A stretch of 64,000 nucleotides of DNA from Ostreibacterium oceani (GTDB taxonomy: Bacteria; Pseudomonadota; Gammaproteobacteria; Cardiobacteriales; Ostreibacteriaceae), in contig NZ_WHNW01000010.1 of the NCBI RefSeq assembly GCF_009362845.1, positions 1-64,000 of the forward strand, in the 5' to 3' direction. Numbering within the stretch: position 1 is the stretch's first letter; each line of letters opens with the position of its first letter. The notes under the pieces are model-generated. The model was not told where the DNA came from. It did no database searches and saw only the letters and a program-made list of their open reading frames with translations. The position numbers and the translations under genes were made by a program. Positions 1 to 64,000 of this stretch are shown here, piece after piece.

Positions 1-561
1 GACCGCACACGGCTTTTTTCGTGGGACAATATCACCTGGCAAGTGCGCGCCGATGGGCAAGAGGAGGATGAAGAAGTTGATTTATCCGACCCTGAGGCCA
101 TCATCCCCGCCCACCCAGGCGAGGCGGGGAAACTAACCCTTGCGGGGATTGATAGCGATGGCGATGGTATCCGTGATGATTTAGAGCTAGCGATTTACGA
201 ACGATTCCCTGGTGACCCGCTACGCGATTTGCGTTATTCATTGTATCAGCACGCCCAATCCTTCCAAGAAATGTTATTGGCGACTGAGAGCGGTAACGCC
301 GATCGCATAGAAGCAGCGGGGGATCTGCAAAGTCAAACCGGCGGGTGCGCTTTTTTAGCACTCGATGAGACATATGAAGCCGGGTTGATTGATGAGGATA
401 CGCGCTGGAATGCAAATGCTTGGCTAGAAACACTGCTGATTAATACATCGGAGCGGGCGGCAATTTATAGCGATTATAACCAGTACTGGAGTGGACGCAT
501 GATTCCCGTAGAGTTCCCTAAACACTGCGATTATTCAAATCACGAACTGATTGGCCTATAG
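1..561 (+). CDS. C-terminal part of a secreted or surface protein with an EF-hand-like calcium motif (5' end outside window)
   Basis: The frame is open from base 1, so the gene starts upstream of the window; a GTG at 43 is not needed as a start. About 186 residues are visible. Near residues 50-63 there is an Asp-rich loop (DSDGDGIRDDLE) of the type seen in calcium-binding EF-hand or thrombospondin type 3 repeats of exported bacterial proteins. The rest is mixed charged sequence with two Cys and no family I recognise. It stops 12 bp before the signal-peptide start of the broken subtilase gene, with a GGAGGA ribosome site between them, so the two probably shared a transcript. Function unknown. 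Confidence 0.6.
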   Translation, partial: DRTRLFSWDNITWQVRADGQEEDEEVDLSDPEAIIPAHPGEAGKLTLAGIDSDGDGIRDDLELAIYERFPGDPLRDLRYSLYQHAQSFQEMLLATESGNADRIEAAGDLQSQTGGCAFLALDETYEAGLIDEDTRWNANAWLETLLINTSERAAIYSDYNQYWSGRMIPVEFPKHCDYSNHELIGL

Positions 562-573
562 GAGGACGCTATA

Positions 574-3452
574 ATGATTAAGCAAATCAAACCGTATGCA
601 GTTAAAGGCCTTCTTTTCATTGCGCTACTGATATTATAGCCTCTACAATAGACTCTTTAAAAGACGATATAATCACTGTTGTTGCTGCTGGAAATGCGAA
701 TAATGATTTGCTTTTAAATAATCTTCAAGGGGCGTATGTGCCTACGTGTGAAAGTTTGTCGGCTATATGCGTAGCGGGTACTGATGACGATGATAAAAAA
801 GCTACAGACTCTAATTATGGAGATTTAGTGGGTATATCGGCGCCCTTTGAGGTCGATGTGGATTACTATGCGCTCACTAGCAGTACTGATGTAATTACTA
901 CTAAAGTACAGGGTACAAGTATTAGTGCGCCGCTTGTTTCTGGTGCAGCATATGCTGTTTGGGATAAATACCCCAACCTAACCGCTAATCAGGTCAAAGA
1001 GCGTTTACTTAAATCTGCGGATAATATTGAAGATAAGTTGGATGCCAAATACAAAGGCAAGATGGGCGCAGGTCGTTTGGATGCGTTTGAGGCGGTGTTT
1101 AATGGCAGCTTTGAACTAGCCGATGTGAGTGATGCGGGCGCGGCACAGTTGCCGACTTGGGAAGTACAGGGGATGTGTTCTGCCATTAAAAACAGCGGTA
1201 TTGATTCGGCATACGCGCGGTCTAATGAGGCCTATTACGATGGTGAGTACGTGGCATGGTGTGATACGACACCAACCGACAGTAATGACGCGTTTGGTGT
1301 CGTGGCCGATGATAAATACAATATCACATTTATCAAAAAGCCCGTCAAATTACACCCTGAGGTTGAGACGTTGCCGTTATCGTTTGACTATAATTTTGTG
1401 AGCGAAGAATACCCACGTTTTATTGGCTCTAAATACGTGGATGAATTTCGTGTGACACTCACCCCCAAAGTAGGTGAGGCTGACGGCACATGTGCACGTA
1501 GTATCGATATTGCAGACAAAGCGGATTGTGAATTAATCCGCGTAAACGTCAATGACAGCGAAATGACATTGGTTGATGGCAAAGAAACGATTCAAGCCCG
1601 TTCGTTGCTACTTTCACAAGACGTCGGTCACACGGGTTGGCAAACGGCTTGTCTACAGGTGCCTGTGGGAAAGGGTTTCGATGGCACGTTACAGTTTGAG
1701 TTAGCGAACTATGGTGACGCTGCGCTGAACTCTGCCATCTACATAGATAATATTCAATTTGCCTGTGATACAGCAGATAACGCCCCAGTCACTGACCATA
1801 ACAATGAAACGAGCGCCTATGCGCGTGTAACCTCGTCAGGTGCCGTACTACAAATCGAAGGCAGTGATGCCAAGATTGAGATTCCTGCAGGTGCAATTGC
1901 TGAGGGCGAGACACATACGTTTGTTATTCGTATTGTGCCTGAGCCCAAAAATTCAAACTATGACGCCGTAGTGGATTCGACATTCAAAACAGCGAGCGAC
2001 CACTTTGAGATTACGACCTCAGCCCCTAGCTTGTTAAAACCGATTCGTGTCACGTTGCCGTATGATTTGGCTGAGCTGCCGATCTCAGACTTTGATGATA
2101 AAATTGATTTACGACTTGCGACTGCTTCGATTCAAACAGTAGATGGCCAGCGTCAAACCTTATCACCCTTTGCTGCGGTGGAAAAAAGTGATGCAACGAG
2201 TGTTGATGACACAGCGCTTACCTATAGCTTTTTAATTGATGAGCTTAATGAGTTGGATTATTTTGTAATAGGGTACGAAGTAAATGATGTCGAAATTGAT
2301 TTGGTCACAACAATACGTAATCAAACTTATGTGTCTACAAAAAATGGTGACGTCTATGCAAGTACGGCAACAGGCAAGTTTACGCTAGTTCGAAATTTTG
2401 GTGGGCAGCAGTTAAAACATTTAGCTGTAGGCGCCAATTCTCAACATAGCATGTTGATTGATGGTTCGGGCGTAATTTATGGTAAAGGTAGAAACAATAG
2501 TGGTCAATTAGGCGCAAATTCTGATGCGTTTAGCGAGCCAAGCTATTTGCCTACTCATGATAGACAATACTATAAACCAGCTAGAAATTGTTATCATCTA
2601 GGGGCAGGGGATGCACCTGCTACATGGAAATATGTTGCAACAGGCTCCCTTGGTACGCTGGCAATAGATGATAACGATGAAGTTTATATATGGGGCAGTG
2701 GACAACGACACCGATTAGGAACGACCTCAACGCATACAATAATTAAATGCCCATTAAAATCTGTGGATATGCAAGGGTTAGGGTTGCAGGCTATGAGCAT
2801 GGAACACTCGCATGGCGCGGGGATCAGCGCGACAGGCCAAGTCTATACGTGGGGGAGTAATTCGTTTGGTGCGTTAGGTAGAGACTCCTCTTCGCGCGCG
2901 CCTGAGCTAGTCAATATTCCAGCTAATACGGGAGATACCATTGCTGACGTGCAAACAGGCTGGGATTTGACGGTTGCGCTTCAGCCTGATGGTAGTATTT
3001 GGGCGTGGGGCTCTGATCACAGTGGTGTGTTAGGGAATGGCGAAGGGAGAGCGGATAAAAACCTGCCGACTAAAGTAGAATTTCCGCTAAATGATATGGG
3101 TACAGTTGAGCCCGATGATGACGTAGAAAGAAAATTCATCAAAATTTCTGTAGGCAGAGCGCATGTCCTCGCCCTAGAAGATAACGGACAAGTTTGGGCA
3201 TGGGGTGATAGCAGTAGCGGCCAAGCTGGTGGCAGTGTTGGCAGTGTTATTTCGTCACCGCAAAGGCTTGCTTGGTCGGATGGGACGAATATCAATACAG
3301 CCTCTGCTATTTATGCGGGTAGCGATTTTAGTTTGATTTATATAGGGAATCAACTGTATGGTATTGGCTCAAATCTTAGGGGCCAGCTAGGTGGTGCGGC
3401 GCATACTGGTGTCGCCTTCCCCAGTGGAACAATAACGATTGGAAGCAATTAG
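574..3452 (+). pseudogene. 5'-deleted subtilisin-like (S8) protease with anchor, ZU5-like and RCC1 domains
   Basis: A good ribosome site (GGAGGA) precedes ATG 574, which opens a hydrophobic signal-peptide-like stretch (MIKQIKPYAVKGLLFIALL) that stops at 639. From about 606 a different frame runs to 3452. It begins inside an S8 peptidase domain, with the oxyanion-hole AAGN near 684-695 and the catalytic serine motif GTSISAP near 912-932. The propeptide and the parts carrying the catalytic Asp and His are missing, which fits an internal deletion that fused the signal peptide out of frame to the second half of the protease. After the protease remnant come a region resembling choice-of-anchor domains (about 1100-1780), a ZU5-like beta domain (about 1820-2280) and RCC1-type repeats (WGSNSFGALG, WGSDHSGVLG; about 2340-3440). 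A TTG at 708 could start the long frame but has no clear ribosome site. Protease activity is not expected from this allele. Confidence 0.7.
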
Positions 3453-3492
3453 CACTCACCTGTAGATGCTTGCCTTACGCCTGTAAGGTTTA

Positions 3493-3540
3493 ACTGGCGG
3501 CTGGTGACGTTTAGCGTCATTGGTTGCCAGTTTTTTATTT
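3493..3540 (+). terminator. Rho-independent terminator after the subtilase/RCC1 gene
   Basis: An imperfect long stem (ACTGGC...GGTGACG / CGTCA...GCCAGT) is followed by TTTTTTATTT. A smaller perfect hairpin (CCTTAC-gcct-GTAAGG) lies just before it at about 3474-3489. Confidence 0.75.
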
Positions 3541-3770
3541 TGTTTATCTCGGTAGACTGACTAGCACTGACTTCAGCATTTAAATTATCTTTATTTTTAC
3601 ACCGAATTTGTCTGTATAGGTGGGTTTGGATGCCGTGTTGTTTTGTTAAAGTGGCTTGGAGTGGCTTGGAGTGGCTTGGGGGGTGGCTGATTGAGGGTTG
3701 ATTAGTCCAGTGGTTTATCGCAGTAAGCGTTTTAGTCAGCCGTTTTAGTCAGCCGTTTTAGTCAGCTACT
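3541..3770. repeat. Intergenic stretch with two unrelated short tandem arrays
   Basis: The gap between the RCC1 gene terminator and the end of the histidine kinase gene holds three copies of a 10-bp unit (GTGGCTTGGA, 3651-3680) and three copies of a 13-bp unit (CGTTTTAGTCAGC, 3728-3766). The two units are unrelated. I see no gene in this gap. Confidence 0.85.
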
Positions 3771-5129
3771 TTAGGCTTTGATGGGTAAATGCACAATGAC
3801 TTTAAAGCCATTATCGTTTTCAAAAGACAGTCGTCCTCGGTGCGCGTCAATGATAGCCTTGACCATAGCAAGCCCCAATCCACTACCGTTTTCTGTTTTA
3901 CGGTGGCTTTCTAGGCGGAAAAAGCGTTGGGTGATTTTGCTGATTTCACTGTCAGGCACACCGTTGCCACTGTCGTGAATGACGAGTTCGGCAACGCTGT
4001 TATTGGCGATAGCGGTCAGGGAGATATTGATGTGTCCTGATTCTGGTGCGTATTTTACGGCATTGGTGAATATATTGATAATGGCCTGTGAAATTAATGT
4101 CTTATCGCCTGATAATATGATGTTTTTAGCGAGGTCTAGGGCGATGCTTTGTTCCTTTTCTTCGGCGAGGACTTCGTAAAAATCGACCACTTCGTGGACT
4201 AATGCGGATAAGTCAAAAGGTGTTTTGCGTTTTTCGACCGCGCCAGATTCTACTTGTGATATGCGCAGTAGTGAAGCAAAGGTATTGAGTAGATTGTCGG
4301 TTTCGACTAGGGCTTGTTCGGCTTCTTCTTTGATATCCCCGTCGCTTTTGCGTGCGATAGTCTCTATACTCGCTCTCAGTCGGGTGAGTGGGGTGCGTAA
4401 ATCGTGGGCGACATTGTTAGACACTTGGCGCATACCTGCCATAAGGTCATCAATTTGGTCGAGCATGTTGTTGAGATTACGGGCTAAATCTTCGATATCA
4501 TCGTTGTATTGCGTGGTGGGAATACGCAATGTTAAATCGCCCGCCATAATGGCTTTACTCACTCGTGAAATACGGTCAATGCGTTTTATAGAGCGAAAGG
4601 AAATAATCAACCCACCGACGATGCCAATAATCAGCAAACTCAATAAAGCCGTTGATAACGCATCTAAAATGTCTTTTTGGCGTTTGGTGGCATCGTAACT
4701 ATTTTTACCAATAAAGAGTTTAGTATTATCAGGGAGGGTGACGGTTTTGCCGAGAATTTTGCCTTTGCTATCGAGATTATCGGCTGCAATGACTTTGCTT
4801 GCAGGAATATCGACAAAATTAATGGGCTCATCGGATTCGGGGATTTGGCTGATATTCCCCGCTACTTTACGCCCACCTTGCTCGATAAAAAAAGCATAGC
4901 GTTCAGGCTCTATACCCAGTTGCATACTTTGATAACTGCCGATATACCGCGTGATTTCAGCATTGACCTCCTTTTCTATGCTGCTTTGGATATTTTTTTC
5001 AATCGCGCGATAAGCCACTGCGAGCATCGTCATCGAGGCAATAATAAACAGTACCGTATATAACGCGCTTAAGCGAAATATATTGTTTTTAATAAGACGT
5101 TTAAATAGCTTAGGATGATGAGTGGACAA
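3771..5129 (-). CDS. Membrane sensor histidine kinase (HAMP, HisKA, HATPase)
   Basis: This 452-residue protein is the sensor half of a two-component pair with the gene at 5171-5848. It has a transmembrane helix near residues 20-41, a periplasmic sensor of about 110 residues, a second helix near 155-178, a HAMP linker (about 178-230), a HisKA dimerisation helix with the phospho-acceptor His242 in AHDLRTPLTR, and an HATPase domain with the N box around Asn356 (FTNAVKY), G1 DSGNG (386-390) and G2 GSGLGL (415-420). All catalytic motifs look intact. The start is TTG at 5129 with AAAGG about 8 bases upstream; no ATG lies before the first membrane helix. The kinase follows its regulator, separated by about 40 bp. 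The signal sensed is unknown. Confidence 0.9.
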   Translation of the reverse strand: MSTHHPKLFKRLIKNNIFRLSALYTVLFIIASMTMLAVAYRAIEKNIQSSIEKEVNAEITRYIGSYQSMQLGIEPERYAFFIEQGGRKVAGNISQIPESDEPINFVDIPASKVIAADNLDSKGKILGKTVTLPDNTKLFIGKNSYDATKRQKDILDALSTALLSLLIIGIVGGLIISFRSIKRIDRISRVSKAIMAGDLTLRIPTTQYNDDIEDLARNLNNMLDQIDDLMAGMRQVSNNVAHDLRTPLTRLRASIETIARKSDGDIKEEAEQALVETDNLLNTFASLLRISQVESGAVEKRKTPFDLSALVHEVVDFYEVLAEEKEQSIALDLAKNIILSGDKTLISQAIINIFTNAVKYAPESGHINISLTAIANNSVAELVIHDSGNGVPDSEISKITQRFFRLESHRKTENGSGLGLAMVKAIIDAHRGRLSFENDNGFKVIVHLPIKA

Positions 5130-5170
5130 GCAGTGACCTTTATCTAAATGTGATCTGATTAAGGCAGTGA

Positions 5171-5848
5171 TTAGCTGTCTATTTTAAGCATATAACCAGC
5201 ACCGCGAACAGTAACGATAGGTTGGGTATCGATATGTGCATCGAGTTTTTTACGTAAGCGTGAAATATGGACGTCAATGATATTGGTTTGTGGGTCAAAG
5301 TTATACTCCCATACATTTTCGAGTAGCATGCTACGCGTGATGACTTGGTTGGGTTTTTTCATAAAATATTCGAGCAAGGTGTATTCGCGTTGCAATAAGT
5401 CAACGGGTTGATCGTTGACTTTGACAGTGCGCGATAACAAATTGATTTCTATTGGCCCATTTTTGATGAGTGTTTTGCCGAATTCGGTTTGGCTGCGTTT
5501 GGATAGGACCTCGATACGTGCCAGCAATTCAGAAAAGGCAAATGGCTTGATTAAATAATCGTCGCCACCCGCTTTGAGGCCTTTGACGCGTTCGTCCACA
5601 TCACCGAGTGCGGATAAAATCAGTGTCGGTGTTTTGTTGTCTGAGGCGCGCATGGTTTGGATGATTTTTAGGCCTTCGACCTCAGGTAGCATACGGTCGA
5701 TAATCATCACGTCATACTTTTCTGTCATGGCGAGAAATAACCCATCTTTGCCGTTGTCCGCGTGATCCACCGTGTGTCCAGATTCTTTCAGCCCTTTGAT
5801 GACGTAGTTGGCAACGCCCATGTCATCTTCGATTAATAATATTTTCAT
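5171..5848 (-). CDS. OmpR/PhoB-family response regulator
   Basis: The protein has 225 residues from ATG 5848, chosen over an upstream in-frame start because MKILLIEDD is the standard receiver beginning and AAAGGG lies upstream. The receiver domain (1-115) shows the acidic pair Asp8/Asp9, the phosphorylation site Asp51 in IIDRMLPEVEG and the KPF motif lysine. The C-terminal winged helix (about 130-225) has the typical IIDVHISRLRKKLD recognition region and ends with VRGAGYML. It is the transcription factor partner of the kinase downstream. The two genes are co-directional and probably one transcript. Target genes cannot be told from the window. Confidence 0.93.
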   Translation of the reverse strand: MKILLIEDDMGVANYVIKGLKESGHTVDHADNGKDGLFLAMTEKYDVMIIDRMLPEVEGLKIIQTMRASDNKTPTLILSALGDVDERVKGLKAGGDDYLIKPFAFSELLARIEVLSKRSQTEFGKTLIKNGPIEINLLSRTVKVNDQPVDLLQREYTLLEYFMKKPNQVITRSMLLENVWEYNFDPQTNIIDVHISRLRKKLDAHIDTQPIVTVRGAGYMLKIDS

Positions 5849-5980
5849 TGCTTGACCCTTTAAATTGTTTTTAAAATAGTTAACTAAGGTCAATTATAGG
5901 TGACTTTCATTAATTAAAGATGGGCTTATTGTGAATTATTTTTAATAAAAATACCAATAATTAATGTTCTGACGCGGTTG

Positions 5981-7219
5981 TTATTGGCGATAGTCCTTGA
6001 GGAAATCGGTCAGTCTGTCCATGGCATCATGGAGGACAGGCACGCTAGGTAAAAAAACCAAACGAAAGTGATCGGGCAAATGCCAATTAAATGCCGTGCC
6101 TTGGACCAGCAGGAGTTTTTGTTGGGTGACTAGGTCTAGCATGAGCTGCTCATCGTTTTGAATATTAAAACGCTGGGTATCTAATTGTGCAAATAGATAA
6201 ATTGCCCCCCGCGGTTTGGTGCAGGTGATGCCCGGAATCTGATTGAGGCGTTCATAAGCAACATTGCGCTGTTCGTGTAATCGATTGCCAGGCGCGGTTA
6301 ATTGGTAAATGCTGTGGTCATGATTAAGGGCTTCGGCAATGACAAATTGCGCTTGCATATTCGCGCATAAACGCATGGATGCAAGCATATTTAGCCCTAC
6401 GATATAATCGGTCGCACGTGCTTTGTCACCGCTAATCGTAAGCCAGCCTGCACGAAATCCTGCGAGGCGGTATGACTTGGATAGCCCATTAAATGTAATG
6501 ACGGTCAGGTCATCCTGCAAGCTCGCGATTGAGAGATGCGTGGCGCCATCGTAGAGGATTTTGTCGTAAATTTCATCCGCAAAAATAATCAAATTGTGCT
6601 TTCTAGCCAGTTCGGTGATAGCGACTAACGTGTCTTTGTCGTACACACTACCTGTGGGGTTGTTGGGGTTAATGACTAAAATCCCTTTGGTTTTTTTGCT
6701 GATTTTACTTTCGATATCGGCTAGATTAGGTCGCCAATCGTTGTGCTCGTCACACAAATAATGCCGTGCAAGACCACCAGCGAGGTGGGTGGCGGCAGTC
6801 CATAGCGGATAATCAGGCATAGGGATGAGCATTTCGTCGCCATCGTCAAGTAGTGCTTGCATCGCCATCACGATGAGTTCAGACACCCCATTGCCGATAA
6901 TAATGTCGTCAACAGACGTGTTTTTAAAGCCATGGTTCATATTGTGCGCATGAATGGCTTGCCTTGCGGCGAATAAGCCTTTGGATTCACCATAGCCTTG
7001 CGCTGCGTCTAGCTGGTCAATCAATGCTTGCTTAAGACGTGTTTCGGCATAAAGGCCAAACGGCGCTGGATTGCCAATATTGAGTTTGAGAATATCGTGT
7101 CCTGCGGCGATTAGCGTATTGGCTTTTTCTAAAACAGGGCCGCGAATGTCGTAACAAACATGGCGTAGTTTACGCGACTTATCAATGTTTTTTTTGGGCT
7201 GTATCATGCGGTTTACCAT
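5981..7219 (-). CDS. alaA: Alanine aminotransferase AlaA-type, class I PLP enzyme
   Basis: This 412-residue fold-type I aminotransferase matches E. coli AlaA (YfbQ) closely by eye: CYDIRGPVL near the N-terminus, LKLNIGNPAPFG (45-55), NPNNPTG (184-190), DEIYDKILYD (215-224) and the PLP lysine Lys248 in GLSKSYRLAGFR. The family makes L-alanine from pyruvate using glutamate in the cytoplasm. Start at ATG 7219; an ATG four codons in is also possible, and neither has a strong ribosome site. It lies downstream of psd and rnhA on the same strand, 18 bp after rnhA, so it is likely the last gene of that transcript. Confidence 0.9.
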   Translation of the reverse strand: MVNRMIQPKKNIDKSRKLRHVCYDIRGPVLEKANTLIAAGHDILKLNIGNPAPFGLYAETRLKQALIDQLDAAQGYGESKGLFAARQAIHAHNMNHGFKNTSVDDIIIGNGVSELIVMAMQALLDDGDEMLIPMPDYPLWTAATHLAGGLARHYLCDEHNDWRPNLADIESKISKKTKGILVINPNNPTGSVYDKDTLVAITELARKHNLIIFADEIYDKILYDGATHLSIASLQDDLTVITFNGLSKSYRLAGFRAGWLTISGDKARATDYIVGLNMLASMRLCANMQAQFVIAEALNHDHSIYQLTAPGNRLHEQRNVAYERLNQIPGITCTKPRGAIYLFAQLDTQRFNIQNDEQLMLDLVTQQKLLLVQGTAFNWHLPDHFRLVFLPSVPVLHDAMDRLTDFLKDYRQ

Positions 7220-7237
7220 GCGTTTTCTATGCGTTTT

Positions 7238-7696
7238 CTATGCGTCTTGGGTGGTGAGTAGTGTTTCTATGCCTTGATTGGCGAGACTATCTGCCATTTC
7301 GTTGCCAGGGTGGCCTGCATGGCCTTTGACCCAGTGCCATTCAATTTGGTGTCTTTTGGTTGCGGCATCTAATTGCTGCCAAAGGTCTTGGTTGGCGATG
7401 GGCTTTTTGCTGGCAGATTTCCAGCCATTGTTGCGCCAGACGTGAATCCATTCGGTGATGCCTTTTTTGACGTAAGTAGAGTCCGTCCAAAGCGCCACAT
7501 TGCAAGGGCGTTTGAGGCATTGTAATGCTTCGATAGCCGCCATGAGCTCCATGCGGTTGTTGGTGGTGTTGTGTTCACCGCCGCATAACGCCTTTTCGTG
7601 TCCGCCATAGCATAACAAGGCACCCCACCCACCAATGCCGGGGTTGCCTCGGCATGCGCCATCGGTGTATATGGTGACGGTAGCCATAGTGGTCAT
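7238..7696 (-). CDS. rnhA: Ribonuclease HI
   Basis: The 152-residue enzyme cleaves the RNA strand of RNA-DNA hybrids (Okazaki primers, R-loops). The four carboxylates are present: Asp12 ([11 protein letters not shown]), Glu50 (NRMEL), Asp72 (WTDSTYV) and Asp136 (NEMADSLA), with the [11 protein letters not shown] loop before the last. Length is normal. The gene starts 4 bp after the psd stop, so translation is probably coupled. A start three codons in (ATG 7687) is the alternative. In many gammaproteobacteria rnhA sits beside dnaQ; here it sits with psd. Confidence 0.95.
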
Positions 7697-7700
7697 GGTG

Positions 7701-8594
7701 TTAACTGAGCCCCTGGTGGTTTTTGTGTGTCGCTGACGTGTCGCGTGGTGTGTCGCGTTGTGTGTCTTTAGGTGTCGCTAATATCTGTCCTAACTGACAC
7801 GTCTCGTTGTCGGATTTGCACCAGGTTAACTGACGATTTTTTCGGATTAATATGATGGTTGACCCTAAATTGAACCGACCGATTTCAGCCCCTTTTTCGC
7901 TTACGTGTTGACTGCCAGCAAGCTCCATTGGAGTGGCGTTACCATTTGGCGTAATTTCGCCATGATAAACGGTTTCAATGGAACCGACGTTAACGGCACC
8001 AACTAACACCATGATAAAGTCATCGTCAGAATTGTCATTGCAAGCGAACTCTAAAATAACGCGCTCATTTTTGGCAAACAGCCCCTGAATATGCTTAAGC
8101 AGACTTACCGACACGCTATTTAACGCCCCTGGCACATAGCGCGCACGTTTTAGGTTTGCTTGATAGGGTATATGGATTCGATGGTAATTATGCGGTGCCA
8201 GATAGATTGTCGTCGCTTGTCCATTTTCATAACCTTGGCAGTAATCGGATGTCAATAAATCAGTTAAGGCGTAGTGGTGTCCTTTTATCTGAAAGATATT
8301 GCCTTCTTGAATGTCGCCAATATGTGCAATTTGTCCATCAACCGGGCATATCCAATCGGTTTCATTACCATAAATTGGGCGCGCATTCGGCGCTAATTCA
8401 CGGGTAAAAAAATCGAGTAAACTGTCATATTCGGCGATGCGTTGACGCGCCGCATCGTGTAAACTAGCGCCAGTAATTCGCATGTAAAACCGAATTAGCA
8501 ATGATTTAATCTGCGGCTGGCGAATTCGCGCGCTACGATACATTAGTGCAGAGAGTAGTTTTTTCGGTAAAATACGATGAATAGTTGGGTGCAT
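7701..8594 (-). CDS. psd: Phosphatidylserine decarboxylase proenzyme
   Basis: The 297-residue inner-membrane enzyme converts phosphatidylserine to phosphatidylethanolamine. It self-cleaves at an LGST motif to make its pyruvoyl cofactor; here FNLGST is at 241-246 with Ser245 as the expected pyruvoyl residue. The Asp of PVDGQIAH (Asp86) and the His cluster [11 protein letters not shown] (133-143) complete the family signature. The C-terminal 25 residues are a low-complexity tail ([13 protein letters not shown]) encoded by a small tandem duplication, beyond the normal end of the enzyme. First gene of a minus-strand group with rnhA and alaA. Confidence 0.95.
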
Positions 8595-8719
8595 ATGGGT
8601 TTTGTTTGTTTTGTTGTCTTTAAGTTCACCCTAAGTGTGCCCTAAGTTTGCCCTCAGTGCGCCCTAAGCGACTAATCTAACAGGAATCGTCGGGTTGTCC
8701 TTGGTGAAAAGTAAGCGAC

Positions 8720-8770
8720 GTTTGGCGCGGTTTGGCGCGCTTTGGCACGCTTTGGCACGCTTTGGCACAG
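8720..8770. repeat. Tandem array of a TTTGGCACGC-like 10-bp unit
   Basis: About five copies of a 10-bp unit lie in the 247-bp divergent gap between psd and tadA. A second degenerate array of about 12 bp (CCCTAAGTGTG-like) lies at 8628-8670. The promoters of both genes must lie in or around these arrays; I could not pick convincing boxes. Confidence 0.85.
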
Positions 8771-8841
8771 GCTACAAGCCTCGTATTGTAACAATGTTTA
8801 ACCAATTTAAATAGTGAAAAATGAGTGAAAAATGAGTCAAA

Positions 8842-9300
8842 ATGCAATTAAATAATCAGGATGCATATTGGATGGATATCGCCATAAAAATGGCCGAAAA
8901 AGCGCAAAATGCGGGTGAAGTTCCTGTTGGTGCGGTGTTGGTTAGCGCGGATAACGAATGTATTAGCGTCGCGGCCAATGGCTGTATCGGGCTACACGAT
9001 CCGACCGCCCATGCCGAGGTCTTGGCGCTACGCCAAGCGGGTCAGAAACTCGGTAATTATCGGCTGCCAGGTACGACCTTGTATGTGACATTAGAGCCGT
9101 GTCCGATGTGCACAGGCGCGTTGGTTCACGCACGGGTTGCGCGGCTTGTTTTTGCGGCAAAGGACTTGCGCACAGGGGCGTGTGGTAGCGTATTTGAATT
9201 GCACCAACATCCATCGTTAAACCACAAAATAGAAGCCGTTTTTGCCGAAAATAGCGCCTACATTGCGATGTTGAAAGCATTTTTTAAAGCCAGACGCTAG
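8842..9300 (+). CDS. tadA: tRNA adenosine(34) deaminase
   Basis: The 152-residue zinc deaminase converts A34 of tRNA-Arg(ACG) to inosine. The zinc and catalytic motif is complete: HAE at 57-59 and PCPMC at 86-90, with Cys87 and Cys90 as ligands. The LEPCPMCTGALVHARV block is typical of TadA and separates it from cytidine deaminases. Two upstream ATGs (8821, 8833) run into stops, which fixes the start at 8842. darP follows after 48 bp on the same strand. Confidence 0.95.
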   Translation: MQLNNQDAYWMDIAIKMAEKAQNAGEVPVGAVLVSADNECISVAANGCIGLHDPTAHAEVLALRQAGQKLGNYRLPGTTLYVTLEPCPMCTGALVHARVARLVFAAKDLRTGACGSVFELHQHPSLNHKIEAVFAENSAYIAMLKAFFKARR

Positions 9301-9348
9301 GGCTTGCTGTTACAATAGGGCGATATTTTGAAAAAAAAGAATCAACCC

Positions 9349-9990
9349 ATGCGAAAAAAAGAAAAACAATACGATGAAGACGGGCTCGTTATCCGAGAAA
9401 ACAAAAGCGAGACAAAGCGCGAACGTGAAATCATCAAAACCTTTGTAGAAAGTATGCTAACGATAGCGGATGCCAAGTACGATGGGCTGCCCATTGATGC
9501 CCAGTTGCGTGCTGCATTGATTGAAGCCAAGCGTCTCAAGGGTAATGCCTATCGCCGCCATTTATCTTTTGTGACGCGCCTGGTGGTCGCCCAAGGCGCG
9601 GATGAAATCCAGCAAGCATTCGATAAAATCAATCACCCGTATCGCAATGATGCGACCAAAATCCACCGCATTACGCATTACCAAACGCGGTTGCTGGCGG
9701 ATGATAAGGCCGCCATTGATGAAATATTGACGTTGTTTAAAGCGGTCGATGTTCAATATCTACGCCAGCTAGTACGCAATGCGAAAAAAGAAAAGCAGCA
9801 ACAGGCAGAACGCCTCCAGTCTGAAACGCTAGTGCAGCCTGAAGTCCATGATGCGCACCCAACGTCACACCCAGCGTCACACCCAGCGTCGCACCCAGCG
9901 TCGCACCCAATGGCACAGCCTAAGCGCCCGCCACCAACGCGCAGCGAAAAACTACTCTATCAATACTTATTCAAACTCGAATTACAATAA
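9349..9990 (+). CDS. darP: DarP (YjgA) ribosome-associated assembly factor
   Basis: The family (DUF615) binds late 50S precursors and helps maturation around the peptidyl transferase centre. Signatures: a charged N-terminus with KSETKREREI, the region LPIDAQLRAALIEAKRLKG, and KKEKQQQAER late in the protein. A microduplication inserts a repeated SHPA unit (about 9860-9910, 12-bp period) before the conserved end, RSEKLLYQYLFKLE. The start is uncertain: ATG 9349, or TTG 9328, which has AGGG seven bases upstream. It follows tadA and precedes prmB, so it sits among translation-related genes. Confidence 0.88.
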   Translation: MRKKEKQYDEDGLVIRENKSETKREREIIKTFVESMLTIADAKYDGLPIDAQLRAALIEAKRLKGNAYRRHLSFVTRLVVAQGADEIQQAFDKINHPYRNDATKIHRITHYQTRLLADDKAAIDEILTLFKAVDVQYLRQLVRNAKKEKQQQAERLQSETLVQPEVHDAHPTSHPASHPASHPASHPMAQPKRPPPTRSEKLLYQYLFKLELQ

Positions 9991-10027
9991 AGCACAACAC
10001 GATTTGCCCAAATAGGAGACAGCGCTA

Positions 10028-10990
10028 ATGCCAGAACCGATGCCAGAGCCGATGCCAGAGCCGATAACCACGTCAATGCCAGCGTTGCAGACGATTTATG
10101 ATTGGGTTCGTTATGCCACCAGTCGCTTTGCCGACCCAGAAAACACCCCGCCACTGGTATTTGGCCAAGGCTGTGATAATGCCTTTGACGAAGCGCATGC
10201 ATTGGTACTTGGGTTGTTGAATTTGCCTTTTGACTTGGGTGTGTCTTATTTTCAGGCACAGTTGACACGCGCTGAGTGCGAAAAAATCGCCACCGCGATT
10301 GAGGCGCGAATAGACGCCAAAATGCCCGTGCCGTATTTAACCAATCGAACGCTATTTATGGGGTTGCCATTTTATGTCGATGAACGTGTACTGATTCCGC
10401 GTTCACCGATTGCTGAGTTGATTGCGGGCGATTTTGCACCGTATATTGATGCCCCAGAGGATTTGCGCCATATATTGGATTTGTGTTGTGGGTCGGGGTG
10501 TATTGGCATTGCGTGTGCCAGCCAATTTCCGCAGGCGATAGTAACGGTAGCCGATATTTCAGCGCCCGCTTTGGCAGTGGCTGAGAAAAATATCGCCATG
10601 CATCAGCTAGCGCATCAAGTGCTACCGCAGTTGTCAGATGGATTTGACGCGCTCCCCAAAGGTCAATACGATTTGATTATCGCCAATCCGCCTTATGTGG
10701 ATAGCGAAACCATGGCGAATTTGCCTGATGAGTTTCTGCATGAGCCTGCATTTGCACTGGGTTCTGGCGAGGACGGGTTGGATTTGACACGGCGAATCTT
10801 ACAAACAGCCGCCGATTATCTGACGCCAAATGGCTGTTTGATTGTTGAGGTGGGTGCCTCTTGGCCATTATTGGAGGCGGCTTATCCCGATGTGGTTTTT
10901 CAGTGGCATGAGTTTATGCAGGGCGGCGAAGGTGTGTTTGTGATGACAGCAGATGAGTTAATGGCTTACCGTCCGATGTTTTGTCAGTAG
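10028..10990 (+). CDS. prmB: Ribosomal protein L3 N5-glutamine methyltransferase
   Basis: This 320-residue SAM-dependent methyltransferase belongs to the HemK/PrmB family. It has the SAM-binding loop DLCCGSGCIGIA (151-162), the catalytic NPPY (220-223) and an N-terminal helical substrate domain. The YVDERVLIPRSPIAELI block and PPYVDSETM point to PrmB (target L3) over PrmC (release factors). The ribosome site AGGAGA lies 9 bases before the ATG. The first 12 residues are a repeated MPEP unit produced by a 12-bp tandem duplication; this is unlikely to matter for function. Confidence 0.9.
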   Translation: MPEPMPEPMPEPITTSMPALQTIYDWVRYATSRFADPENTPPLVFGQGCDNAFDEAHALVLGLLNLPFDLGVSYFQAQLTRAECEKIATAIEARIDAKMPVPYLTNRTLFMGLPFYVDERVLIPRSPIAELIAGDFAPYIDAPEDLRHILDLCCGSGCIGIACASQFPQAIVTVADISAPALAVAEKNIAMHQLAHQVLPQLSDGFDALPKGQYDLIIANPPYVDSETMANLPDEFLHEPAFALGSGEDGLDLTRRILQTAADYLTPNGCLIVEVGASWPLLEAAYPDVVFQWHEFMQGGEGVFVMTADELMAYRPMFCQ

Positions 10991-11026
10991 TTTACCGTTC
11001 AAAAAATGTTAAAAAAATAGAAATTT

Positions 11027-11923
11027 ATGACCGTTAATATACAGCCTTTGGTCGATTTGATTGCGCGGTTACGCCACCCTGAGACGGGTTGCGAGTGGGA
11101 TTTGGCGCAGACGGCGAATAGTTTGCTGCCAATGACGCAGGATGAGCTTTACGAGCTATTCGACGCGATTCAATCCAATGAGCCGACCCATGTTTGTGAA
11201 GAGCTGGGGGACGTGTTGTTTCACTTGGCATTTTACGCGCGGATTGCCGAAGAGCAAGGTACGTTTAATCTGCAATCGGTTATTGATGCGGTGGTCGATA
11301 AAATGGTGCGCCGCCACCCGCATATTTTTGCCGGCAAAGTCTATGCCAATCGAGAAGAGCAAAAAGCCGATTGGCATCGTATCAAGGCAAAGGAAAAAGC
11401 CAGCGAAGTTAGCCCATATCCACAGCTATCTGCCATAACAGACGAGGACTTTTTGAGTAAGTCTATCATCGGCAAAGCATCGTTTGAGCAAAGCTTGCAG
11501 GCACAGGCATTGCTTGCAACGCTAGGGTTTGATTGGTCTACGGCAAGTCCTGTGGTTGAGAAGATTCGAGAAGAATGCGATGAGCTTGAGGAGGTGCTTG
11601 ATGAGATGCTTGAAAATAGCCACGATGATACGAATAAGGAAAAAACGTTGACAAAAATGACCGAAGAATACGGCGATTTATTATTTGCGGTGGTGAATCT
11701 GGGGCGCAAGCTGTCTATTTCTCCAGATGCTGCTCTTCGCCAAGCGAATCATAAGTTTTTAGCGCGTAGCCAAGCCATGCTCGCAATGAGCGATGGGGCT
11801 GATGCATTTGCTGCGCTGTCGTTATCTGAAAAAGAAGCCTTGTGGCAACGTGTAAAGCAGGGCGAGATGCAAGGCGAAAAAGATGAAATACAGGGCGAAA
11901 ATCAGGGCAGGGTATCTGAGTGA
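11027..11923 (+). CDS. mazG: Nucleoside triphosphate pyrophosphohydrolase MazG
   Basis: The 298-residue protein has two tandem MazG modules. The first (about 10-120) has CEWDLAQT, the metal-binding DELYE (39-43) and EELGD (58-62), followed by RRHPHIF. The second (about 165-260) has EECDELEEVLDEM and EEYGDLLF. The enzyme hydrolyses NTPs and dNTPs to monophosphates and in E. coli also affects ppGpp levels. A Gln/Glu/Gly-rich tail (QGEMQGEKDEIQGENQ) comes from a small in-frame repeat. The stop overlaps the GTG start of lpxK by 4 bp. Confidence 0.93.
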   Translation: MTVNIQPLVDLIARLRHPETGCEWDLAQTANSLLPMTQDELYELFDAIQSNEPTHVCEELGDVLFHLAFYARIAEEQGTFNLQSVIDAVVDKMVRRHPHIFAGKVYANREEQKADWHRIKAKEKASEVSPYPQLSAITDEDFLSKSIIGKASFEQSLQAQALLATLGFDWSTASPVVEKIREECDELEEVLDEMLENSHDDTNKEKTLTKMTEEYGDLLFAVVNLGRKLSISPDAALRQANHKFLARSQAMLAMSDGADAFAALSLSEKEALWQRVKQGEMQGEKDEIQGENQGRVSE

Positions 11924-12999
11924 AAAAAATCAACTGGCCGAGGGTTTGGCAACAACGGCGAGGGCTTAATTACCTGTTGTTGCCGCTTGCTTGGCTTTAT
12001 GCATTAATCAATACCATCCATCGTGGATTGTATGGCTGCAGATGGCGGTCGCGGTATCAATCGCCTAGACCTGTGGTGGTTGTGGGGAATATCCATGCAG
12101 GCGGTGCAGGCAAAACACCGCTGGTGATTGGCTTGGGGCGATTGTTGAAGGATAATCAAATCCAAGTCGCCGTCATTAGTCGAGGCTACGGTGGCGATTA
12201 TCGCCGACAGTGTGCGGCGCATTTGGTGCAGACAACAGACGAAGCAACATGGGTAGGCGACGAGGCGTGGCTTATTCATCATCGGTTACAATGCCCCGTG
12301 ATTGTGGGGCAGACGCGCCAAGCCGCAATCGAACTGGCGCTTAAAAAACACCCTGAAATACAGGTTTTTTTAAGCGATGACGGGCTGCAACACTATCGAC
12401 TACTGCCTGATTTAACTGTCTGCGTCATTCCCTATCCTGACGGGCTAGGGAATGGGTGGCGTTTACCAGCTGGGCCGCTGCGCGAAGCGCCTAGCCGATT
12501 AAAATCAATGGATTTTGTCGTCAGCAATGGCGGCGCCTCCGAGCGCTATCACTACCAGTTGGCAGAAAATGGCTGGATGCACCTGACCACAGGACAGCGC
12601 AAGTATCCCGACGAATTTAGCGCCAATGCCGAGCAAAATTTAGCCATCGCAGGTATCGCCAATCCACAGAAGTTTTTTGACCGTGTAACAGCACAAGGCA
12701 TTATGGCAAAGACACAATCGCTACCTGATCACGTGGATTACCGCCACATTACGCTGCCGGCGGATAAGACGCTGTTGATGACTGAAAAAGATTGGGTAAA
12801 ATTACGCCCCGCGCCTTATCCTGATGCTTGGTTTTTGTCTGTTTCTGCGGTATTGTCTGAGGCGTTGGCGGCTGATTTTCTGCGTGCTGTGCAGGCGTTA
12901 ATGCCAAAAGCCGCCGAGAATTTCGCGAAAAACACCCCAGTTATGGATAGTAAAGACGAAGCTAACCAAACAAACCAAACAAACCACGACACTAACTAA
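11920..12999 (+). CDS. lpxK: Tetraacyldisaccharide 4'-kinase (lipid A)
   Basis: The 359-residue inner-membrane kinase adds the 4'-phosphate of lipid A. The P-loop-like VGNIHAGGAGKTP is at 55-67, and SDDGLQHY is the conserved acidic motif. The N-terminal hydrophobic stretch (LNYLLLPLAWLYALIN, 16-31) is the membrane anchor. The start is GTG 11920, overlapping mazG. The C-terminal TNQTNQTN repeat is a local microduplication. kdsB follows within 30 bp, so lipid A and inner core functions are co-transcribed. Confidence 0.94.
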   Translation: MKKINWPRVWQQRRGLNYLLLPLAWLYALINTIHRGLYGCRWRSRYQSPRPVVVVGNIHAGGAGKTPLVIGLGRLLKDNQIQVAVISRGYGGDYRRQCAAHLVQTTDEATWVGDEAWLIHHRLQCPVIVGQTRQAAIELALKKHPEIQVFLSDDGLQHYRLLPDLTVCVIPYPDGLGNGWRLPAGPLREAPSRLKSMDFVVSNGGASERYHYQLAENGWMHLTTGQRKYPDEFSANAEQNLAIAGIANPQKFFDRVTAQGIMAKTQSLPDHVDYRHITLPADKTLLMTEKDWVKLRPAPYPDAWFLSVSAVLSEALAADFLRAVQALMPKAAENFAKNTPVMDSKDEANQTNQTNHDTN

Positions 13000-13028
13000 T
13001 GATTAAATAATCACTAAATAGGTTAACG

Positions 13029-13826
13029 ATGACATTTACCGTAATAATCCCCGCGAGATTGCAGTCCACGCGACTCCCTGAAAAGCTGTTACAGCCCATA
13101 GGCGATGATATTTTATTGGCGCATACCTATCGCGCAGCTCAAAAAAGCCAAGCAAAACGCATTGTGATTGCCGCCGATGACGAGCGCATTCTCAGGGCAG
13201 CTGTTGCCTGTGGTGCCGAGGCCATATTGACGGACAAAAACCACACATCAGGTACGGACCGCTTGGCTGAGTGCGTTCAGCGGTTGTCGCTAAAGCCCGA
13301 TGAAATTATTGTGAATTTACAGGGTGATGAACCATTTATGCTCGCCGATTACATTAATCTGTGTGCGGCAACCTTGTTGCACCACACCGAGGCCGTAGTA
13401 GCGACTTTGGCGGTCACGCTCGCCCCGTCAATGACTGCATCAATGCTAGCCGACCCCAATGCGGTCAAAGTGGTTTGTAATCAACGCCGTGAAGCGATGT
13501 ATTTTTCACGCGCGGCCATTCCGTTTGCACGAGAGGGCGCTCCATTTGCACGAGAGGCGGAATTGCCTACTGACTCAGCGAATCTAGCGGCGTGCTATTT
13601 GCACCATTTGGGCATTTATGCTTATCGTGCTTCGTTCCTTGAGCAGTATCAATCGTTACCTGAAAGCCCATTGGAGCAAATTGAAAAACTCGAGCAACTT
13701 CGGGTGTTGTGGCATGGATACCGCATTGCGGTTGCCTGTGTCGACAAAGCGCCACCAAAAGGTATTGATACACAAGCAGATTTGGATAATGCGCGGCGGT
13801 ATTGGGCGGCACTCGGTCAAACGTAG
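13029..13826 (+). CDS. kdsB: 3-deoxy-manno-octulosonate cytidylyltransferase
   Basis: The 265-residue cytoplasmic enzyme activates KDO with CTP to CMP-KDO for LPS inner core synthesis. The nucleotide-binding start IPARLQSTRLPEKLL, the SGTDR motif (TDKNHTSGTDRLAE) and the metal-binding VNLQGDEPF are all present. A short repeat (PFAREGAPFARE) inserts about 8 residues mid-protein after the FSRAAIPF block. The lpxK-kdsB order is common in gammaproteobacteria. Confidence 0.94.
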   Translation: MTFTVIIPARLQSTRLPEKLLQPIGDDILLAHTYRAAQKSQAKRIVIAADDERILRAAVACGAEAILTDKNHTSGTDRLAECVQRLSLKPDEIIVNLQGDEPFMLADYINLCAATLLHHTEAVVATLAVTLAPSMTASMLADPNAVKVVCNQRREAMYFSRAAIPFAREGAPFAREAELPTDSANLAACYLHHLGIYAYRASFLEQYQSLPESPLEQIEKLEQLRVLWHGYRIAVACVDKAPPKGIDTQADLDNARRYWAALGQT

Positions 13827-14032
13827 GTAACGCGTTAATGCGTGCTAAATTAATGTGCGGTTATCCGATAACGGGCTAATAGGCTAATAGGGCATTACGC
13901 TGCGTATCGACTAATCAGCGCCCAATCTCAAGGTCATCGACAATGCCGCATAAATCGGGTGAAGTATGACTTAAACGTGACTTAAACACGATTTAAACTA
14001 GATTTAAACTAGATTTATGGGCTGGGCTTTAC

Positions 14033-14038
14033 TATAAT
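14033..14038 (+). promoter_or_regulatory. Probable -10 box of the tkt promoter
   Basis: A consensus TATAAT lies 36 bp before the tkt ATG, within a 247-bp gap after kdsB. The gap upstream carries repeats of (G/T)A(C/T)TTAAAC-like units (13968-14018), which would contain any -35 box. The tkt ribosome site TTGGAG is clear. Confidence 0.5.
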
Positions 14039-14073
14039 CATGGTCATTTGATTTTATCTTAGTTGGAGACACT

Positions 14074-16053
14074 ATGCCTAGCAAAATGCAGCTTGCAAAC
14101 GCCATTCGCTTTTTAAGTATCGATGCAGTCAATCGCGCTAATTCAGGCCATCCTGGTGCGCCGATGGGAATGGCAGATATGGCAGTTGCCTTGTGGCAAG
14201 ACCATTTGCGACATAATCCACAAAATCCTGATTGGGTTAATCGAGATCGGTTTGTTTTATCTAACGGGCATGCTTCGATGATGCAGTATGCCGTGTTGCA
14301 TCTAACGGGTTATGATGTCACGATTGATGACATTAAACAATTTCGCCAACTCCACAGCAAAACCCCCGGTCACCCTGAAAATTTTGAAACGCCTGGCGTT
14401 GAGACGACGACAGGGCCGCTAGGGCAGGGGCTTGCGATGGCGGTCGGTATGGCGCTATCGGAAAAAATGCTCGCGGCACAATTTAACCAGCCGGCGTATC
14501 CGATTGTCGATCATCATACCTACGTGTTTTTAGGTGACGGCTGTTTGATGGAAGGCGTGTCGCATGAGGTCTGTGCGTTGGCAGGTACATACCGATTAAA
14601 TAAGCTGATTGCGCTTTATGATGACAATGGTATTTCAATTGATGGCCCCGTTGCGCCGTGGTTTTCGGAAGATGTGCCGAAACGCTTTGAAGCTTATGGC
14701 TGGCAGGTGATTCGTGATATTGATGGGCACGATGCAGAGGCCGTATCGGCCGCCATTGCACAGGCCAAAAAAGCAGACAAACCCACCTTGATTTGCTGTA
14801 AAACTCAAATCGGTTATGGCTCACCCAAGGCGGGGTCTGAATCCGCGCATGGCTCACCGTTAGGCGAAGACAATCGTGATGTGACGGCCAAGGCATTGGA
14901 TTGGCCACATAAGCCATTTGTTGTGCCTGATGCGATTTATGCGGCGTGGAACGCGCACGCATTTGGTGAAAGCGCAGAGCAAGCTTGGCAAGATTTATTT
15001 GCCCGCTATGCCCAAGCATACCCAGCCCTTGCAAGTGAGTTTTCGCGACGAATGGCAGGGGCATTGCCTACAGAATTTGCAGAAAAGACAGAGGAATTCA
15101 TTGCCGCGTTGCAGGCAGAAAGCACCGATGTTGCCACGCGTAAAGCCAGCGAAATGGCGCTGGATTTCTTTGCGGGTTTATTGCCCGAAATGGTGGGTGG
15201 TTCAGCAGATTTGACTGGCTCAAATAATACCAAGCATCAACACAGTACACTGTTTTCAGATGAAAATCCTGCGGGAAATTATTTTTCCTATGGCGTGCGT
15301 GAATTTGGCATGGCGGCGATACTAAATGGCATGGCCAATCATGGTGGGGTAATCCCCTATGCGGGGACGTTTTTGGTATTTTCCGATTATGCAAGAAATG
15401 CGATGCGCTTGTCGGCACTGATGAAGCATCGTGTTATTTATGTAATGACGCATGATTCCATCGGTTTGGGTGAGGACGGCCCAACGCATCAGCCAGTGGA
15501 GCATTTGGCGTCATTGCGTGTGATGCCAAATATGCACGTTTGGCGACCTTGTGATGCCGTCGAGACGGCAGTTGCTTGGCAGTGTGCGTTAGAAAATCAG
15601 CATGGCCCTGCAACGCTAGCCTTGTCGCGTCAGGGGTTGCCCAAAATCGCGCGTGATGAAATGCAGTTAGCGAATATCGACAAAGGCGGGTATGTGATTC
15701 GTCAGGGCTCAGATTTAACGTTAGTGGCGACTGGCTCAGAAGTGGGATTGGCGATGCAAACAGCTGCCCAGTTAGCTACAAAAGGCATTGCGGCACAGGT
15801 CGTGTCTATGCCATGTTACGAACGCTATCGACTGCAAGACAAACCCTACCAAGACGCCACTATCATGGCAGATAAACCGCGTATCGTGATTGAAGCGGGC
15901 GCGACGCTGATGTGGGAAGGCTTGGTCGCGGGTAATGGGTTTGTAATTGGTATTGATTCGTATGGTGCTTCTGCGCCTGCGAAAGATTTATTTGCCTATT
16001 TTGGCTTTGATGCCGATATGATTAGCGCGCAAATCGAAACATTTTTAAGCTGA
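14074..16053 (+). CDS. tkt: Transketolase
   Basis: The 659-residue thiamine diphosphate enzyme of the pentose phosphate pathway moves two-carbon units between ketoses and aldoses. N-terminal DAVNRANSGHPGAPMGMAD, the TPP motif GDGCLMEGVSHE...DDNG near residues 153-187, and the central DLTGSNNT and THDSIGLGEDGPTHQPVE blocks are typical of the bacterial enzyme. Length is normal. gap follows after 50 bp; the pgk-fba genes that often follow in other gammaproteobacteria are absent here. Confidence 0.96.
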   Translation: MPSKMQLANAIRFLSIDAVNRANSGHPGAPMGMADMAVALWQDHLRHNPQNPDWVNRDRFVLSNGHASMMQYAVLHLTGYDVTIDDIKQFRQLHSKTPGHPENFETPGVETTTGPLGQGLAMAVGMALSEKMLAAQFNQPAYPIVDHHTYVFLGDGCLMEGVSHEVCALAGTYRLNKLIALYDDNGISIDGPVAPWFSEDVPKRFEAYGWQVIRDIDGHDAEAVSAAIAQAKKADKPTLICCKTQIGYGSPKAGSESAHGSPLGEDNRDVTAKALDWPHKPFVVPDAIYAAWNAHAFGESAEQAWQDLFARYAQAYPALASEFSRRMAGALPTEFAEKTEEFIAALQAESTDVATRKASEMALDFFAGLLPEMVGGSADLTGSNNTKHQHSTLFSDENPAGNYFSYGVREFGMAAILNGMANHGGVIPYAGTFLVFSDYARNAMRLSALMKHRVIYVMTHDSIGLGEDGPTHQPVEHLASLRVMPNMHVWRPCDAVETAVAWQCALENQHGPATLALSRQGLPKIARDEMQLANIDKGGYVIRQGSDLTLVATGSEVGLAMQTAAQLATKGIAAQVVSMPCYERYRLQDKPYQDATIMADKPRIVIEAGATLMWEGLVAGNGFVIGIDSYGASAPAKDLFAYFGFDADMISAQIETFLS

Positions 16054-16104
16054 TAACAAAGTATAAACAATCTAGAAATAACCGTGGGTTAACGAGGTGA
16101 AACA

Positions 16105-17121
16105 ATGGCAATAAAAGTAGCAATTAATGGGTTTGGTCGTATTGGATCGAATGTCGTCAGAGCAATCTATGAATACGGGCTGCAAGATGAAATACAAGTC
16201 GTGGCAGCAAACAGCCGAAGCCCTGTCGAATCGATTGCCCACCTAACACGTTACGATAGTGTCCACGGGCGTTTTAATGCCGAGATTACGACGCGTGGTG
16301 AAGATACCCTGATTATCAATGGCGATGAAATTCGCTACACACGCCATGCCAACCCTGCGGATTGTGACTGGGGCGCATTGGGTGTGGATGTTGTCATGGA
16401 ATGTACGGGGATTTTTCGTTCACGCGAGACAGTGCAGCCACATTTTGACGCGGGCGCTAAAAAAGTATTGATTTCAGCTCCAGGTGAAGACGTGGATGCA
16501 ACGATAGTCTATGGTGTCAATGAAGACGAGCTTAAATCGACCGACCGTGTGGTATCCAATGCCTCGTGTACGACGAATTGCTTGGCGCCTGTTGCGAAAA
16601 TATTGGATGCAAGCATCGGCATTGAAAAAGGACTGATGACGACAATCCATGCTTATACCTCAGACCAGCGATTGATTGATGCATCGCACAAAGACTTACG
16701 GCGTGCACGGTCAGCGGGAATATCAATGATTCCGACCAAGACTGGTGCGGCCAAAGCCGTTGGGCTGGTGTTGCCGTCGTTACAAGGTAAATTTGATGGA
16801 TTTGCCGTGCGCGTGCCAACACAAAACGTCTCAGTGGTTGATTTGACATTTACCGCGAAAAAAGCCACTTCAGTTGACGAGATTAATGCCTTGCTAAAAT
16901 CGGCATCAGAAGGCGGCGATAGCTTAGGTAAAGTGTTGGGATACAACACGGAACCATTGGTGTCGATTGACTTTAATCATCGCCCTGAATCATCGATTTT
17001 TGATAGTACGCAGACGCGTGTCATTGACGGCAATCTGGTTAAAATCATGACGTGGTATGATAACGAATGGGGCTTTTCGTGTCGCATGATTGATACGGCG
17101 ATTGCCATGGTGAAAGTATAG
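16105..17121 (+). CDS. gap: Glyceraldehyde-3-phosphate dehydrogenase, possibly NADP-accepting
   Basis: The 338-residue class I GAPDH oxidises glyceraldehyde 3-phosphate with phosphate to 1,3-bisphosphoglycerate. N-terminal INGFGRIG is the Rossmann loop, Cys155 in SNASCTTNC is the nucleophile and HAYTSDQ provides the activating His. [16 protein letters not shown] marks GAPDH and not the related erythrose-4-phosphate dehydrogenase. At the end of the second beta strand the usual Asn-Asp is replaced by N-S-R (36-38), so the acidic residue that favours NAD over NADP is absent. The ribosome site GAGGTG precedes the ATG. Confidence 0.93.
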
Positions 17122-17273
17122 CAAGCGCATAGCGAAAACACGGTAAAAGCATCGCACGTATCCGCCGAGCATCGCAAGTATCCACCGATGTGCGGTTGAA
17201 ACACCCGTTAAGCGCGATTGCGTACTGATGTGGTCTGTGGCGCAGTATACCGCCGTACAGTAGCCTAGACTGC

Positions 17274-17372
17274 TATCTTAGGCTGCTATCTTAGGCTGTT
17301 GTCTTAGGTTACTGGCGGGTACAATGGCATGTAGTGTTAGATGCAGTATTAGATGCAGTATTAGATGCAGTA
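17274..17372. repeat. Two tandem arrays before ubiD
   Basis: The 278-bp gap between gap and ubiD holds about three degenerate copies of a CTTAGGCTGCTAT-like unit (about 17274-17310) and three exact copies of a 12-bp unit (TTAGATGCAGTA, 17337-17372). No gene or clear terminator is seen. Confidence 0.85.
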
Positions 17373-17399
17373 TAGATAAAATTATAGGCAACCCTACCG

Positions 17400-18857
17400 A
17401 TGAAAGACTTAAGAGCGTTTATTGAGCAACTCAAATCACGTGGTGAATTGGTAGAAATTGACACACCAATTTCCAGCTACCTAGAAATCACAGAAATCAG
17501 CCAACGGACACTCAATAAACAAGGCCCTGCGCTATTATTTACCCAAGTTGACGGTCAGTCTACCCCAGTGCTGACGAATTTATTTGGGACACCTGAGCGC
17601 ATTGCGATGGCATTAGGCTTGGGCGATGTCAGTGAATTGCGCCAATTGGGGCAGTTACTCGCGAATCTCAAAGAACCCGAACCACCCAAAGGCATTAAAG
17701 GGGCGATTGCTATGTGGCCGATGGCAAAGGCGATGATGACGATGCCGACCAAAACCGTTAAAAACGCACCTTGTCAAGCCGTCGTGCTGACAGGTGACGA
17801 AGTGGATTTGACCAAGCTGCCAATCCAGCATTGCTGGCCAGAAGATGCCGCGCCATTGATTACGTGGGGCTTGACGGTGACGCATTCGCCACGCAAAGCA
17901 CGGCTTAACTTAGGAATATATCGCCAGCAATTATTAGGGAAAAATAAGCTCATTATGCGCTGGCTTGCGCACCGTGGTGGCGCATTGGATTATCAGCTAT
18001 GGTGTCAACAACATCCTGGAGAACCCTTTCCTGTCGCCGTTGCCATTGGTGCAGACCCGATGACAACCTTGGCGGCAGTGACACCCATTCCAAATGGGCT
18101 GTCTGAATATGCGTTTGCTGGCTTGCTGCGTCATTCGCGCTCACAGGTGACTACTTGTTTGACCCATGATTTGCTGGTGCCAGCAAGTGCAGAGTGGGTG
18201 CTGGAAGGCTATATTTATCCAGACGAAATAGCGCCAGAAGGCCCCTATGGGGATCATACGGGGTATTATAACGAAGTGGATACCTTCCCCGTGTTTACTG
18301 TCGAGCGAATCACGCACCGAGAAAATCCCATCTATCACAGTACGCATACAGGCAGGCCGCCCGATGAGCCCGCAATTTTGGGGGTTGCATTAAATGAGAT
18401 TTTAATCCCGCTCATTCAAAAACAGTTTCCTGAGATTGTGGATTTTTACTTGCCACCTGAGGGCTGTTCTTATCGGATGGCGATTATTAGCATCAAAAAA
18501 CAATACCCAGGGCATGCCAAAAAAATCATGATGGGCGCGTGGTCGTATTTGCAGCAATTTATGTATACCAAGTTTTTGGTGATTGTTGACCACGATATTG
18601 ACTGCCGCAATTGGCAAGACGTGATTTGGGCGATTACGACGCGAATGGATCCTGTGCGAGATACCGTGACTATGGAAAATACGCCCATTGATTATTTGGA
18701 TTTTGCGTCGCCTGTTTCAGGCTTGGGTGGGAAAATGGCGTTAGATGCGACCAATAAAACAGGGGGAGAAACCACGCGCGAGTGGGGTCGTCCGATTGTC
18801 ATGAATCAAGACGTGTTGGACAAAATTGACGCTATGTGGGATGAATTAGGTATTTGA
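17400..18857 (+). CDS. ubiD: 4-hydroxy-3-polyprenylbenzoate decarboxylase
   Basis: The 485-residue prenylated-FMN-dependent decarboxylase acts in ubiquinone synthesis. It aligns by eye along nearly all of E. coli UbiD: HLEITEI-like start ([12 protein letters not shown]), [63 protein letters not shown] and [17 protein letters not shown]. The partner prFMN synthase UbiX is not in the window. Length matches the family. Confidence 0.95.
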
Positions 18858-18898
18858 GGTATTTGACGCGTGTATTTGATGCGTATCAAATAAAAAAA

Positions 18899-19090
18899 AG
18901 AAGGTTGCTCCGCACGTTATGTACCGGCTTTGCTGCTCTTGAACGAGTTTGTTCAAGTGGTTGGCCATCATTTGTGCGGCTTAGGCTTCCAACTAAATGG
19001 CTTGCTCACCACCAACACGGGGCCTCCAAGCAATATGCATTAAGGTCAAGAGACTGATGCCTTATTACAAAAACTGCAGAAAACAACCTT
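18899..19090 (-). ncRNA. ssrS: 6S RNA
   Basis: Read on the minus strand, about 192 nt show 6S RNA features. The conserved GTTGGTG...GAGC...GAAGCCTAA block and the CTTGAAC/GTTCAAG hairpin are in the order and spacing of E. coli 6S. The two ends pair in a long closing stem: AAGGTTG at the 5' end with CAACCTT at the 3' end, extended by wobble pairs. The 3' end runs into eight T, and a near-consensus promoter lies exactly upstream of the 5' end. 6S RNA mimics an open promoter and sequesters sigma-70 RNA polymerase in stationary phase. In E. coli it precedes ygfA; here it lies between ubiD and erpA. Identification is by eye, with no covariance search. Confidence 0.88.
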
Positions 19091-19096
19091 AAACTC

Positions 19097-19126
19097 ACTA
19101 TAGCACAAGTTGCCAGCGAATATCAA
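19097..19126 (-). promoter_or_regulatory. Sigma-70 promoter of the 6S RNA gene
   Basis: On the minus strand TTGATA (19121-19126) and TATAGT (19097-19102) are separated by 18 bp, which places +1 at about 19090, the first base of the 6S closing stem. The -35 box is part of a duplicated TTCGTTGATA unit, giving a second TTGATA 10 bp upstream. Confidence 0.8.
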
Positions 19127-19187
19127 CGAATATCAACGAATATGCCCTGTGTAACCTTGTGCGATGTCGTCCAGAAGCAGTGGGTAT

Positions 19188-19535
19188 CTAGACTGAAAAA
19201 GACGAACCACACCCGCAACTTGTTGAAGCATTAGGATTTCTGACGACAAACTGCGCTCCTTGTAGGTCTTCTTTGTAATCAATTTCAGCGTTGGTCAGGT
19301 ATTGATAAGAAATGGGGTCGATTAATAAGGTGACGCCCTCGTTGATTGTGTAAGAATCGCCTTCTTCGATTTGTTCGTCAAAGGTAAAGCCGTATTGAAA
19401 ACCAGAACACCCCCCGCCCGTGATATAGATGCGGAGTTTGAGCTCAGGATTTTGCTCTTCTTCGATCAATTCTCTGACTTTAAGTGCTGCGGATTTAGTG
19501 AATATCACGTCTGCTTCGTATGTTTCCACTGTCAT
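19188..19535 (-). CDS. erpA: Iron-sulfur cluster insertion protein ErpA
   Basis: The 115-residue A-type carrier delivers Fe-S clusters to apo-proteins. The three ligand cysteines are present: Cys43 in [11 protein letters not shown], and Cys107 and Cys109 in the C-terminal SCGCGSSF. The start region [17 protein letters not shown] and the length are typical of ErpA over IscA. Single gene on the minus strand, with the 6S promoter just downstream of its stop. Confidence 0.93.
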
Positions 19536-19703
19536 GGCTTTGCCTCGGGTAAATTAGATAAACGCTAGTTCAAATTAGTTTAAATTAGTTTAATTTGTTC
19601 AATGCTTGCAATGTTTGATTCAAATGCGCATTTGTTGCCGCTTTTGTTGGCGCATTACATTATTAATGCGCGTGTTATTTATGCGGATAATGCCGATAAA
19701 TGC

Positions 19704-19724
19704 CCTTAGATATTTAGTCTAAGG
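19704..19724. other. Perfect inverted repeat in the erpA-rplM gap
   Basis: CCTTAGA-TATTTAG-TCTAAGG forms a 7-bp stem with a 7-bp loop, and no T-run follows on either strand. It lies in the 379-bp divergent gap between erpA and rplM, where it could be a regulator site. A second imperfect hairpin (CAGCTGG...CCCAGCTG) lies near 19777-19805. No gene is seen in this gap. Confidence 0.5.
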
Positions 19725-19844
19725 TCGCATGAATCAGTTGATTGCTAAGCTACTTGCTAGACTGCTTGTTGTACAGCTGGATAAACGTAGTGCTCACCCA
19801 GCTGCTTATCATATCGTTTTTTTTGCTTTTGAGCAATTTAATGC

Positions 19845-19874
19845 TTGGCATTTTCATTTGTTTTCTGTTAGGAT
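19845..19874 (+). promoter_or_regulatory. Probable rplM-rpsI promoter
   Basis: TTGGCA (19845-19850) and TAGGAT (19869-19874) are spaced 18 bp apart. The predicted start lies about 33 bp before the rplM ATG. Confidence 0.6.
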
Positions 19875-19914
19875 ACTCGCCTTATTTTGAGATTTAGTGT
19901 GCGGAGAATTTGTA

Positions 19915-20343
19915 ATGAAAACATTCAGTGCCAAGCCAGAAACGGTAAAAAGAGACTGGTATGTTGTTGATGCAGAGGGTAAAACCCTAGGTAGATTAGC
20001 AACAGAAATTGCTCGCCGTCTGCGTGGTAAGCATAAGCCAACCTATACCCCTCACGTGGATACAGGTGATTATATTATCGTGATTAATGCCGAAAAAATT
20101 CACGTTACGGGTAAAAAGCTTAGCGATAAAATTTATTATCGCCATACAGGCTATATCGGTAACTTGAAATCTGAGACGCTACAAGAGCGACTTGATCGTT
20201 ACCCAGAGCGTGTTATCGAGACAGCAGTGAAAGGCATGTTGCCTAAAAACCCACTGGGTCGAGCCATGTTCAAAAAAATGAAAGTGTTTGCGGGTAATGA
20301 ACATCCGCACACAGCCCAACAACCCAAAGCATTAGAAATTTAA
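19915..20343 (+). CDS. rplM: 50S ribosomal protein L13
   Basis: The 142-residue protein is an early-assembling 23S rRNA-binding protein. It starts [20 protein letters not shown] and shows [20 protein letters not shown] and [19 protein letters not shown], as in E. coli. Start at ATG 19915, with GGAGAA eight bases upstream; an upstream GTG (19897) is less likely. rpsI follows after 11 bp, the standard two-gene operon. Confidence 0.97.
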
Positions 20344-20354
20344 AAGGTCAATAC

Positions 20355-20741
20355 ATGGAACAATATTACGCAACTGGTCGCCGCAAATCTTCTTCTGCTC
20401 GCGTATTTTTACGCAAAGGCAGCGGCAACATTATCGTCAATCAAAAACCACTAGATGAGTATTTTGGTCGTGAGACTTCTCGCATGGTGGTTCGTCAGCC
20501 ATTAGATGCAGTCAATGGACTGGATTCGTTTGATATTTTCGTGACGGTTTCTGGCGGTGGTAGTACCGGTCAATCTGGTGCTATTCGTCATGGGATTGCT
20601 CGCGCTTTGGTCAGTTATGACGAAGTGAATAAATCTACCATGCGTCAAAGCGGATTTTTAACCCGTGATGCGCGTAAGGTTGAGCGTAAAAAAGTGGGAT
20701 TACGAAAAGCACGTCGTGCCGTTCAGTTCTCAAAACGCTGA
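20355..20741 (+). CDS. rpsI: 30S ribosomal protein S9
   Basis: The 128-residue protein begins with [16 protein letters not shown], and its C-terminal tail [13 protein letters not shown] reaches the decoding centre near the P-site tRNA. Length is within two residues of E. coli S9. Second gene of the rplM operon, closed by the terminator at 20792-20817. Confidence 0.97.
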
Positions 20742-20791
20742 TACAATATATTTACGTTACGCTACGTTACGTTACGGTTTTCCGTATCTGC

Positions 20792-20817
20792 AAAAACCCG
20801 CTTCGGCGGGTTTTTTT
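20792..20817 (+). terminator. Rho-independent terminator of rplM-rpsI
   Basis: AAAACCCGC-TTCG-GCGGGTTTTTTT is a perfect GC stem capped by a stable TTCG tetraloop and followed by seven T. Confidence 0.95.
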
Positions 20818-20819
20818 GT

Positions 20820-20863
20820 GCGCCTAAGATGCGCCTAAGATGCGCCTAAGATGCGCCTAAGAT
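20820..20863. repeat. Four exact copies of an 11-bp unit after the rpsI terminator
   Basis: GCGCCTAAGAT is repeated four times head to tail. Just before the terminator is a degenerate ACGTTACG array (20752-20776), and just after are short repeats (CCAGTAATT at 20875-20900; GCCATAAAACAT at 20949-20975). Confidence 0.9.
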
Positions 20864-21062
20864 AATAGTGCGCCCAGTAATTTTCCCAGTAATTCGCCCA
20901 GTAACGATTATGTCGTTCCAGAATAAATAACTGTACCATAAAGTACGCCATAAAACATGCCATAAAACATGCTATAAGACAATCAAAGATTGCAAGCGGT
21001 TGCCGTCAGGCGTATATTATGATGATGACATTTTTTCAATAAATCAGATGACGGGTGATGGT

Positions 21063-21734
21063 ATGATGATAGAAAATTTTGGGGTCATTAATTACACAAC
21101 GTACTTATTGGGCGTGATTATGATTGTGTTGCTGCCTGGGCCTAATTCGCTTTATGTGCTGGCTTTGTCCGCGCAGCAGGGCGTGCGTAACGGTTGGGCG
21201 GCAGCCTGTGGTATTTTTGTGGGCGATGCGATTTTGATGCTCTTGACCGCATTGGGTGCGGTGGCTATTTTGACGGCGTACCCTGCACTTTTCATGACGA
21301 TTAAAATTATCGGTGCGATTTATTTAGGGTATATTGGGTTGCGGTTAGTCCGCGATGCTTGGATAAATTGGCGACGCCATGAATCCATGTCTGAGGCGGC
21401 GATGCAGCCGATTAAAAAAACCAGTCCGCGCAATGCCTTTGCCAAGGCGCTATTGATTAGCCTATTAAATCCCAAAGCCATTTTGTTTTTCTTTTCCTTT
21501 TTTGTACAGTTTGTCGACCCGAGCTACCCAAGCCGTTTGTTGCCCTTTTTGGTATTGGCGGTGACCGTGCAGTTTTTTAGTGCGCTTTATCTTGGCGTAC
21601 TGATTTATTCGGGGGCAAAACTCGCTGACGCATTTCGACGACGCAAAAAAATCAGCAGTGTCTCAAGTGCAGGGGTTGGCGCTGGATTTATGGCGTTTGC
21701 TGTTAAACTCGCCCTTGCATCGGCGGGGCAGTAA
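21063..21734 (+). CDS. leuE: LysE-family amino acid exporter, LeuE-like
   Basis: The 223-residue inner-membrane protein has about six helices. Near the start are GVINYTTYLLGVIMIVLLPGPNSLYVL and AACGIFVGDAILMLL, and later LLNPKAILFFFSFFVQFVDPS, matching E. coli LeuE (leucine and analogue efflux) more closely than RhtB or LysE. Start at ATG 21063; the frame extends upstream to 21000 but without a plausible start. The gene is monocistronic, with no regulator next to it. Confidence 0.85.
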   Translation: MMIENFGVINYTTYLLGVIMIVLLPGPNSLYVLALSAQQGVRNGWAAACGIFVGDAILMLLTALGAVAILTAYPALFMTIKIIGAIYLGYIGLRLVRDAWINWRRHESMSEAAMQPIKKTSPRNAFAKALLISLLNPKAILFFFSFFVQFVDPSYPSRLLPFLVLAVTVQFFSALYLGVLIYSGAKLADAFRRRKKISSVSSAGVGAGFMAFAVKLALASAGQ

Positions 21735-21755
21735 AATCCATAGGTAAAGTGTAAT

Positions 21756-21795
21756 TTGATTTGATTTGATTTGATTTGATTTGATTTGATTTGAT
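21756..21795. repeat. Eight copies of TTGAT
   Basis: A perfect pentanucleotide array of 40 bp lies in the 337-bp gap between leuE and the giant Rhs gene. The rest of this gap holds AT-rich leader DNA and the homopolymer promoter described separately. Confidence 0.95.
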
Positions 21796-21950
21796 CCTGC
21801 TGGTACTGTCAAACGCACGTTGCAAGGATTAACAGGAAATTAATGGTTGTTTAATTAACGAATCGAAATGTTAAATTAATGATAACCGAATTTGGCGAAA
21901 TTAATTTTCTCTCAGTTTCTTTGGTTTTTTTTTCTATACTTTACATGCGG

Positions 21951-21989
21951 TTGATAAATCCTTGTTTTTTTTTTTTTTTTGAGTATAAT
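21951..21989 (+). promoter_or_regulatory. Promoter of the Rhs gene with a T16 tract in its spacer
   Basis: A consensus TATAAT lies at 21984-21989. TTGATA (21951-21956) is 27 bp upstream and TTGTTT (21962-21967) is 16 bp upstream. A run of 16 T (21965-21980) fills the spacer, so any change in run length alters spacing. A five-codon reading frame (ATG 22020, stop 22037) lies in the leader. Confidence 0.55.
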
Positions 21990-22071
21990 CGTTGGTTTAT
22001 TTGAGCTGTAAGCAAAGTCATGTTTGTTTCTGCTTAATGGATTTATTGAATTGCTTACTCAAGGAGTCATT

Positions 22072-25000
22072 ATGACTAATGCTACCAAGTGTCTCGTCAA
22101 ACTCATTTCCCTTTCTTTATTGCTTTTGCTGAGTCTTTCAGCTAATGCGCAAACGCACTATCAATCAATCATTGATAGTGATAATAATCCTAGTACGGGT
22201 TGTTCAATTACGGTGACAGACAATGATGGTGTGTTACAGACATTTGAGGGTGCCGAGTATGCGGTGGTTTCTTCGTCAATAGCTGGCAACCCTGAGCGAC
22301 TGACTCAGCAATCTGTTTTGGCGTGTAATCAAGGTGCCTTTGATACGTTGCAAACCGATCAAATTGTGCCTAATGCACCCGTTATCAATGGTGAGGTTGA
22401 GCAGTTATCTGCGGCAATACCGTTGTCAGGTCAAATTAGAGTTGGCTTTGTTGCATCTCAGCAGTCTGATTTTGCCCAAGGCGATGTGGCATTCGCAGCG
22501 CCATTATACCAAGTGTTGCCAGCGCATCATGGTATTACGCCAGATACTGATAAAATTCCAACTTACACGGGCTTGGGTATTGTTTTGTTGGTGTTTGCGG
22601 TATTTTTGATGGCAAATCGGCGCTTAAATAAATCCACCAGAAATCTATTGATGGTGTTTTTTGTATTAGGTATCGGGAGTGTTAGTTACATACAGGCAGA
22701 AATTCGTTTAGATACATCGCCTAGGCAGTGGGACGGTGTCAACGTATATGTAACGGATACCACGGGCGATAGTGCAGTCATAGAAACAGACATACTGAGT
22801 GCTTATTTGATTGCTAACACCAATCGATTTGCTGTAAAAATCGTCGTTGATAGTGAGGATGAAAGTGATGGTGGTAGCGATGATGGTAGCGATGATGGTA
22901 GCGATGATGGTAGCGAGAAAACGGGCAATCGTGTATTGACGGTTGATGTGACGGAGCCTGATGCTAATGATCGCGTTACGGTATCTGGAAGTACGGATTT
23001 TATTTTGGGGCAGTCAGCGTCTCGAGTTGAGGTAAAGCACGCTGATAATACCCCTATTTCAGCAGATATTGATACGAGCGGTGCTTTTAGTGTATCTATG
23101 GTGGCAGCAGTCGGTGATGTGCTTGAAATTTACCCAGTGGTTGATGGTGTGGCAGGAGATGTTGTTAAGATTACGGTACAAGGTAGCAATGACAAAAATA
23201 TTACCTTGCCACCAGATCCAGAGACAGTGGTTCAACCATTGGACTATACACAATCAATAACGACTTATGATAAAACAAAATTCTTGTATGAAGGCGATGA
23301 TCCAATCCAAAAGGGTGTCGAACCCGATACAATCTTGCCTGAAAGGTCCAGTCTGTTATGGGGCATGGTTTATGATAGAGATAGGCAGCCGCTTTCGGGC
23401 GTTAATGTTGAGATAAAAGACAGGGATCAATATGGTTACACGCTAAGTCGATCTGATGGTCAATGGGATTTAGTTATCAATGGCGGTGAGCGTGTCGTCA
23501 TAGAGTACAGTAAACAAGGATATCTGCCCGTGCAACGTGTTATCGATACGCACTGGCAAGACAGTCAATCAACTGACGATGTTGTTTTAATCCCACTGGA
23601 TACTCGTGTGTCCTCAATCGAATTAGATAGTCGGGTTTATCAGTCACACACCAGTTCTGTTACTAGTGATGGAGACGGGTCTCGTCAAGTACTCATGATA
23701 TTTCCAGGGCAGACAAAAGCGACAATGATCATGCAAGACGGCAGCGAAAAGCCGTTAACTGAAAATATCAATATTCGTGCGACCGAATACACCGTTGGTG
23801 AGAGTGGGCGTCTAGCGATGCCAGGTGAGTTACCGCTGGGATCTGCTTATACTTATGCTGCTGAACTAAGTGTTGATCAGGCAATTGAGGCGAATGCGAA
23901 AAGTGTACAATTTAACCAAAAAATCCCAATCTACGTGGATAACTTTATTGAGTTTAGTGTTGGTACAGGTGTGCCCATTGGCTACTATGATCGAGAAAAA
24001 GCCGCATGGGTGCCGTCTGAAGATGGCGTTGTAGTTAAAGTCCTTGCAATAGAGAATGGTCAAGCAGTCCTTGATGTTGATGGTGATAGTATCGCTGATG
24101 GTGAGGATAAGCTATCTAGATTGGCAATCACTGACCAAGAGTTAATGGAACTAGCGAGAGTCCATGGCGCAGGAAAAAGTCTATGGCGTGTCATGGTTGA
24201 TCACTTTACACCGTGGGATTGGAATTGGCCTAATTATCCGCCTGGTCCTCCAGAATTTGATAGCCCACCCCCACCTGATCTACCGCGACCTCAAGAATGC
24301 GACCCTAGGTTGCAAAACTGCGAATTGGTTTGCCCGAACACAAAGACGGGGTGTGTAATTGATATCGAAAAGCAAACACTTGGCGAAAGCATTCCATTAA
24401 GAGGATCCGAGCATCAATTAACCTACAATTCCAATATGCACGCGTGGCAAACAGCCCGAGAGCTGATATTTGATTCGGTTATTATCCCAGTAATACCAGG
24501 TAAGTCTGAAGATAATCAATTTTTTCCTGAAGATTTGATAAAAGCGTCCGTTGAGATTGTTTTTGGCGGTGAAAAAATAACGAAAGAGTTTAATAATCCA
24601 ACATTTGGTTTGAATTATGTATTTAGTCCTCAGTCGTTTGATTTGAGCCATTATCGATTAACTTCAAATTGGCAGATTATTGATATAAAAGTAACTTATC
24701 ACTGGCGAACAACTTTTGTACAAATTCAGACTACAGACGGCAGTATTAGCTCAGATAATTTTTTTGCCTCAAGTTTTGCGCGTTTCCGAGAATTACTCAC
24801 TGCCTCAGGCGGTTCTGTTTTAGCGAGTGAAACTAGAACCGTTTTACGTAGTAGTAGCTACCAGATATTCCCTACTATTGCATCAACGACAAATCGAGAA
24901 GCGATGAGTACAGGTTATCCAGAGAAATGGCGCATCAATTCACATCATTTTTATGACACCGAAAATCAGCAGCTATTTAAAGGCTCGGGACAGGTCTATG

Positions 25001-28000
25001 GCGGAAGCTCCCTGCTCCAAAGTTACACAGATATTGATGGTTTGCCTCAGGGGATCAACTCCTTTGCGCTAAGTAGCTACGGTAATGAAAGTGTATTTTT
25101 GTATGTGAAAAGTGGCGAATTGTATCTTTATAATTTGGCATCAAAAAATACAGAGAAAGTCACTGTGCCTGGTGAGGTTAGCCAGGTCCTATCAATCAAT
25201 CGAGTTGTCGGGCGACTTGATGTCAGGAATTATCATACTTTTGCAATAACGCATGATGGTAGGCAGATATACCGAGTTTCTGGCAATGTGGCTACTCCTT
25301 ATGCCGGACATTCACCTATAGATGATGCCGATGGTTTATTGATTGGGGATTTTCGTTTTAAAGAAGTTTCTGACATTAAAATCCATCAGGATGGTTCTTT
25401 ATTTATTGCAGATAGAGGGGCGCATAGCGTATATCGAGTGTTGCCAGGTGATAATCGTGTGTATCGTGTTGCTGGAACTGGTGTTGCAGGTTATAACGGC
25501 TCAGGATTATTTGGGACTAAGTCACAATTGAACTCACCAGGCGGTCTTGCTATTTCAGGCAAAACAGGAGATGTTTATATAGCAGATACAAAAAATGGTT
25601 TAGTTAGAAGACTTAAGGATGACGGTCATCTGTATAACCATGCAGGCACTAACTATGTGACAACGAACGATGTTGGTAAAAAGAAAAAAGATCAAATTGC
25701 CTTTGCACCAGAAAAAATATTTTACTTAGAAAGTCAGGATACTCTGGGTGATTACGTCGGTACAGTATATACCTTATCAAATCAAGAGGTTTTGAGAGTG
25801 GGGGATGATTGGACTTCGAAAATTGCAGAGGATACGGAAAATCAAGTATTATTCAGAGACTCGAATCGTAAAAATTATTTCCTTAAGGACGGCAGAGCGC
25901 ATGTGTATGGGCGGACATTGAGTCGATTTACAAATAAGAATATAGTTATTCCTGATGCGGGTGGTCTAATCGTTTATGAATTTAATCCTCGAGGTCGGCA
26001 CTTAAAAACGTACGATACAGTAACTGGAGATGTGATATATGAGTTTTCATATGATGACCAAGGCTTATTGATCGGCATTAAAGATGTCGACGGGTTGATT
26101 ACTAAGGTTGTGCGGAATCAAAAAGGAGAAATTAATGAAATCATCTCACCTTATAATCATGTTAATACCTTGTCATTGGATTTGAATAATAATTTAGTTG
26201 AAGTGGTTAGCCCAGGAGGCGTCACTTATGAGATGAAATATGGCAAGCCGGGTGAGCTCGTAGAGTTCATTAATCCTCTAGGCTTGAGTGACCGATTTAT
26301 TTATAACAGTGATGGGAGACTAATACAAAATATACAGGCTCATGGAGGAGGCGATACGCTTGAAGGTAGCCGGACAGAAACGACTTCAGTGGTTAAATTA
26401 AAGACTGCTGAAGGTAGAGAAACCTATTATCAGCGTGATTATAGTGAACTCACAGATAAATCAAAAATTGTACAAACTGTCACTTATGCTAATAATGAAG
26501 CAGTAAAAAAAGATATGGTTCAGCAGGGGCCAAATTTTAGGGTAGTTTCTCGCTATGAAGATGGTTTTGAATTGAGTGAAAAATATGCAAGCCTCAATGG
26601 GTTTACAGGCTTTAGTAAATTGGCACATTCTCTTCGGATTCATCAAGGAGATAGTTCTATGTCGCTTTATAAGCTATCTTTTGACTATATGTATAATGAA
26701 AAAGACAATCGAATAGGGGGGTTTGAGGAATTTACTATTATAAAAGGTCCTAGCATAGATTATCTCTGGAATTATCAATTCATCAACCGTTATGGTACTC
26801 GAAAGTGGGTCAGTAAATCCAATGCTAATCGTGAAACCACTACAGTGGTCGGCAAATTACAGCGTCCGCTGTCATATGAAATACCGGGTATCTATCCTCA
26901 TCAATTTGCGTATGATGAGTTTGGTCGAGTAATCGAGACTTCGCAAGTCGGCAATATTAATACGAGACGCACCCGTTATGATTATTACGATTCAGGGAAT
27001 GCCAATGGTTCCCTTAAATCAGTAACGAATACTTATGGACATACAACAAACTATGAATATGATGACAAAGGTTATCTAACTAAAACAATTTTGCCCGATG
27101 GCAGAGAAATTGGTTATCAGTTTAATGCGATTGGTCAGTTAATTGGTTTAAGACCGCCAGGGAGAGGAAATCATGAATTTGCATTCAACTACGCTGAAGA
27201 CTTAAGTCGTTACAACCCTCCTATTGTTTCAGAAGGTGAGACAGTGACGGTATATAACTATAATCTAGACAGGGAATTAGTGCGCGTAGATTTGCCTAAC
27301 GATCAATCAGTTGAGCTAACTCGAGATAGTTTGGGGCGAGTGACGGCAGTAAATAGTGAGGCAATGAAGGTTGACTATGACTATGCTCCTGGGTTTAAAT
27401 TGGCCAGCAAGCAGACAAATCACGGTGAAGGAATTCACTATCAGTGGCATCTAGGTCTTGTTGTTGAAGAAATGATAACGGGGTTTATTGATGCAACTGT
27501 TGGAACGGGCTATAACGATAGAGTGTATGGAGTAGTCGATACAATTTCTGTTCAGGATAATAAAATAGATTTTAACTACGATAAGGATTTGTTGGTGCAA
27601 AATATTATATCCGAAGGTCTTGACTTCAAAATAGAAAGATCTGATAAAAATACACTGCTTAATCGTGCTATGCTGAATGCAGAAAGCAATGTATTTGAAA
27701 CATCCTACGAATATGATGGATTTGGGCAGATAGCAAATGTCGATAACAAGATGACTCTGACAGAAAGTGCCGATAAGGAAATTGCATTTAAATTTAGCCC
27801 TGAAGTACCAGAGCTTGTCGGACTAAGCTTTAATGTCAGGGGTTCAGCTAAGGGTATTGATCGATTGTTTATTAATGATGAGAAAGTAGGTTTTTATGGA
27901 GAAGATAAAGAAATAATGCAGTTTGGTGGCATTAACCCGAGTCGTGATCGATTTAGTGTTGATTTAGAAGAGGGTCTGACTGAAATTAATGTAAAAGCAA

Positions 28001-30618
28001 TGGTTGATGGAAAGGAATATACTGAAACTTATCCTGTCCGTGCGGCACTTGGTAGCATACTCTTGAATAGAGGTGTTACAACTAAGGTTTTAGGGGTAGC
28101 TGCCCAAAACACCAGTAATTTAGACTGGCATTTGGCCAATGATAGTAATAGACCAAGAGGCAAATCATTTTATGCGATAGAGGCAAATACGGGGAAAAGC
28201 TACGATACCCTTGATTTGTTTCTTCTTGATGGTACGAATTCTGACTACGGAAATTGGCGTCAAACGACAGCTATGTATGATCAGGGCTTTTGGTCTTTTG
28301 CTGATAATGCAATGAGTGTTGGCATCCAATTCGGTAGGCCGGAGCAGATTAGCCATGGGGCGAGAGCGAAATATACTGCGCCTGACGGCTCTAGTAAAAA
28401 TTATATAGGCAACCCATATTTCGATACTAATGAGCCATTTATGGGGGGTACAGTGGATACAATTATTGCCAGTGGAATGAGTACAGATAATACCTTACTG
28501 CTAGTTCGACAAGAAAAAGGAGATCGTTTAGCCAAGCTACAAAAAATAGAAAATGGTACACTTTTGAGTGAAGAATCTTTTGAGACGATTGATGAAAATG
28601 CGGTGTACTTAACTGTAACGGGGGTTGCAGAAAATGATCATGGCATTTGGGTTGCCTGTTATCAACGAATTCTTGGGGTTCGCATTCCTTGTTTGATGAA
28701 ATATGAATCAGGGAATCTAGTTCATGTCGATGCCTTTAAAGAAAAGGCGGTGTGGTTATCAGAAAATTCTGTTTCGTTGAACAAAGAAATGCTTTGGCGG
28801 TATGATGTTAGGGGTATTTCAATCTTTAGTCCCGAAGGGCTTCCTGATGTTGATTACTATGCAGGTGAATACGTTGAAGCAACAATAGCGGTGACAGAGA
28901 ATACGGTTTGTTATGCGGGTTGGTGTTATAATTTGAGTGATACGAATTCACTGCCTACCTTGTATGGTGTTTCTATTAAAAATCTACCTGATTATTGTTT
29001 GAATTTGTTGGGATATACAGAATATAGTGAGGCGAATCATCTCACATTTCAAAAGTACCAAGGTAACCTGTGGTGGTTTGCTACAGCTCACTCTGGGGAC
29101 ACTGAAAAAGGATGTCCAATTGTAACCAAGAAGCCAGACTATTTAGATAGTTGGGAAGAAACTTTAGTGAAATATGATGATAGCGAGGTTCCGCGGTATT
29201 ATATTAATAACAACAGCACAAAACACCTATTTAATCACAATTACAGAAAACTACGGAGTGAACATACATCGGAAGGTGCGTTTAGGCGTTTTGAGTTTGT
29301 CGTGACAGAAGAAAGCGAAGTGGGTCAAGAAGAAGAACAAAAAACAATCAATCTCAGTGCGTTTGACTACACCTACGACGAGGGTGGTCGCATCACAAAT
29401 ATCACCGAGACAGAGCCCAATAAAACGATTGAGCGCGAGTATGCTTATAACAGTGTAGGGAAGTTGGTGAGTGCGACAGTCGATGGCGTTGAGACGACAT
29501 GGGGTTACGATGCCAACGGTAATCGTACGCATGAAAATGGTGTTGAGGTAGCGACCTATGATGCCCAAGACCGTTTGACGGCTTATAAAGGCAATACGTA
29601 TGCCTATAATGCGCTGGGTCAGCTGACGGCCAAAACTGCCCCGACAGGGACGACGACTTACGATTACGATGTGTTTGGTAATCTGCGCCAAGTGAGTCTG
29701 CCGAGTGGCGATGTGATTGATTACGTGATTGACCCGAATAACCGCCGTATTGGTAAGACGGTCAATGGGCAAACCACACAAAAGCTACTGTATATAGACC
29801 AGCTAAACCCGATTGCAGAGCTTTATGCAGATAATACGGTTAAAAACTTATTTATCTATGCTGAGAAGTCACACGTGCCTAGCGCGATGGAGCGCTATGA
29901 CGAGGGCGGTAATTTGATTGGCACGTATCGCCTCATTAGCAATCATTTGGGTAGCGTGGTGCAGGTAGTTGATACCGAGACGGGCGAGATTGTCCAAGCA
30001 ATCGACTACGATGTATGGGGCAATGTGTTGAGCGACACCAATCCGAACTTCCAGCCGTTTTACTTTGCAGGTGGGTTGTACGACACGGATACGAAACTAA
30101 CCCGATATGGCGCACGCGACTACGATGCGCAATTAGGTCGCTGGACAGCCAAAGACCCAATCGGATTTGCAGGCGGACTGACTTCGTTGTATGATTATGT
30201 GGGTGGTGATCCGGTTAACTTTATTGATCCGAGTGGGGAGTTTGGGGTTTGTTTTGACTTTGATAGTTTTGCAACTCAAATTGAGGAAAATCGATTTGAT
30301 ACAGAGGCAATTTTAGCAACACTAACAGCTCAATTAACTATAGGAGAAATGCCTAAAAGCCAAAAAGAGCTTCGGAGGCATGCTGGTGGAGGAAAGGGGG
30401 CTAGTAAAACAACTAATCAGCTAAGTCGAATGCAGGTTCGGTTGAGAAAACTTGGAGTGAATACTCGTGTTTTGAGAGATTTTGGTAGGGAAAAAGCAGT
30501 TTCATCATTGTCTAGAGCGACTGTTGGTTTGTTAATATTTGAAGGATTTTATAACTGGGGAACTATAGGAAAATCTGCTTGGGATAATACAAGTATTAGT
30601 GGATGCGGATGTGAATAG
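22072..30618 (+). CDS. Giant secreted YD/Rhs-repeat (teneurin-like) polymorphic toxin
   Basis: This protein of about 2848 residues starts at ATG 22072 (AAGGAG ribosome site). Domains in order: Sec signal peptide (1-26, ANA cleavage site); a small N-terminal domain; an IPTL-like sorting segment (about 161-187, IPT, hydrophobic stretch, RR); a second signal-peptide-like stretch (about 187-208); an acidic DDGS repeat (about 262-283); a carboxypeptidase-regulatory-like beta domain (about 428-510); a Cys-containing linker (742-761); NHL-like repeats (about 1120-1190); YD repeats (about 1300-1900); a non-YD insert (about 1900-2420); and the Rhs core (about 2430-2722) ending NFIDPSG. The tip of about 126 residues after it is unrecognised: basic in the middle, a hydrophobic stretch late, GCGCE at the end. 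Rhs cores cage and release such tips as toxins. No VgrG, PAAR or T6SS gene is nearby. The stop overlaps the next gene by 20 bp. Confidence 0.88.
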   Translation: MTNATKCLVKLISLSLLLLLSLSANAQTHYQSIIDSDNNPSTGCSITVTDNDGVLQTFEGAEYAVVSSSIAGNPERLTQQSVLACNQGAFDTLQTDQIVPNAPVINGEVEQLSAAIPLSGQIRVGFVASQQSDFAQGDVAFAAPLYQVLPAHHGITPDTDKIPTYTGLGIVLLVFAVFLMANRRLNKSTRNLLMVFFVLGIGSVSYIQAEIRLDTSPRQWDGVNVYVTDTTGDSAVIETDILSAYLIANTNRFAVKIVVDSEDESDGGSDDGSDDGSDDGSEKTGNRVLTVDVTEPDANDRVTVSGSTDFILGQSASRVEVKHADNTPISADIDTSGAFSVSMVAAVGDVLEIYPVVDGVAGDVVKITVQGSNDKNITLPPDPETVVQPLDYTQSITTYDKTKFLYEGDDPIQKGVEPDTILPERSSLLWGMVYDRDRQPLSGVNVEIKDRDQYGYTLSRSDGQWDLVINGGERVVIEYSKQGYLPVQRVIDTHWQDSQSTDDVVLIPLDTRVSSIELDSRVYQSHTSSVTSDGDGSRQVLMIFPGQTKATMIMQDGSEKPLTENINIRATEYTVGESGRLAMPGELPLGSAYTYAAELSVDQAIEANAKSVQFNQKIPIYVDNFIEFSVGTGVPIGYYDREKAAWVPSEDGVVVKVLAIENGQAVLDVDGDSIADGEDKLSRLAITDQELMELARVHGAGKSLWRVMVDHFTPWDWNWPNYPPGPPEFDSPPPPDLPRPQECDPRLQNCELVCPNTKTGCVIDIEKQTLGESIPLRGSEHQLTYNSNMHAWQTARELIFDSVIIPVIPGKSEDNQFFPEDLIKASVEIVFGGEKITKEFNNPTFGLNYVFSPQSFDLSHYRLTSNWQIIDIKVTYHWRTTFVQIQTTDGSISSDNFFASSFARFRELLTASGGSVLASETRTVLRSSSYQIFPTIASTTNREAMSTGYPEKWRINSHHFYDTENQQLFKGSGQVYGGSSLLQSYTDIDGLPQGINSFALSSYGNESVFLYVKSGELYLYNLASKNTEKVTVPGEVSQVLSINRVVGRLDVRNYHTFAITHDGRQIYRVSGNVATPYAGHSPIDDADGLLIGDFRFKEVSDIKIHQDGSLFIADRGAHSVYRVLPGDNRVYRVAGTGVAGYNGSGLFGTKSQLNSPGGLAISGKTGDVYIADTKNGLVRRLKDDGHLYNHAGTNYVTTNDVGKKKKDQIAFAPEKIFYLESQDTLGDYVGTVYTLSNQEVLRVGDDWTSKIAEDTENQVLFRDSNRKNYFLKDGRAHVYGRTLSRFTNKNIVIPDAGGLIVYEFNPRGRHLKTYDTVTGDVIYEFSYDDQGLLIGIKDVDGLITKVVRNQKGEINEIISPYNHVNTLSLDLNNNLVEVVSPGGVTYEMKYGKPGELVEFINPLGLSDRFIYNSDGRLIQNIQAHGGGDTLEGSRTETTSVVKLKTAEGRETYYQRDYSELTDKSKIVQTVTYANNEAVKKDMVQQGPNFRVVSRYEDGFELSEKYASLNGFTGFSKLAHSLRIHQGDSSMSLYKLSFDYMYNEKDNRIGGFEEFTIIKGPSIDYLWNYQFINRYGTRKWVSKSNANRETTTVVGKLQRPLSYEIPGIYPHQFAYDEFGRVIETSQVGNINTRRTRYDYYDSGNANGSLKSVTNTYGHTTNYEYDDKGYLTKTILPDGREIGYQFNAIGQLIGLRPPGRGNHEFAFNYAEDLSRYNPPIVSEGETVTVYNYNLDRELVRVDLPNDQSVELTRDSLGRVTAVNSEAMKVDYDYAPGFKLASKQTNHGEGIHYQWHLGLVVEEMITGFIDATVGTGYNDRVYGVVDTISVQDNKIDFNYDKDLLVQNIISEGLDFKIERSDKNTLLNRAMLNAESNVFETSYEYDGFGQIANVDNKMTLTESADKEIAFKFSPEVPELVGLSFNVRGSAKGIDRLFINDEKVGFYGEDKEIMQFGGINPSRDRFSVDLEEGLTEINVKAMVDGKEYTETYPVRAALGSILLNRGVTTKVLGVAAQNTSNLDWHLANDSNRPRGKSFYAIEANTGKSYDTLDLFLLDGTNSDYGNWRQTTAMYDQGFWSFADNAMSVGIQFGRPEQISHGARAKYTAPDGSSKNYIGNPYFDTNEPFMGGTVDTIIASGMSTDNTLLLVRQEKGDRLAKLQKIENGTLLSEESFETIDENAVYLTVTGVAENDHGIWVACYQRILGVRIPCLMKYESGNLVHVDAFKEKAVWLSENSVSLNKEMLWRYDVRGISIFSPEGLPDVDYYAGEYVEATIAVTENTVCYAGWCYNLSDTNSLPTLYGVSIKNLPDYCLNLLGYTEYSEANHLTFQKYQGNLWWFATAHSGDTEKGCPIVTKKPDYLDSWEETLVKYDDSEVPRYYINNNSTKHLFNHNYRKLRSEHTSEGAFRRFEFVVTEESEVGQEEEQKTINLSAFDYTYDEGGRITNITETEPNKTIEREYAYNSVGKLVSATVDGVETTWGYDANGNRTHENGVEVATYDAQDRLTAYKGNTYAYNALGQLTAKTAPTGTTTYDYDVFGNLRQVSLPSGDVIDYVIDPNNRRIGKTVNGQTTQKLLYIDQLNPIAELYADNTVKNLFIYAEKSHVPSAMERYDEGGNLIGTYRLISNHLGSVVQVVDTETGEIVQAIDYDVWGNVLSDTNPNFQPFYFAGGLYDTDTKLTRYGARDYDAQLGRWTAKDPIGFAGGLTSLYDYVGGDPVNFIDPSGEFGVCFDFDSFATQIEENRFDTEAILATLTAQLTIGEMPKSQKELRRHAGGGKGASKTTNQLSRMQVRLRKLGVNTRVLRDFGREKAVSSLSRATVGLLIFEGFYNWGTIGKSAWDNTSISGCGCE

Positions 30619-31012
30619 TGATAAAAAAGCTTTTTTAAATAAGTTCAATCAAATATTTGAACGAGCAGTAGATGAAAATGAATTAATCATTGATTTAGTG
30701 CCGACGAAGTGGTTTGAGGTGGCAGAGTGGAGCGCAGGATACGATTTGTTCTATGATGACCTGGACTACCTATCAATGGCAGGAGAAATAGATTTATCTG
30801 ATTGTTATATTGATGAGCTGACAGTAGGCGAGTACTGTGAAATTTTGGTACGGTGTCAGGATATGGGTTTATCAGAGGATATATGTTTTATTAATGAAAG
30901 TGTAAAAAAAATAAAACGAAAACTATCCCTTGTTCAGAGGAAATTAGAAGCAATAGCATTTTTTGGTCTTCTTTTGTTAATAGTAATTTTATTGGTCAAA
31001 ACGAAAACATAG
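30599..31012 (+). CDS. Candidate immunity protein for the Rhs tip (acidic, C-terminal membrane helix)
   Basis: The 137-residue frame starts at GTG 30599 inside the end of the Rhs gene; a second GTG at 30611 is possible. The first 115 residues are acidic and soluble-looking (DLFYDDLDYLSM, EIDLSDCYIDELTVGEYCEI) and end in a lysine-rich stretch. Residues about 115-132 form one hydrophobic helix (AIAFFGLLLLIVILL). No known family. Position directly behind a variable Rhs tip, AT-rich composition like the tip, and gene overlap are the standard signs of an immunity gene. The function is inferred from position only. Confidence 0.6.
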   Translation: MDADVNSDKKAFLNKFNQIFERAVDENELIIDLVPTKWFEVAEWSAGYDLFYDDLDYLSMAGEIDLSDCYIDELTVGEYCEILVRCQDMGLSEDICFINESVKKIKRKLSLVQRKLEAIAFFGLLLLIVILLVKTKT

Positions 31013-31030
31013 ACGACTTACGATTACGAT

Positions 31031-31888
31031 GTGTTTGGTAATCTGCGCCAAGTGAGTCTGCCGAGTGGCGATGTGATTGATTACGTGATTGACCCGAATA
31101 ACCGCCGTATTGGTAAGACGGTCAATGGGCAAACCACACAAAAGCTACTGTATATAGACCAGCTAAACCCGATGGCTTCACTGCATCCGAATCAGCAGGT
31201 TAAGCAGTTATATATTTATGGGGAGCGCAGTCATGTGCCTAGTGCGATGGAAACCTATGATGAGCAGGGTAATCTCACGGGTAAATACCGTTTTATCACC
31301 AATCATCTGGGCAGTGTCGAAGCAGTGGTTAACACCGACACAGGCGTCACTGCACAGCAAATCGACTACGATGTATGGGGCAATGTGTTGAGCGACACCA
31401 ATCCGAACTTCCAGCCGTTTTACTTTGCAGGTGGGTTGTACGACACGGATACGAAACTAACGCGATTTGGTGCGAGAGATTATGATGCTGAAATTGGTCG
31501 CTGGACAGCCAAAGACCCAATCGGATTTGCAGGCGGACTGACTTCGTTGTATGATTATGTGGGCGGGGATCCGGTTAATTTTATTGATCCGAGTGGATTG
31601 GAGGGTATGTGGGATTCCATAAAAGATTTTTTTGGAGGAGCCACTTCTGCTGCAACCCCAGGTGGTGCTGTCGTTGATACCATAGGAAGCACCTTGACGG
31701 AATCTAGGAATCAATATTTGGGATATTGCCAAGGATATGTTAATTTTCGAAACGGTGGAGGTATACCAGGCGATGGTCCTCCTAGATATAATCCCACTGA
31801 ATTTGAAAAAAATTTCTATGATTGGGCCGATGAAAATTATACTGAAGGAGATACTGCCGACGACTTATTAGATATTCATAAGAGATGA
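31031..31888 (+). CDS. Orphan Rhs core 3' fragment with an alternative tip (displaced C-terminal cassette)
   Basis: From 31012 the DNA repeats the end of the upstream Rhs core, offset by exactly 1360 bp. In frame, it encodes the core from TTYDYDVFGNLRQVS to FIDPSG (residues up to 189), then a different tip of 96 residues (LEGMWDSIKDFFGG..., Gly-rich centre, acidic end). GTG 31031 is the first start in frame, but there is no ribosome site or signal peptide, so this looks like a silent cassette that could be recombined onto the main gene. Its stop overlaps the next ATG by 4 bp. Confidence 0.7.
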   Translation: MFGNLRQVSLPSGDVIDYVIDPNNRRIGKTVNGQTTQKLLYIDQLNPMASLHPNQQVKQLYIYGERSHVPSAMETYDEQGNLTGKYRFITNHLGSVEAVVNTDTGVTAQQIDYDVWGNVLSDTNPNFQPFYFAGGLYDTDTKLTRFGARDYDAEIGRWTAKDPIGFAGGLTSLYDYVGGDPVNFIDPSGLEGMWDSIKDFFGGATSAATPGGAVVDTIGSTLTESRNQYLGYCQGYVNFRNGGGIPGDGPPRYNPTEFEKNFYDWADENYTEGDTADDLLDIHKR

Positions 31889-32796
31889 ATATAACAGAAA
31901 GTGAAATAATGATTGCAACTCATTTATATGTTTACATGTTAATTTTAGCCCTAGTTGGATATACTGCTTGTATTTATTTTAATTTACATAGGGCGCTATC
32001 AACTTTTTTTAGCTATTACATCTTCTTTGCACTAATAGTATGGGGAGTTATTGTTTTTATTTATAGGAAGCATGTTGGTTCCTATAATGAATTTAATGCA
32101 TTCTCAAGTATGGAGATTTGGCAACTCAGGACAGTTGATTTTCTTCGTATGACATTTCCTAAAAATCATTTGAATTATCGTGATTTATTTGTTTTTCCTT
32201 ATATTGGTGTGTTTTCGTGGTTAACTACTTTGTCTTTGATGGCGACTTTTTTTAAATTTAATCATATCATTAGATTAAAGGTATTTTTTTTAGCAAAACT
32301 TCCTTCTGTGAAGATTAAGTATGTTTTTTTTGCCGTTATCGCTATTGTTGTTTGGTTTATGGTATATGCAGGGATATGTTTTTGGTTAGATAGATGTGCA
32401 GAAGATGAGAGTACTAACCCATTTAATAGTCGAGAAGCTTATCTACTAATTAACTTTTGGAATTTCACGGGACGATATTTAGAGATTTTATTGGTTACAC
32501 ATTACATTATTTATTTATTTAACAATAGTTTTAGACCGAATTTAACATTAGTGCCTTTTTTGTTTTTCTGGCTAGTTTCCCCTACTTTTTTTACTGTATT
32601 TTTTCTGCAAGATATTTTTAATACAGTAGTTATTCACTCTTTTTTAAAGATAATAGCGATGCTTTGTTTATTATTTATTGCGCTGTGGGGTTATAAAAAA
32701 ACAAGGGAAAAAAGCATTTATTTCATGATTATGCTTGCGCCATCTTATTCAATGCTTTTTATGGTTTTTTTTATTCAATGGACCGAGTATATGTGA
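31885..32796 (+). CDS. Polytopic membrane protein, candidate immunity for the second Rhs tip
   Basis: The 303-residue protein has about eight predicted membrane helices (for example LILALVGYTACIYF, IFFALIVWGVIVFIY, FFAVIAIVVWFMVYAGICFW, LLFIALWGY) and is strongly AT-rich. The start overlaps the orphan tip stop (ATGA), which ties the two together. No family is recognised. Multi-pass immunity proteins usually guard against toxins that act on or through the inner membrane, so this hints at a membrane-directed second tip; that is inference from position. Start at 31885 or the internal ATG at 31909. Confidence 0.55.
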   Translation: MNITESEIMIATHLYVYMLILALVGYTACIYFNLHRALSTFFSYYIFFALIVWGVIVFIYRKHVGSYNEFNAFSSMEIWQLRTVDFLRMTFPKNHLNYRDLFVFPYIGVFSWLTTLSLMATFFKFNHIIRLKVFFLAKLPSVKIKYVFFAVIAIVVWFMVYAGICFWLDRCAEDESTNPFNSREAYLLINFWNFTGRYLEILLVTHYIIYLFNNSFRPNLTLVPFLFFWLVSPTFFTVFFLQDIFNTVVIHSFLKIIAMLCLLFIALWGYKKTREKSIYFMIMLAPSYSMLFMVFFIQWTEYM

Positions 32797-32868
32797 TGTT
32801 TAGAGACCTCGCCTTTGTTGTTAAAGTTCAGAGCTAGAGTTTCCTAGGGGCTGTCGTGATAAACGGCA

Positions 32869-33033
32869 GGCGAGATTGTCTAAGCAATCGACTACGATGT
32901 GTGACGTTTCGCATCCTTGCTCCACTGCAACGCAAAGCGTTGTCCAAAACGACTATCCTGTCGTTTTGTGGGGCAATGTGCTTTCTGACACCAATCCTGA
33001 TTTCCAATCGTTTTATTTTGCAGGTGGGGTGTA
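32869..33033 (+). pseudogene. Decayed third Rhs core fragment with a 67-bp insert
   Basis: Bases 32869-32900 match the core region before the YDVWGNVLSD codons (copy 1 at about 29981-30012), and 32968-33033 match the following part (copy 1 at about 30016-30081), with many substitutions and an in-frame stop. Between them lies an insert at 32901-32967 not found in the other two copies. The flank upstream resembles copy 1 (GGCGAGATTGTC) and not copy 2. No tip follows; the lipoprotein gene comes in from the other strand. Confidence 0.75.
32901..32967. repeat. Short insert with two hairpins inside the Rhs remnant
   Basis: The insert holds CAACGC-aaa-GCGTTG (32928-32942) and AAAACGAC-tatcct-GTCGTTTT (32946-32967), two adjacent perfect inverted repeats. 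The size and structure resemble a small non-coding mobile or REP-like element, but no second copy is in the window. Confidence 0.5.
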
Positions 33034-33036
33034 CGC

Positions 33037-33465
33037 TTACTCAGTGATGTACCCATGAGATTTGATTAGCATGCTGCTATCAAATGGCTTTTCGCAGGTG
33101 AATTTTTCTTTTAATGTTTTTTGTCGTGACATGTCTCCGCTGATAGAGGCATTAAATTGGCAGACAATTTCATCGCCCGATAGCAAGATGAAAACCAGCG
33201 TCATGGTCTGCATGTTTTGGTAGATGCTGGATGTTTCTTCGAAGCTAAATTCGCTGGTGCCATTGAGCATGTATTGGTTTTTTGAGATGGGCGTGATGTC
33301 GTAGTTGACGTTAAAATCACCTAATATTTGTTGGCAGTTTTCAGTGGATGAGCAGACGGTTTCGGGTGCGCCATCGGTGAAATATTTTCCTGTATAGTTT
33401 GTGCTGCAACCGATAAGTGTCAAGGCAGTGGCGACAAAAGCATAATGGATTGTTGTTGGTTTCAT
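33037..33465 (-). CDS. Putative small lipoprotein
   Basis: The 142-residue protein has a signal peptide ending in a lipobox (ALTLIGC, Cys20), so it should be lipidated and membrane-anchored. The mature part is a likely beta-rich domain with Cys residues (ETVCSSTENCQQ, IVCQFNAS, FTCEKPF) that could form disulfides. No family recognised. The ribosome site AGGA lies about 9 bases before the ATG. Its 3' end abuts the Rhs remnant; it is unclear whether it belongs to that locus or to the SDR group upstream. Confidence 0.7.
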   Translation of the reverse strand: MKPTTIHYAFVATALTLIGCSTNYTGKYFTDGAPETVCSSTENCQQILGDFNVNYDITPISKNQYMLNGTSEFSFEETSSIYQNMQTMTLVFILLSGDEIVCQFNASISGDMSRQKTLKEKFTCEKPFDSSMLIKSHGYITE

Positions 33466-33528
33466 GATGAGTATCCTGCGTGTTTTTATGGTGTGGATGA
33501 GTACGCTTCGCTGTTCAGCGGTCAGTGT

Positions 33529-34341
33529 TTATAGCGCGTGCATTGCATTGATAATGTGCCCGTTGGCATAGGGGCGGTCGAGCAGCGTGAGGATATTTTG
33601 GGCGATGCTGGCGGACATGGGGTCTGGCCATGTGGCGTCGGCATTGGGGTAGGCAGCGCGCGCGAGTTGCGTATTGACCCAACCCGTGTTGTAGCCGTAG
33701 GCAAATAGATTGGCGCTGTCACCATGCTCTAGTGCGATTTGTTTGACGGCTTGCATTAGGGCTGATTTGCTGCCTGCATAGGTGCTCCAATAGGCGGTAT
33801 TTTTTGCGTATGCCTCTTCGTGATCGGCGAATAATAAGGTTGGGCTAGTGGATTGTCTGAGTAAAGGGAATAAGGTTTGTGTTAACCAAATAGAGGCCGT
33901 GTAGTTGACTTGGATTTGTTTGATTAACGTGTCTGGTGGGGTTTGCAACAGGGCGTATAGTCCATCGAAATGCGCCGCGTTATGAATAATGCTGTCCAAG
34001 TGCGGAATATGCGCGGTCAGTTGTTCGTGTGCGATAACGTAATGGTCGTAATTGGCACCCGCTAAATCGATGGGCAGTAACAGCGGTTCTTTGGCGTTAG
34101 GCAGCGTCATGATTTGATTGAAGGTGTTTTCAAGCGCTGCGATGGAGTTGTCTAGTAAAATAACCGACGCGCCATAGGCCGCCGCGGCGTAACTGAGTGT
34201 CAGACCAATGCCACGGGTTGCGCCAGTAATTAGGATATAGCGGTGACTGAGGTCTTGTGGCGCTTCGTTGAGCGCAGACAGCAGCTGCGGCAATGAGATG
34301 TCATCGGCTTTTGGGGTGTTTTTGAAGATTTCTGGTTTCAC
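33529..34341 (-). CDS. yciK: YciK-like short-chain dehydrogenase, catalytic serine missing
   Basis: The 270-residue protein has an SDR Rossmann fold with the dinucleotide loop GATRGIG (40-46), HNAA at 120-123, and Tyr188 and Lys192 in YAGSK. It resembles E. coli YciK in the RYILITGA start, LDSIIHNA and the LTQTLFPLL helix. The serine normally 12-14 residues before the tyrosine is replaced by His-Glu-Glu (174-176), so classical SDR catalysis is doubtful. It sits downstream of a MupP-type phosphatase and UbiG on the same strand, a conserved order in Pseudomonas. Substrate unknown. Confidence 0.8.
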   Translation of the reverse strand: MKPEIFKNTPKADDISLPQLLSALNEAPQDLSHRYILITGATRGIGLTLSYAAAAYGASVILLDNSIAALENTFNQIMTLPNAKEPLLLPIDLAGANYDHYVIAHEQLTAHIPHLDSIIHNAAHFDGLYALLQTPPDTLIKQIQVNYTASIWLTQTLFPLLRQSTSPTLLFADHEEAYAKNTAYWSTYAGSKSALMQAVKQIALEHGDSANLFAYGYNTGWVNTQLARAAYPNADATWPDPMSASIAQNILTLLDRPYANGHIINAMHAL

Positions 34342-34398
34342 AATAAAGTCGTTGTTAATTAGGTTGTCATTTGAAAATTAAAGCGTAAAAATTAGAGA

Positions 34399-35052
34399 CT
34401 AAAGATAATCAAGGATTTGTAGCGGTGTGTTGGCGATATGCTCAGCCTGCCATTCGCTAATCGGAATGTCGGCACCAATATAGCCATAAGCGCAAGCAAT
34501 GGTTGACATGTCTGCATTGCGACCAGCCTCGATATCACGAATGCAGTCGCCAACATAAACGCAGCGTTTGGGGTCAACATCCATCATTTTGCAGGCCAGA
34601 TAAATGGGGCTAGGATCAGGTTTGGCAACAGGCAATGTGTCACCGCAGACAATGGCTTGGGCGCGTTGGCTGATGCCCAGCTTTTCAACGATGGCGGTTG
34701 TGCAATCGGTGGGTTTGTTAGTGACAATACCCCACGGCAGATTTGAGGATTCGATGCGCGTTAGTAGGTCTTCAACCTCATCAAAATACGTGGTGTGGAC
34801 GGTGTTTTGGGTGAGGTATCGGTCTAGATATTCGCGCCGCAGTGTGTGAAAATCTGGGGTTGGATAATCACCAGCAAAGCCAATTTCCAGCAATCGCGTC
34901 GAGCCATAAGAGACTTGCTGGCGTAATAATTCAGAGGCAACCAAGGGGCGCTGATAGTGTGTGAGTAAATCATTGAGGGTTTGGATTAAATCGGGGGCCG
35001 AATCAATCAGTGTGCCATCTAAATCAAATAATATTGCGTCAAATCGTTGCAT
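34399..35052 (-). CDS. mupP: HAD phosphatase, MupP-like (MurNAc-6-phosphate) or phosphoglycolate phosphatase
   Basis: The 217-residue HAD hydrolase has the nucleophile motif FDLDGTLIDSAP (Asp10, Asp12), LPWGIVTNKP as motif II, the conserved lysine in VAKPDPSP and the acidic YVGDCIRDIEAG. The sequence and the order ubiG-phosphatase-yciK match Pseudomonas MupP, which dephosphorylates MurNAc-6-phosphate in the AmgK-MurU recycling route. The family is close to Gph, so phosphoglycolate phosphatase is the alternative. It is 20 bp downstream of ubiG, on the same strand. Confidence 0.82.
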   Translation of the reverse strand: MQRFDAILFDLDGTLIDSAPDLIQTLNDLLTHYQRPLVASELLRQQVSYGSTRLLEIGFAGDYPTPDFHTLRREYLDRYLTQNTVHTTYFDEVEDLLTRIESSNLPWGIVTNKPTDCTTAIVEKLGISQRAQAIVCGDTLPVAKPDPSPIYLACKMMDVDPKRCVYVGDCIRDIEAGRNADMSTIACAYGYIGADIPISEWQAEHIANTPLQILDYL

Positions 35053-35072
35053 GGGTTACCTGTTGGAAGTTT

Positions 35073-35792
35073 TTACGTTTTTTTGAACGCAAATAAATAG
35101 TTAATATCGGTGTCTTGGCTTTCGACAAAATCTCGCTGCAATGGTCGATAGCGAATGCCACGTATCGCAACGGGTGCGAGGCCTGCATCCTCTGCCATGC
35201 GGCGCATTTCTGACGGGCGGATGAATAGGCGATAGTCGTGTGTGCCTTTGGGTACCATGCCGAGGACATATTCAGCCATGCCGATGGCAAGTAGTTGGGC
35301 TTTGCGGGTACGGTTGATGGTCGAAAAAAGGAGCACCCCGCCAGGTTTGGTCAGATTGGCGCAATCATGGATTATTTGACTTGGGTTTTCGACGTGCTCT
35401 AGCATCTCTAGGCAACAGACAATATCAGCAGCAGGTGGGTTTTCAGCAATGAAATCGGTGGTGCTGATACAGCGGTAATTAACCCGAGACAGTGTCTGCT
35501 GTTGATGGTGTTTGGCGGCGTTGATGACTTGGTCGGATACATCAATCCCCGTGACATTGGCGCCTAGTTGGTCTAGGCTTTCAGACAAAATGCCACCGCC
35601 ACAGCCGATGTCAATAATGGCTTGGTTTGCAATTGGGGTCAGCGATTGCAAAAAGGTCAGGCGAATCGGGTTGATTTGATGTAGCGCCTTAAAAGGGCCG
35701 TCGTGCGCCCAAAATTCATCGGCGAGCGCGTTAAATTTGTTGATTTCGCTTTGTGTATGTGGGCTGACTGCTGTGTGGCTTGTGTTGTTCAT
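35073..35792 (-). CDS. ubiG: Ubiquinone O-methyltransferase UbiG
   Basis: The 239-residue SAM methyltransferase performs both O-methylations in ubiquinone synthesis. Signatures: SEINKFNALADEFWAHDGPFKALHQINPIR near the start, the SAM loop IDIGCGGGILSE, ISTTDF, CLEMLEHVENP and GTHDYRLFIRPSE. ATG 35792 is chosen because the conserved region begins soon after; an in-frame start 19 codons upstream lies in a His/Ser-rich stretch that is probably untranslated. Ubiquinone genes are split, with ubiD at 17.4 kb. Confidence 0.93.
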   Translation of the reverse strand: MNNTSHTAVSPHTQSEINKFNALADEFWAHDGPFKALHQINPIRLTFLQSLTPIANQAIIDIGCGGGILSESLDQLGANVTGIDVSDQVINAAKHHQQQTLSRVNYRCISTTDFIAENPPAADIVCCLEMLEHVENPSQIIHDCANLTKPGGVLLFSTINRTRKAQLLAIGMAEYVLGMVPKGTHDYRLFIRPSEMRRMAEDAGLAPVAIRGIRYRPLQRDFVESQDTDINYLFAFKKT

Positions 35793-36015
35793 ATGATTGG
35801 GTGAGTGTGATTGGTGTAAGTGGGTAAGTTGGTAAGTGTGATTGCGCAAGTGGTAAAATAGCGATGCTGAACGGGTGCGTTTATGACAATATGATTATTT
35901 TACTGAAAAAACCCACGTTTGTGTGTAATTGTCACCGTCTTTTTTAATAAGCTTTGCTATAATAGCGCTTCGATAGGATTGTTTATGCGTGAATTGTTGA
36001 TTATTTGAGGCACTA

Positions 36016-36849
36016 TTGATTATTGAAATTAAAGACTTAGTTTTTCGTCGTAAAAATAATTTGATTTTCGACGGCGTCAATCTACGCGTCAAAAAAGGTG
36101 CGGTAACAGCCATCATGGGGCCGAGTGGCACGGGTAAAACCACGTTGCTCAACTTGATTACAGGGCAGTTAAAGCCAGATAGCGGACAAATTTTCGTGTT
36201 CGGTGAGCGAGTCGATACCATGACAGAGCGCCAATTAACCCAGCTTCGTAAAAGTATGGGCTTTTTGTTTCAAAGTGGTGCGTTGTTTACCGATTTGTCG
36301 GTGTATGATAATGTGGCTTTTTCATTACGCGAGAATACGAATTTGGACGAATCACTGATTCGCACGGTGGTGTTGATGAAATTAGAAGCCGTTGGCTTGC
36401 GTGGCGCGATGCATTTAATGCCTACTGAATTATCCGGCGGAATGCGGCGGCGCGTGGCATTGGCGCGCGCGATTGCCATGGATCCGAGCTTGATGTTTTA
36501 TGATGAGCCGTTTGCTGGTCAAGACCCGATTTCGATGGGGATGCTCGTGTCTATGATTCAATCGCTGAATAAATTACTGGGGCTGACGAGTGTGATTGTG
36601 TCCCATGATGTCATTGAAACGGCAAGTATTTGTGATGAAATTTGTATTTTGTCGGAAGGCAAAGTCAAGGCATTTGATTCGCCTGATGCACTCCAACAAA
36701 GTGAATCGCCTTGGGTATCCCAGTTTATGCACGCCAAAGCAGACGGCCCTGTGCCTTTTCATTATCCAGCGATACCTTACGAAGACGCGCTAATGATGGC
36801 TAAATCAGCAGGCAAATCGACAGGTGAATCAGCAGGTGATAGTAAATGA
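36016..36849 (+). CDS. mlaF: Mla phospholipid transport ATPase MlaF
   Basis: The 277-residue ABC ATPase powers retrograde or anterograde phospholipid traffic between membranes by the MlaFEDB complex. Walker A GPSGTGKTT (35-43), Q-loop LFQSGALF, signature LSGGMRRR, Walker B LMFYDEP and the switch His in VSHD are all intact. TTG 36016 is the likely start (GAGG five bases upstream; MIIEIKDLVF matches the family). The C-terminal SAGKSTGESAGD is a small repeat. A TATAAT at 35958 could drive the operon mlaFED(C)B-ibaG-murA. Confidence 0.93.
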   Translation: MIIEIKDLVFRRKNNLIFDGVNLRVKKGAVTAIMGPSGTGKTTLLNLITGQLKPDSGQIFVFGERVDTMTERQLTQLRKSMGFLFQSGALFTDLSVYDNVAFSLRENTNLDESLIRTVVLMKLEAVGLRGAMHLMPTELSGGMRRRVALARAIAMDPSLMFYDEPFAGQDPISMGMLVSMIQSLNKLLGLTSVIVSHDVIETASICDEICILSEGKVKAFDSPDALQQSESPWVSQFMHAKADGPVPFHYPAIPYEDALMMAKSAGKSTGESAGDSK

Positions 36850-37625
36850 TTAATCGATTGCAACGTATCGGTCGTTGGGCGATTGGGCTATGGCTAGGCT
36901 GTGGCAGTGCCTTTATTCTACTGTTTGAAATGCTAGTGAGCTTGTCTAAGCTGGCAAAGCGTTTTCGCTTGGTGATTATGCAGGTCTATCATCTGGGGGT
37001 GATGTCGTTGCCGATTATTTTGGTGTCTGGGCTTTTTGTCGGGATGGTGCTGAGTTTTCAGGGTTATAACATGCTTAAATTGTTCGGTGGAGAAAGCGCC
37101 TTAGGGACAATGGTATCACTGTCGTTATTGCGAGAATTAGGGCCAGTGGTCACGGCGTTGTTATTTGCCGGTCGTGCAGGTTCGGCGATGGCGTCAGAAA
37201 TCGGGTTGATGAAAACCACCGAGCAAATATCCAGTATGCAAATGATGGCAGTCAATCCCGTTGAATACATTTATATGCCACGATTTTTAGGGGCGTTGAT
37301 TGCGATGCCGTTATTGGCGGTTTTGTTTTGTGCGGTGGCGATTTTGGGTGGGCACTTTATCGGTGTGGTGCAATTAGGCGTCGATGTCGGTAGCTATTGG
37401 AATGGTATGCAATCTAGCGTTAGTTTTGAGAAAGATATTTTACAAGGCGTATTGGTTAAAAGTACCAGTTTTGGTTTAGTGGTTGCCTTAGTTAGCGTGT
37501 ATCAGGGGGCAAATTGTTATCCCAGCGCTGAAGGCATTGGTCGCGCAACCACAAAAACGGTTGTCATTGGTTCGCTATGGGTGCTTGCCGTGAACTTTTT
37601 ATTAACTGCATTATTTATTAGGTAG
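36846..37625 (+). CDS. mlaE: Mla permease MlaE
   Basis: The 259-residue inner-membrane permease has an amphipathic N-terminal helix and about five membrane helices. GLFVGMVLSFQGYNML, LLRELGPVVTALLFAGRAGSAMASEIGLMKTTEQ and the conserved NPVEYIYMPR are hallmarks. The start ATG overlaps the mlaF stop (ATGA). It pairs with MlaF, MlaD and MlaB. Confidence 0.95.
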   Translation: MINRLQRIGRWAIGLWLGCGSAFILLFEMLVSLSKLAKRFRLVIMQVYHLGVMSLPIILVSGLFVGMVLSFQGYNMLKLFGGESALGTMVSLSLLRELGPVVTALLFAGRAGSAMASEIGLMKTTEQISSMQMMAVNPVEYIYMPRFLGALIAMPLLAVLFCAVAILGGHFIGVVQLGVDVGSYWNGMQSSVSFEKDILQGVLVKSTSFGLVVALVSVYQGANCYPSAEGIGRATTKTVVIGSLWVLAVNFLLTALFIR

Positions 37626-37626
37626 G

Positions 37627-38103
37627 ATGGTTAAGGCAATGAAAAAAACAGTAGTCGCTGAAGCGTTGGTTGGTGTGTTTGTGGTGTTAGGTATTCTGGC
37701 ATTGGTGTTTCTGGCGTATAAAGTCAGCTCGGTCAACCAAGTTGGGCGCCAAGGGTCATATACTTTGTATGCCGAGTTTAATAGCGTGAGTGGGTTAAAG
37801 GTCGGCTCTCCAGTTATGCTGTCAGGGGTCAAAGTGGGGCAGGTTGCCACGATTGAGGTATCACCAAGTAACTATAAAGCCCGTGTTGAAATGCTAATCG
37901 ATAGCCGCTACGACCAATTGCCGTTTGATACTAGTGTGAGCGTGTTGACGCAAGGGCTTTTGGGTGAAAAATACCTAGGTCTTGATATCGGCGCAGATGA
38001 CGAATATTTGGTTGATGGTGATCAATTTGACTTTACCAAATCGGCGATTGTGCTAGAGCGCTTGTTGGATCAATTCTTTTTGCGTAGCAGCCAAGGTCAG
38101 TGA
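37627..38103 (+). CDS. mlaD: Mla MCE-domain protein MlaD
   Basis: The 158-residue protein has an N-terminal membrane helix (about 7-28) and one MCE domain (about 38-120: LYAEFNSVSGLKVGSPVMLSGVKVG, VLTQGLLGEKYLGL) that forms the hexameric lipid tunnel on MlaE. Starts at 37627 or ATG 37639 are both possible; the latter gives the usual MKKTVVEAL-like beginning. Next comes a 195-bp gap with a tandem array before mlaC. Confidence 0.93.
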   Translation: MVKAMKKTVVAEALVGVFVVLGILALVFLAYKVSSVNQVGRQGSYTLYAEFNSVSGLKVGSPVMLSGVKVGQVATIEVSPSNYKARVEMLIDSRYDQLPFDTSVSVLTQGLLGEKYLGLDIGADDEYLVDGDQFDFTKSAIVLERLLDQFFLRSSQGQ

Positions 38104-38110
38104 ATTCAGT

Positions 38111-38170
38111 CAATCTCTGCCAGTATCTGCCAGTATCTGCCAGTATCTGCCAGTATCTGCCAGTATCCGC
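38111..38170. repeat. Six 10-bp repeat units between mlaD and mlaC
   Basis: CAGTATCTGC is repeated with four exact and two variant copies. It splits an operon that is compact in most relatives and may hold or create a spacer or promoter. About 130 further bases before mlaC include AT-rich DNA and a plausible ribosome site (CAGGAG). Confidence 0.92.
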
Positions 38171-38298
38171 CAATTGACTATTGGTACGACAGTGTAGTCA
38201 GGTTTTTGGCCTATAATAAATTAACCAAATTGTTCCAAATTCAAGGCGTAATTTCGTTAGCATAGACGCTAATTAACAAGGAAAATTCAGGAGTAATA

Positions 38299-38919
38299 AT
38301 GAAACAAGTAGTGATTAAAAGCATGGTTATTGCCACATTGTGGGCGAGTATGGCAGCAAGTGCATGGGCGCAATCGGTGGATGACGCGTTGACGGTCGTC
38401 AAAGCGTCTGTAGAGGTGATGCTGTCAGACTTAAAGGCAAACAAATCAAAATATGCTGCCGACCCTAGCGCGTTGAACCAAACGATTGATGCCAAAGTTC
38501 TGCCGTATTTTGATGTGGATGCGATGGCGAGGTTTGTGTTAGGGCAGAGCTGGAAAGACGCTAGCGAAACCCAGCAGCAGGATTTTTTGACCGAGTTTAA
38601 GCAACTCATTATGCGTTCGTATTCATCGAGTATGTTGGATTATGCCGATGCTCGTGTGGACTATGGTGAGCCGAGTCCGCTACGAAAAAATCGCACTAAA
38701 ATCCCCGTGACGGTGACCAATGCCGTCGGTGAGCGCTATGCATTGGAGCTGAGCTTGCGTTATCGACAAGGCGAATGGAAGGTCTATGATGTCGCGCTAG
38801 ATGGCTTGTCTGTTGTGACGAGTTACCGAAGTTCATTAGGTGAAGAAGTCGCGCAAAAGGGGTTGCAGCAGGTCATCGATGAAATTAAGGATTTAAACGC
38901 ACGCGGTGCGGTTAAATAG
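38299..38919 (+). CDS. mlaC: Mla periplasmic phospholipid-binding protein MlaC
   Basis: The 206-residue protein has a Sec signal peptide (1-24, ASAWA cleavage). The mature part carries phospholipid between the MlaA-porin complex and MlaD. LPYFDVDAMARFVLGQSWKDAS, YSSSMLDYADARVDY and WKVYDVALDGLSVVTSYRSSL are family blocks. The ribosome site CAGGAG precedes the ATG. mlaB follows after 11 bp. Confidence 0.94.
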   Translation: MKQVVIKSMVIATLWASMAASAWAQSVDDALTVVKASVEVMLSDLKANKSKYAADPSALNQTIDAKVLPYFDVDAMARFVLGQSWKDASETQQQDFLTEFKQLIMRSYSSSMLDYADARVDYGEPSPLRKNRTKIPVTVTNAVGERYALELSLRYRQGEWKVYDVALDGLSVVTSYRSSLGEEVAQKGLQQVIDEIKDLNARGAVK

Positions 38920-38930
38920 CGTAGTTAACG

Positions 38931-39230
38931 ATGGTGTATCAGTTGCCTGACCGCATAACGGTCGAAAACGCAAATACCGTACTCGCGCAGCTATTGTCAC
39001 AGCAAAATGGTGCGCAAAATGGCGCTCAGGCGGCGCAATCTGAGGCAGCACAATCCACGCCAGTGGATTTGTCTGGCCTGACGCACTGTGATAGTGCGGG
39101 TATTGCGGTGTTGATTGCCGCCAAAGCACACTTTCGCGGTCAGAATAAGTCACTGGACTTTGTCAATCCATCGCCTCAAGTCATTGGCTTAGCGAAATTT
39201 TTAAAAACAGAACGGTTACTTTTTGGTTAA
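38931..39230 (+). CDS. mlaB: Mla STAS-domain protein MlaB
   Basis: The 99-residue cytoplasmic STAS protein is a regulatory subunit of MlaFEDB. The core VDLSGLTHCDSAGIAVLIAA carries the conserved Ser-Ala-Gly turn. A Gln/Ala-rich insertion (QQNGAQNGAQAAQSEAAQS, about 24-42) is encoded by a local repeat and is not typical of the family. Last of the mla genes, before ibaG. Confidence 0.88.
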   Translation: MVYQLPDRITVENANTVLAQLLSQQNGAQNGAQAAQSEAAQSTPVDLSGLTHCDSAGIAVLIAAKAHFRGQNKSLDFVNPSPQVIGLAKFLKTERLLFG

Positions 39231-39330
39231 TTGAATAGGCGCTGTCTAATCCCTGTCGTCGGGCTTTGGGGCAGTAATTTTCCGTTTTTTTATAGCTTTT
39301 TTGTCCTATTTGCGGTACATTTTACGACTT

Positions 39331-39576
39331 ATGAAAACACAAGAAATCAAATCAGTTATTGAGACGAGTCTATCGACTGACTTTGTCGCGGTAGAATCGG
39401 CAGATGAGGTACACTTTTACGTGACGGTGGTTTCTACGGTATTTGAGGGTGTGCCAATGATTAAACAGCACAAAATGATTAAATCATTGTTTTCCGAAGC
39501 CATAGAAAATGAAAGCATCCATGCGATGTCATTAAAGACCTACACCCCAGAAAAGTGGCGTGATCTGTCCAGTTGA
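39331..39576 (+). CDS. ibaG: BolA-family protein IbaG
   Basis: The 81-residue BolA-like protein has MKTQEIKSVIETSL at the start and a KH-like fold region ending with FSEAIENESIHAMSLKTYTPEKW. BolA proteins partner monothiol glutaredoxins in Fe-S handling; IbaG has been linked to acid stress and envelope integrity. ATG 39331 is used; the frame is open ten codons further but from a weak TTG. The mla-ibaG-murA order is conserved in gammaproteobacteria. Confidence 0.9.
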   Translation: MKTQEIKSVIETSLSTDFVAVESADEVHFYVTVVSTVFEGVPMIKQHKMIKSLFSEAIENESIHAMSLKTYTPEKWRDLSS

Positions 39577-39788
39577 GTGTATCCTTGGGTGAGGGTGTCC
39601 TTGGGCGTCTTATGGGTGCCTTACGGGCGTCTGATAGTTGCTTTAGACGCCTTATCAATCGATTTCTGCCATCTAACCATCAATCAGCTTGAAAACCTAG
39701 CCAGTCGATGGTTTTTTGTGTTTATTGACCTCACTAACACGCCAACACGCGAATACGCTAACATTTGAATACGCTATAAAGGAAAATA

Positions 39789-41063
39789 ATGGATAAATTA
39801 CAGATAACAGGTGGCATACCTTTACAAGGTACGGTAACTGCCTCTGGGGCGAAAAATGCCGTGCTGCCAATTTTGGCGGCAACGCTGTTAACCCCAGAGG
39901 CCTGTCAAATCGATAATGTCCCTTCATTGCGTGATGTCTATACCACGCAAGCCTTGCTTGAGCAGTTTGGTGTTAAGGCCGTTTTTTCGCCAAACCACCT
40001 TGGGCAAGGGCAGTTTAGCACCAATGCAGCGACAATTACACACACAACCGCGCCTTATGATTTAGTCAAAACGATGCGTGCTTCGGTGCTTGTTATGGGG
40101 CCGCTACTTGGGCGGTTCCACGAAGTGTCGGTGTCGTTGCCTGGCGGTTGTGCGATTGGTGCGCGTCCGATTGATCAGCACCTGAAAGGGTTTGAAGCAA
40201 TGGGCGCACAAATCACAATCAATGAAGGCTATGTCCAAGCCAAAGCACCCAAAGGGCTAGTGGGCGCTAGAATTGTGATGGATATAGTTACCGTCACAGG
40301 CACCGAAAATTTACTGATGGCAGCCGTGCTAGCAAAAGGCACCACGGTGCTAGAAAATGCCGCACGTGAACCTGAGGTCGATGATTTGGCAAATATGCTA
40401 AATGCAATGGGCGCGAAAATCACGGGTATTGGGTCGGATACCTTGGTGATTGAGGGCGTTTCTCAGCTACGAGGCTGTCAGTATTCCGTCATGCCAGACC
40501 GCATCGAAACCGCAACATTTTTGGTTGCGGCGGCAATGACGCAAGGGTTTGTTAAAGTAGAAAAAACAAATGCAAAAATATTAGATTCAGCGCTCGCCAA
40601 ATTAAAGCAGGCGGGTGCAGAGGTGGCGGTTGGTCCTGATTGGATTTCTTTAGATATGCGCAATAAACGCATCATGAGTGTGGATATCCGTACGGCCCCA
40701 TTTCCTGGGTTTCCGACGGATTTGCAGGCACAGTTTATGGCGCTAAATACCTTAGGCACAGGCGCTTCGACAGTGGTTGAGACGATTTTTGAGAATCGTT
40801 TTATGCACGTGCCTGAGCTGATTCGTTTGGGCGCAAAAATATCGGTGGATGGTCGATCTGCAGTGATTGAAGGGGTTGAGGAATTACACGCGGCGCCTGT
40901 TATGGCAACCGATTTGCGGGCGTCTGCTTCGCTTGTTTTGGCGGCATTGGCAGCCAAAGGAACCACGGTAATCGATCGCGTCTATCATCTTGACCGCGGA
41001 TATGAGAAAATAGAAGACAAGTTAAGCCAATTAGGCGCAGATGTTTGCCGCCTTGCATCATAA
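39789..41063 (+). CDS. murA: UDP-N-acetylglucosamine 1-carboxyvinyltransferase
   Basis: The 424-residue enzyme catalyses the first committed step of peptidoglycan synthesis: enolpyruvyl transfer from PEP to UDP-GlcNAc. Lys22 (SGAKNA) and Cys121 in [13 protein letters not shown] are the catalytic and fosfomycin-reactive residues, and the Cys suggests normal fosfomycin chemistry. [10 protein letters not shown] and the [10 protein letters not shown] block are present. hisG begins at the murA stop. Confidence 0.96.
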
Positions 41064-41064
41064 T

Positions 41065-41757
41065 ATGCTTGAAAATGTGGATATGATAGACAATAATTTT
41101 TCTTCTCGTCCTACCGATTCATTGGTAATTGCGTTGGCAAAAGGACGGATTTTGAAACAGACACTGCCGTTATTTGAGCAGATTGGTATCGTGCCAACCG
41201 AAGATGTTGCGCACAGTCGCAAACTAATGATAGCGACAACAAATCCCAAAATTAAGCTATTGATTGTTCGCACGACAGATGCCCCGACCTATGTGCAGTA
41301 TGGGGCGGCGGATTTGGGGGTTTCGGGTCGTGATACGTTAATAGAACATGGCTATACTGGCATTTTTGAAATGCTGGATTTGGGGATTGCGCGGTGTAAA
41401 TTAATGACTGCCGTGTTAGAGTCGGTCGCGCATTTGCCCGAAAAACGCCTGACAGTGGCCACAAAATATGTCAATAGTGCGCGCAAACATTTTGCTGAGC
41501 AAGGCGTTCACGCCGACATTATCAAGCTGTACGGCTCGATGGAGTTAGCGCCGATTGTTGGGTTGGCTGACTGTATTGTCGATTTGGTCGATACAGGTAA
41601 CACACTCAAAGCAAATGGGTTAAAGCCCTTAGATACCGTGTTAGAGGTGAGTACGCGTCTGATTGTCAATCGCGTCTCATTGAAAATGAAAACTGACCTA
41701 ATTACGCAATTAGTCGCCGATCTGCGAACGGTTGTTAGCAGTCGTGAGGAGGCATAA
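41065..41757 (+). CDS. hisG: ATP phosphoribosyltransferase, short form (HisG-S)
   Basis: The enzyme catalyses the first step of histidine synthesis, ATP plus PRPP. LVIALAKGRILKQTLPLF, DLGVSGRDTL and the PRPP loop DLVDTGNTLKANGL are conserved. The protein ends without the C-terminal regulatory domain, so it is the short type, which needs HisZ for activity and feedback control; hisZ is not in the window. Starts at 41065, 41083 or within murA at 41041 are possible; conservation begins at about 41120. The stop overlaps hisD (TAATG). Confidence 0.92.
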   Translation: MLENVDMIDNNFSSRPTDSLVIALAKGRILKQTLPLFEQIGIVPTEDVAHSRKLMIATTNPKIKLLIVRTTDAPTYVQYGAADLGVSGRDTLIEHGYTGIFEMLDLGIARCKLMTAVLESVAHLPEKRLTVATKYVNSARKHFAEQGVHADIIKLYGSMELAPIVGLADCIVDLVDTGNTLKANGLKPLDTVLEVSTRLIVNRVSLKMKTDLITQLVADLRTVVSSREEA

Positions 41758-43058
41758 TGAATATCCGAAAAATCAAATTTCAGCCCAAAAAGCCTGATGA
41801 AATTAGTCGGTTGGTTGCTTGGGAATCGGACTATGGTCAAGAAGTTGAGCAAGTCGTAAAAGACATCATTGGCAGTGTCCGCCACATGGGTGACAAAGCC
41901 TTGGTAGATTACACTGAAAAGCTTGATCGGCATTTGGTTAATGATGTAAAGCAGTTGCGCGTTAGCCAAGAGCAATTGGTGGAAGCATGGGAGTCGATTG
42001 GTGATGAGGTGCGCAAGGCGCTTCAGCTGGCAAAAAACCGCATCAGTGAGTATGCCGAACGGCAAAAAATAACAAACTGGCAATTGACCGAAGCCGACGG
42101 CAGTATTATGGGGCAAAAAATCACCCCGTTAGATAGTGTTGGGCTGTATGTTCCTGGTGGGCAGGCGGCCTACCCATCATCCGTATTGATGAATGCCATT
42201 CCTGCAAAAGTCGCTGGGGTATCGCGTTTGGTGATGACATCGCCTGCGATGGATGGTGAGTTGAATCAATACGTGCTTGCTGCGGCGTTTTTGTGTGAAG
42301 TGGACGAATACTACACCATTGGCGGGGCCCAGGCGATCGCGGCATTGGCTTATGGCACAGAATCAATCAGTCCTGTCGATAAAATTGTTGGCCCAGGTAA
42401 TATTTTTGTGGCAACAGCAAAACGGCAAGTCTTTGGTCAGGTGGATATCGATATGATGGCCGGGCCTTCTGAAATTGCTATTATCGGTGATGGGTCAGCG
42501 CCCGCTAAGTGGGCAGCAGCCGATTTATTTTCACAGGCTGAGCATGATGTTAATGCACAGGCGATTTTGATTACAACGAGCGAAGCGTATGCAAACGAAG
42601 TGGTTGAAGCGATGCGGAGCATGCTCAATGACATGCCAAGGCGTGAAATCATCGAGCAATCAATGACAGAGCGGGGTGCCGTGATTTTGGTTGATGACAT
42701 TGAACAAGCCGTTGCCGTGGTTGATTTGATTGCCCCCGAACACTTGGAAATACTGACGGAAAATGCGATGGATATTGCACAGCGCGTCAAACACGCAGGG
42801 GCGATTTTTGTTGGGCCGTATAGTTGTGAAGCGTTAGGCGATTATGTGGCAGGGCCTAATCATGTGTTACCAACCTCGGGGACGGCTAGGTTTTCGTCGC
42901 CTTTGGGTGTTTATGATTTTCAGAAACGCAGTAGTCTTATTTACTGTACGGCAGACAAAGCCAGTGAATTGGCTAAATCGGCTAAGCGCCTCGCTGAAAC
43001 CGAGGGGCTGCCAGCGCATGCCCTTTCTGCACAATTACGCATTCAATTTGAGTCTTAG
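41757..43058 (+). CDS. hisD: Histidinol dehydrogenase
   Basis: The 433-residue zinc- and NAD-dependent enzyme oxidises L-histidinol to L-histidine in two steps. VPGGQAAYPSSVLMNAIPAKVAGV, GGAQAIAALAYGTESI, KIVGPGN, the DMMAGPSEI loop and the QAEHDVNAQAIL zinc region (Gln-His) are intact. It overlaps hisG by one base and precedes hisC by two. Confidence 0.96.
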   Translation: MNIRKIKFQPKKPDEISRLVAWESDYGQEVEQVVKDIIGSVRHMGDKALVDYTEKLDRHLVNDVKQLRVSQEQLVEAWESIGDEVRKALQLAKNRISEYAERQKITNWQLTEADGSIMGQKITPLDSVGLYVPGGQAAYPSSVLMNAIPAKVAGVSRLVMTSPAMDGELNQYVLAAAFLCEVDEYYTIGGAQAIAALAYGTESISPVDKIVGPGNIFVATAKRQVFGQVDIDMMAGPSEIAIIGDGSAPAKWAAADLFSQAEHDVNAQAILITTSEAYANEVVEAMRSMLNDMPRREIIEQSMTERGAVILVDDIEQAVAVVDLIAPEHLEILTENAMDIAQRVKHAGAIFVGPYSCEALGDYVAGPNHVLPTSGTARFSSPLGVYDFQKRSSLIYCTADKASELAKSAKRLAETEGLPAHALSAQLRIQFES

Positions 43059-43060
43059 TC

Positions 43061-44185
43061 ATGACAACATCGAATCATTCAGCGACGCCTTCAACAACGC
43101 CTTCAGTAACGCCTTCTTTGGTCAGTTTATTTACAGATAAAGTACAAACCATGCAGCCTTACCATGTCCCTAAAAGTAGCGGCATGATAAAGCTCGATGC
43201 GATGGAGTCTCCCTATAAATTGCCAGAGCAAATGCGCCAAGCCTTGGCGGCGATATTGACACATGTCAATATTAATCGTTATCCTAATTCGAGTTCTTCG
43301 TCTTTGGGGGCGGCGATTCGCAAGGCGTTTTCGCTGCCCGCTGAGCTATCACTGATGATGGGAAATGGCTCGGATGAGTTGATTCAAATTGTGCTGATGG
43401 CGCTCATGCGGCCTGGCGCAAAGGTGCTTTCGCCAGTGCCCAGTTTTGTGATGTATCAACAAGTGACCGAATTATTGGGGATGTCTTTTGTCGGCGTGGA
43501 TTTTAATCCGGATTTTAGTTTGGATGAAGCCAGTTTTTTGGCGACAATTGCGCGTGAGCAACCAGCGGTTGTCTTCTTGGCTTATCCGAATAACCCGACG
43601 GGCGTTATCCTGTCGCGTGCGTTGATTGAAAAAGTCTTGCAAACCAGCAACGGGTTTGTTGTCATTGACGAAGCGTATAGTGCGTATGCAAGCGATAGCG
43701 CCTTAGACTTGGTGGCGCGATACGAAAATGCGATTTTGATTAGAACGCTGTCCAAAATTGGTATGGCGGGAATCCGTCTAGGCTATATGTTAAGCCATCC
43801 GTCAGTCGCTGGTTTTTTTGAAAATGTACGAATGCCATATAACATCAATTTGTTTACGCAGGCGACTGCACGCTTTATGCTGGAGCAAAAAACGTACCTA
43901 GCGGATTGTGTTAACCATATCGTCGCTGAAAAAGCGGCGCTTTATGACTGGCTTTCAGCGCAAGCTGGGTTGGTTGTTTATTCCTCAGAAACGAATTTTT
44001 TGTTAGTGAGAGTCGATAATGCGCCTGAGGTGTTTTCACGGCTACGCGATGATTATCAAATTTTAGTGAAAAATCTCGATGGGCAGCACCCAATTTTAAA
44101 AAATATACTGCGAATTACGGTTGGGTTGCCCGCAGAAAATGCCAAACTCAAAGCCGCATTGACTGAAATCTTGACGATTGACTAA
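43061..44185 (+). CDS. hisC: Histidinol-phosphate aminotransferase
   Basis: The 374-residue PLP enzyme converts imidazole-acetol phosphate to histidinol phosphate. IKLDAMESPYKLP, YPNNPTG (175-181), DEAYSAYA and the PLP lysine Lys232 in RTLSKIGMAGIRLG are present. The first 25 residues are a Ser/Thr/Pro-rich repeat (TPSTTPSVTPS) added by microduplication. Third gene of the hisGDC group. Confidence 0.94.
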   Translation: MTTSNHSATPSTTPSVTPSLVSLFTDKVQTMQPYHVPKSSGMIKLDAMESPYKLPEQMRQALAAILTHVNINRYPNSSSSSLGAAIRKAFSLPAELSLMMGNGSDELIQIVLMALMRPGAKVLSPVPSFVMYQQVTELLGMSFVGVDFNPDFSLDEASFLATIAREQPAVVFLAYPNNPTGVILSRALIEKVLQTSNGFVVIDEAYSAYASDSALDLVARYENAILIRTLSKIGMAGIRLGYMLSHPSVAGFFENVRMPYNINLFTQATARFMLEQKTYLADCVNHIVAEKAALYDWLSAQAGLVVYSSETNFLLVRVDNAPEVFSRLRDDYQILVKNLDGQHPILKNILRITVGLPAENAKLKAALTEILTID

Positions 44186-44240
44186 TGGGAAGTTGTTTGA
44201 TGAAGAATGGTTTGATGGGGAGATTTTGGTGGGTTAAGTC

Positions 44241-45056
44241 ATGACTAAATCGATTACACAAGCGATGCTAAGTGAATATTTGGCCGATTTATTGTTGGTC
44301 GATCGTTACCAAGATTATACGCCAAATGGCTTGCAAGTAGCGGGTAAAAAAAACATCCAACGAATCGTCTTTGGTGTAACGGCTTCGATGGATTTGATTG
44401 AAGCGGCGATTGCAAAGCAAGCAGATGCCATTATCGTGCATCATGGCTATTTTTGGAAAAATGAATCACCCGTTGTAACGGGGATGAAACAACGGCGTTT
44501 AAAAGCCTTATTGCAAAACGACATCAATTTATACGCCTACCATTTGCCGCTAGATGGTCATGAGCAATTAGGCAATAACGCGCAGTTGGCTGGACTATGG
44601 CAGATTGATAATCCTGCCCCTGTTCGGACGGATAGCCTGTTGTGGATAGGCGATATGCCAAATGAGACTTTGGGCGAGGCATCGGATGGTTTGTCGAGCG
44701 GCTCATCGAGCGATTTATTAGGTAGCAGTTTGGCTGACTTTGCTGACCGTGTGGCCTCAACCTTGGCGCGTACTCCGCAGGTAATCGCGGGTGGTGAACA
44801 CCGTATTCAGCGCATTGCTTGGTGTTCTGGTGCGGCACAAAGCATGATTGAAGCAGCCAAAGCCGAAGGTGCTGATGCCTTTGTCAGTGGGGAAATCTCT
44901 GAGCAAACGGTGCATTTTGCCAGAGAAAATGGCATACATTATATCGCGGCAGGCCATCATGCGACCGAGCGTGGTGGTGTGTCCGCATTGGCGCAACATT
45001 TGCAGGCAATTTTGGCGTTGGATTGTTGCTTTATTGATTGCGCCAACCCAGTTTAA
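44241..45056 (+). CDS. Nif3-like dinuclear metal protein (YbgI/DUF34)
   Basis: The 271-residue protein belongs to the widespread DUF34/NIF3 family, annotated as GTP cyclohydrolase 1 type 2 but of uncertain role. Metal ligands are visible in VHHGYFWK, YHLPLDGH, EISEQTVHFARENG and AAGHHATERGG. A Ser/Gly-rich insertion (ASDGLSSGSSSDLLGSS) in the middle comes from a local repeat. It precedes petABC, a place where algW or nif3-type genes occur in other gammaproteobacteria. Confidence 0.88.
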   Translation: MTKSITQAMLSEYLADLLLVDRYQDYTPNGLQVAGKKNIQRIVFGVTASMDLIEAAIAKQADAIIVHHGYFWKNESPVVTGMKQRRLKALLQNDINLYAYHLPLDGHEQLGNNAQLAGLWQIDNPAPVRTDSLLWIGDMPNETLGEASDGLSSGSSSDLLGSSLADFADRVASTLARTPQVIAGGEHRIQRIAWCSGAAQSMIEAAKAEGADAFVSGEISEQTVHFARENGIHYIAAGHHATERGGVSALAQHLQAILALDCCFIDCANPV

Positions 45057-45154
45057 TTATTAAATGAATCAATAAAATATAAAATAACGCTTATTTTTAT
45101 ACGCAATATTCGGTAAAATGGGCGAGTTTATTCTACTTTGAGCAAGCAAAAAAC

Positions 45155-45769
45155 ATGAAAAAACCCATGAAAAATTCTGAAAAGGTGAATCATGCGAGGC
45201 GTAAAACACTTGTTATCGCGTCGTCGGCATTAGGTGGCGTTGCAGTGGCAGGGGTGGCGACACCATTTTTAGGGTCTTGGATGCCTAGCGAAAAAGCCAA
45301 ATCGGTTGGTGCGCCCATTGAGATGGATATCAGTAAATTGCCACCTGGTGCGCAGCAAAGAGCCGTATGGCGCGGTAAGGCGATTTATGTGCTGCGTATG
45401 ACAGAGCCGATGTTAAAAGCCGTTAAAGAGACTGAATCGAGCGGTCTGCTATTAGACCCCAATTCAGAAGCCAGTGATTTGCCCGAGACGCTTAAATCAG
45501 AGCAAAGTCGTCAATTGCGTGACGATATTATGGTGTTAATCGGTGTTTGCACACACCTAGGCTGCGCGCCGACGCTGCAAGGTGTCGATAAAGGCCAATC
45601 GCATACCCCTGGCTGGTTGGGTGGTTTTTTCTGTGCCTGCCATGGTTCTAAATACGATTATGCTGGTAGGGTTTACCGTGGTGTGCCTGCGCCCAAGAAT
45701 TTGCCCATTCCGCCTTATCGGTTTGAAAATGATGGCTTGATTGTTATCGGCGAAGAGGAGACAGTGTGA
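45155..45769 (+). CDS. petA: Ubiquinol-cytochrome c reductase Rieske iron-sulfur subunit
   Basis: The 204-residue subunit of the bc1 complex carries the 2Fe-2S cluster: Cys132/His134 in CTHLGC and Cys160/His163 in CACHGS, with Cys137 and Cys162 for the disulfide. An N-terminal twin-arginine stretch (ARRKTLV) before a membrane helix (about 19-40) suggests Tat export. The stop overlaps petB by one base. Confidence 0.96.
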   Translation: MKKPMKNSEKVNHARRKTLVIASSALGGVAVAGVATPFLGSWMPSEKAKSVGAPIEMDISKLPPGAQQRAVWRGKAIYVLRMTEPMLKAVKETESSGLLLDPNSEASDLPETLKSEQSRQLRDDIMVLIGVCTHLGCAPTLQGVDKGQSHTPGWLGGFFCACHGSKYDYAGRVYRGVPAPKNLPIPPYRFENDGLIVIGEEETV

Positions 45770-47163
45770 TGCAAAAAAATGAGACCACACAAAATAATGT
45801 AGTTGGTTGGATTGATAAACGATTCCCCTTGACCAAGATGTGGAACGAGCATCTCGCCGAGTACTACGCACCGAAAAATTTTAATTTCTTTTACTATTTT
45901 GGTTCACTGGCGTTGCTTGTTTTGGTCAACCAAATTGTGTCAGGTATTTGGCTAGCCATGTTTTATAAGCCCGATACGGCGTTAGCTTTTGCTTCGGTAG
46001 AAGGCATTATGCGTGACGTGCCGTTTGGCTATTTAATTCGCTATATGCACTCAACAGGTGCTTCGGCATTTTTTGTGGTAGTTTATTTGCACATGTTTAG
46101 GGCATTAATCTATGGTTCGTACAAAAAGCCACGCGAGTTGGTGTGGATTTTTGGTATGTTAATCTTTTTGTGCTTGATGGCTGAGGCCTTTATGGGCTAT
46201 TTGTTGCCGTGGGGGCAGATGTCCTATTGGGGCGCGAATGTGATTATTTCGCTCTTTAGTGCCATCCCGTTTTTGGGTGAGTTTGTCGTACAGTTTATCC
46301 AAGGCGATTATTACATCTCCGATGCGACACTGAATCGATTTTTCTCGTTGCATGTTATTTTATTGCCATTAGTCTTGGTGATGCTGGTAGCCGCCCATAT
46401 TATTGCGCTGCACGAAGTGGGTTCGAATAACCCTGACGGTGTGGAAATCAAAGCCAACAAAGACGAAAATGGCATTCCCAGAGATGGTATTCCTTTTCAT
46501 CCTTATTACACCGTGAAAGACTTATTCGGCGTGGGTGTTTTCTTGATTATTTTCTGTGCGATTATGTTTTATGCGCCAGAAATGGGTGGCTATTTCCTTG
46601 AGCACCCCAATTTTGAGCCCGCCAATCCAGTCGCAACACCCGATCACATTGCGCCAGTTTGGTATTTTGGGTCATTTTATTCTATCTTACGGGCGGCGAC
46701 ATTCGGGTTGGACTGGGTGTTCTTTGCTGGTCTTGGTGCGGCGTTATTGCTTTTCGGTGTTTATCGCCTAACGCAAAAACAATCGATCAAAGCCACGGGT
46801 GTGGTATTAGGTCTCGCGGTTTTGATGTTTATCGCAGCAGCAACGGGTGTTGAGGTCAGTGCGAAGCAATTGGGTGTTATTCTGATGTTTGGTGCAATTA
46901 TCTTGTTGTTTGTTTTACCATGGCTTGATACAGAGCCCACCAAATCCATTCGCTATCGCGGGCCTATTTTTAAAGTAACAACCGCACTATTTGTCATTGG
47001 ATTTTTGTTGTTGACTTGGTTAGGTGGCAAAGAAGCGACTGGTCCTGCGTTGCTAACGGCGCAAATACTGACATTGTATTATTTTGTTTATTTGCTAGTG
47101 ATTTTGCCGATTTTGCCCAAAATCGATCGTTGTAAACCCGTGCCAGAGAGGGTGACCAAATGA
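45769..47163 (+). CDS. petB: Cytochrome b of the bc1 complex, with an extra hydrophobic insert
   Basis: The 464-residue integral membrane subunit carries both b haems and the quinol sites. Conserved blocks are YMHSTGASAFFVVVYLHMFRA, FMGYLLPWGQMSYWGANV, and SLHVILLPLVLVMLVAAHI with its haem His pair. PDHIAPVWYFGSFYSILRA is followed by about 58 extra residues (309-366) with two likely membrane helices before the usual LFVLPWLD...RGPIFK segment. Most relatives go straight between these points, which explains the longer protein. Start at ATG 45769; a GTG one codon earlier is possible. Confidence 0.95.
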   Translation: MQKNETTQNNVVGWIDKRFPLTKMWNEHLAEYYAPKNFNFFYYFGSLALLVLVNQIVSGIWLAMFYKPDTALAFASVEGIMRDVPFGYLIRYMHSTGASAFFVVVYLHMFRALIYGSYKKPRELVWIFGMLIFLCLMAEAFMGYLLPWGQMSYWGANVIISLFSAIPFLGEFVVQFIQGDYYISDATLNRFFSLHVILLPLVLVMLVAAHIIALHEVGSNNPDGVEIKANKDENGIPRDGIPFHPYYTVKDLFGVGVFLIIFCAIMFYAPEMGGYFLEHPNFEPANPVATPDHIAPVWYFGSFYSILRAATFGLDWVFFAGLGAALLLFGVYRLTQKQSIKATGVVLGLAVLMFIAAATGVEVSAKQLGVILMFGAIILLFVLPWLDTEPTKSIRYRGPIFKVTTALFVIGFLLLTWLGGKEATGPALLTAQILTLYYFVYLLVILPILPKIDRCKPVPERVTK

Positions 47164-47933
47164 AAAATGTATTGAAAATAATGGGCTTGTTGCCTATGCT
47201 TTGTCTGAATATTGTAATGGCAGCGGGCGGGGCTGATTGGGTGCCTCACGATAAATTCCCTGCCAATATGTCAAATAGTGAGTCAATTCAGCGCGGGGCT
47301 AAATACTATGTAAATTATTGTTTGGCTTGTCACTCATTGGAATTTCAGCGCTATAATCGCATTGGTATGGATACGGGTCTAGACGAAGATGTCATCAAAG
47401 ACAATCTGATTTTTACAGGGCAATCTGTCTCGCAAACCATGTTGAGTGCAATTCCAGACGATGATGCACAAGAATGGTTCGGCAAGGTTCCGCCTGACTT
47501 GAGCCTCATTTCGCGTTCAAAAGGCAGTGATTATGTGTATAACTATTTACGGGCTTTTTACCGCGATGATAGCAAACCGATGGGTGTCAATAATGGGGTC
47601 TTCCCTGATGTCGGTATGCCACATGTATTGGCGAGCGTCGAAGGGGTCAAAGAAGCCATCTACGATGAGACCGAACAGTGTAAAACGGTCGATGGCGAGT
47701 CTGTGTGCGAAACCCATAAAACATTAGCTGGCTACACAGCGCCAGTTGGTGGGACGGTAAGTCCTGATGAATATGACGCAATGGTGTTTGATTTGTCACA
47801 GTTTTTGTATTACGTGAGTGACCCGTCAGAGATAAAACGTCACCGTATTGGCCCTTGGGTATTAGGTTTTTTGATTTTGATGACTTTCGTGCTTTACCTG
47901 TTAAAACGGGAATATTGGCGAGACATTCACTAA
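47160..47933 (+). CDS. petC: Cytochrome c1
   Basis: The 257-residue subunit has a signal peptide (1-22), the haem c motif CLACH (54-58), the distal methionine region (DVGMPHVL) and a C-terminal membrane anchor (GPWVLGFLILMTFVLYLL) with a basic end. It passes electrons from the Rieske protein to soluble cytochrome c. The start overlaps petB (ATGA). The order petA-petB-petC-sspA-sspB is typical of gammaproteobacteria. Confidence 0.95.
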   Translation: MKNVLKIMGLLPMLCLNIVMAAGGADWVPHDKFPANMSNSESIQRGAKYYVNYCLACHSLEFQRYNRIGMDTGLDEDVIKDNLIFTGQSVSQTMLSAIPDDDAQEWFGKVPPDLSLISRSKGSDYVYNYLRAFYRDDSKPMGVNNGVFPDVGMPHVLASVEGVKEAIYDETEQCKTVDGESVCETHKTLAGYTAPVGGTVSPDEYDAMVFDLSQFLYYVSDPSEIKRHRIGPWVLGFLILMTFVLYLLKREYWRDIH

Positions 47934-47949
47934 TTTTTTGAGAGTATAA

Positions 47950-48594
47950 ATGAATTTATTAAGTCATATACGCGCTGGGTTAACGATTGTTACTGACCCA
48001 GTTACTGTTGCGAGTCATCGAGTGCGACTGATTGTCGCCGAAAAATCGGTTGAGGCGGAGATGGTGTCTATTTCGCTTGACGATCCACTCCCAGAGGATT
48101 TGATGACCTTAAATCCGTCTGGACGAGTGCCAACCTTATTAGACCGCGATTTGGTGTTATTTGACGAGCGCGTTATCTCTGAGTATTTGGACGAACGCTA
48201 CCCACATCCAGCGTTAATGCCCATTGAGCCCATTGTCCGAGCTAAGCTCCGCTTGCTTGTTTATCGCATAGAGTCTGAATGGTATTCACGGATGATTGAA
48301 TTAGAGTCTAACAGCTTGTCGGCTAACAAACGCAAACAAGTGATAAAAGAATTAAGAGACAGCGTTTCACAACTTTCTCCCTTGTTTAAACAGGGCGATT
48401 TCTTGCTGTCTGATAGCATGAGTCTACTGGATTGCGCGGTGCTACCTGTGTTGTGGCGACTGCCGCATTTTGGCATCACGCTGCCCGAGGCGGCGGTAAA
48501 TAATCTAAAAGGCTATGCGGCGGATATGTTTGGTCGAGAAGGCTTTAAAAACGCATTATCAGACTACGAAAAAGAGTTGCGCAAAAAAGGATGA
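47950..48594 (+). CDS. sspA: Stringent starvation protein A
   Basis: The 214-residue GST-fold protein binds RNA polymerase and is linked to starvation and acid responses. The N-terminal thioredoxin-like part has VASHRVRLIVAEKSVEAE and NPSGRVPTLLDRDLVLFDERVISEYLDERYPHPALMP, all typical of SspA and not of catalytic GSTs. Co-transcribed with sspB (4-bp overlap) and 16 bp after petC. Confidence 0.94.
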   Translation: MNLLSHIRAGLTIVTDPVTVASHRVRLIVAEKSVEAEMVSISLDDPLPEDLMTLNPSGRVPTLLDRDLVLFDERVISEYLDERYPHPALMPIEPIVRAKLRLLVYRIESEWYSRMIELESNSLSANKRKQVIKELRDSVSQLSPLFKQGDFLLSDSMSLLDCAVLPVLWRLPHFGITLPEAAVNNLKGYAADMFGREGFKNALSDYEKELRKKG

Positions 48595-49175
48595 CCTCCA
48601 ATAAGCCTTACCTCATTCGTGCGATGTATGAATGGATGTGTGACAACGCTGTCACGCCATATGTTTATATCGACACAAGGTGTTCGGATATTGGGTTGCC
48701 TGATAACTTGCGCGTTGAAAATCCATTGGTCTTAAATATCTCACCTGCGGCTTGTGTTAACTTGGTATTAGATAATGCGGCGATTACTTTCCAGGCACGT
48801 TTTTCAGGTCGCGTTTTTGATGTTTTTTTGCCAATTGACAGCATTATGGCTATATTGGCGAAAGAAACAGGCGAAGGCTTGCAGTTCCCTGCGGTGGCCG
48901 CGGAAGCGGGTGTTTCTTCCGATTCGCTGGCTTCGGATCCCCAAACATTCGATTCCCAGGCATCGAATCCCCAGGTATCGGATTCGTTGGATGCTGTGGA
49001 TGGTGCGTTAGGCGCAGAATACAATCAAAAAAACAGCCATCAAGATGGCCGCCAAATGAAACCAGCCGCCAAAGCACGCTCATCTAAACGAGGTGAGCCA
49101 AAGCGGAATGAATCAAAGCCGAATGAATCAAAACGGAATGAACCAAGGCGTAGTTCGCTTAAAATTATCAAATAG
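48591..49175 (+). CDS. sspB: ClpXP adaptor SspB
   Basis: The 194-residue protein delivers ssrA-tagged proteins to ClpXP. The substrate-binding domain (1-110) starts KPYLIRAMYEWMCDNAVTPYVYID, and FSGRVFDVFLPIDSIMAILAKE is conserved. A long flexible linker with Ser/Asp- and Lys/Asn/Glu-rich microrepeats leads to the C-terminal ClpX-binding tail RRSSLKIIK, which matches the usual hydrophobic tail. Linker length is greater than in E. coli. Confidence 0.93.
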   Translation: MTSNKPYLIRAMYEWMCDNAVTPYVYIDTRCSDIGLPDNLRVENPLVLNISPAACVNLVLDNAAITFQARFSGRVFDVFLPIDSIMAILAKETGEGLQFPAVAAEAGVSSDSLASDPQTFDSQASNPQVSDSLDAVDGALGAEYNQKNSHQDGRQMKPAAKARSSKRGEPKRNESKPNESKRNEPRRSSLKIIK

Positions 49176-49236
49176 TCGTCAATCAATCGATGTGCTTGAG
49201 GCGATGTGGTTGAGGTGAGTCGTCTGATGCGATGAG

Positions 49237-50580
49237 TCAGAGTTTAATGCCAGTTAGTTTTTGATGTAACGATACCGCATAAGAATCAGTCATTCCCGAG
49301 ACAAAGTCGCCTATGCTGAGTGTGCGCTGATAGGGGCAAGTGGCGATTTTTCGTTCAGGTCCGATAAAGCGCGTCGGCAGCAAATTAAACAGCATATTGC
49401 TGGCGGCTTTGGCATTGCTAGGATTGTCTGCGTGTTGCGCCATATCTTCTATCATGCTACAAAACATTTCCATTAAATCGCCTAGAATTCGATAGCCTGC
49501 CATCTCGGTTTCAACGACTTGCGGATAATTGTAGATATTTTTCTCCGCAAACTGGGTCAATGCATTCAATGCGTCGTGGTCAGGGATGGCTTTAACGATA
49601 GATTGTGGGTAGTTGCCAGCCAACAAGCGGTCTTCGTTATCGATAAATGCCTCAACAGCTTGGTGCAATAAGTTGCCAATCGCTTTAGCCCGTAAGAAAC
49701 TGATTTGGTCGCTACGGCTACGCATTTGTTGAAAACGCAAGTGGTCATAATTGCCTGCCAGTGGTTGCAGTAGGCCGATTGCGTCGTGATAAGAAACGGC
49801 TTTGACTTGGTGTGCATCTTCAATATCGATAATGGCATAGCAGATATCGTCAGCAGCCTCCATCAAATAAACCAATGGATGCCTTACCCAAGCCTGCGCG
49901 GCGGTTTGGATGATGCCCAGTTCATTGGCAATTGCCTGGAAATACGGCACATCGGCGATAATGAGACCGTTTTTTTTGGTCGCGATATTGTTGGGGTTGT
50001 AGTGCGCGCGTGTACACGGATATTTGCAAAAAGCGCCCAGTGTCGTTTGCGTGAGTTGCAAGCCACCCGCAATATCTGGATTTTGTAACCGTGTAACGAT
50101 GCGAAACCCTTGGGCATTGCCTTCAAAATGCGTTAAGTCAGCCTGCTGAGCGGGAGTTAGCTGCTGGCAAATAGCTTGCCCAACTGGGCGTTCGGTGAAA
50201 AACGCGCGGATAGCGGCTTCGCCAAAATGCCCAAACGGGGGGTTGCCAATGTCATGCGCCAGACAAGCTGCTGCGACAATGCTACCAATGTCCTCTGGTG
50301 TGATGTGTGTCAGGTCAGTGTGTTTTTGTACGATATGCTTGCCAACCAACGTGCCTAGGCTGCGCCCGACACTGGCGACTTCTAAAGAATGCGTCAGACG
50401 GGTTCTGACGTAGTCATTTTTGGCCAGCGGAAATACTTGAGTTTTGTCTTGCAGTCGTCTAAACGCTGATGAAAAAATAATGCGGTCCACGTCTTTTTGA
50501 AAAGCCGAGCGGTCGTGTTCTTTGGCGCTTTGTGTTTTGCCTAATCGTTTGTCCGTCAGTAGGTGTTTCCAATGCATCAT
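49237..50580 (-). CDS. dgt: Deoxyguanosinetriphosphate triphosphohydrolase-like protein
   Basis: The 447-residue HD-domain enzyme hydrolyses dNTPs to the nucleoside and triphosphate. RIIFSSAFRRLQDKTQVFPL, the metal-binding RTRLTHSLEVASVGRSLG, ACLAHDIGNPPFGHFGE and the later YLMEAADDICYAIID complete the HD set. The start is placed at ATG 50580 (MMHWKHLLTD); a further 35 codons upstream are in frame but look non-conserved. It lies convergent to sspB and upstream of hisF on the same strand. Confidence 0.9.
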   Translation of the reverse strand: MMHWKHLLTDKRLGKTQSAKEHDRSAFQKDVDRIIFSSAFRRLQDKTQVFPLAKNDYVRTRLTHSLEVASVGRSLGTLVGKHIVQKHTDLTHITPEDIGSIVAAACLAHDIGNPPFGHFGEAAIRAFFTERPVGQAICQQLTPAQQADLTHFEGNAQGFRIVTRLQNPDIAGGLQLTQTTLGAFCKYPCTRAHYNPNNIATKKNGLIIADVPYFQAIANELGIIQTAAQAWVRHPLVYLMEAADDICYAIIDIEDAHQVKAVSYHDAIGLLQPLAGNYDHLRFQQMRSRSDQISFLRAKAIGNLLHQAVEAFIDNEDRLLAGNYPQSIVKAIPDHDALNALTQFAEKNIYNYPQVVETEMAGYRILGDLMEMFCSMIEDMAQHADNPSNAKAASNMLFNLLPTRFIGPERKIATCPYQRTLSIGDFVSGMTDSYAVSLHQKLTGIKL

Positions 50581-50746
50581 GGGTGTATTAGTGCCGTTGT
50601 CATTAGTGCGTCTGAGTGCGCGCGTGAATTCGTATGCGTAAATTCGCATGAGTGAATTCGTTGCAAAGGGAGCATGAGGGGACAATGATATCAGTTAATC
50701 CGTTATGGTGGTTATTGCTTGTCCTGTTATTTGTTATATTCATCAT

Positions 50747-51517
50747 CTAAATGAGTCTAACTTCGATGCCATTTTCTTGTAGGTAATGCTTGGCTTCGGA
50801 GATGGTATAGTCACCAAAATGAAAAATACTGGCCGCAAGGACGGCATCGGCCAACCCAAGTTGAATGCCATCGACTAAATCTTGTAAGTTCCCTACGCCA
50901 CCCGAGGCAATAATTGGGATATCAACGGTTTTTGCGATGGTGCGCATTAAGGCATTATCGAAGCCGTTTTTTGTTCCATCTCGGTCCATTGAGGTCACCA
51001 ACAATTCCCCCGCGCCTAAATCAGCCATTTTTTTCGCCCATTCGATGGCATTAATTCCCGTTGGTTTGCGTCCGCCATGGGTGAAGATTTCCCATTGTTT
51101 GGGGTCGTTATTTACTTGCTTTGCATCAATGGCAACGACAATACATTGATTGCCAAAAAAATCACTTGCCGATTGGACAAAATCGGGGTTAAAAACCGCG
51201 GCGGTATTAATCGCTACTTTGTCAGCGCCTGCATTGAGTAATCGACGGATGTCTTCGATAGTTTTGATGCCACCGCCGACAGTCAGCGGTATAAAGACTT
51301 CGTTTGCCACTTGTTCGACAACATGAACGATGGTGTCTCGGTTTTCAACGCTGGCGGTAATGTCTAAAAAACAAAGTTCATCCGCGCCTTCGTCATTGTA
51401 GCGTTTGGCTGCCTCTACTGGGTCTCCAGCGTCACGGATATTGACAAAATTAGTGCCTTTGACCACGCGGCCATTATCAATATCAAGGCAAGGAATAATA
51501 CGTTTAGCAAGTCCCAT
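50747..51517 (-). CDS. hisF: Imidazole glycerol phosphate synthase subunit HisF
   Basis: The 256-residue TIM barrel is the cyclase half of IGP synthase. [24 protein letters not shown], the catalytic Asp of [19 protein letters not shown] and the second Asp in [13 protein letters not shown] are present. The start is set to ATG 51517, which overlaps the hisA stop (TAATG); the longer frame has no support. Last gene of hisBHAF. Confidence 0.95.
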
Positions 51518-52254
51518 TACTGCGCCCCGAGCGTCTTGGCGAGCGCACACGCCTCGGCTAAGTCAATTGCACCGTCGTAGATGGCACGGCCAATAATGGC
51601 GCCATAAATTGGCGTTGGGTGTGTGGCAAGGGCTTTGATATCTGCTAGACTAGCGACGCCGCCCGAAGCAATGACAGGAATACGCACTTTGCTGGCGAGG
51701 TTGGCGGTTTGTTCAACGTTAACGCCTTGCATCATCCCATCGCGCGCGATGTCGGTGTAAATAATGGCCTGTACGCCGAGGTTTTCGAATTGCTTGGCCA
51801 AATCAATCGCACTGACATTAGACACGTTGGCCCAACCGTCGGTGGCTACCATGCCGTTTTTGGCATCAATGCCGACCATGACATGCTGTGGATAAGCGGC
51901 GCATAACTCAGTGACGAATTCGGGGGATTCAACGGCTTTGGTGCCAATGATGACGTATTTTACGCCTAGGTCGATGTAGCGTTTAGCGGTGTCTATGCTG
52001 CGAATGCCCCCGCCGATTTGTACAGGAATTTGTGGGTAAGCTTTGACAATGTTGGCGATAACTTCACCATTAACGGGTTCGCCTGCAAAAGCGCCGTCTA
52101 AATCTACCAAATGCAGGCGTTCGCAGCCTGCATCGACCCATTTGCCAGCCATTGCAACGGGGTCGTCAGAAAAGACGGTTGAATCTTCCATGCGGCCTTG
52201 TTTTAGGCGTACACACTGTTGGTCTTTTAAATCAATAGCAGGGATGGGTAGCAT
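51517..52254 (-). CDS. hisA: ProFAR isomerase HisA
   Basis: The 245-residue TIM barrel isomerises ProFAR to [31 protein letters not shown] and [12 protein letters not shown] carry the catalytic Asp pair. Sits between hisH and hisF, as in most gammaproteobacterial his operons. Confidence 0.95.
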
Positions 52255-52272
52255 AATGACTCCTGGCGTTCA

Positions 52273-52914
52273 TTAAGGATTCCAATGCACGAAATTTTTG
52301 AATAATTGTAAGCCAGTATCGGCACTTTTTTCTGGGTGGCATTGGGTTGTGAAAATATTGTCTTTGGCAAGTGCTGAGGCAAAAATCTGTCCATAGTCAC
52401 AAGTACCCACGGTAATACTATCGTCTGTCGGGGCAAGGTAATAACTATGCACAAAATAAAAACGACTACCGTCAGGGATGTGTTGCCACAGCGAATGGGG
52501 CTGCGTTTGTTTAACCGCACTCCAACCCATGTGAGGGATTTTTAATGGAGGGTTGCGTCTGGGCATCTCATCAGAAAAGCGTTTGCAGCGTCCTTTGAAT
52601 AAGCCGAAGCCATTCACGCCGCCATTTTCTTCGCTGTATTCCATCAGTAATTGTGGTCCGATACAGATGGCGAGAAAGGGTTTTGTTTGGGCTGCGGCTT
52701 GAATCGCGTCGTAGAGTCCGTTGTCGTGGATGTGCTGCATGCAGCCTGCGATTGCGCCCTGTCCAGGCAATACAACGCGGTGAGCATTATTAATGTCTTT
52801 GGCTTGGCTACTGACCATGACACGGGTGTTGGCATCGCTAACATGCGAGATGGCTTTGTGCACCGAGTGCAAGTTGCCCATGCCATAGTCAACGACGGTG
52901 ATGGTTTGCTGCAT
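52273..52914 (-). CDS. hisH: Imidazole glycerol phosphate synthase subunit HisH
   Basis: The 213-residue glutaminase supplies ammonia to HisF. The class I amidotransferase triad should be Cys, His and Glu. His and Glu are seen in CHPEKS near the C-terminus. The nucleophile region reads LAICIGPQLLMEYSEE, with Cys followed by Ile-Gly-Pro where Cys-Leu-Gly is usual. It starts one base after the hisB stop. Confidence 0.92.
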   Translation of the reverse strand: MQQTITVVDYGMGNLHSVHKAISHVSDANTRVMVSSQAKDINNAHRVVLPGQGAIAGCMQHIHDNGLYDAIQAAAQTKPFLAICIGPQLLMEYSEENGGVNGFGLFKGRCKRFSDEMPRRNPPLKIPHMGWSAVKQTQPHSLWQHIPDGSRFYFVHSYYLAPTDDSITVGTCDYGQIFASALAKDNIFTTQCHPEKSADTGLQLFKNFVHWNP

Positions 52915-53508
52915 TTATAGCGCACCTTTGGTGGACGGGATAGCATCTATCATGGTGTCATCGATGGTAATCGCTTGTCGTAATGCGCGGGCAAAGGCTT
53001 TGAAGATGCTCTCTGCAATGTGGTGCGAGTTTTTGCCACGTAGGTTGTCAATATGCAGGCTGGCTTTGGCGTGGTTGGCAAAGCCTTGAAAAAATTCAGC
53101 GACCAGCTCGGTGTCGAATTGTCCGATCTTCTCACTGGGAAAGTCGGCAAAAAAATACAAACCTGGACGACCAGATAGGTCAATAACCACACGGCTGAGT
53201 GATTCATCTAATGGGCAGTATGCCGAGCCATAGCGGGTAATGCCTTTTTTATCGCCTAAAGCGTCATTCAGTGCTTGTCCTAGCGCAATGCCGATGTCTT
53301 CGGTGCTGTGGTGGTCATCAATGTGCGTGTCACCCTTGCAATGCACGACCAATTTGATCTGTGCGTGGCGTGCGATTTGTTCGAGCATATGGTCTAAAAA
53401 ACCAACGCCCGTATTGATATCTGAGGTATCAGATGACCCTAGCTGGAGCGCTAGGTGAATGTTGGTTTCGTTGGTATTGCGTGTTATGGTGGCTTGGCGA
53501 GGTGTCAT
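52915..53508 (-). CDS. hisB: Imidazoleglycerol-phosphate dehydratase
   Basis: The 197-residue enzyme is monofunctional, with no HAD phosphatase domain, so histidinol phosphatase must be encoded elsewhere. Metal-binding HHSTEDIGI, GFLDHMLEQ and the late SHHIAESIFKAFARAL are conserved. First gene of a minus-strand hisBHAF group, opposite in strand to hisGDC at 41-44 kb; hisI and hisE are not in the window. Confidence 0.95.
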   Translation of the reverse strand: MTPRQATITRNTNETNIHLALQLGSSDTSDINTGVGFLDHMLEQIARHAQIKLVVHCKGDTHIDDHHSTEDIGIALGQALNDALGDKKGITRYGSAYCPLDESLSRVVIDLSGRPGLYFFADFPSEKIGQFDTELVAEFFQGFANHAKASLHIDNLRGKNSHHIAESIFKAFARALRQAITIDDTMIDAIPSTKGAL

Positions 53509-53797
53509 AATCAGTTTGCCTATTAGTTTATTGTCTATTTAATGCGGTTAATTATAAAATAAATTTAACGCGAGGTCTTGCTCTTTAGGTTATTTTATTC
53601 GTATTTCCCTAGTAGCGCACTTAGTGGGATGGTATAAAGTAGCGCGTTAAACGGGCTATTGATTAACGGGTGTATAGCGTGCTAAGTTGGTAGTTAGTTA
53701 GCAATAATACGTTTGATTGTTATTTTTGCTTGCATTTAGCGGCAAAAATCATTTTAATAATAGCGAGTTAATTCAACTTTTTTTGGTAATTATCTAT

Positions 53798-55135
53798 ATG
53801 AGCCATGTTTTTCATCGAAGTTTGCAACAAACTTACCCTGTCGCCGTATCGGGTGAAGGCGTCTATGTCATCGATAACCAAGGCAAGCGCTATATTGATG
53901 CCTGTGGCGGGGCGGCGGTGTCCTGTTTGGGTTATGATTATGCGCCCCTGAAAACGGCAATCAACGCGCAAATAGACAAGCTCCCTTTTGTCCATTCGTC
54001 ATTTTTTACCACCGACATTTTAGAACAAGCAGCCGAAGCGCTAGTCAACGATACAAATGGTGTAATGAGCCATGTGTATTTTGTTTCGGGTGGTTCTGAA
54101 GCCATCGAAGCCGCAATCAAAATGGCGCGCCAGTATTTTGTTGACACAGGCAAACCCAGTAAACGCTACTTCATCGCGCGCAAGCAAAGCTATCATGGTA
54201 ATACGCTAGGTGCGTTGTCGTTAGGGGGGAATGAAGCAAGAAAGGCACCTTATAAGGATATTCTCATTGGCGCAAACCATATTTCTGCTTGCTATGAGTA
54301 CCGTGAAAAGCAACCCGATGAAAGCGCAGAAGCCTATGGGCTGCGTGCTGCCAACGAATTAGAGGCAGAAATTTTACGCCTAGGCGCTGAAAACGTCGCC
54401 GCGTTTGTTGCCGAAACGGTCGTTGGGGCAACGGCAGGGTGTCTGCCACCAGCGCCGACTTATTTTAAGCGAATTCGTGAGATTTGTGACCAATACGATG
54501 TACTGCTGATTCTCGATGAGGTAATGTGTGGTATGGGGCGTACTGGCACATTACATGCCTATACCCAAGACGGAATCACCCCTGATATTCAGGCAGTTGC
54601 CAAAGGCATTGCCGCTGGCTATCAACCACTGGGCGCGGTGTTTATGAAAGCCTTTATTGTCGATGCAATCCGACAAGGCGCTGGTTTTTTTCAGCATGGG
54701 CATACCTATATTTGTCACGCCACTGCGGTTGCGGCAGGCTTGGCAACGCAGCGTATTATCAAATCTGAAAATTTATTGGATAATGTGGTCAAACAAGGTG
54801 ATTACTTGAGTCAACGCTTGCACGAACAGCTAGCGGATAAGCCCTATGTTGGGGAAATTCGTGGACGAGGATTGTTTAAAGGGATTGAGTTGGTTGCCGA
54901 TAAAGCCAGCAAAACACCGCACGATGCCTCATTGCCGATTGCTTCACGTATTCGCGCAGTGGCGATGGACAATGGACTGATGTGCTATCCAATTGCTGGA
55001 ACGATTGATGGCGTCAATGGCAACCATGTTTTGCTGGCGCCTGCCTATATTATTCAAGCGCATGAGATAGATGAAATCGTTGATAAACTAGAAAAAACGA
55101 TAACAACAGTAATGGACGGAATCGCAACAAAATGA
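53798..55135 (+). CDS. Class III aminotransferase, probably for a beta-amino or omega-amino substrate
   Basis: The 445-residue PLP enzyme of the subgroup that includes beta-alanine, GABA and beta-amino acid aminotransferases. YFVSGGSEAIEAAIKMARQY, the PLP Asp in ILDEVMCGMGRTG (239-250), the lysine Lys269 in AKGIAAGYQPLGA and HTYICHA are present. Start at ATG 53798 (MSHVFHRSL); the upstream 27 codons are not family-like. The stop overlaps the BKACE gene by 4 bp, so both are translated together. Substrate unknown; context suggests it produces a beta-keto acid. Confidence 0.87.
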   Translation: MSHVFHRSLQQTYPVAVSGEGVYVIDNQGKRYIDACGGAAVSCLGYDYAPLKTAINAQIDKLPFVHSSFFTTDILEQAAEALVNDTNGVMSHVYFVSGGSEAIEAAIKMARQYFVDTGKPSKRYFIARKQSYHGNTLGALSLGGNEARKAPYKDILIGANHISACYEYREKQPDESAEAYGLRAANELEAEILRLGAENVAAFVAETVVGATAGCLPPAPTYFKRIREICDQYDVLLILDEVMCGMGRTGTLHAYTQDGITPDIQAVAKGIAAGYQPLGAVFMKAFIVDAIRQGAGFFQHGHTYICHATAVAAGLATQRIIKSENLLDNVVKQGDYLSQRLHEQLADKPYVGEIRGRGLFKGIELVADKASKTPHDASLPIASRIRAVAMDNGLMCYPIAGTIDGVNGNHVLLAPAYIIQAHEIDEIVDKLEKTITTVMDGIATK

Positions 55136-56019
55136 GTGCATCATCGCCGTCATTAGCGCCATCATCATCGCCGTCATTAGCGCCGATGGTGCTAGCAGTA
55201 GCGCCGAACGGTGCGCGTAAACAATATGACGACCATGCCGCATTACCACTAACCGCGGATGAACTCGCTGATACTGCGGTGAACTGCTTGGCGGCGGGGG
55301 CTTCTATGATGCATCTTCATGTGCGTGATGCGAATTTGGCGCATAGCATTGATGCAACACGTTACAATGCGGCATTTGATGCCATTCGTCAGCGCGTCGG
55401 CGAGGAACAATTATTTTTACAAGCAACAACAGAGGCAGTGGGTCTATTTGATACAGCCGCTCAAATGGCCGCTGTGCGAGAACTGGCCGCAAAACAAGCA
55501 GGGCAAGCGACATTTGGTGTATCAATCGCGGTTCGCGAGATGATGCCAGTGATAATTAGCGATTCCGTGATTGCGGATTTTTTTGCTTTTTTAAAAGACA
55601 GGACTATTTTGCCACAACTTATTTTGTATGATACGTCAGATTGTCAACGCTTACAGGATTTGCTGCATCGCCATGTATTACCTGGGCGAGCTTATCCTTG
55701 TTTGTTTGTGCTAGGGCGTTATGCCGATAATCAACAGTCGGATCCTAGCGAGTTATTACCCTTTTTTGCTAATATGACGGGTATCTCGAGCTGGATGGGT
55801 TGTGCATTTGGGCGCAAAGAATCTGCAGTAGCGGCGGCATCGGCGCTACTCGGTGGGCAAATGCGGATTGGCTTTGAAAATAACCTGCATTTAGCCGATG
55901 GACGATTGGCGGCGGATAATGGTGAATTGATTGCGCAAACCGCTAGCCAATTAGCGCGGTATCATCGACGGATTGCGACCTATGAGGAAACGAAAGCCCT
56001 CATGACCCCAGACTGGTAA
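55132..56019 (+). CDS. Beta-keto acid cleavage enzyme (BKACE, DUF849)
   Basis: The 295-residue zinc TIM-barrel enzyme belongs to the family that condenses a beta-keto acid with acetyl-CoA to give acetoacetate and a new acyl-CoA (known members act on 3-keto-5-aminohexanoate or dehydrocarnitine). VAPNGAR, the zinc His pair in MMHLHVRD (His61, His63) and GGQMRIGFENNL, with its conserved Glu, match. The first 18 residues are a tandem SSPSLAP repeat, so the true start may be ATG 55186. Next gene: acetoacetate-CoA ligase, which would consume the acetoacetate. Confidence 0.88.
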   Translation: MSASSPSLAPSSSPSLAPMVLAVAPNGARKQYDDHAALPLTADELADTAVNCLAAGASMMHLHVRDANLAHSIDATRYNAAFDAIRQRVGEEQLFLQATTEAVGLFDTAAQMAAVRELAAKQAGQATFGVSIAVREMMPVIISDSVIADFFAFLKDRTILPQLILYDTSDCQRLQDLLHRHVLPGRAYPCLFVLGRYADNQQSDPSELLPFFANMTGISSWMGCAFGRKESAVAAASALLGGQMRIGFENNLHLADGRLAADNGELIAQTASQLARYHRRIATYEETKALMTPDW

Positions 56020-56084
56020 TGAAAATGGTGATGAAATTGATTAGCCCGACGCATTTTATTGTATAACAACGTAAATAACACACT

Positions 56085-58058
56085 ATGCAACTTTGGAGCC
56101 CTTCAGCAGAAACAATCGACGCAGCACAGTCGACGCAGTTTATTAAAGCAATAAACAAAAAATATGAGGTAAATATCACTGATTTTCATCAGTTGTATGA
56201 TTGGTCGATACGCAATGATTTGGACTTTTGGTCTGAGTGTTGGGATTTTTGTGGCGTGATTGGCGATAAAGGCGGGCGTGTCATCAGCGATGCTGACGCA
56301 TTTTACCATCGTCGCTTCTTCCCTGATGGCCGACTTAACTTTGCCGAACATTTTTTGCAAAATCGTAGCGAGGATATCGCCATTATTTTTCGGGGCGAGG
56401 ATCAGGTTGAAAAAACCATGACCTTTGCCACGTTGTATCGTCAGGTGGCGCAGCTTAGGCAGTTTTTAATCGCACAAGGCGTTGGCAAAGGCGATTGTGT
56501 TGCAGGGGTGTTGCCCAATATGCCAGAAACGGTGGTGGCGATGCTGGCGACGACATCATTGGGGGCGATTTGGTCGTCGTGTTCGCCCGATTTTGGTGAG
56601 CAGGGGTTATTAGATCGTTTTGGACAAATTGCCCCCAAAGTCTTATTTGTGGTCAATGGCTATTATTACAACGGGAAGTCTTTTGATTGTCGTGAAAAAT
56701 TTGCAGCCGTTGTCGCAGCATTACCCAGTGTAAAACAAACCGTTGTTGTCGAGTATGCTGGGGATAACACGGCATTGGGTGGTGCGCGGTATTTGACGTT
56801 TGCCTCGGCACTGGCTGAATATCAGGCCGACACCATCGAATTTGAACGCTTTTCGTTTAACCATCCCGTGTATATTTTGTTTTCATCGGGGACAACGGGT
56901 AAGCCCAAATGCATTGTACACTGTGCTGGTGGCGTATTGCTACAGCATCTAAAAGAGCTCAAACTCCATGCCGATGTTAAATCAGGCGAGCGCCTGTTTT
57001 ATTTTACGACTTGTGGTTGGATGATGTGGAATTGGTTAGTATCGGGGCTAGCAGCGGGTGCAACACTTTGTTTATACGATGGTTCTCCCTTTATTGACCA
57101 AGGCAAAGTACTGTTTGATTATATCGACAAAGCCAATATTAACCATTTTGGCGTGTCGGCCAAGTATATTGATGCGTTAAATAAAATCGACTTTTCGCCC
57201 GAAGATCACTATCACTTGGGTAGCCTGCGTTCGATTTTATCAACAGGTTCTCCGCTATCAGGGCATAGCTTTGACTATGTGTATGACAAAATAAAAACCG
57301 AGGTGTGTTTGTCCTCGATTTCAGGCGGGACGGATATTGTGTCGTGTTTTGTGTTGGGTTCACCCACGTTGCCAGTTTATCGAGGTGAAATACAAACGCG
57401 CGGGTTGGGTTTGGCTGTTGATGCATTTGACGATGCTGGTCATCCCGTTCGCAGCGCCAACAATGCCGATAATGCCAGCAACGCCGATAACGCCAAAGGT
57501 GAACTCGTCTGTAAAAAGCCCTTTCCTTGTATGCCCATCAGATTTTGGCAGGATGTGGGTGACGAAAAATACCACGAGGCTTATTTTTCGCGGTTTAATG
57601 GCGTGTGGTGTCACGGTGATTTTGTTGAAATCACCGTGCATCATGGATTGGTTTTTCACGGGCGTTCAGACAGCATTCTAAATCCGGGGGGCGTAAGGAT
57701 TGGGACGGCTGAAATTTATCGTCAGGTTGAAAAAGTCGCCAACGTGGTTGATTCGGTGGTGATAGGCCAGCAGTACGAAGACGATATCCGTGTGGTGTTA
57801 TTTGTCCAGCTGTGCGATGGGGAAAAGCTATCTGATGCGCTAATCAATGAAATCAAGCAAACCATCCGCCAAAATACCACGCCGCGCCATGTGCCTGCGG
57901 TCATTTTGCAGGTCGATGCCATCCCCAAAACCAAAAGCGGCAAAGTCGTGGAGATTGCGGTGCGTGACGTGGTGCACGGTCAGCCCATTAATAATCTGAC
58001 GGCGCTCGCCAATCCTGAGGCGCTAGATGCATTTAAAAACCGCCCTGAGTTGGCCTAG
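56085..58058 (+). CDS. Acetoacetate-CoA ligase
   Basis: The 657-residue adenylate-forming enzyme has YILFSSGTTGKPKCIVH as P-loop, FYFTTCGWMMWNWLVSGL and the C-terminal KTKSGKVVEIAVRD with the catalytic lysine. The N-terminal LYDWSIRNDLDFWSECWDF and CGVIGDKG are characteristic of AACS over plain acetyl-CoA synthetases. A short Asn/Ala repeat (NNADNASNADNA) is inserted in the C-terminal part. It completes a probable operon with the aminotransferase and BKACE, 65 bp downstream. Confidence 0.9.
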   Translation: MQLWSPSAETIDAAQSTQFIKAINKKYEVNITDFHQLYDWSIRNDLDFWSECWDFCGVIGDKGGRVISDADAFYHRRFFPDGRLNFAEHFLQNRSEDIAIIFRGEDQVEKTMTFATLYRQVAQLRQFLIAQGVGKGDCVAGVLPNMPETVVAMLATTSLGAIWSSCSPDFGEQGLLDRFGQIAPKVLFVVNGYYYNGKSFDCREKFAAVVAALPSVKQTVVVEYAGDNTALGGARYLTFASALAEYQADTIEFERFSFNHPVYILFSSGTTGKPKCIVHCAGGVLLQHLKELKLHADVKSGERLFYFTTCGWMMWNWLVSGLAAGATLCLYDGSPFIDQGKVLFDYIDKANINHFGVSAKYIDALNKIDFSPEDHYHLGSLRSILSTGSPLSGHSFDYVYDKIKTEVCLSSISGGTDIVSCFVLGSPTLPVYRGEIQTRGLGLAVDAFDDAGHPVRSANNADNASNADNAKGELVCKKPFPCMPIRFWQDVGDEKYHEAYFSRFNGVWCHGDFVEITVHHGLVFHGRSDSILNPGGVRIGTAEIYRQVEKVANVVDSVVIGQQYEDDIRVVLFVQLCDGEKLSDALINEIKQTIRQNTTPRHVPAVILQVDAIPKTKSGKVVEIAVRDVVHGQPINNLTALANPEALDAFKNRPELA

Positions 58059-58504
58059 TAAAGGGAAAGTAGGAGCTGGGTGGTTAAATGTATTTGTTTG
58101 CGTAGATTTTATTATTTATATTTTTGATAAAAAAATAGAAATCAGATGAATTGCACATATTGAATATTAGGCGTTGCTTTGACTGCAATAGTAACAGGCA
58201 TATTAATACCAATAATGTTAAATGAAATGAAAGAATTTGCTAAAAATTTGGTTTGTAGAGGTAATCCTCCCATTTTTAAACGCATTTAAAAGCAGAGGGT
58301 ACGCAACCATTATCGGTGCTCTGCAGAGAATAAAATTTACGATTTAAAGATGGTAACCATTTGGGCTTTTCATGGTATTATTGCTGTTTCAATAGATTAC
58401 TTCTTGTATGCATATAATTAAAAGGACTCCATTTTTTGTTGAGCAGATCAATGTGCGAGAAAACTAACTATCAGAAAGAAAAATAACATAAGGGCTAATA
58501 AGCT
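58059..58504. other. AT-rich gap with possible coding relics
   Basis: This 446-bp stretch after the ligase gene is much more AT-rich than its left neighbour. One frame from about 58162 to 58287 is open and hydrophobic (GVALTAIVTGILIPIM) followed by a polar tail, but it has no start and ends at a stop, so it may be a gene fragment. A GCAGAG...CTCTGC pair (about 58292-58324) could form a loose hairpin. No confident gene. Confidence 0.5.
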
Positions 58505-58804
58505 ATGAATGAAAATTGGGTAGACATTTATTATTTTACATTCGCCACTTGGGTCTATTTTTATTTCTATATTTCTTATTGGGTATTGTTATTAAATAAT
58601 AAATTCAATAACGAAGAAAAACGATCTACTTGCTACAGACGACATACGATATCAACCTGTATTGTGCTTATTTTTATCGTAGTAAATACATTTAGTGACG
58701 TGTTTGATGGTATTCGATTTTCAGACAGAATACCGATGATTTTATTTTCTCTTTTTTTAATAGGCTTGATTTTTGTGTTTTGGAAAATTAGGGAGAGAGT
58801 GTGA
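58505..58804 (+). CDS. Small membrane protein of unknown function (first of a pair)
   Basis: The 99-residue AT-rich protein has three likely membrane helices (FATWVYFYFYISYWVLLL, TCIVLIFIVVNTF and a C-terminal ILFSLFLIGLIFVFW) with a charged loop (NNEEKRSTCYRR). No family recognised. The stop overlaps the next GTG by 4 bp. Composition unlike neighbours suggests transfer or a relic accessory locus. Confidence 0.5.
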   Translation: MNENWVDIYYFTFATWVYFYFYISYWVLLLNNKFNNEEKRSTCYRRHTISTCIVLIFIVVNTFSDVFDGIRFSDRIPMILFSLFLIGLIFVFWKIRERV

Positions 58805-59136
58805 TTTTTTGTATCTTATTTATTATTCTTTGGGTGATACACTTATTTACTGTTAATTTGTTTTTAAATAACTTATTAATTAGAGCGGCGTTAAAGAAAA
58901 ACAATCAGCAAGATAGCAAAATTCACTCCAAATCAGAGACTCTTCTTACCTTAGTCGTGGTTTTCGCTTTTTTTTATTTCATGATAGGATTTGCGTACGC
59001 AGGTTCGCTTGTCTGGGAAAATAGGCTATCGCTTTTTCAAGCGAGCTTTCTTCTTATTGTTACGGCATTGATTAGTCCATTGATCTTTAGAAAAAAAATA
59101 AAAACAATAAGAGGGGCTTTTTGCTCAACTGGCTAA
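58801..59136 (+). CDS. Small membrane protein of unknown function (second of a pair)
   Basis: The 111-residue protein starts at GTG 58801 with an N-terminal helix (IFCILFIILWVIHLFTVNLFL), a basic loop and two more helices (VVVFAFFYFMIGFAYAG, LLIVTALISPLIF). Co-translated with the gene before it. Not recognised. Downstream sequence to 59215 has a short GC-richer open stretch (LANARMSGEYMADDIS...) that may be another fragment. Confidence 0.5.
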   Translation: MIFCILFIILWVIHLFTVNLFLNNLLIRAALKKNNQQDSKIHSKSETLLTLVVVFAFFYFMIGFAYAGSLVWENRLSLFQASFLLIVTALISPLIFRKKIKTIRGAFCSTG

Positions 59137-59216
59137 CGCACGCATGAGCGGCGAATACATGGCAGACGACATTAGCGAAACCGTCGGGGGGCTCTCATTT
59201 TTAACCGCGTTTAAAA

Positions 59217-59235
59217 GTAGCTGTTATGCAGCTAC
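59217..59235 (-). terminator. Probable terminator of the rluD transcript
   Basis: On the minus strand GTAGCTG-CATAA-CAGCTAC is followed by TTTTAAA, just downstream of the rluD stop. Confidence 0.6.
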
Positions 59236-59253
59236 TAGTATTTGCTTTTCTGC

Positions 59254-60420
59254 TCACGTGATTTCATCATCGAAGTCACCGTCATCGTCATGGCTGTCAT
59301 CACTGTCACCGTCATCTAAACCGTTATCTAAATCCTCATCTTCATCGATTTCATAAAACAGGGGGATATCCGCAAAGGTCAATGCGTCATCCGTATCATC
59401 TGCTTGGTCGTTAGGCAGTGTTGCGATAAGGTCGCTCATGTCGGCAGGAATTTCGGTCTCAAATGTCATGAGCTCGCCAGTGCTAGGATGGATAAAAGCC
59501 AACGTCCTCGCATGCAGCGCTTGTCTGGGAAAGCCCAAGATGCGTTCGCGGGTTTCGGCATCCAGCCCTTTGGGGATGCGCTGGCGTCCACTGTATAGCC
59601 CATCGCCGATGATAGGGTGGCGAATGTGTGCCATATGTACACGGATTTGATGGGTGCGCCCTGTTTCTAATTGGCATTCGATGAGTGTCAGTCCTTTGAA
59701 ATGTTGCAGGATGTGGTAATGGGTAATGGCTTCTTTGCCGCCTGGCGTGATTGCCATGCGTAGTCGGTCATTGCCTGAACGCCCAATACGGGCATTGACC
59801 GTGCCGCCACCACTAAATTGCCCCGCGACTAATGCGACATAATGGCGCTTAACCGAACGAGATTGTAGTTGCTGCACGAGGCTAAATTGCGCTTCGATGG
59901 TTTTGGCCACCACCATGACGCCGCTGGTGTCTTTGTCTAAGCGATGGACAATCCCTGCACGCGGCACGTGTTGACATTCAGGGAAATGATACAGCAGCGC
60001 GTTGAGTAGCGTATTATCGGGGTTGCCAGCGCCAGGGTGAACGACAAGGCCAGCGGGTTTATTGATGACAATAACGGCAGCGTCTTGGTAAATAATCTCT
60101 AGGTCAATTGACTGGGGTGTGTGGTCGCATTGGGCTTTGCTAATGAGTTCGCCTGTGATGGTATCGCCCAGATGCACACGTTGTTTGGGTGTGCTGGTTG
60201 CTTGGTTTAGCTGTACATCCCCTGATTTGATTAGTGTTTGTAAATGGCTGCGGGATAGATCGGGTAATAGGCGCGCTAACGCCACATCAAATCGCAAATT
60301 ATCTAGCGATGCATCAATAATGAAATGAATGGGTTGCGCAGTATGCTGTGAGGTGCCTTGTGTGGTTTCTTTGATGCTCAAGTCGGCTGTACTATCTAAG
60401 GGGGATTTTGGGTTAGGCAT
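59254..60420 (-). CDS. rluD: 23S rRNA pseudouridine synthase RluD
   Basis: The 388-residue enzyme makes pseudouridines 1911, 1915 and 1917 in helix 69 of 23S rRNA. It has an N-terminal S4-like domain (about 35-90) and the catalytic HRLDKDTSG with Asp162. LETGRTHQIRVHM and GRQALHA-like (FPRQALHARTLAF) motifs match RluD. The C-terminal 50 residues are an acidic Asp-rich tail (DEDEDLDNGLDDGDSDDSHD) encoded by a small repeat and not part of the normal enzyme. The C-N hydrolase gene lies 6 bp upstream on the same strand. Confidence 0.93.
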   Translation of the reverse strand: MPNPKSPLDSTADLSIKETTQGTSQHTAQPIHFIIDASLDNLRFDVALARLLPDLSRSHLQTLIKSGDVQLNQATSTPKQRVHLGDTITGELISKAQCDHTPQSIDLEIIYQDAAVIVINKPAGLVVHPGAGNPDNTLLNALLYHFPECQHVPRAGIVHRLDKDTSGVMVVAKTIEAQFSLVQQLQSRSVKRHYVALVAGQFSGGGTVNARIGRSGNDRLRMAITPGGKEAITHYHILQHFKGLTLIECQLETGRTHQIRVHMAHIRHPIIGDGLYSGRQRIPKGLDAETRERILGFPRQALHARTLAFIHPSTGELMTFETEIPADMSDLIATLPNDQADDTDDALTFADIPLFYEIDEDEDLDNGLDDGDSDDSHDDDGDFDDEIT

Positions 60421-60426
60421 TATCTG

Positions 60427-61380
60427 TTATCTTTGGTGGCTGTTAGACGAGGTGTTAGGTAAAGCGTCGTCATCACGGATGATATCAGGAATCCCGAGCT
60501 GTTTAATTAGCCGTGCGGTTTCACCGAGCACTAAGCTCACATTGCTATCACGGACGGTTGGTAGTAACGCACGGGCTTGACGCACCTGCTCAAAATCTAA
60601 CACGGCGCTGATGAGCGCTGGCGCTTGGTCGGCTTGTGCTAACACTTTGCCAAAAGGATCTAAAATTCGAGAACCGCCCCAAAAGGTTAGATCTAGCTCG
60701 GTGCCTGTTCGATTGACCATGACAGATGGCGCACCATACATCATCGAGTAAAAATGCATCGTGCTACTCCAACCATTGGGGTTATCGAATGCTTCGCCGA
60801 CTGCTTCAACACCAGAGCTTATCGGTGAGACCAGCAGTGTTGCACCGTGCAAAAATGCCAAGTGTGTCAGTGCGGGGTTCCACAGGTCGGCACAAATTAG
60901 CAAACCCATACGCCAATCAGCAGTCAGTGATTTGGTGTCAACAAAGCGACCTTGGGCATAGTATTTGGTTTCAATCAGTTTGCCATAAGAGGGCAGGTTG
61001 ATTTTACGGTGGATGTAAACGAGGCGACCATTTTGATAGACGCCTGCCGCGTTGTAGAATTGCGCGGCTGGGCCTTCTTCGATAAAGCCAACAATAATGC
61101 GCATGTCCCCTGCGAATTGAGATAAAGCGACTAATCTAGGGTCGTCTCGTTTCATGGTGACTGCTAATAAATTTTCAGCGCCGTAATGCCCCACGAGGCT
61201 TAGCTCAGAGAAGACGAGCAAATCGATGTTTTCGGCTTTGGCTTGTTCGATATAAAATCTGTGCTGTTCGAAATTAGCAGACAAATCGCCGGTTATTGAG
61301 GCAAATTGTGCCGCACCGATATGAATGTTACTTTGCGTTTTATTTTGCGCGTTATGCGCGAAATGGTTGGTCTGAGTCAT
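60427..61380 (-). CDS. Carbon-nitrogen hydrolase (nitrilase superfamily)
   Basis: The 317-residue protein has the nitrilase triad: Glu59 in FSELSL, Lys126 in HRKINLPSYG and Cys163 in LLICADLWNP. GMRIIVGFIEEG-like and MVNRTG blocks support an amidase or N-carbamoyl-amidohydrolase type, but I cannot assign the substrate. Length is slightly above the 260-300 usual, with a His/Gln/Asn-rich N-terminal extension. Translated together with rluD (6-bp spacing). Confidence 0.85.
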   Translation of the reverse strand: MTQTNHFAHNAQNKTQSNIHIGAAQFASITGDLSANFEQHRFYIEQAKAENIDLLVFSELSLVGHYGAENLLAVTMKRDDPRLVALSQFAGDMRIIVGFIEEGPAAQFYNAAGVYQNGRLVYIHRKINLPSYGKLIETKYYAQGRFVDTKSLTADWRMGLLICADLWNPALTHLAFLHGATLLVSPISSGVEAVGEAFDNPNGWSSTMHFYSMMYGAPSVMVNRTGTELDLTFWGGSRILDPFGKVLAQADQAPALISAVLDFEQVRQARALLPTVRDSNVSLVLGETARLIKQLGIPDIIRDDDALPNTSSNSHQR

Positions 61381-61386
61381 ACATTG

Positions 61387-61441
61387 CCTATTGCTTACCT
61401 ATTGCTTACCTATTGCTTACCTATTGCTTACCTATTGCTTA
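61387..61441. repeat. Five 11-bp repeats upstream of the C-N hydrolase
   Basis: CCTATTGCTTA is repeated five times exactly, next to the start codon of the hydrolase on the minus strand, so it lies in its 5' leader. A weaker TAATT(A/G)TC(T/C)CC repeat follows at 61478-61503. Confidence 0.93.
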
Positions 61442-61513
61442 TTGCAAACAGATTGGTTGATTGAAATAATTTACCCTAATTATCTCCTAATTGTCCCCTA
61501 ATTGCGAGGCGGA

Positions 61514-62917
61514 TTAAGATAAACTGCCAACCATGTTGCGGGGCTGCACCCATTCGTCAAATTGTGCTTCGGTTAGCAGCCCGAGCTCAATGGCGGCCGC
61601 CTTTAAGGTGGTGCCGTTGTTGTGCGCGGTTTTGGCAATTTTGGCTGCATTGTCATAGCCAATATGCGGGTTTAGCGCGGTGACTAGCATTAATGATTTG
61701 TCGAGTTGCTCTTGGATGCGCGGGTAATTCGGCTCGATACCGATTGCACAATGTTCATTAAACGAGACACAGGCATCTGCGAGTAACTGAGCAGATTGCA
61801 GTAGATTAGCCGCCATCACGGGTTTGAAAACATTGAGCTCAAACTGCCCTTGGGTGCCAGCAAAGGTAATGGTGCTATCGTTGCCAATGACTTGCGCACA
61901 GACCATGGTCATGGCTTCGCATTGCGTGGGGTTGACTTTGCCGGGCATGATAGATGACCCTGGTTCATTCTCGGGGATAAGGATTTCACCGATGCCCGAA
62001 CGTGGACCAGAGGCGAGCAAACGAATATCATTGGCGATTTTATAAAGCGCGACAGCTAGCTGCTTTAACGCGCCGTGTGTTTCTACCATGGCATCGTGTG
62101 CGGCTAGGGATTCAAACTTGTTTTTGGCGGTTTTAAAGGGTAGTCCCGTAAATTCAGCCATATACTTGGCTGTTGCGATGTCATAGCCTTTGGGTGTATT
62201 TAGCCCAGTGCCAACGGCGCTGCCACCAAGGGCTAATTCGCTGAGGTGAGGCAACGTATTGTTGATGGCTTTAATCGCAAAATCGAGCTGGGCGACATAG
62301 CCTGAAAACTCTTGGCCAACCGTCAGTGGCGTGGCATCCATGAGGTGCGTGCGTCCGATTTTGACAACCTCGTTAAATGCAGTGGCTTTGGCATGCAAGG
62401 TGTCGCGTAAAAGGCTAATACCAGGTAAGGTGGTTTCAACGACTTTTTTATACGCCGCGATATGCATGGCGGTGGGGTAGGTGTCATTTGAAGATTGCGA
62501 TTTGTTGACATCATCGTTTGGGTGTACGGTAGGTTTTTCACCTAACTGCCCACCAGTTAGCACTTGTGCGCGATTGGCAATGACTTCGTTGACATTCATG
62601 TTGGACTGTGTGCCAGAGCCTGTTTGCCAAATAACCAGCGGAAATTGATCATCGAGTGCGCCAGCGAGAATTTCATCACAAACTTGCCCGATTAAGTCCT
62701 TTTTATCCTCGGGTAATACGCCTGCATCCGCGTTGGCATAGGCCGCTGCTTTTTTTAAATAAGCAAATGCATAGATGATTTCCTGCGGCATAGAGCCTGC
62801 TGGCCCGATTTTGAAATTATTGCGTGAGCGTTCTGTCTGTGCACCCCAATATTTATCGGCGGGAACTTTGACCTCGCCCATCGTATCGTGTTCGATTCGG
62901 TAGTTTATGGTATTCAT
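61514..62917 (-). CDS. fumC: Fumarate hydratase class II
   Basis: The 467-residue iron-independent fumarase of the TCA cycle. The signature loop [13 protein letters not shown] is intact, as are [23 protein letters not shown] and the catalytic His region [15 protein letters not shown]. Length matches E. coli FumC. Single gene on the minus strand, with no neighbours in pathway. Confidence 0.96.
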
Positions 62918-63197
62918 GTTATGACCTTTGGTATCAAGTGATTATCAATGATTACATTTGATTTTTCGTTTTGGCGGTATGCCGCAAAAAAAAATAAAAA
63001 AAGCGTTAAAAAGACCCAAATTGAGTTGGGGCAGCCATAAAAATGGTTGATGTTTGATGGTTATTGTCATTAAAAAATACACAAAAATCAATGAGAATAT
63101 TGCCTAGACCATTATTTGTTGGGGTTTTGTGATACGATAAAATCATCAATGAGTGGCTAACCCACTGTAAATCAATCGCAAAGATCTGGAGGACTCA

Positions 63198-63914
63198 ATG
63201 ACAACCACTGTATTTACCTTTACCGTCGATGGGGCGGATAACTTGCTGCATATTGTGGCCGATAGTGCCTGTCGCGAGGCTTTTATTATCGACCCTGCTT
63301 GGGATGCGTCTGCCATCATTCAACAACTTGAGCAATATCAGCTAACGCCTGTTGGGATTTTACTGACGCATACCCACGCCGATCACACCTCCGCGGTCAA
63401 ACCACTGCTCGCCAAATACGACATACCAGTTTATGTGAGCGAGGCAGAGTATGCCGTTGGGCGCATTCATTTGGATAAGCCACATTGGGTGCGCGATGGT
63501 GATTGCATCAATTTGGGGGCGCAGAAAATTGAAGTGATTGCTACGCCAGGCCATACGGCAGGCGGTGTGACGTACAAAACCAATAACGCGTTGATTGTGG
63601 GTGATACGTTGTTTATTGACGGTTGTGGTCACTGTGATTTTCCTGATAGCGATGCGCACCAGCTATTTGATAGCTTGCAACGCTTAAAAAGTTTGGCGGA
63701 TGCATTATCAATTTATTGTGGTCATGATTACGGGCAGCAACCCATTGATTCATTGGGGCGTCAGAAACAAACTAACCCCTATTTGTTGATTGAGGACCGA
63801 GCATTTTTTGTGGCATTTCGGATGCATTTGCAAAGCCAGTACCGTTCGATTCCGTTTGAACCCAGCAGTGCCGAAGCAATGCAACAAATTTATCAGCGCC
63901 ACGCGCCATTTTAA
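63198..63914 (+). CDS. Metallo-beta-lactamase-fold hydrolase, glyoxalase II/persulfide dioxygenase type
   Basis: The 238-residue protein has the MBL metal motif THTHADH (57-63), the His of TPGHTAGGVT, the bridging Asp of VGDTLFIDGCGHCDFPDSD and the last His of YCGHDYG. The GCGxCDFPxSD stretch is typical of the ETHE1/Blh-like branch more than of true GloB, so persulfide oxidation or a thioesterase role is possible. GGAGGA ribosome site at 63189-63194. A GATAAAAT-like -10 at about 63135-63142 may be its promoter. Confidence 0.85.
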   Translation: MTTTVFTFTVDGADNLLHIVADSACREAFIIDPAWDASAIIQQLEQYQLTPVGILLTHTHADHTSAVKPLLAKYDIPVYVSEAEYAVGRIHLDKPHWVRDGDCINLGAQKIEVIATPGHTAGGVTYKTNNALIVGDTLFIDGCGHCDFPDSDAHQLFDSLQRLKSLADALSIYCGHDYGQQPIDSLGRQKQTNPYLLIEDRAFFVAFRMHLQSQYRSIPFEPSSAEAMQQIYQRHAPF

Positions 63915-63964
63915 CGGGTTAATAGACACCTTTTAGGTAGGCTAGTTTTTGTCAGTCGTTTTTA

Positions 63965-64000
63965 AAGGGGTATCTTTGAAGGGGTATCTTTAAAGGGGTA
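63965..64000. repeat. Tandem AAGGGGTATCTTT array at the window edge
   Basis: Three copies of a 13-14 bp unit, the last cut off by the window end. Confidence 0.85.

Follow-up and report, generated by a model that had tools for sequence, protein, structure and literature searches.

What does a bacterium gain from an operon that joins a class III aminotransferase to a DUF849 protein and an acetoacetate-CoA ligase, and does such an operon degrade a beta-amino acid? The question is raised by three genes of Ostreibacterium oceani that lie within the window analyzed here, a stretch of 64,000 nucleotides of contig NZ_WHNW01000010.1. All three genes are complete, in frame and on the + strand. The first (53798..55135, ATG start) encodes a class III PLP aminotransferase (AT) that matches PF00202 and reaches 695 bits against NF005685/PRK07483 of NCBIfam (cut-off 485) over profile positions 1-440 of 444; only PRK07483 scores above PRK06917, the second-best NCBIfam match with 403 bits. 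The ATG at 53798 is preferred over an in-frame TTG at 53717, as the NF005685 alignment begins at AT residue 1, and both the PLP lysine (K269) and the aspartate D240 are invariant in the PRK07483 family alignment. The second gene (55132..56019, ATG start) overlaps the first by 4 bp in an ATGA start-stop motif (55132..55135, + strand) and encodes a PF05853/DUF849 TIM-barrel enzyme of a noncanonical clade, the APNGARK clade (PF05853, 190 bits against a cut-off of 24.8). After a gap of 65 bp follows the acetoacetate-CoA ligase (AACS; acetoacetyl-CoA synthetase; 56085..58058, ATG start), with 874 bits against TIGR01217 (cut-off 521) and E = 1e-147 against PDB 4wd1, an acetoacetate-CoA ligase. The gene identities and the tight layout agree with what a sequence-only reading of the locus had described. 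The window DUF849 protein is the sole PF05853 protein of the host genome (2.18 Mb), which also encodes two thiolases, and promoter and terminator scans of the locus gave signals no higher than the shuffled expectation.

The sequence-only reading had taken the DUF849 protein for a BKACE that cleaves a beta-keto acid with acetyl-CoA, and it is on this point that we depart from it most. Five residues, H46, H48, E143, R226 and D231, are reported to be crucial for BKACE catalysis (PMC5741869). Kce (PDB 2y7d) served as the reference for mapping the active-site residues, and its E14, H46, H48, Y145 and E230 were used to check the numbering. The window protein shares with Kce the PF05853 TIM barrel, the Zn ligands (H61, H63 and E249 for Kce H46, H48 and E230), R226 (R245) and Y145 (Y166), whereas I164 replaces E143, N250 replaces D231, E14 has become Arg and G84 has become Glu. 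The printed alignment with BKACE15 of Paracoccus denitrificans (8RIO, 8RIP, 9HNF), which has the same fold and Zn site, places E171, Y173, R254, E258 and D259 of that enzyme opposite I164, Y166, R245, E249 and N250 of the window protein. In BKACE15, E171 occupies the E143 position and acts as the base, and the exchange E171L abolished activity (PMC11961710); it is this residue that is Ile in the window protein.

These replacements are features of a whole clade. In Kce numbering, I143, N231, E84 and Q141 are each found in 30/30 clade members and R14 in 26 of the 29 scored, being those with the region present; Tyr145 is kept in 28/30, and the sampled members retain R226 as well as the Zn ligands. 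The clade-specific residues of the window protein itself are R29, E101 and Q162. All 20 other PF05853 proteins of the same genomes keep E143 together with D231, and so do Kce and PDB 3no5. A broader DUF849 sample contained further non-canonical groups, yet among complete and properly aligned sequences D231 is lost only in the window clade; a divergent, poorly aligned DUF849 sequence (L188), which lacks the Zn ligands as well as D231, was set aside. Placing the supposed BKACE in its family tree put it into a separate clade with support of 100/99 (88-row tree), one from which the catalytic Glu143 and Asp231 are lost.

Profile and structure comparisons point the same way. The window protein stays below the cut-off of every NCBIfam BKACE equivalog that it hits, with 126 of 382 bits for Kce, 99 of 350 for the 3-oxoadipate equivalog and 69 of 430 for the 3,5-dioxohexanoate equivalog, and we rejected the NCBIfam BKACE names for it because all cut-offs failed. 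Its AF2 model (pLDDT 94.5) has Kce as the best PDB match (TM 0.78, 24% identity in the fold comparison), and none of the solved structures compared with the model falls within the clade; nor did we find any characterized member of it. Judged by its residues, the window protein is probably not a standard BKACE. In the sequence alignment an Arg (window Arg29) stands where Kce has E14, which would fit an anionic substrate, and Glu101, invariant in the clade, might take over from the missing base and permit a BKACE-like reaction after all.

The pairing of the AT with the DUF849 enzyme, which the sequence-only reading had noticed in this one operon, proved to be far from a local accident. In a sample of Pseudomonadota, a window-type DUF849 protein (E <= 1e-40) occurs in 18/299 genomes, and among AT-positive genomes an E-value gap separates the weakest window-type protein (2e-38) from the best other DUF849 protein (2e-17). 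With the window genome excluded, 13 of the 17 genomes that carry a window-type DUF849 protein also carry a PRK07483 AT above the cut-off, compared with 29 of about 298 genomes in the whole sample; the Fisher test gives p = 7e-12, to be read with the reserve that these genomes lack independence from one another. The AT and DUF849 genes are direct neighbors in 10 of the 13 co-occurring genomes. From a second genome collection, a scan recovered the pair in a large number of Thalassospira genomes, in a Magnetovibrio MAG and in others, with the close spacing of the two genes repeated. Within the order of the host, one other genome (G299) among 32 searched has a window-type DUF849 gene. The AT-DUF849 partnership, conserved over wide distances and in many families, is well supported, and the module extends beyond what the sequence-only reading had seen.

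In many loci the two genes belong to a larger cluster that consists of an RpiR regulator, the AT, the DUF849 gene, a TAXI-family TRAP SBP, a fused TRAP permease and Usp, and the DUF849 gene of G299 sits in such a full cluster (RpiR, AT, TAXI-TRAP, Usp). The window locus is without the RpiR, TAXI-TRAP and Usp genes. The host does have, on another contig (C2), a TAXI-TRAP-Usp module orthologous to that of the cluster, with an SBP up to 63% and a permease 57% identical, against 39% identity for the next-best host TAXI SBP, so that the transporter seems to be present but unlinked. As the pairing recurs across Pseudomonadota together with a regulator, a transporter and Usp, a catabolic route that uses the AT plus the DUF849 enzyme is well supported. 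The linkage of AACS is weaker evidence, since AACS was found close to the AT-DUF849 module in two loci only, the window and the Magnetovibrio MAG (L044).

The association is also not a fixed one. Loci with and without the DUF849 gene are intermixed in the AT tree, from which it appears, at moderate branch supports, that loss or gain of the DUF849 gene has been frequent, and many PRK07483 loci retain the regulator or the transporter without a DUF849 gene. A search beside these DUF849-less ATs for a substitute of the DUF849 gene gave no consistent neighbor. The genes seen there were transporters, an Asp/Glu-racemase-family gene, an enoyl-CoA hydratase and unrelated genes.

A sister family of the AT offers indirect evidence on its product. 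On host contig C1, a paralogous operon starts with a YodT/PRK06917-like AT and continues, in place of DUF849 and AACS, with 3-oxoacid CoA-transferase subunits, a deacylase and a thiolase, again a module for beta-keto acids; yodTSRQ of Bacillus is an operon of this kind. In four sampled genomes (L157-L160) an AT of the same YodT-like family adjoins canonical BKACE genes, relatives of BKACE15, whose AT partner accordingly comes from another family than that of the window. That one AT family is associated with two beta-keto acid modules unrelated to each other suggests that YodT/PRK06917-like ATs, close relatives of PRK07483, make beta-keto acids, YodT itself being uncharacterized (PMC6522883). 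An aminotransferase entry had been called unusual by the sequence-only reading, on the ground that known BKACE pathways make the keto acid with dehydrogenases. This is the case for the deoxyribonate and similar pathways, which resemble the one proposed here in leading from a beta-keto acid through acetoacetate to acetoacetyl-CoA and a thiolase, and differ from it in that a dehydrogenase, not an AT, makes the beta-keto acid (PMC6365646). Given the recurrent AT-DUF849 adjacency and the YodT-like ATs beside canonical BKACEs, unusual was an overstatement.

A catabolic sequence in which the AT hands a beta-keto acid to the DUF849 enzyme is the frame that we consider likely, and the beta-amino acid degradation proposed earlier survives within it as the best inference, while the identity of the substrate is itself something that we infer. 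Residues of the AT do not help here, as its sequence alone gave no reliable read-out of the substrate, only invariant residues. Within this frame we favor decarboxylation over acetyl-CoA-dependent cleavage as the DUF849 step. The substrate, most likely a beta-amino dicarboxylate, would be imported by the TAXI-TRAP system, whose genes lie on another contig in the host but adjoin the AT gene of many relatives, a conserved linkage that suggests its role. The AT would then use a 2-oxo acid as acceptor for the beta-amino group and release a beta-keto acid, action on a beta-amino group being suggested by the partner enzymes. The Zn site of the DUF849 protein would decarboxylate the beta-keto acid to acetoacetate and CO2, AACS would convert acetoacetate with ATP and CoA to acetoacetyl-CoA, and one of the two host thiolases could yield two acetyl-CoA. 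The presence of AACS within the operon fits free acetoacetate as the product. That the DUF849 protein is a decarboxylase we rate, from its sequence, as a possibility just short of even, and the combination of AT and decarboxylase acting on some beta-amino dicarboxylate as somewhat less probable than that.

Our best single guess for the substrate, and a tentative one, is beta-glutamate (3-aminoglutarate), in which case the AT product would be 3-oxoglutarate. This compound also decarboxylates spontaneously, and PRK07483 clusters without a DUF849 gene fit a 3-oxoglutarate route for that reason. Beta-glutamate is plentiful in marine settings, where it is a major osmolyte of ammonia-oxidizing archaea; it is also known as an osmolyte of methanogens (PMC1224877) and accumulates to 730 mM in Nitrosopumilus maritimus (PMC8269262), a concentration at which degraders should exist. 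The furthest-reaching reading would be an undescribed bacterial beta-glutamate pathway composed of TAXI-TRAP uptake, transamination to 3-oxoglutarate by the PRK07483 AT, Zn-dependent decarboxylation by the DUF849 protein and activation by AACS, to which as a whole we give a probability of roughly one in four. Our literature search on AT-BKACE clusters with TRAP transport, on beta-glutamate breakdown and on beta-ketoglutarate decarboxylation returned nothing direct.

The nearest precedent for such a step comes from the functional groups of DUF849, here as given in a summary description (PMC4922564) of the study in which BKACE was named. Its group G6 comprises 70 proteins described as "not BKACE" and as having decarboxylation activity, with beta-ketoglutarate as the main substrate (16 activity cases). 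If the window clade were G6, the operon would make sense as a path from beta-glutamate via 3-oxoglutarate and acetoacetate to two acetyl-CoA, and the acetoacetate product logic of G6 would fit AACS. On the same description, group G7 was inactive on all substrates tested, and the window clade could be G7 rather than G6, which counts against the decarboxylase reading.

An alternative that we hold to be unlikely, and that G7 would favor, is that the DUF849 protein performs some other chemistry, such as hydrolysis, isomerization or another carboxylate reaction, and that the AT acts on a non-beta amino acid. The summary description reports G7 proteins as inactive on all tested beta-keto acids (PMC4922564), the DUF849 protein BsfD has a divergent chemistry (PMC12871164), the fold of the window model is related to that of cis-epoxysuccinate hydrolase (TM 0.74), and some PRK07483 loci have different neighbors such as the Asp/Glu-racemase-family gene. 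The AACS of the operon, however, points to acetoacetate, and two different types of enzyme for beta-keto acids accompany the related YodT-like AT. Rather unlikely, too, is the route as first proposed, in which a beta-keto acid formed by the AT would be cleaved by the DUF849 protein as a genuine BKACE, now with Glu101 as a relocated base, to acetoacetate and an acyl-CoA (malonyl-CoA if 3-oxoglutarate is the substrate), with AACS and thiolase recycling the acetoacetate. The PF05853 fold, the Zn ligands, R226 and Y145 are retained, the recycling of acetoacetate by AACS would be natural for a BKACE, and canonical BKACE-AT pairs do occur elsewhere; against this stand the change of E143 to Ile and of D231 to Asn in the entire clade, the inactivity of BKACE15 E171L (PMC11961710) and the scores below the NCBIfam equivalog cut-offs, and cleavage with acetyl-CoA is for us the part of the sequence-only reading that finds no support.

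The loss of the catalytic Glu also weighs on a beta-alanine route, in which the AT would form malonate semialdehyde and the DUF849 protein would release formyl-CoA and acetoacetate as a natural counterpart of the BKACE step of the synthetic CORE cycle. Malonate semialdehyde is a substrate for upwards of 20 BKACEs, and a beta-alanine:pyruvate transaminase works together with a BKACE in E. coli (PMC11961710), but the Glu required for that reaction is absent from the window protein and the clade-wide Arg at position 14 would find no second carboxylate to bind, which makes this route highly improbable. Least probable of all is an AT that acts downstream of the DUF849 protein on an aminoacyl-CoA, for which the kce gene cluster of variant lysine fermentation, with the class III AT Kat acting on 3-aminobutyryl-CoA after cleavage, is a precedent (PMC3149608), since Kat is described as HemL-like rather than PRK07483, Kce Glu14 is Arg in the window protein, the kamDE/kdd genes are absent from the clusters read and a BKACE reaction of the window protein is in doubt to begin with; lysine fermentation as such was rejected on the same Glu14 exchange and on the lack of the lysine 2,3-aminomutase AblA in the host.

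We contend that these results caution against taking each PF05853 gene as a BKACE. Our literature search found no catabolic pathway for beta-amino acid osmolytes. Should the proposed pathway be true, it would give a function to a large protein clade that automatic annotation may name 3-keto-5-aminohexanoate cleavage protein, it would explain a conserved transporter-regulator-enzyme cluster of many marine bacteria, and its genes could serve as markers of beta-amino acid osmolyte turnover.

The Ostreibacterium oceani genome holds a further class III aminotransferase operon, on host contig C1 (sampled locus L130:9962-16461), in which a YodT/PRK06917-like enzyme, of the sister family of PRK07483, is accompanied by 3-oxoacid CoA-transferase subunits A and B, a deacylase of the ArgE/DapE family and a thiolase; a gene for a LysR regulator precedes them. 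This operon is a candidate for a second beta-amino acid pathway of the same host; no lysine 2,3-aminomutase (AblA) was found in the host genome. The same 2.18-Mb genome encodes seven TAXI-family TRAP binding proteins over the cut-off (an example lies at L129:11891-17250), and the genes of two of them are divergently adjacent. Within the window, the 111-aa ORF downstream of the acetoacetate-CoA ligase gene (58801-59136) has no Pfam or NCBIfam match.

At L105 and L108, the genes downstream of the PRK07483 aminotransferase and RpiR regulator genes encode an amino-acid ABC binding protein and an Asp/Glu-racemase-family protein rather than TAXI-TRAP and DUF849, and at L058:9121-13428 a PF03417 (acyl-CoA:6-APA acyltransferase family) gene separates the DUF849 gene from those for RpiR and the aminotransferase. 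The short PF05853 proteins of L185, L186, L187 and L199 (about 250 aa), with Arg14, Gly143 and Asp231 in Kce numbering, are another non-canonical DUF849 group.

Canonical BKACEs of the BKACE15 type are directly adjoined by a YodT-like class III aminotransferase at L157, L158, L159 and L160, and also at L195-L197. The pair is a candidate for beta-amino acid use.
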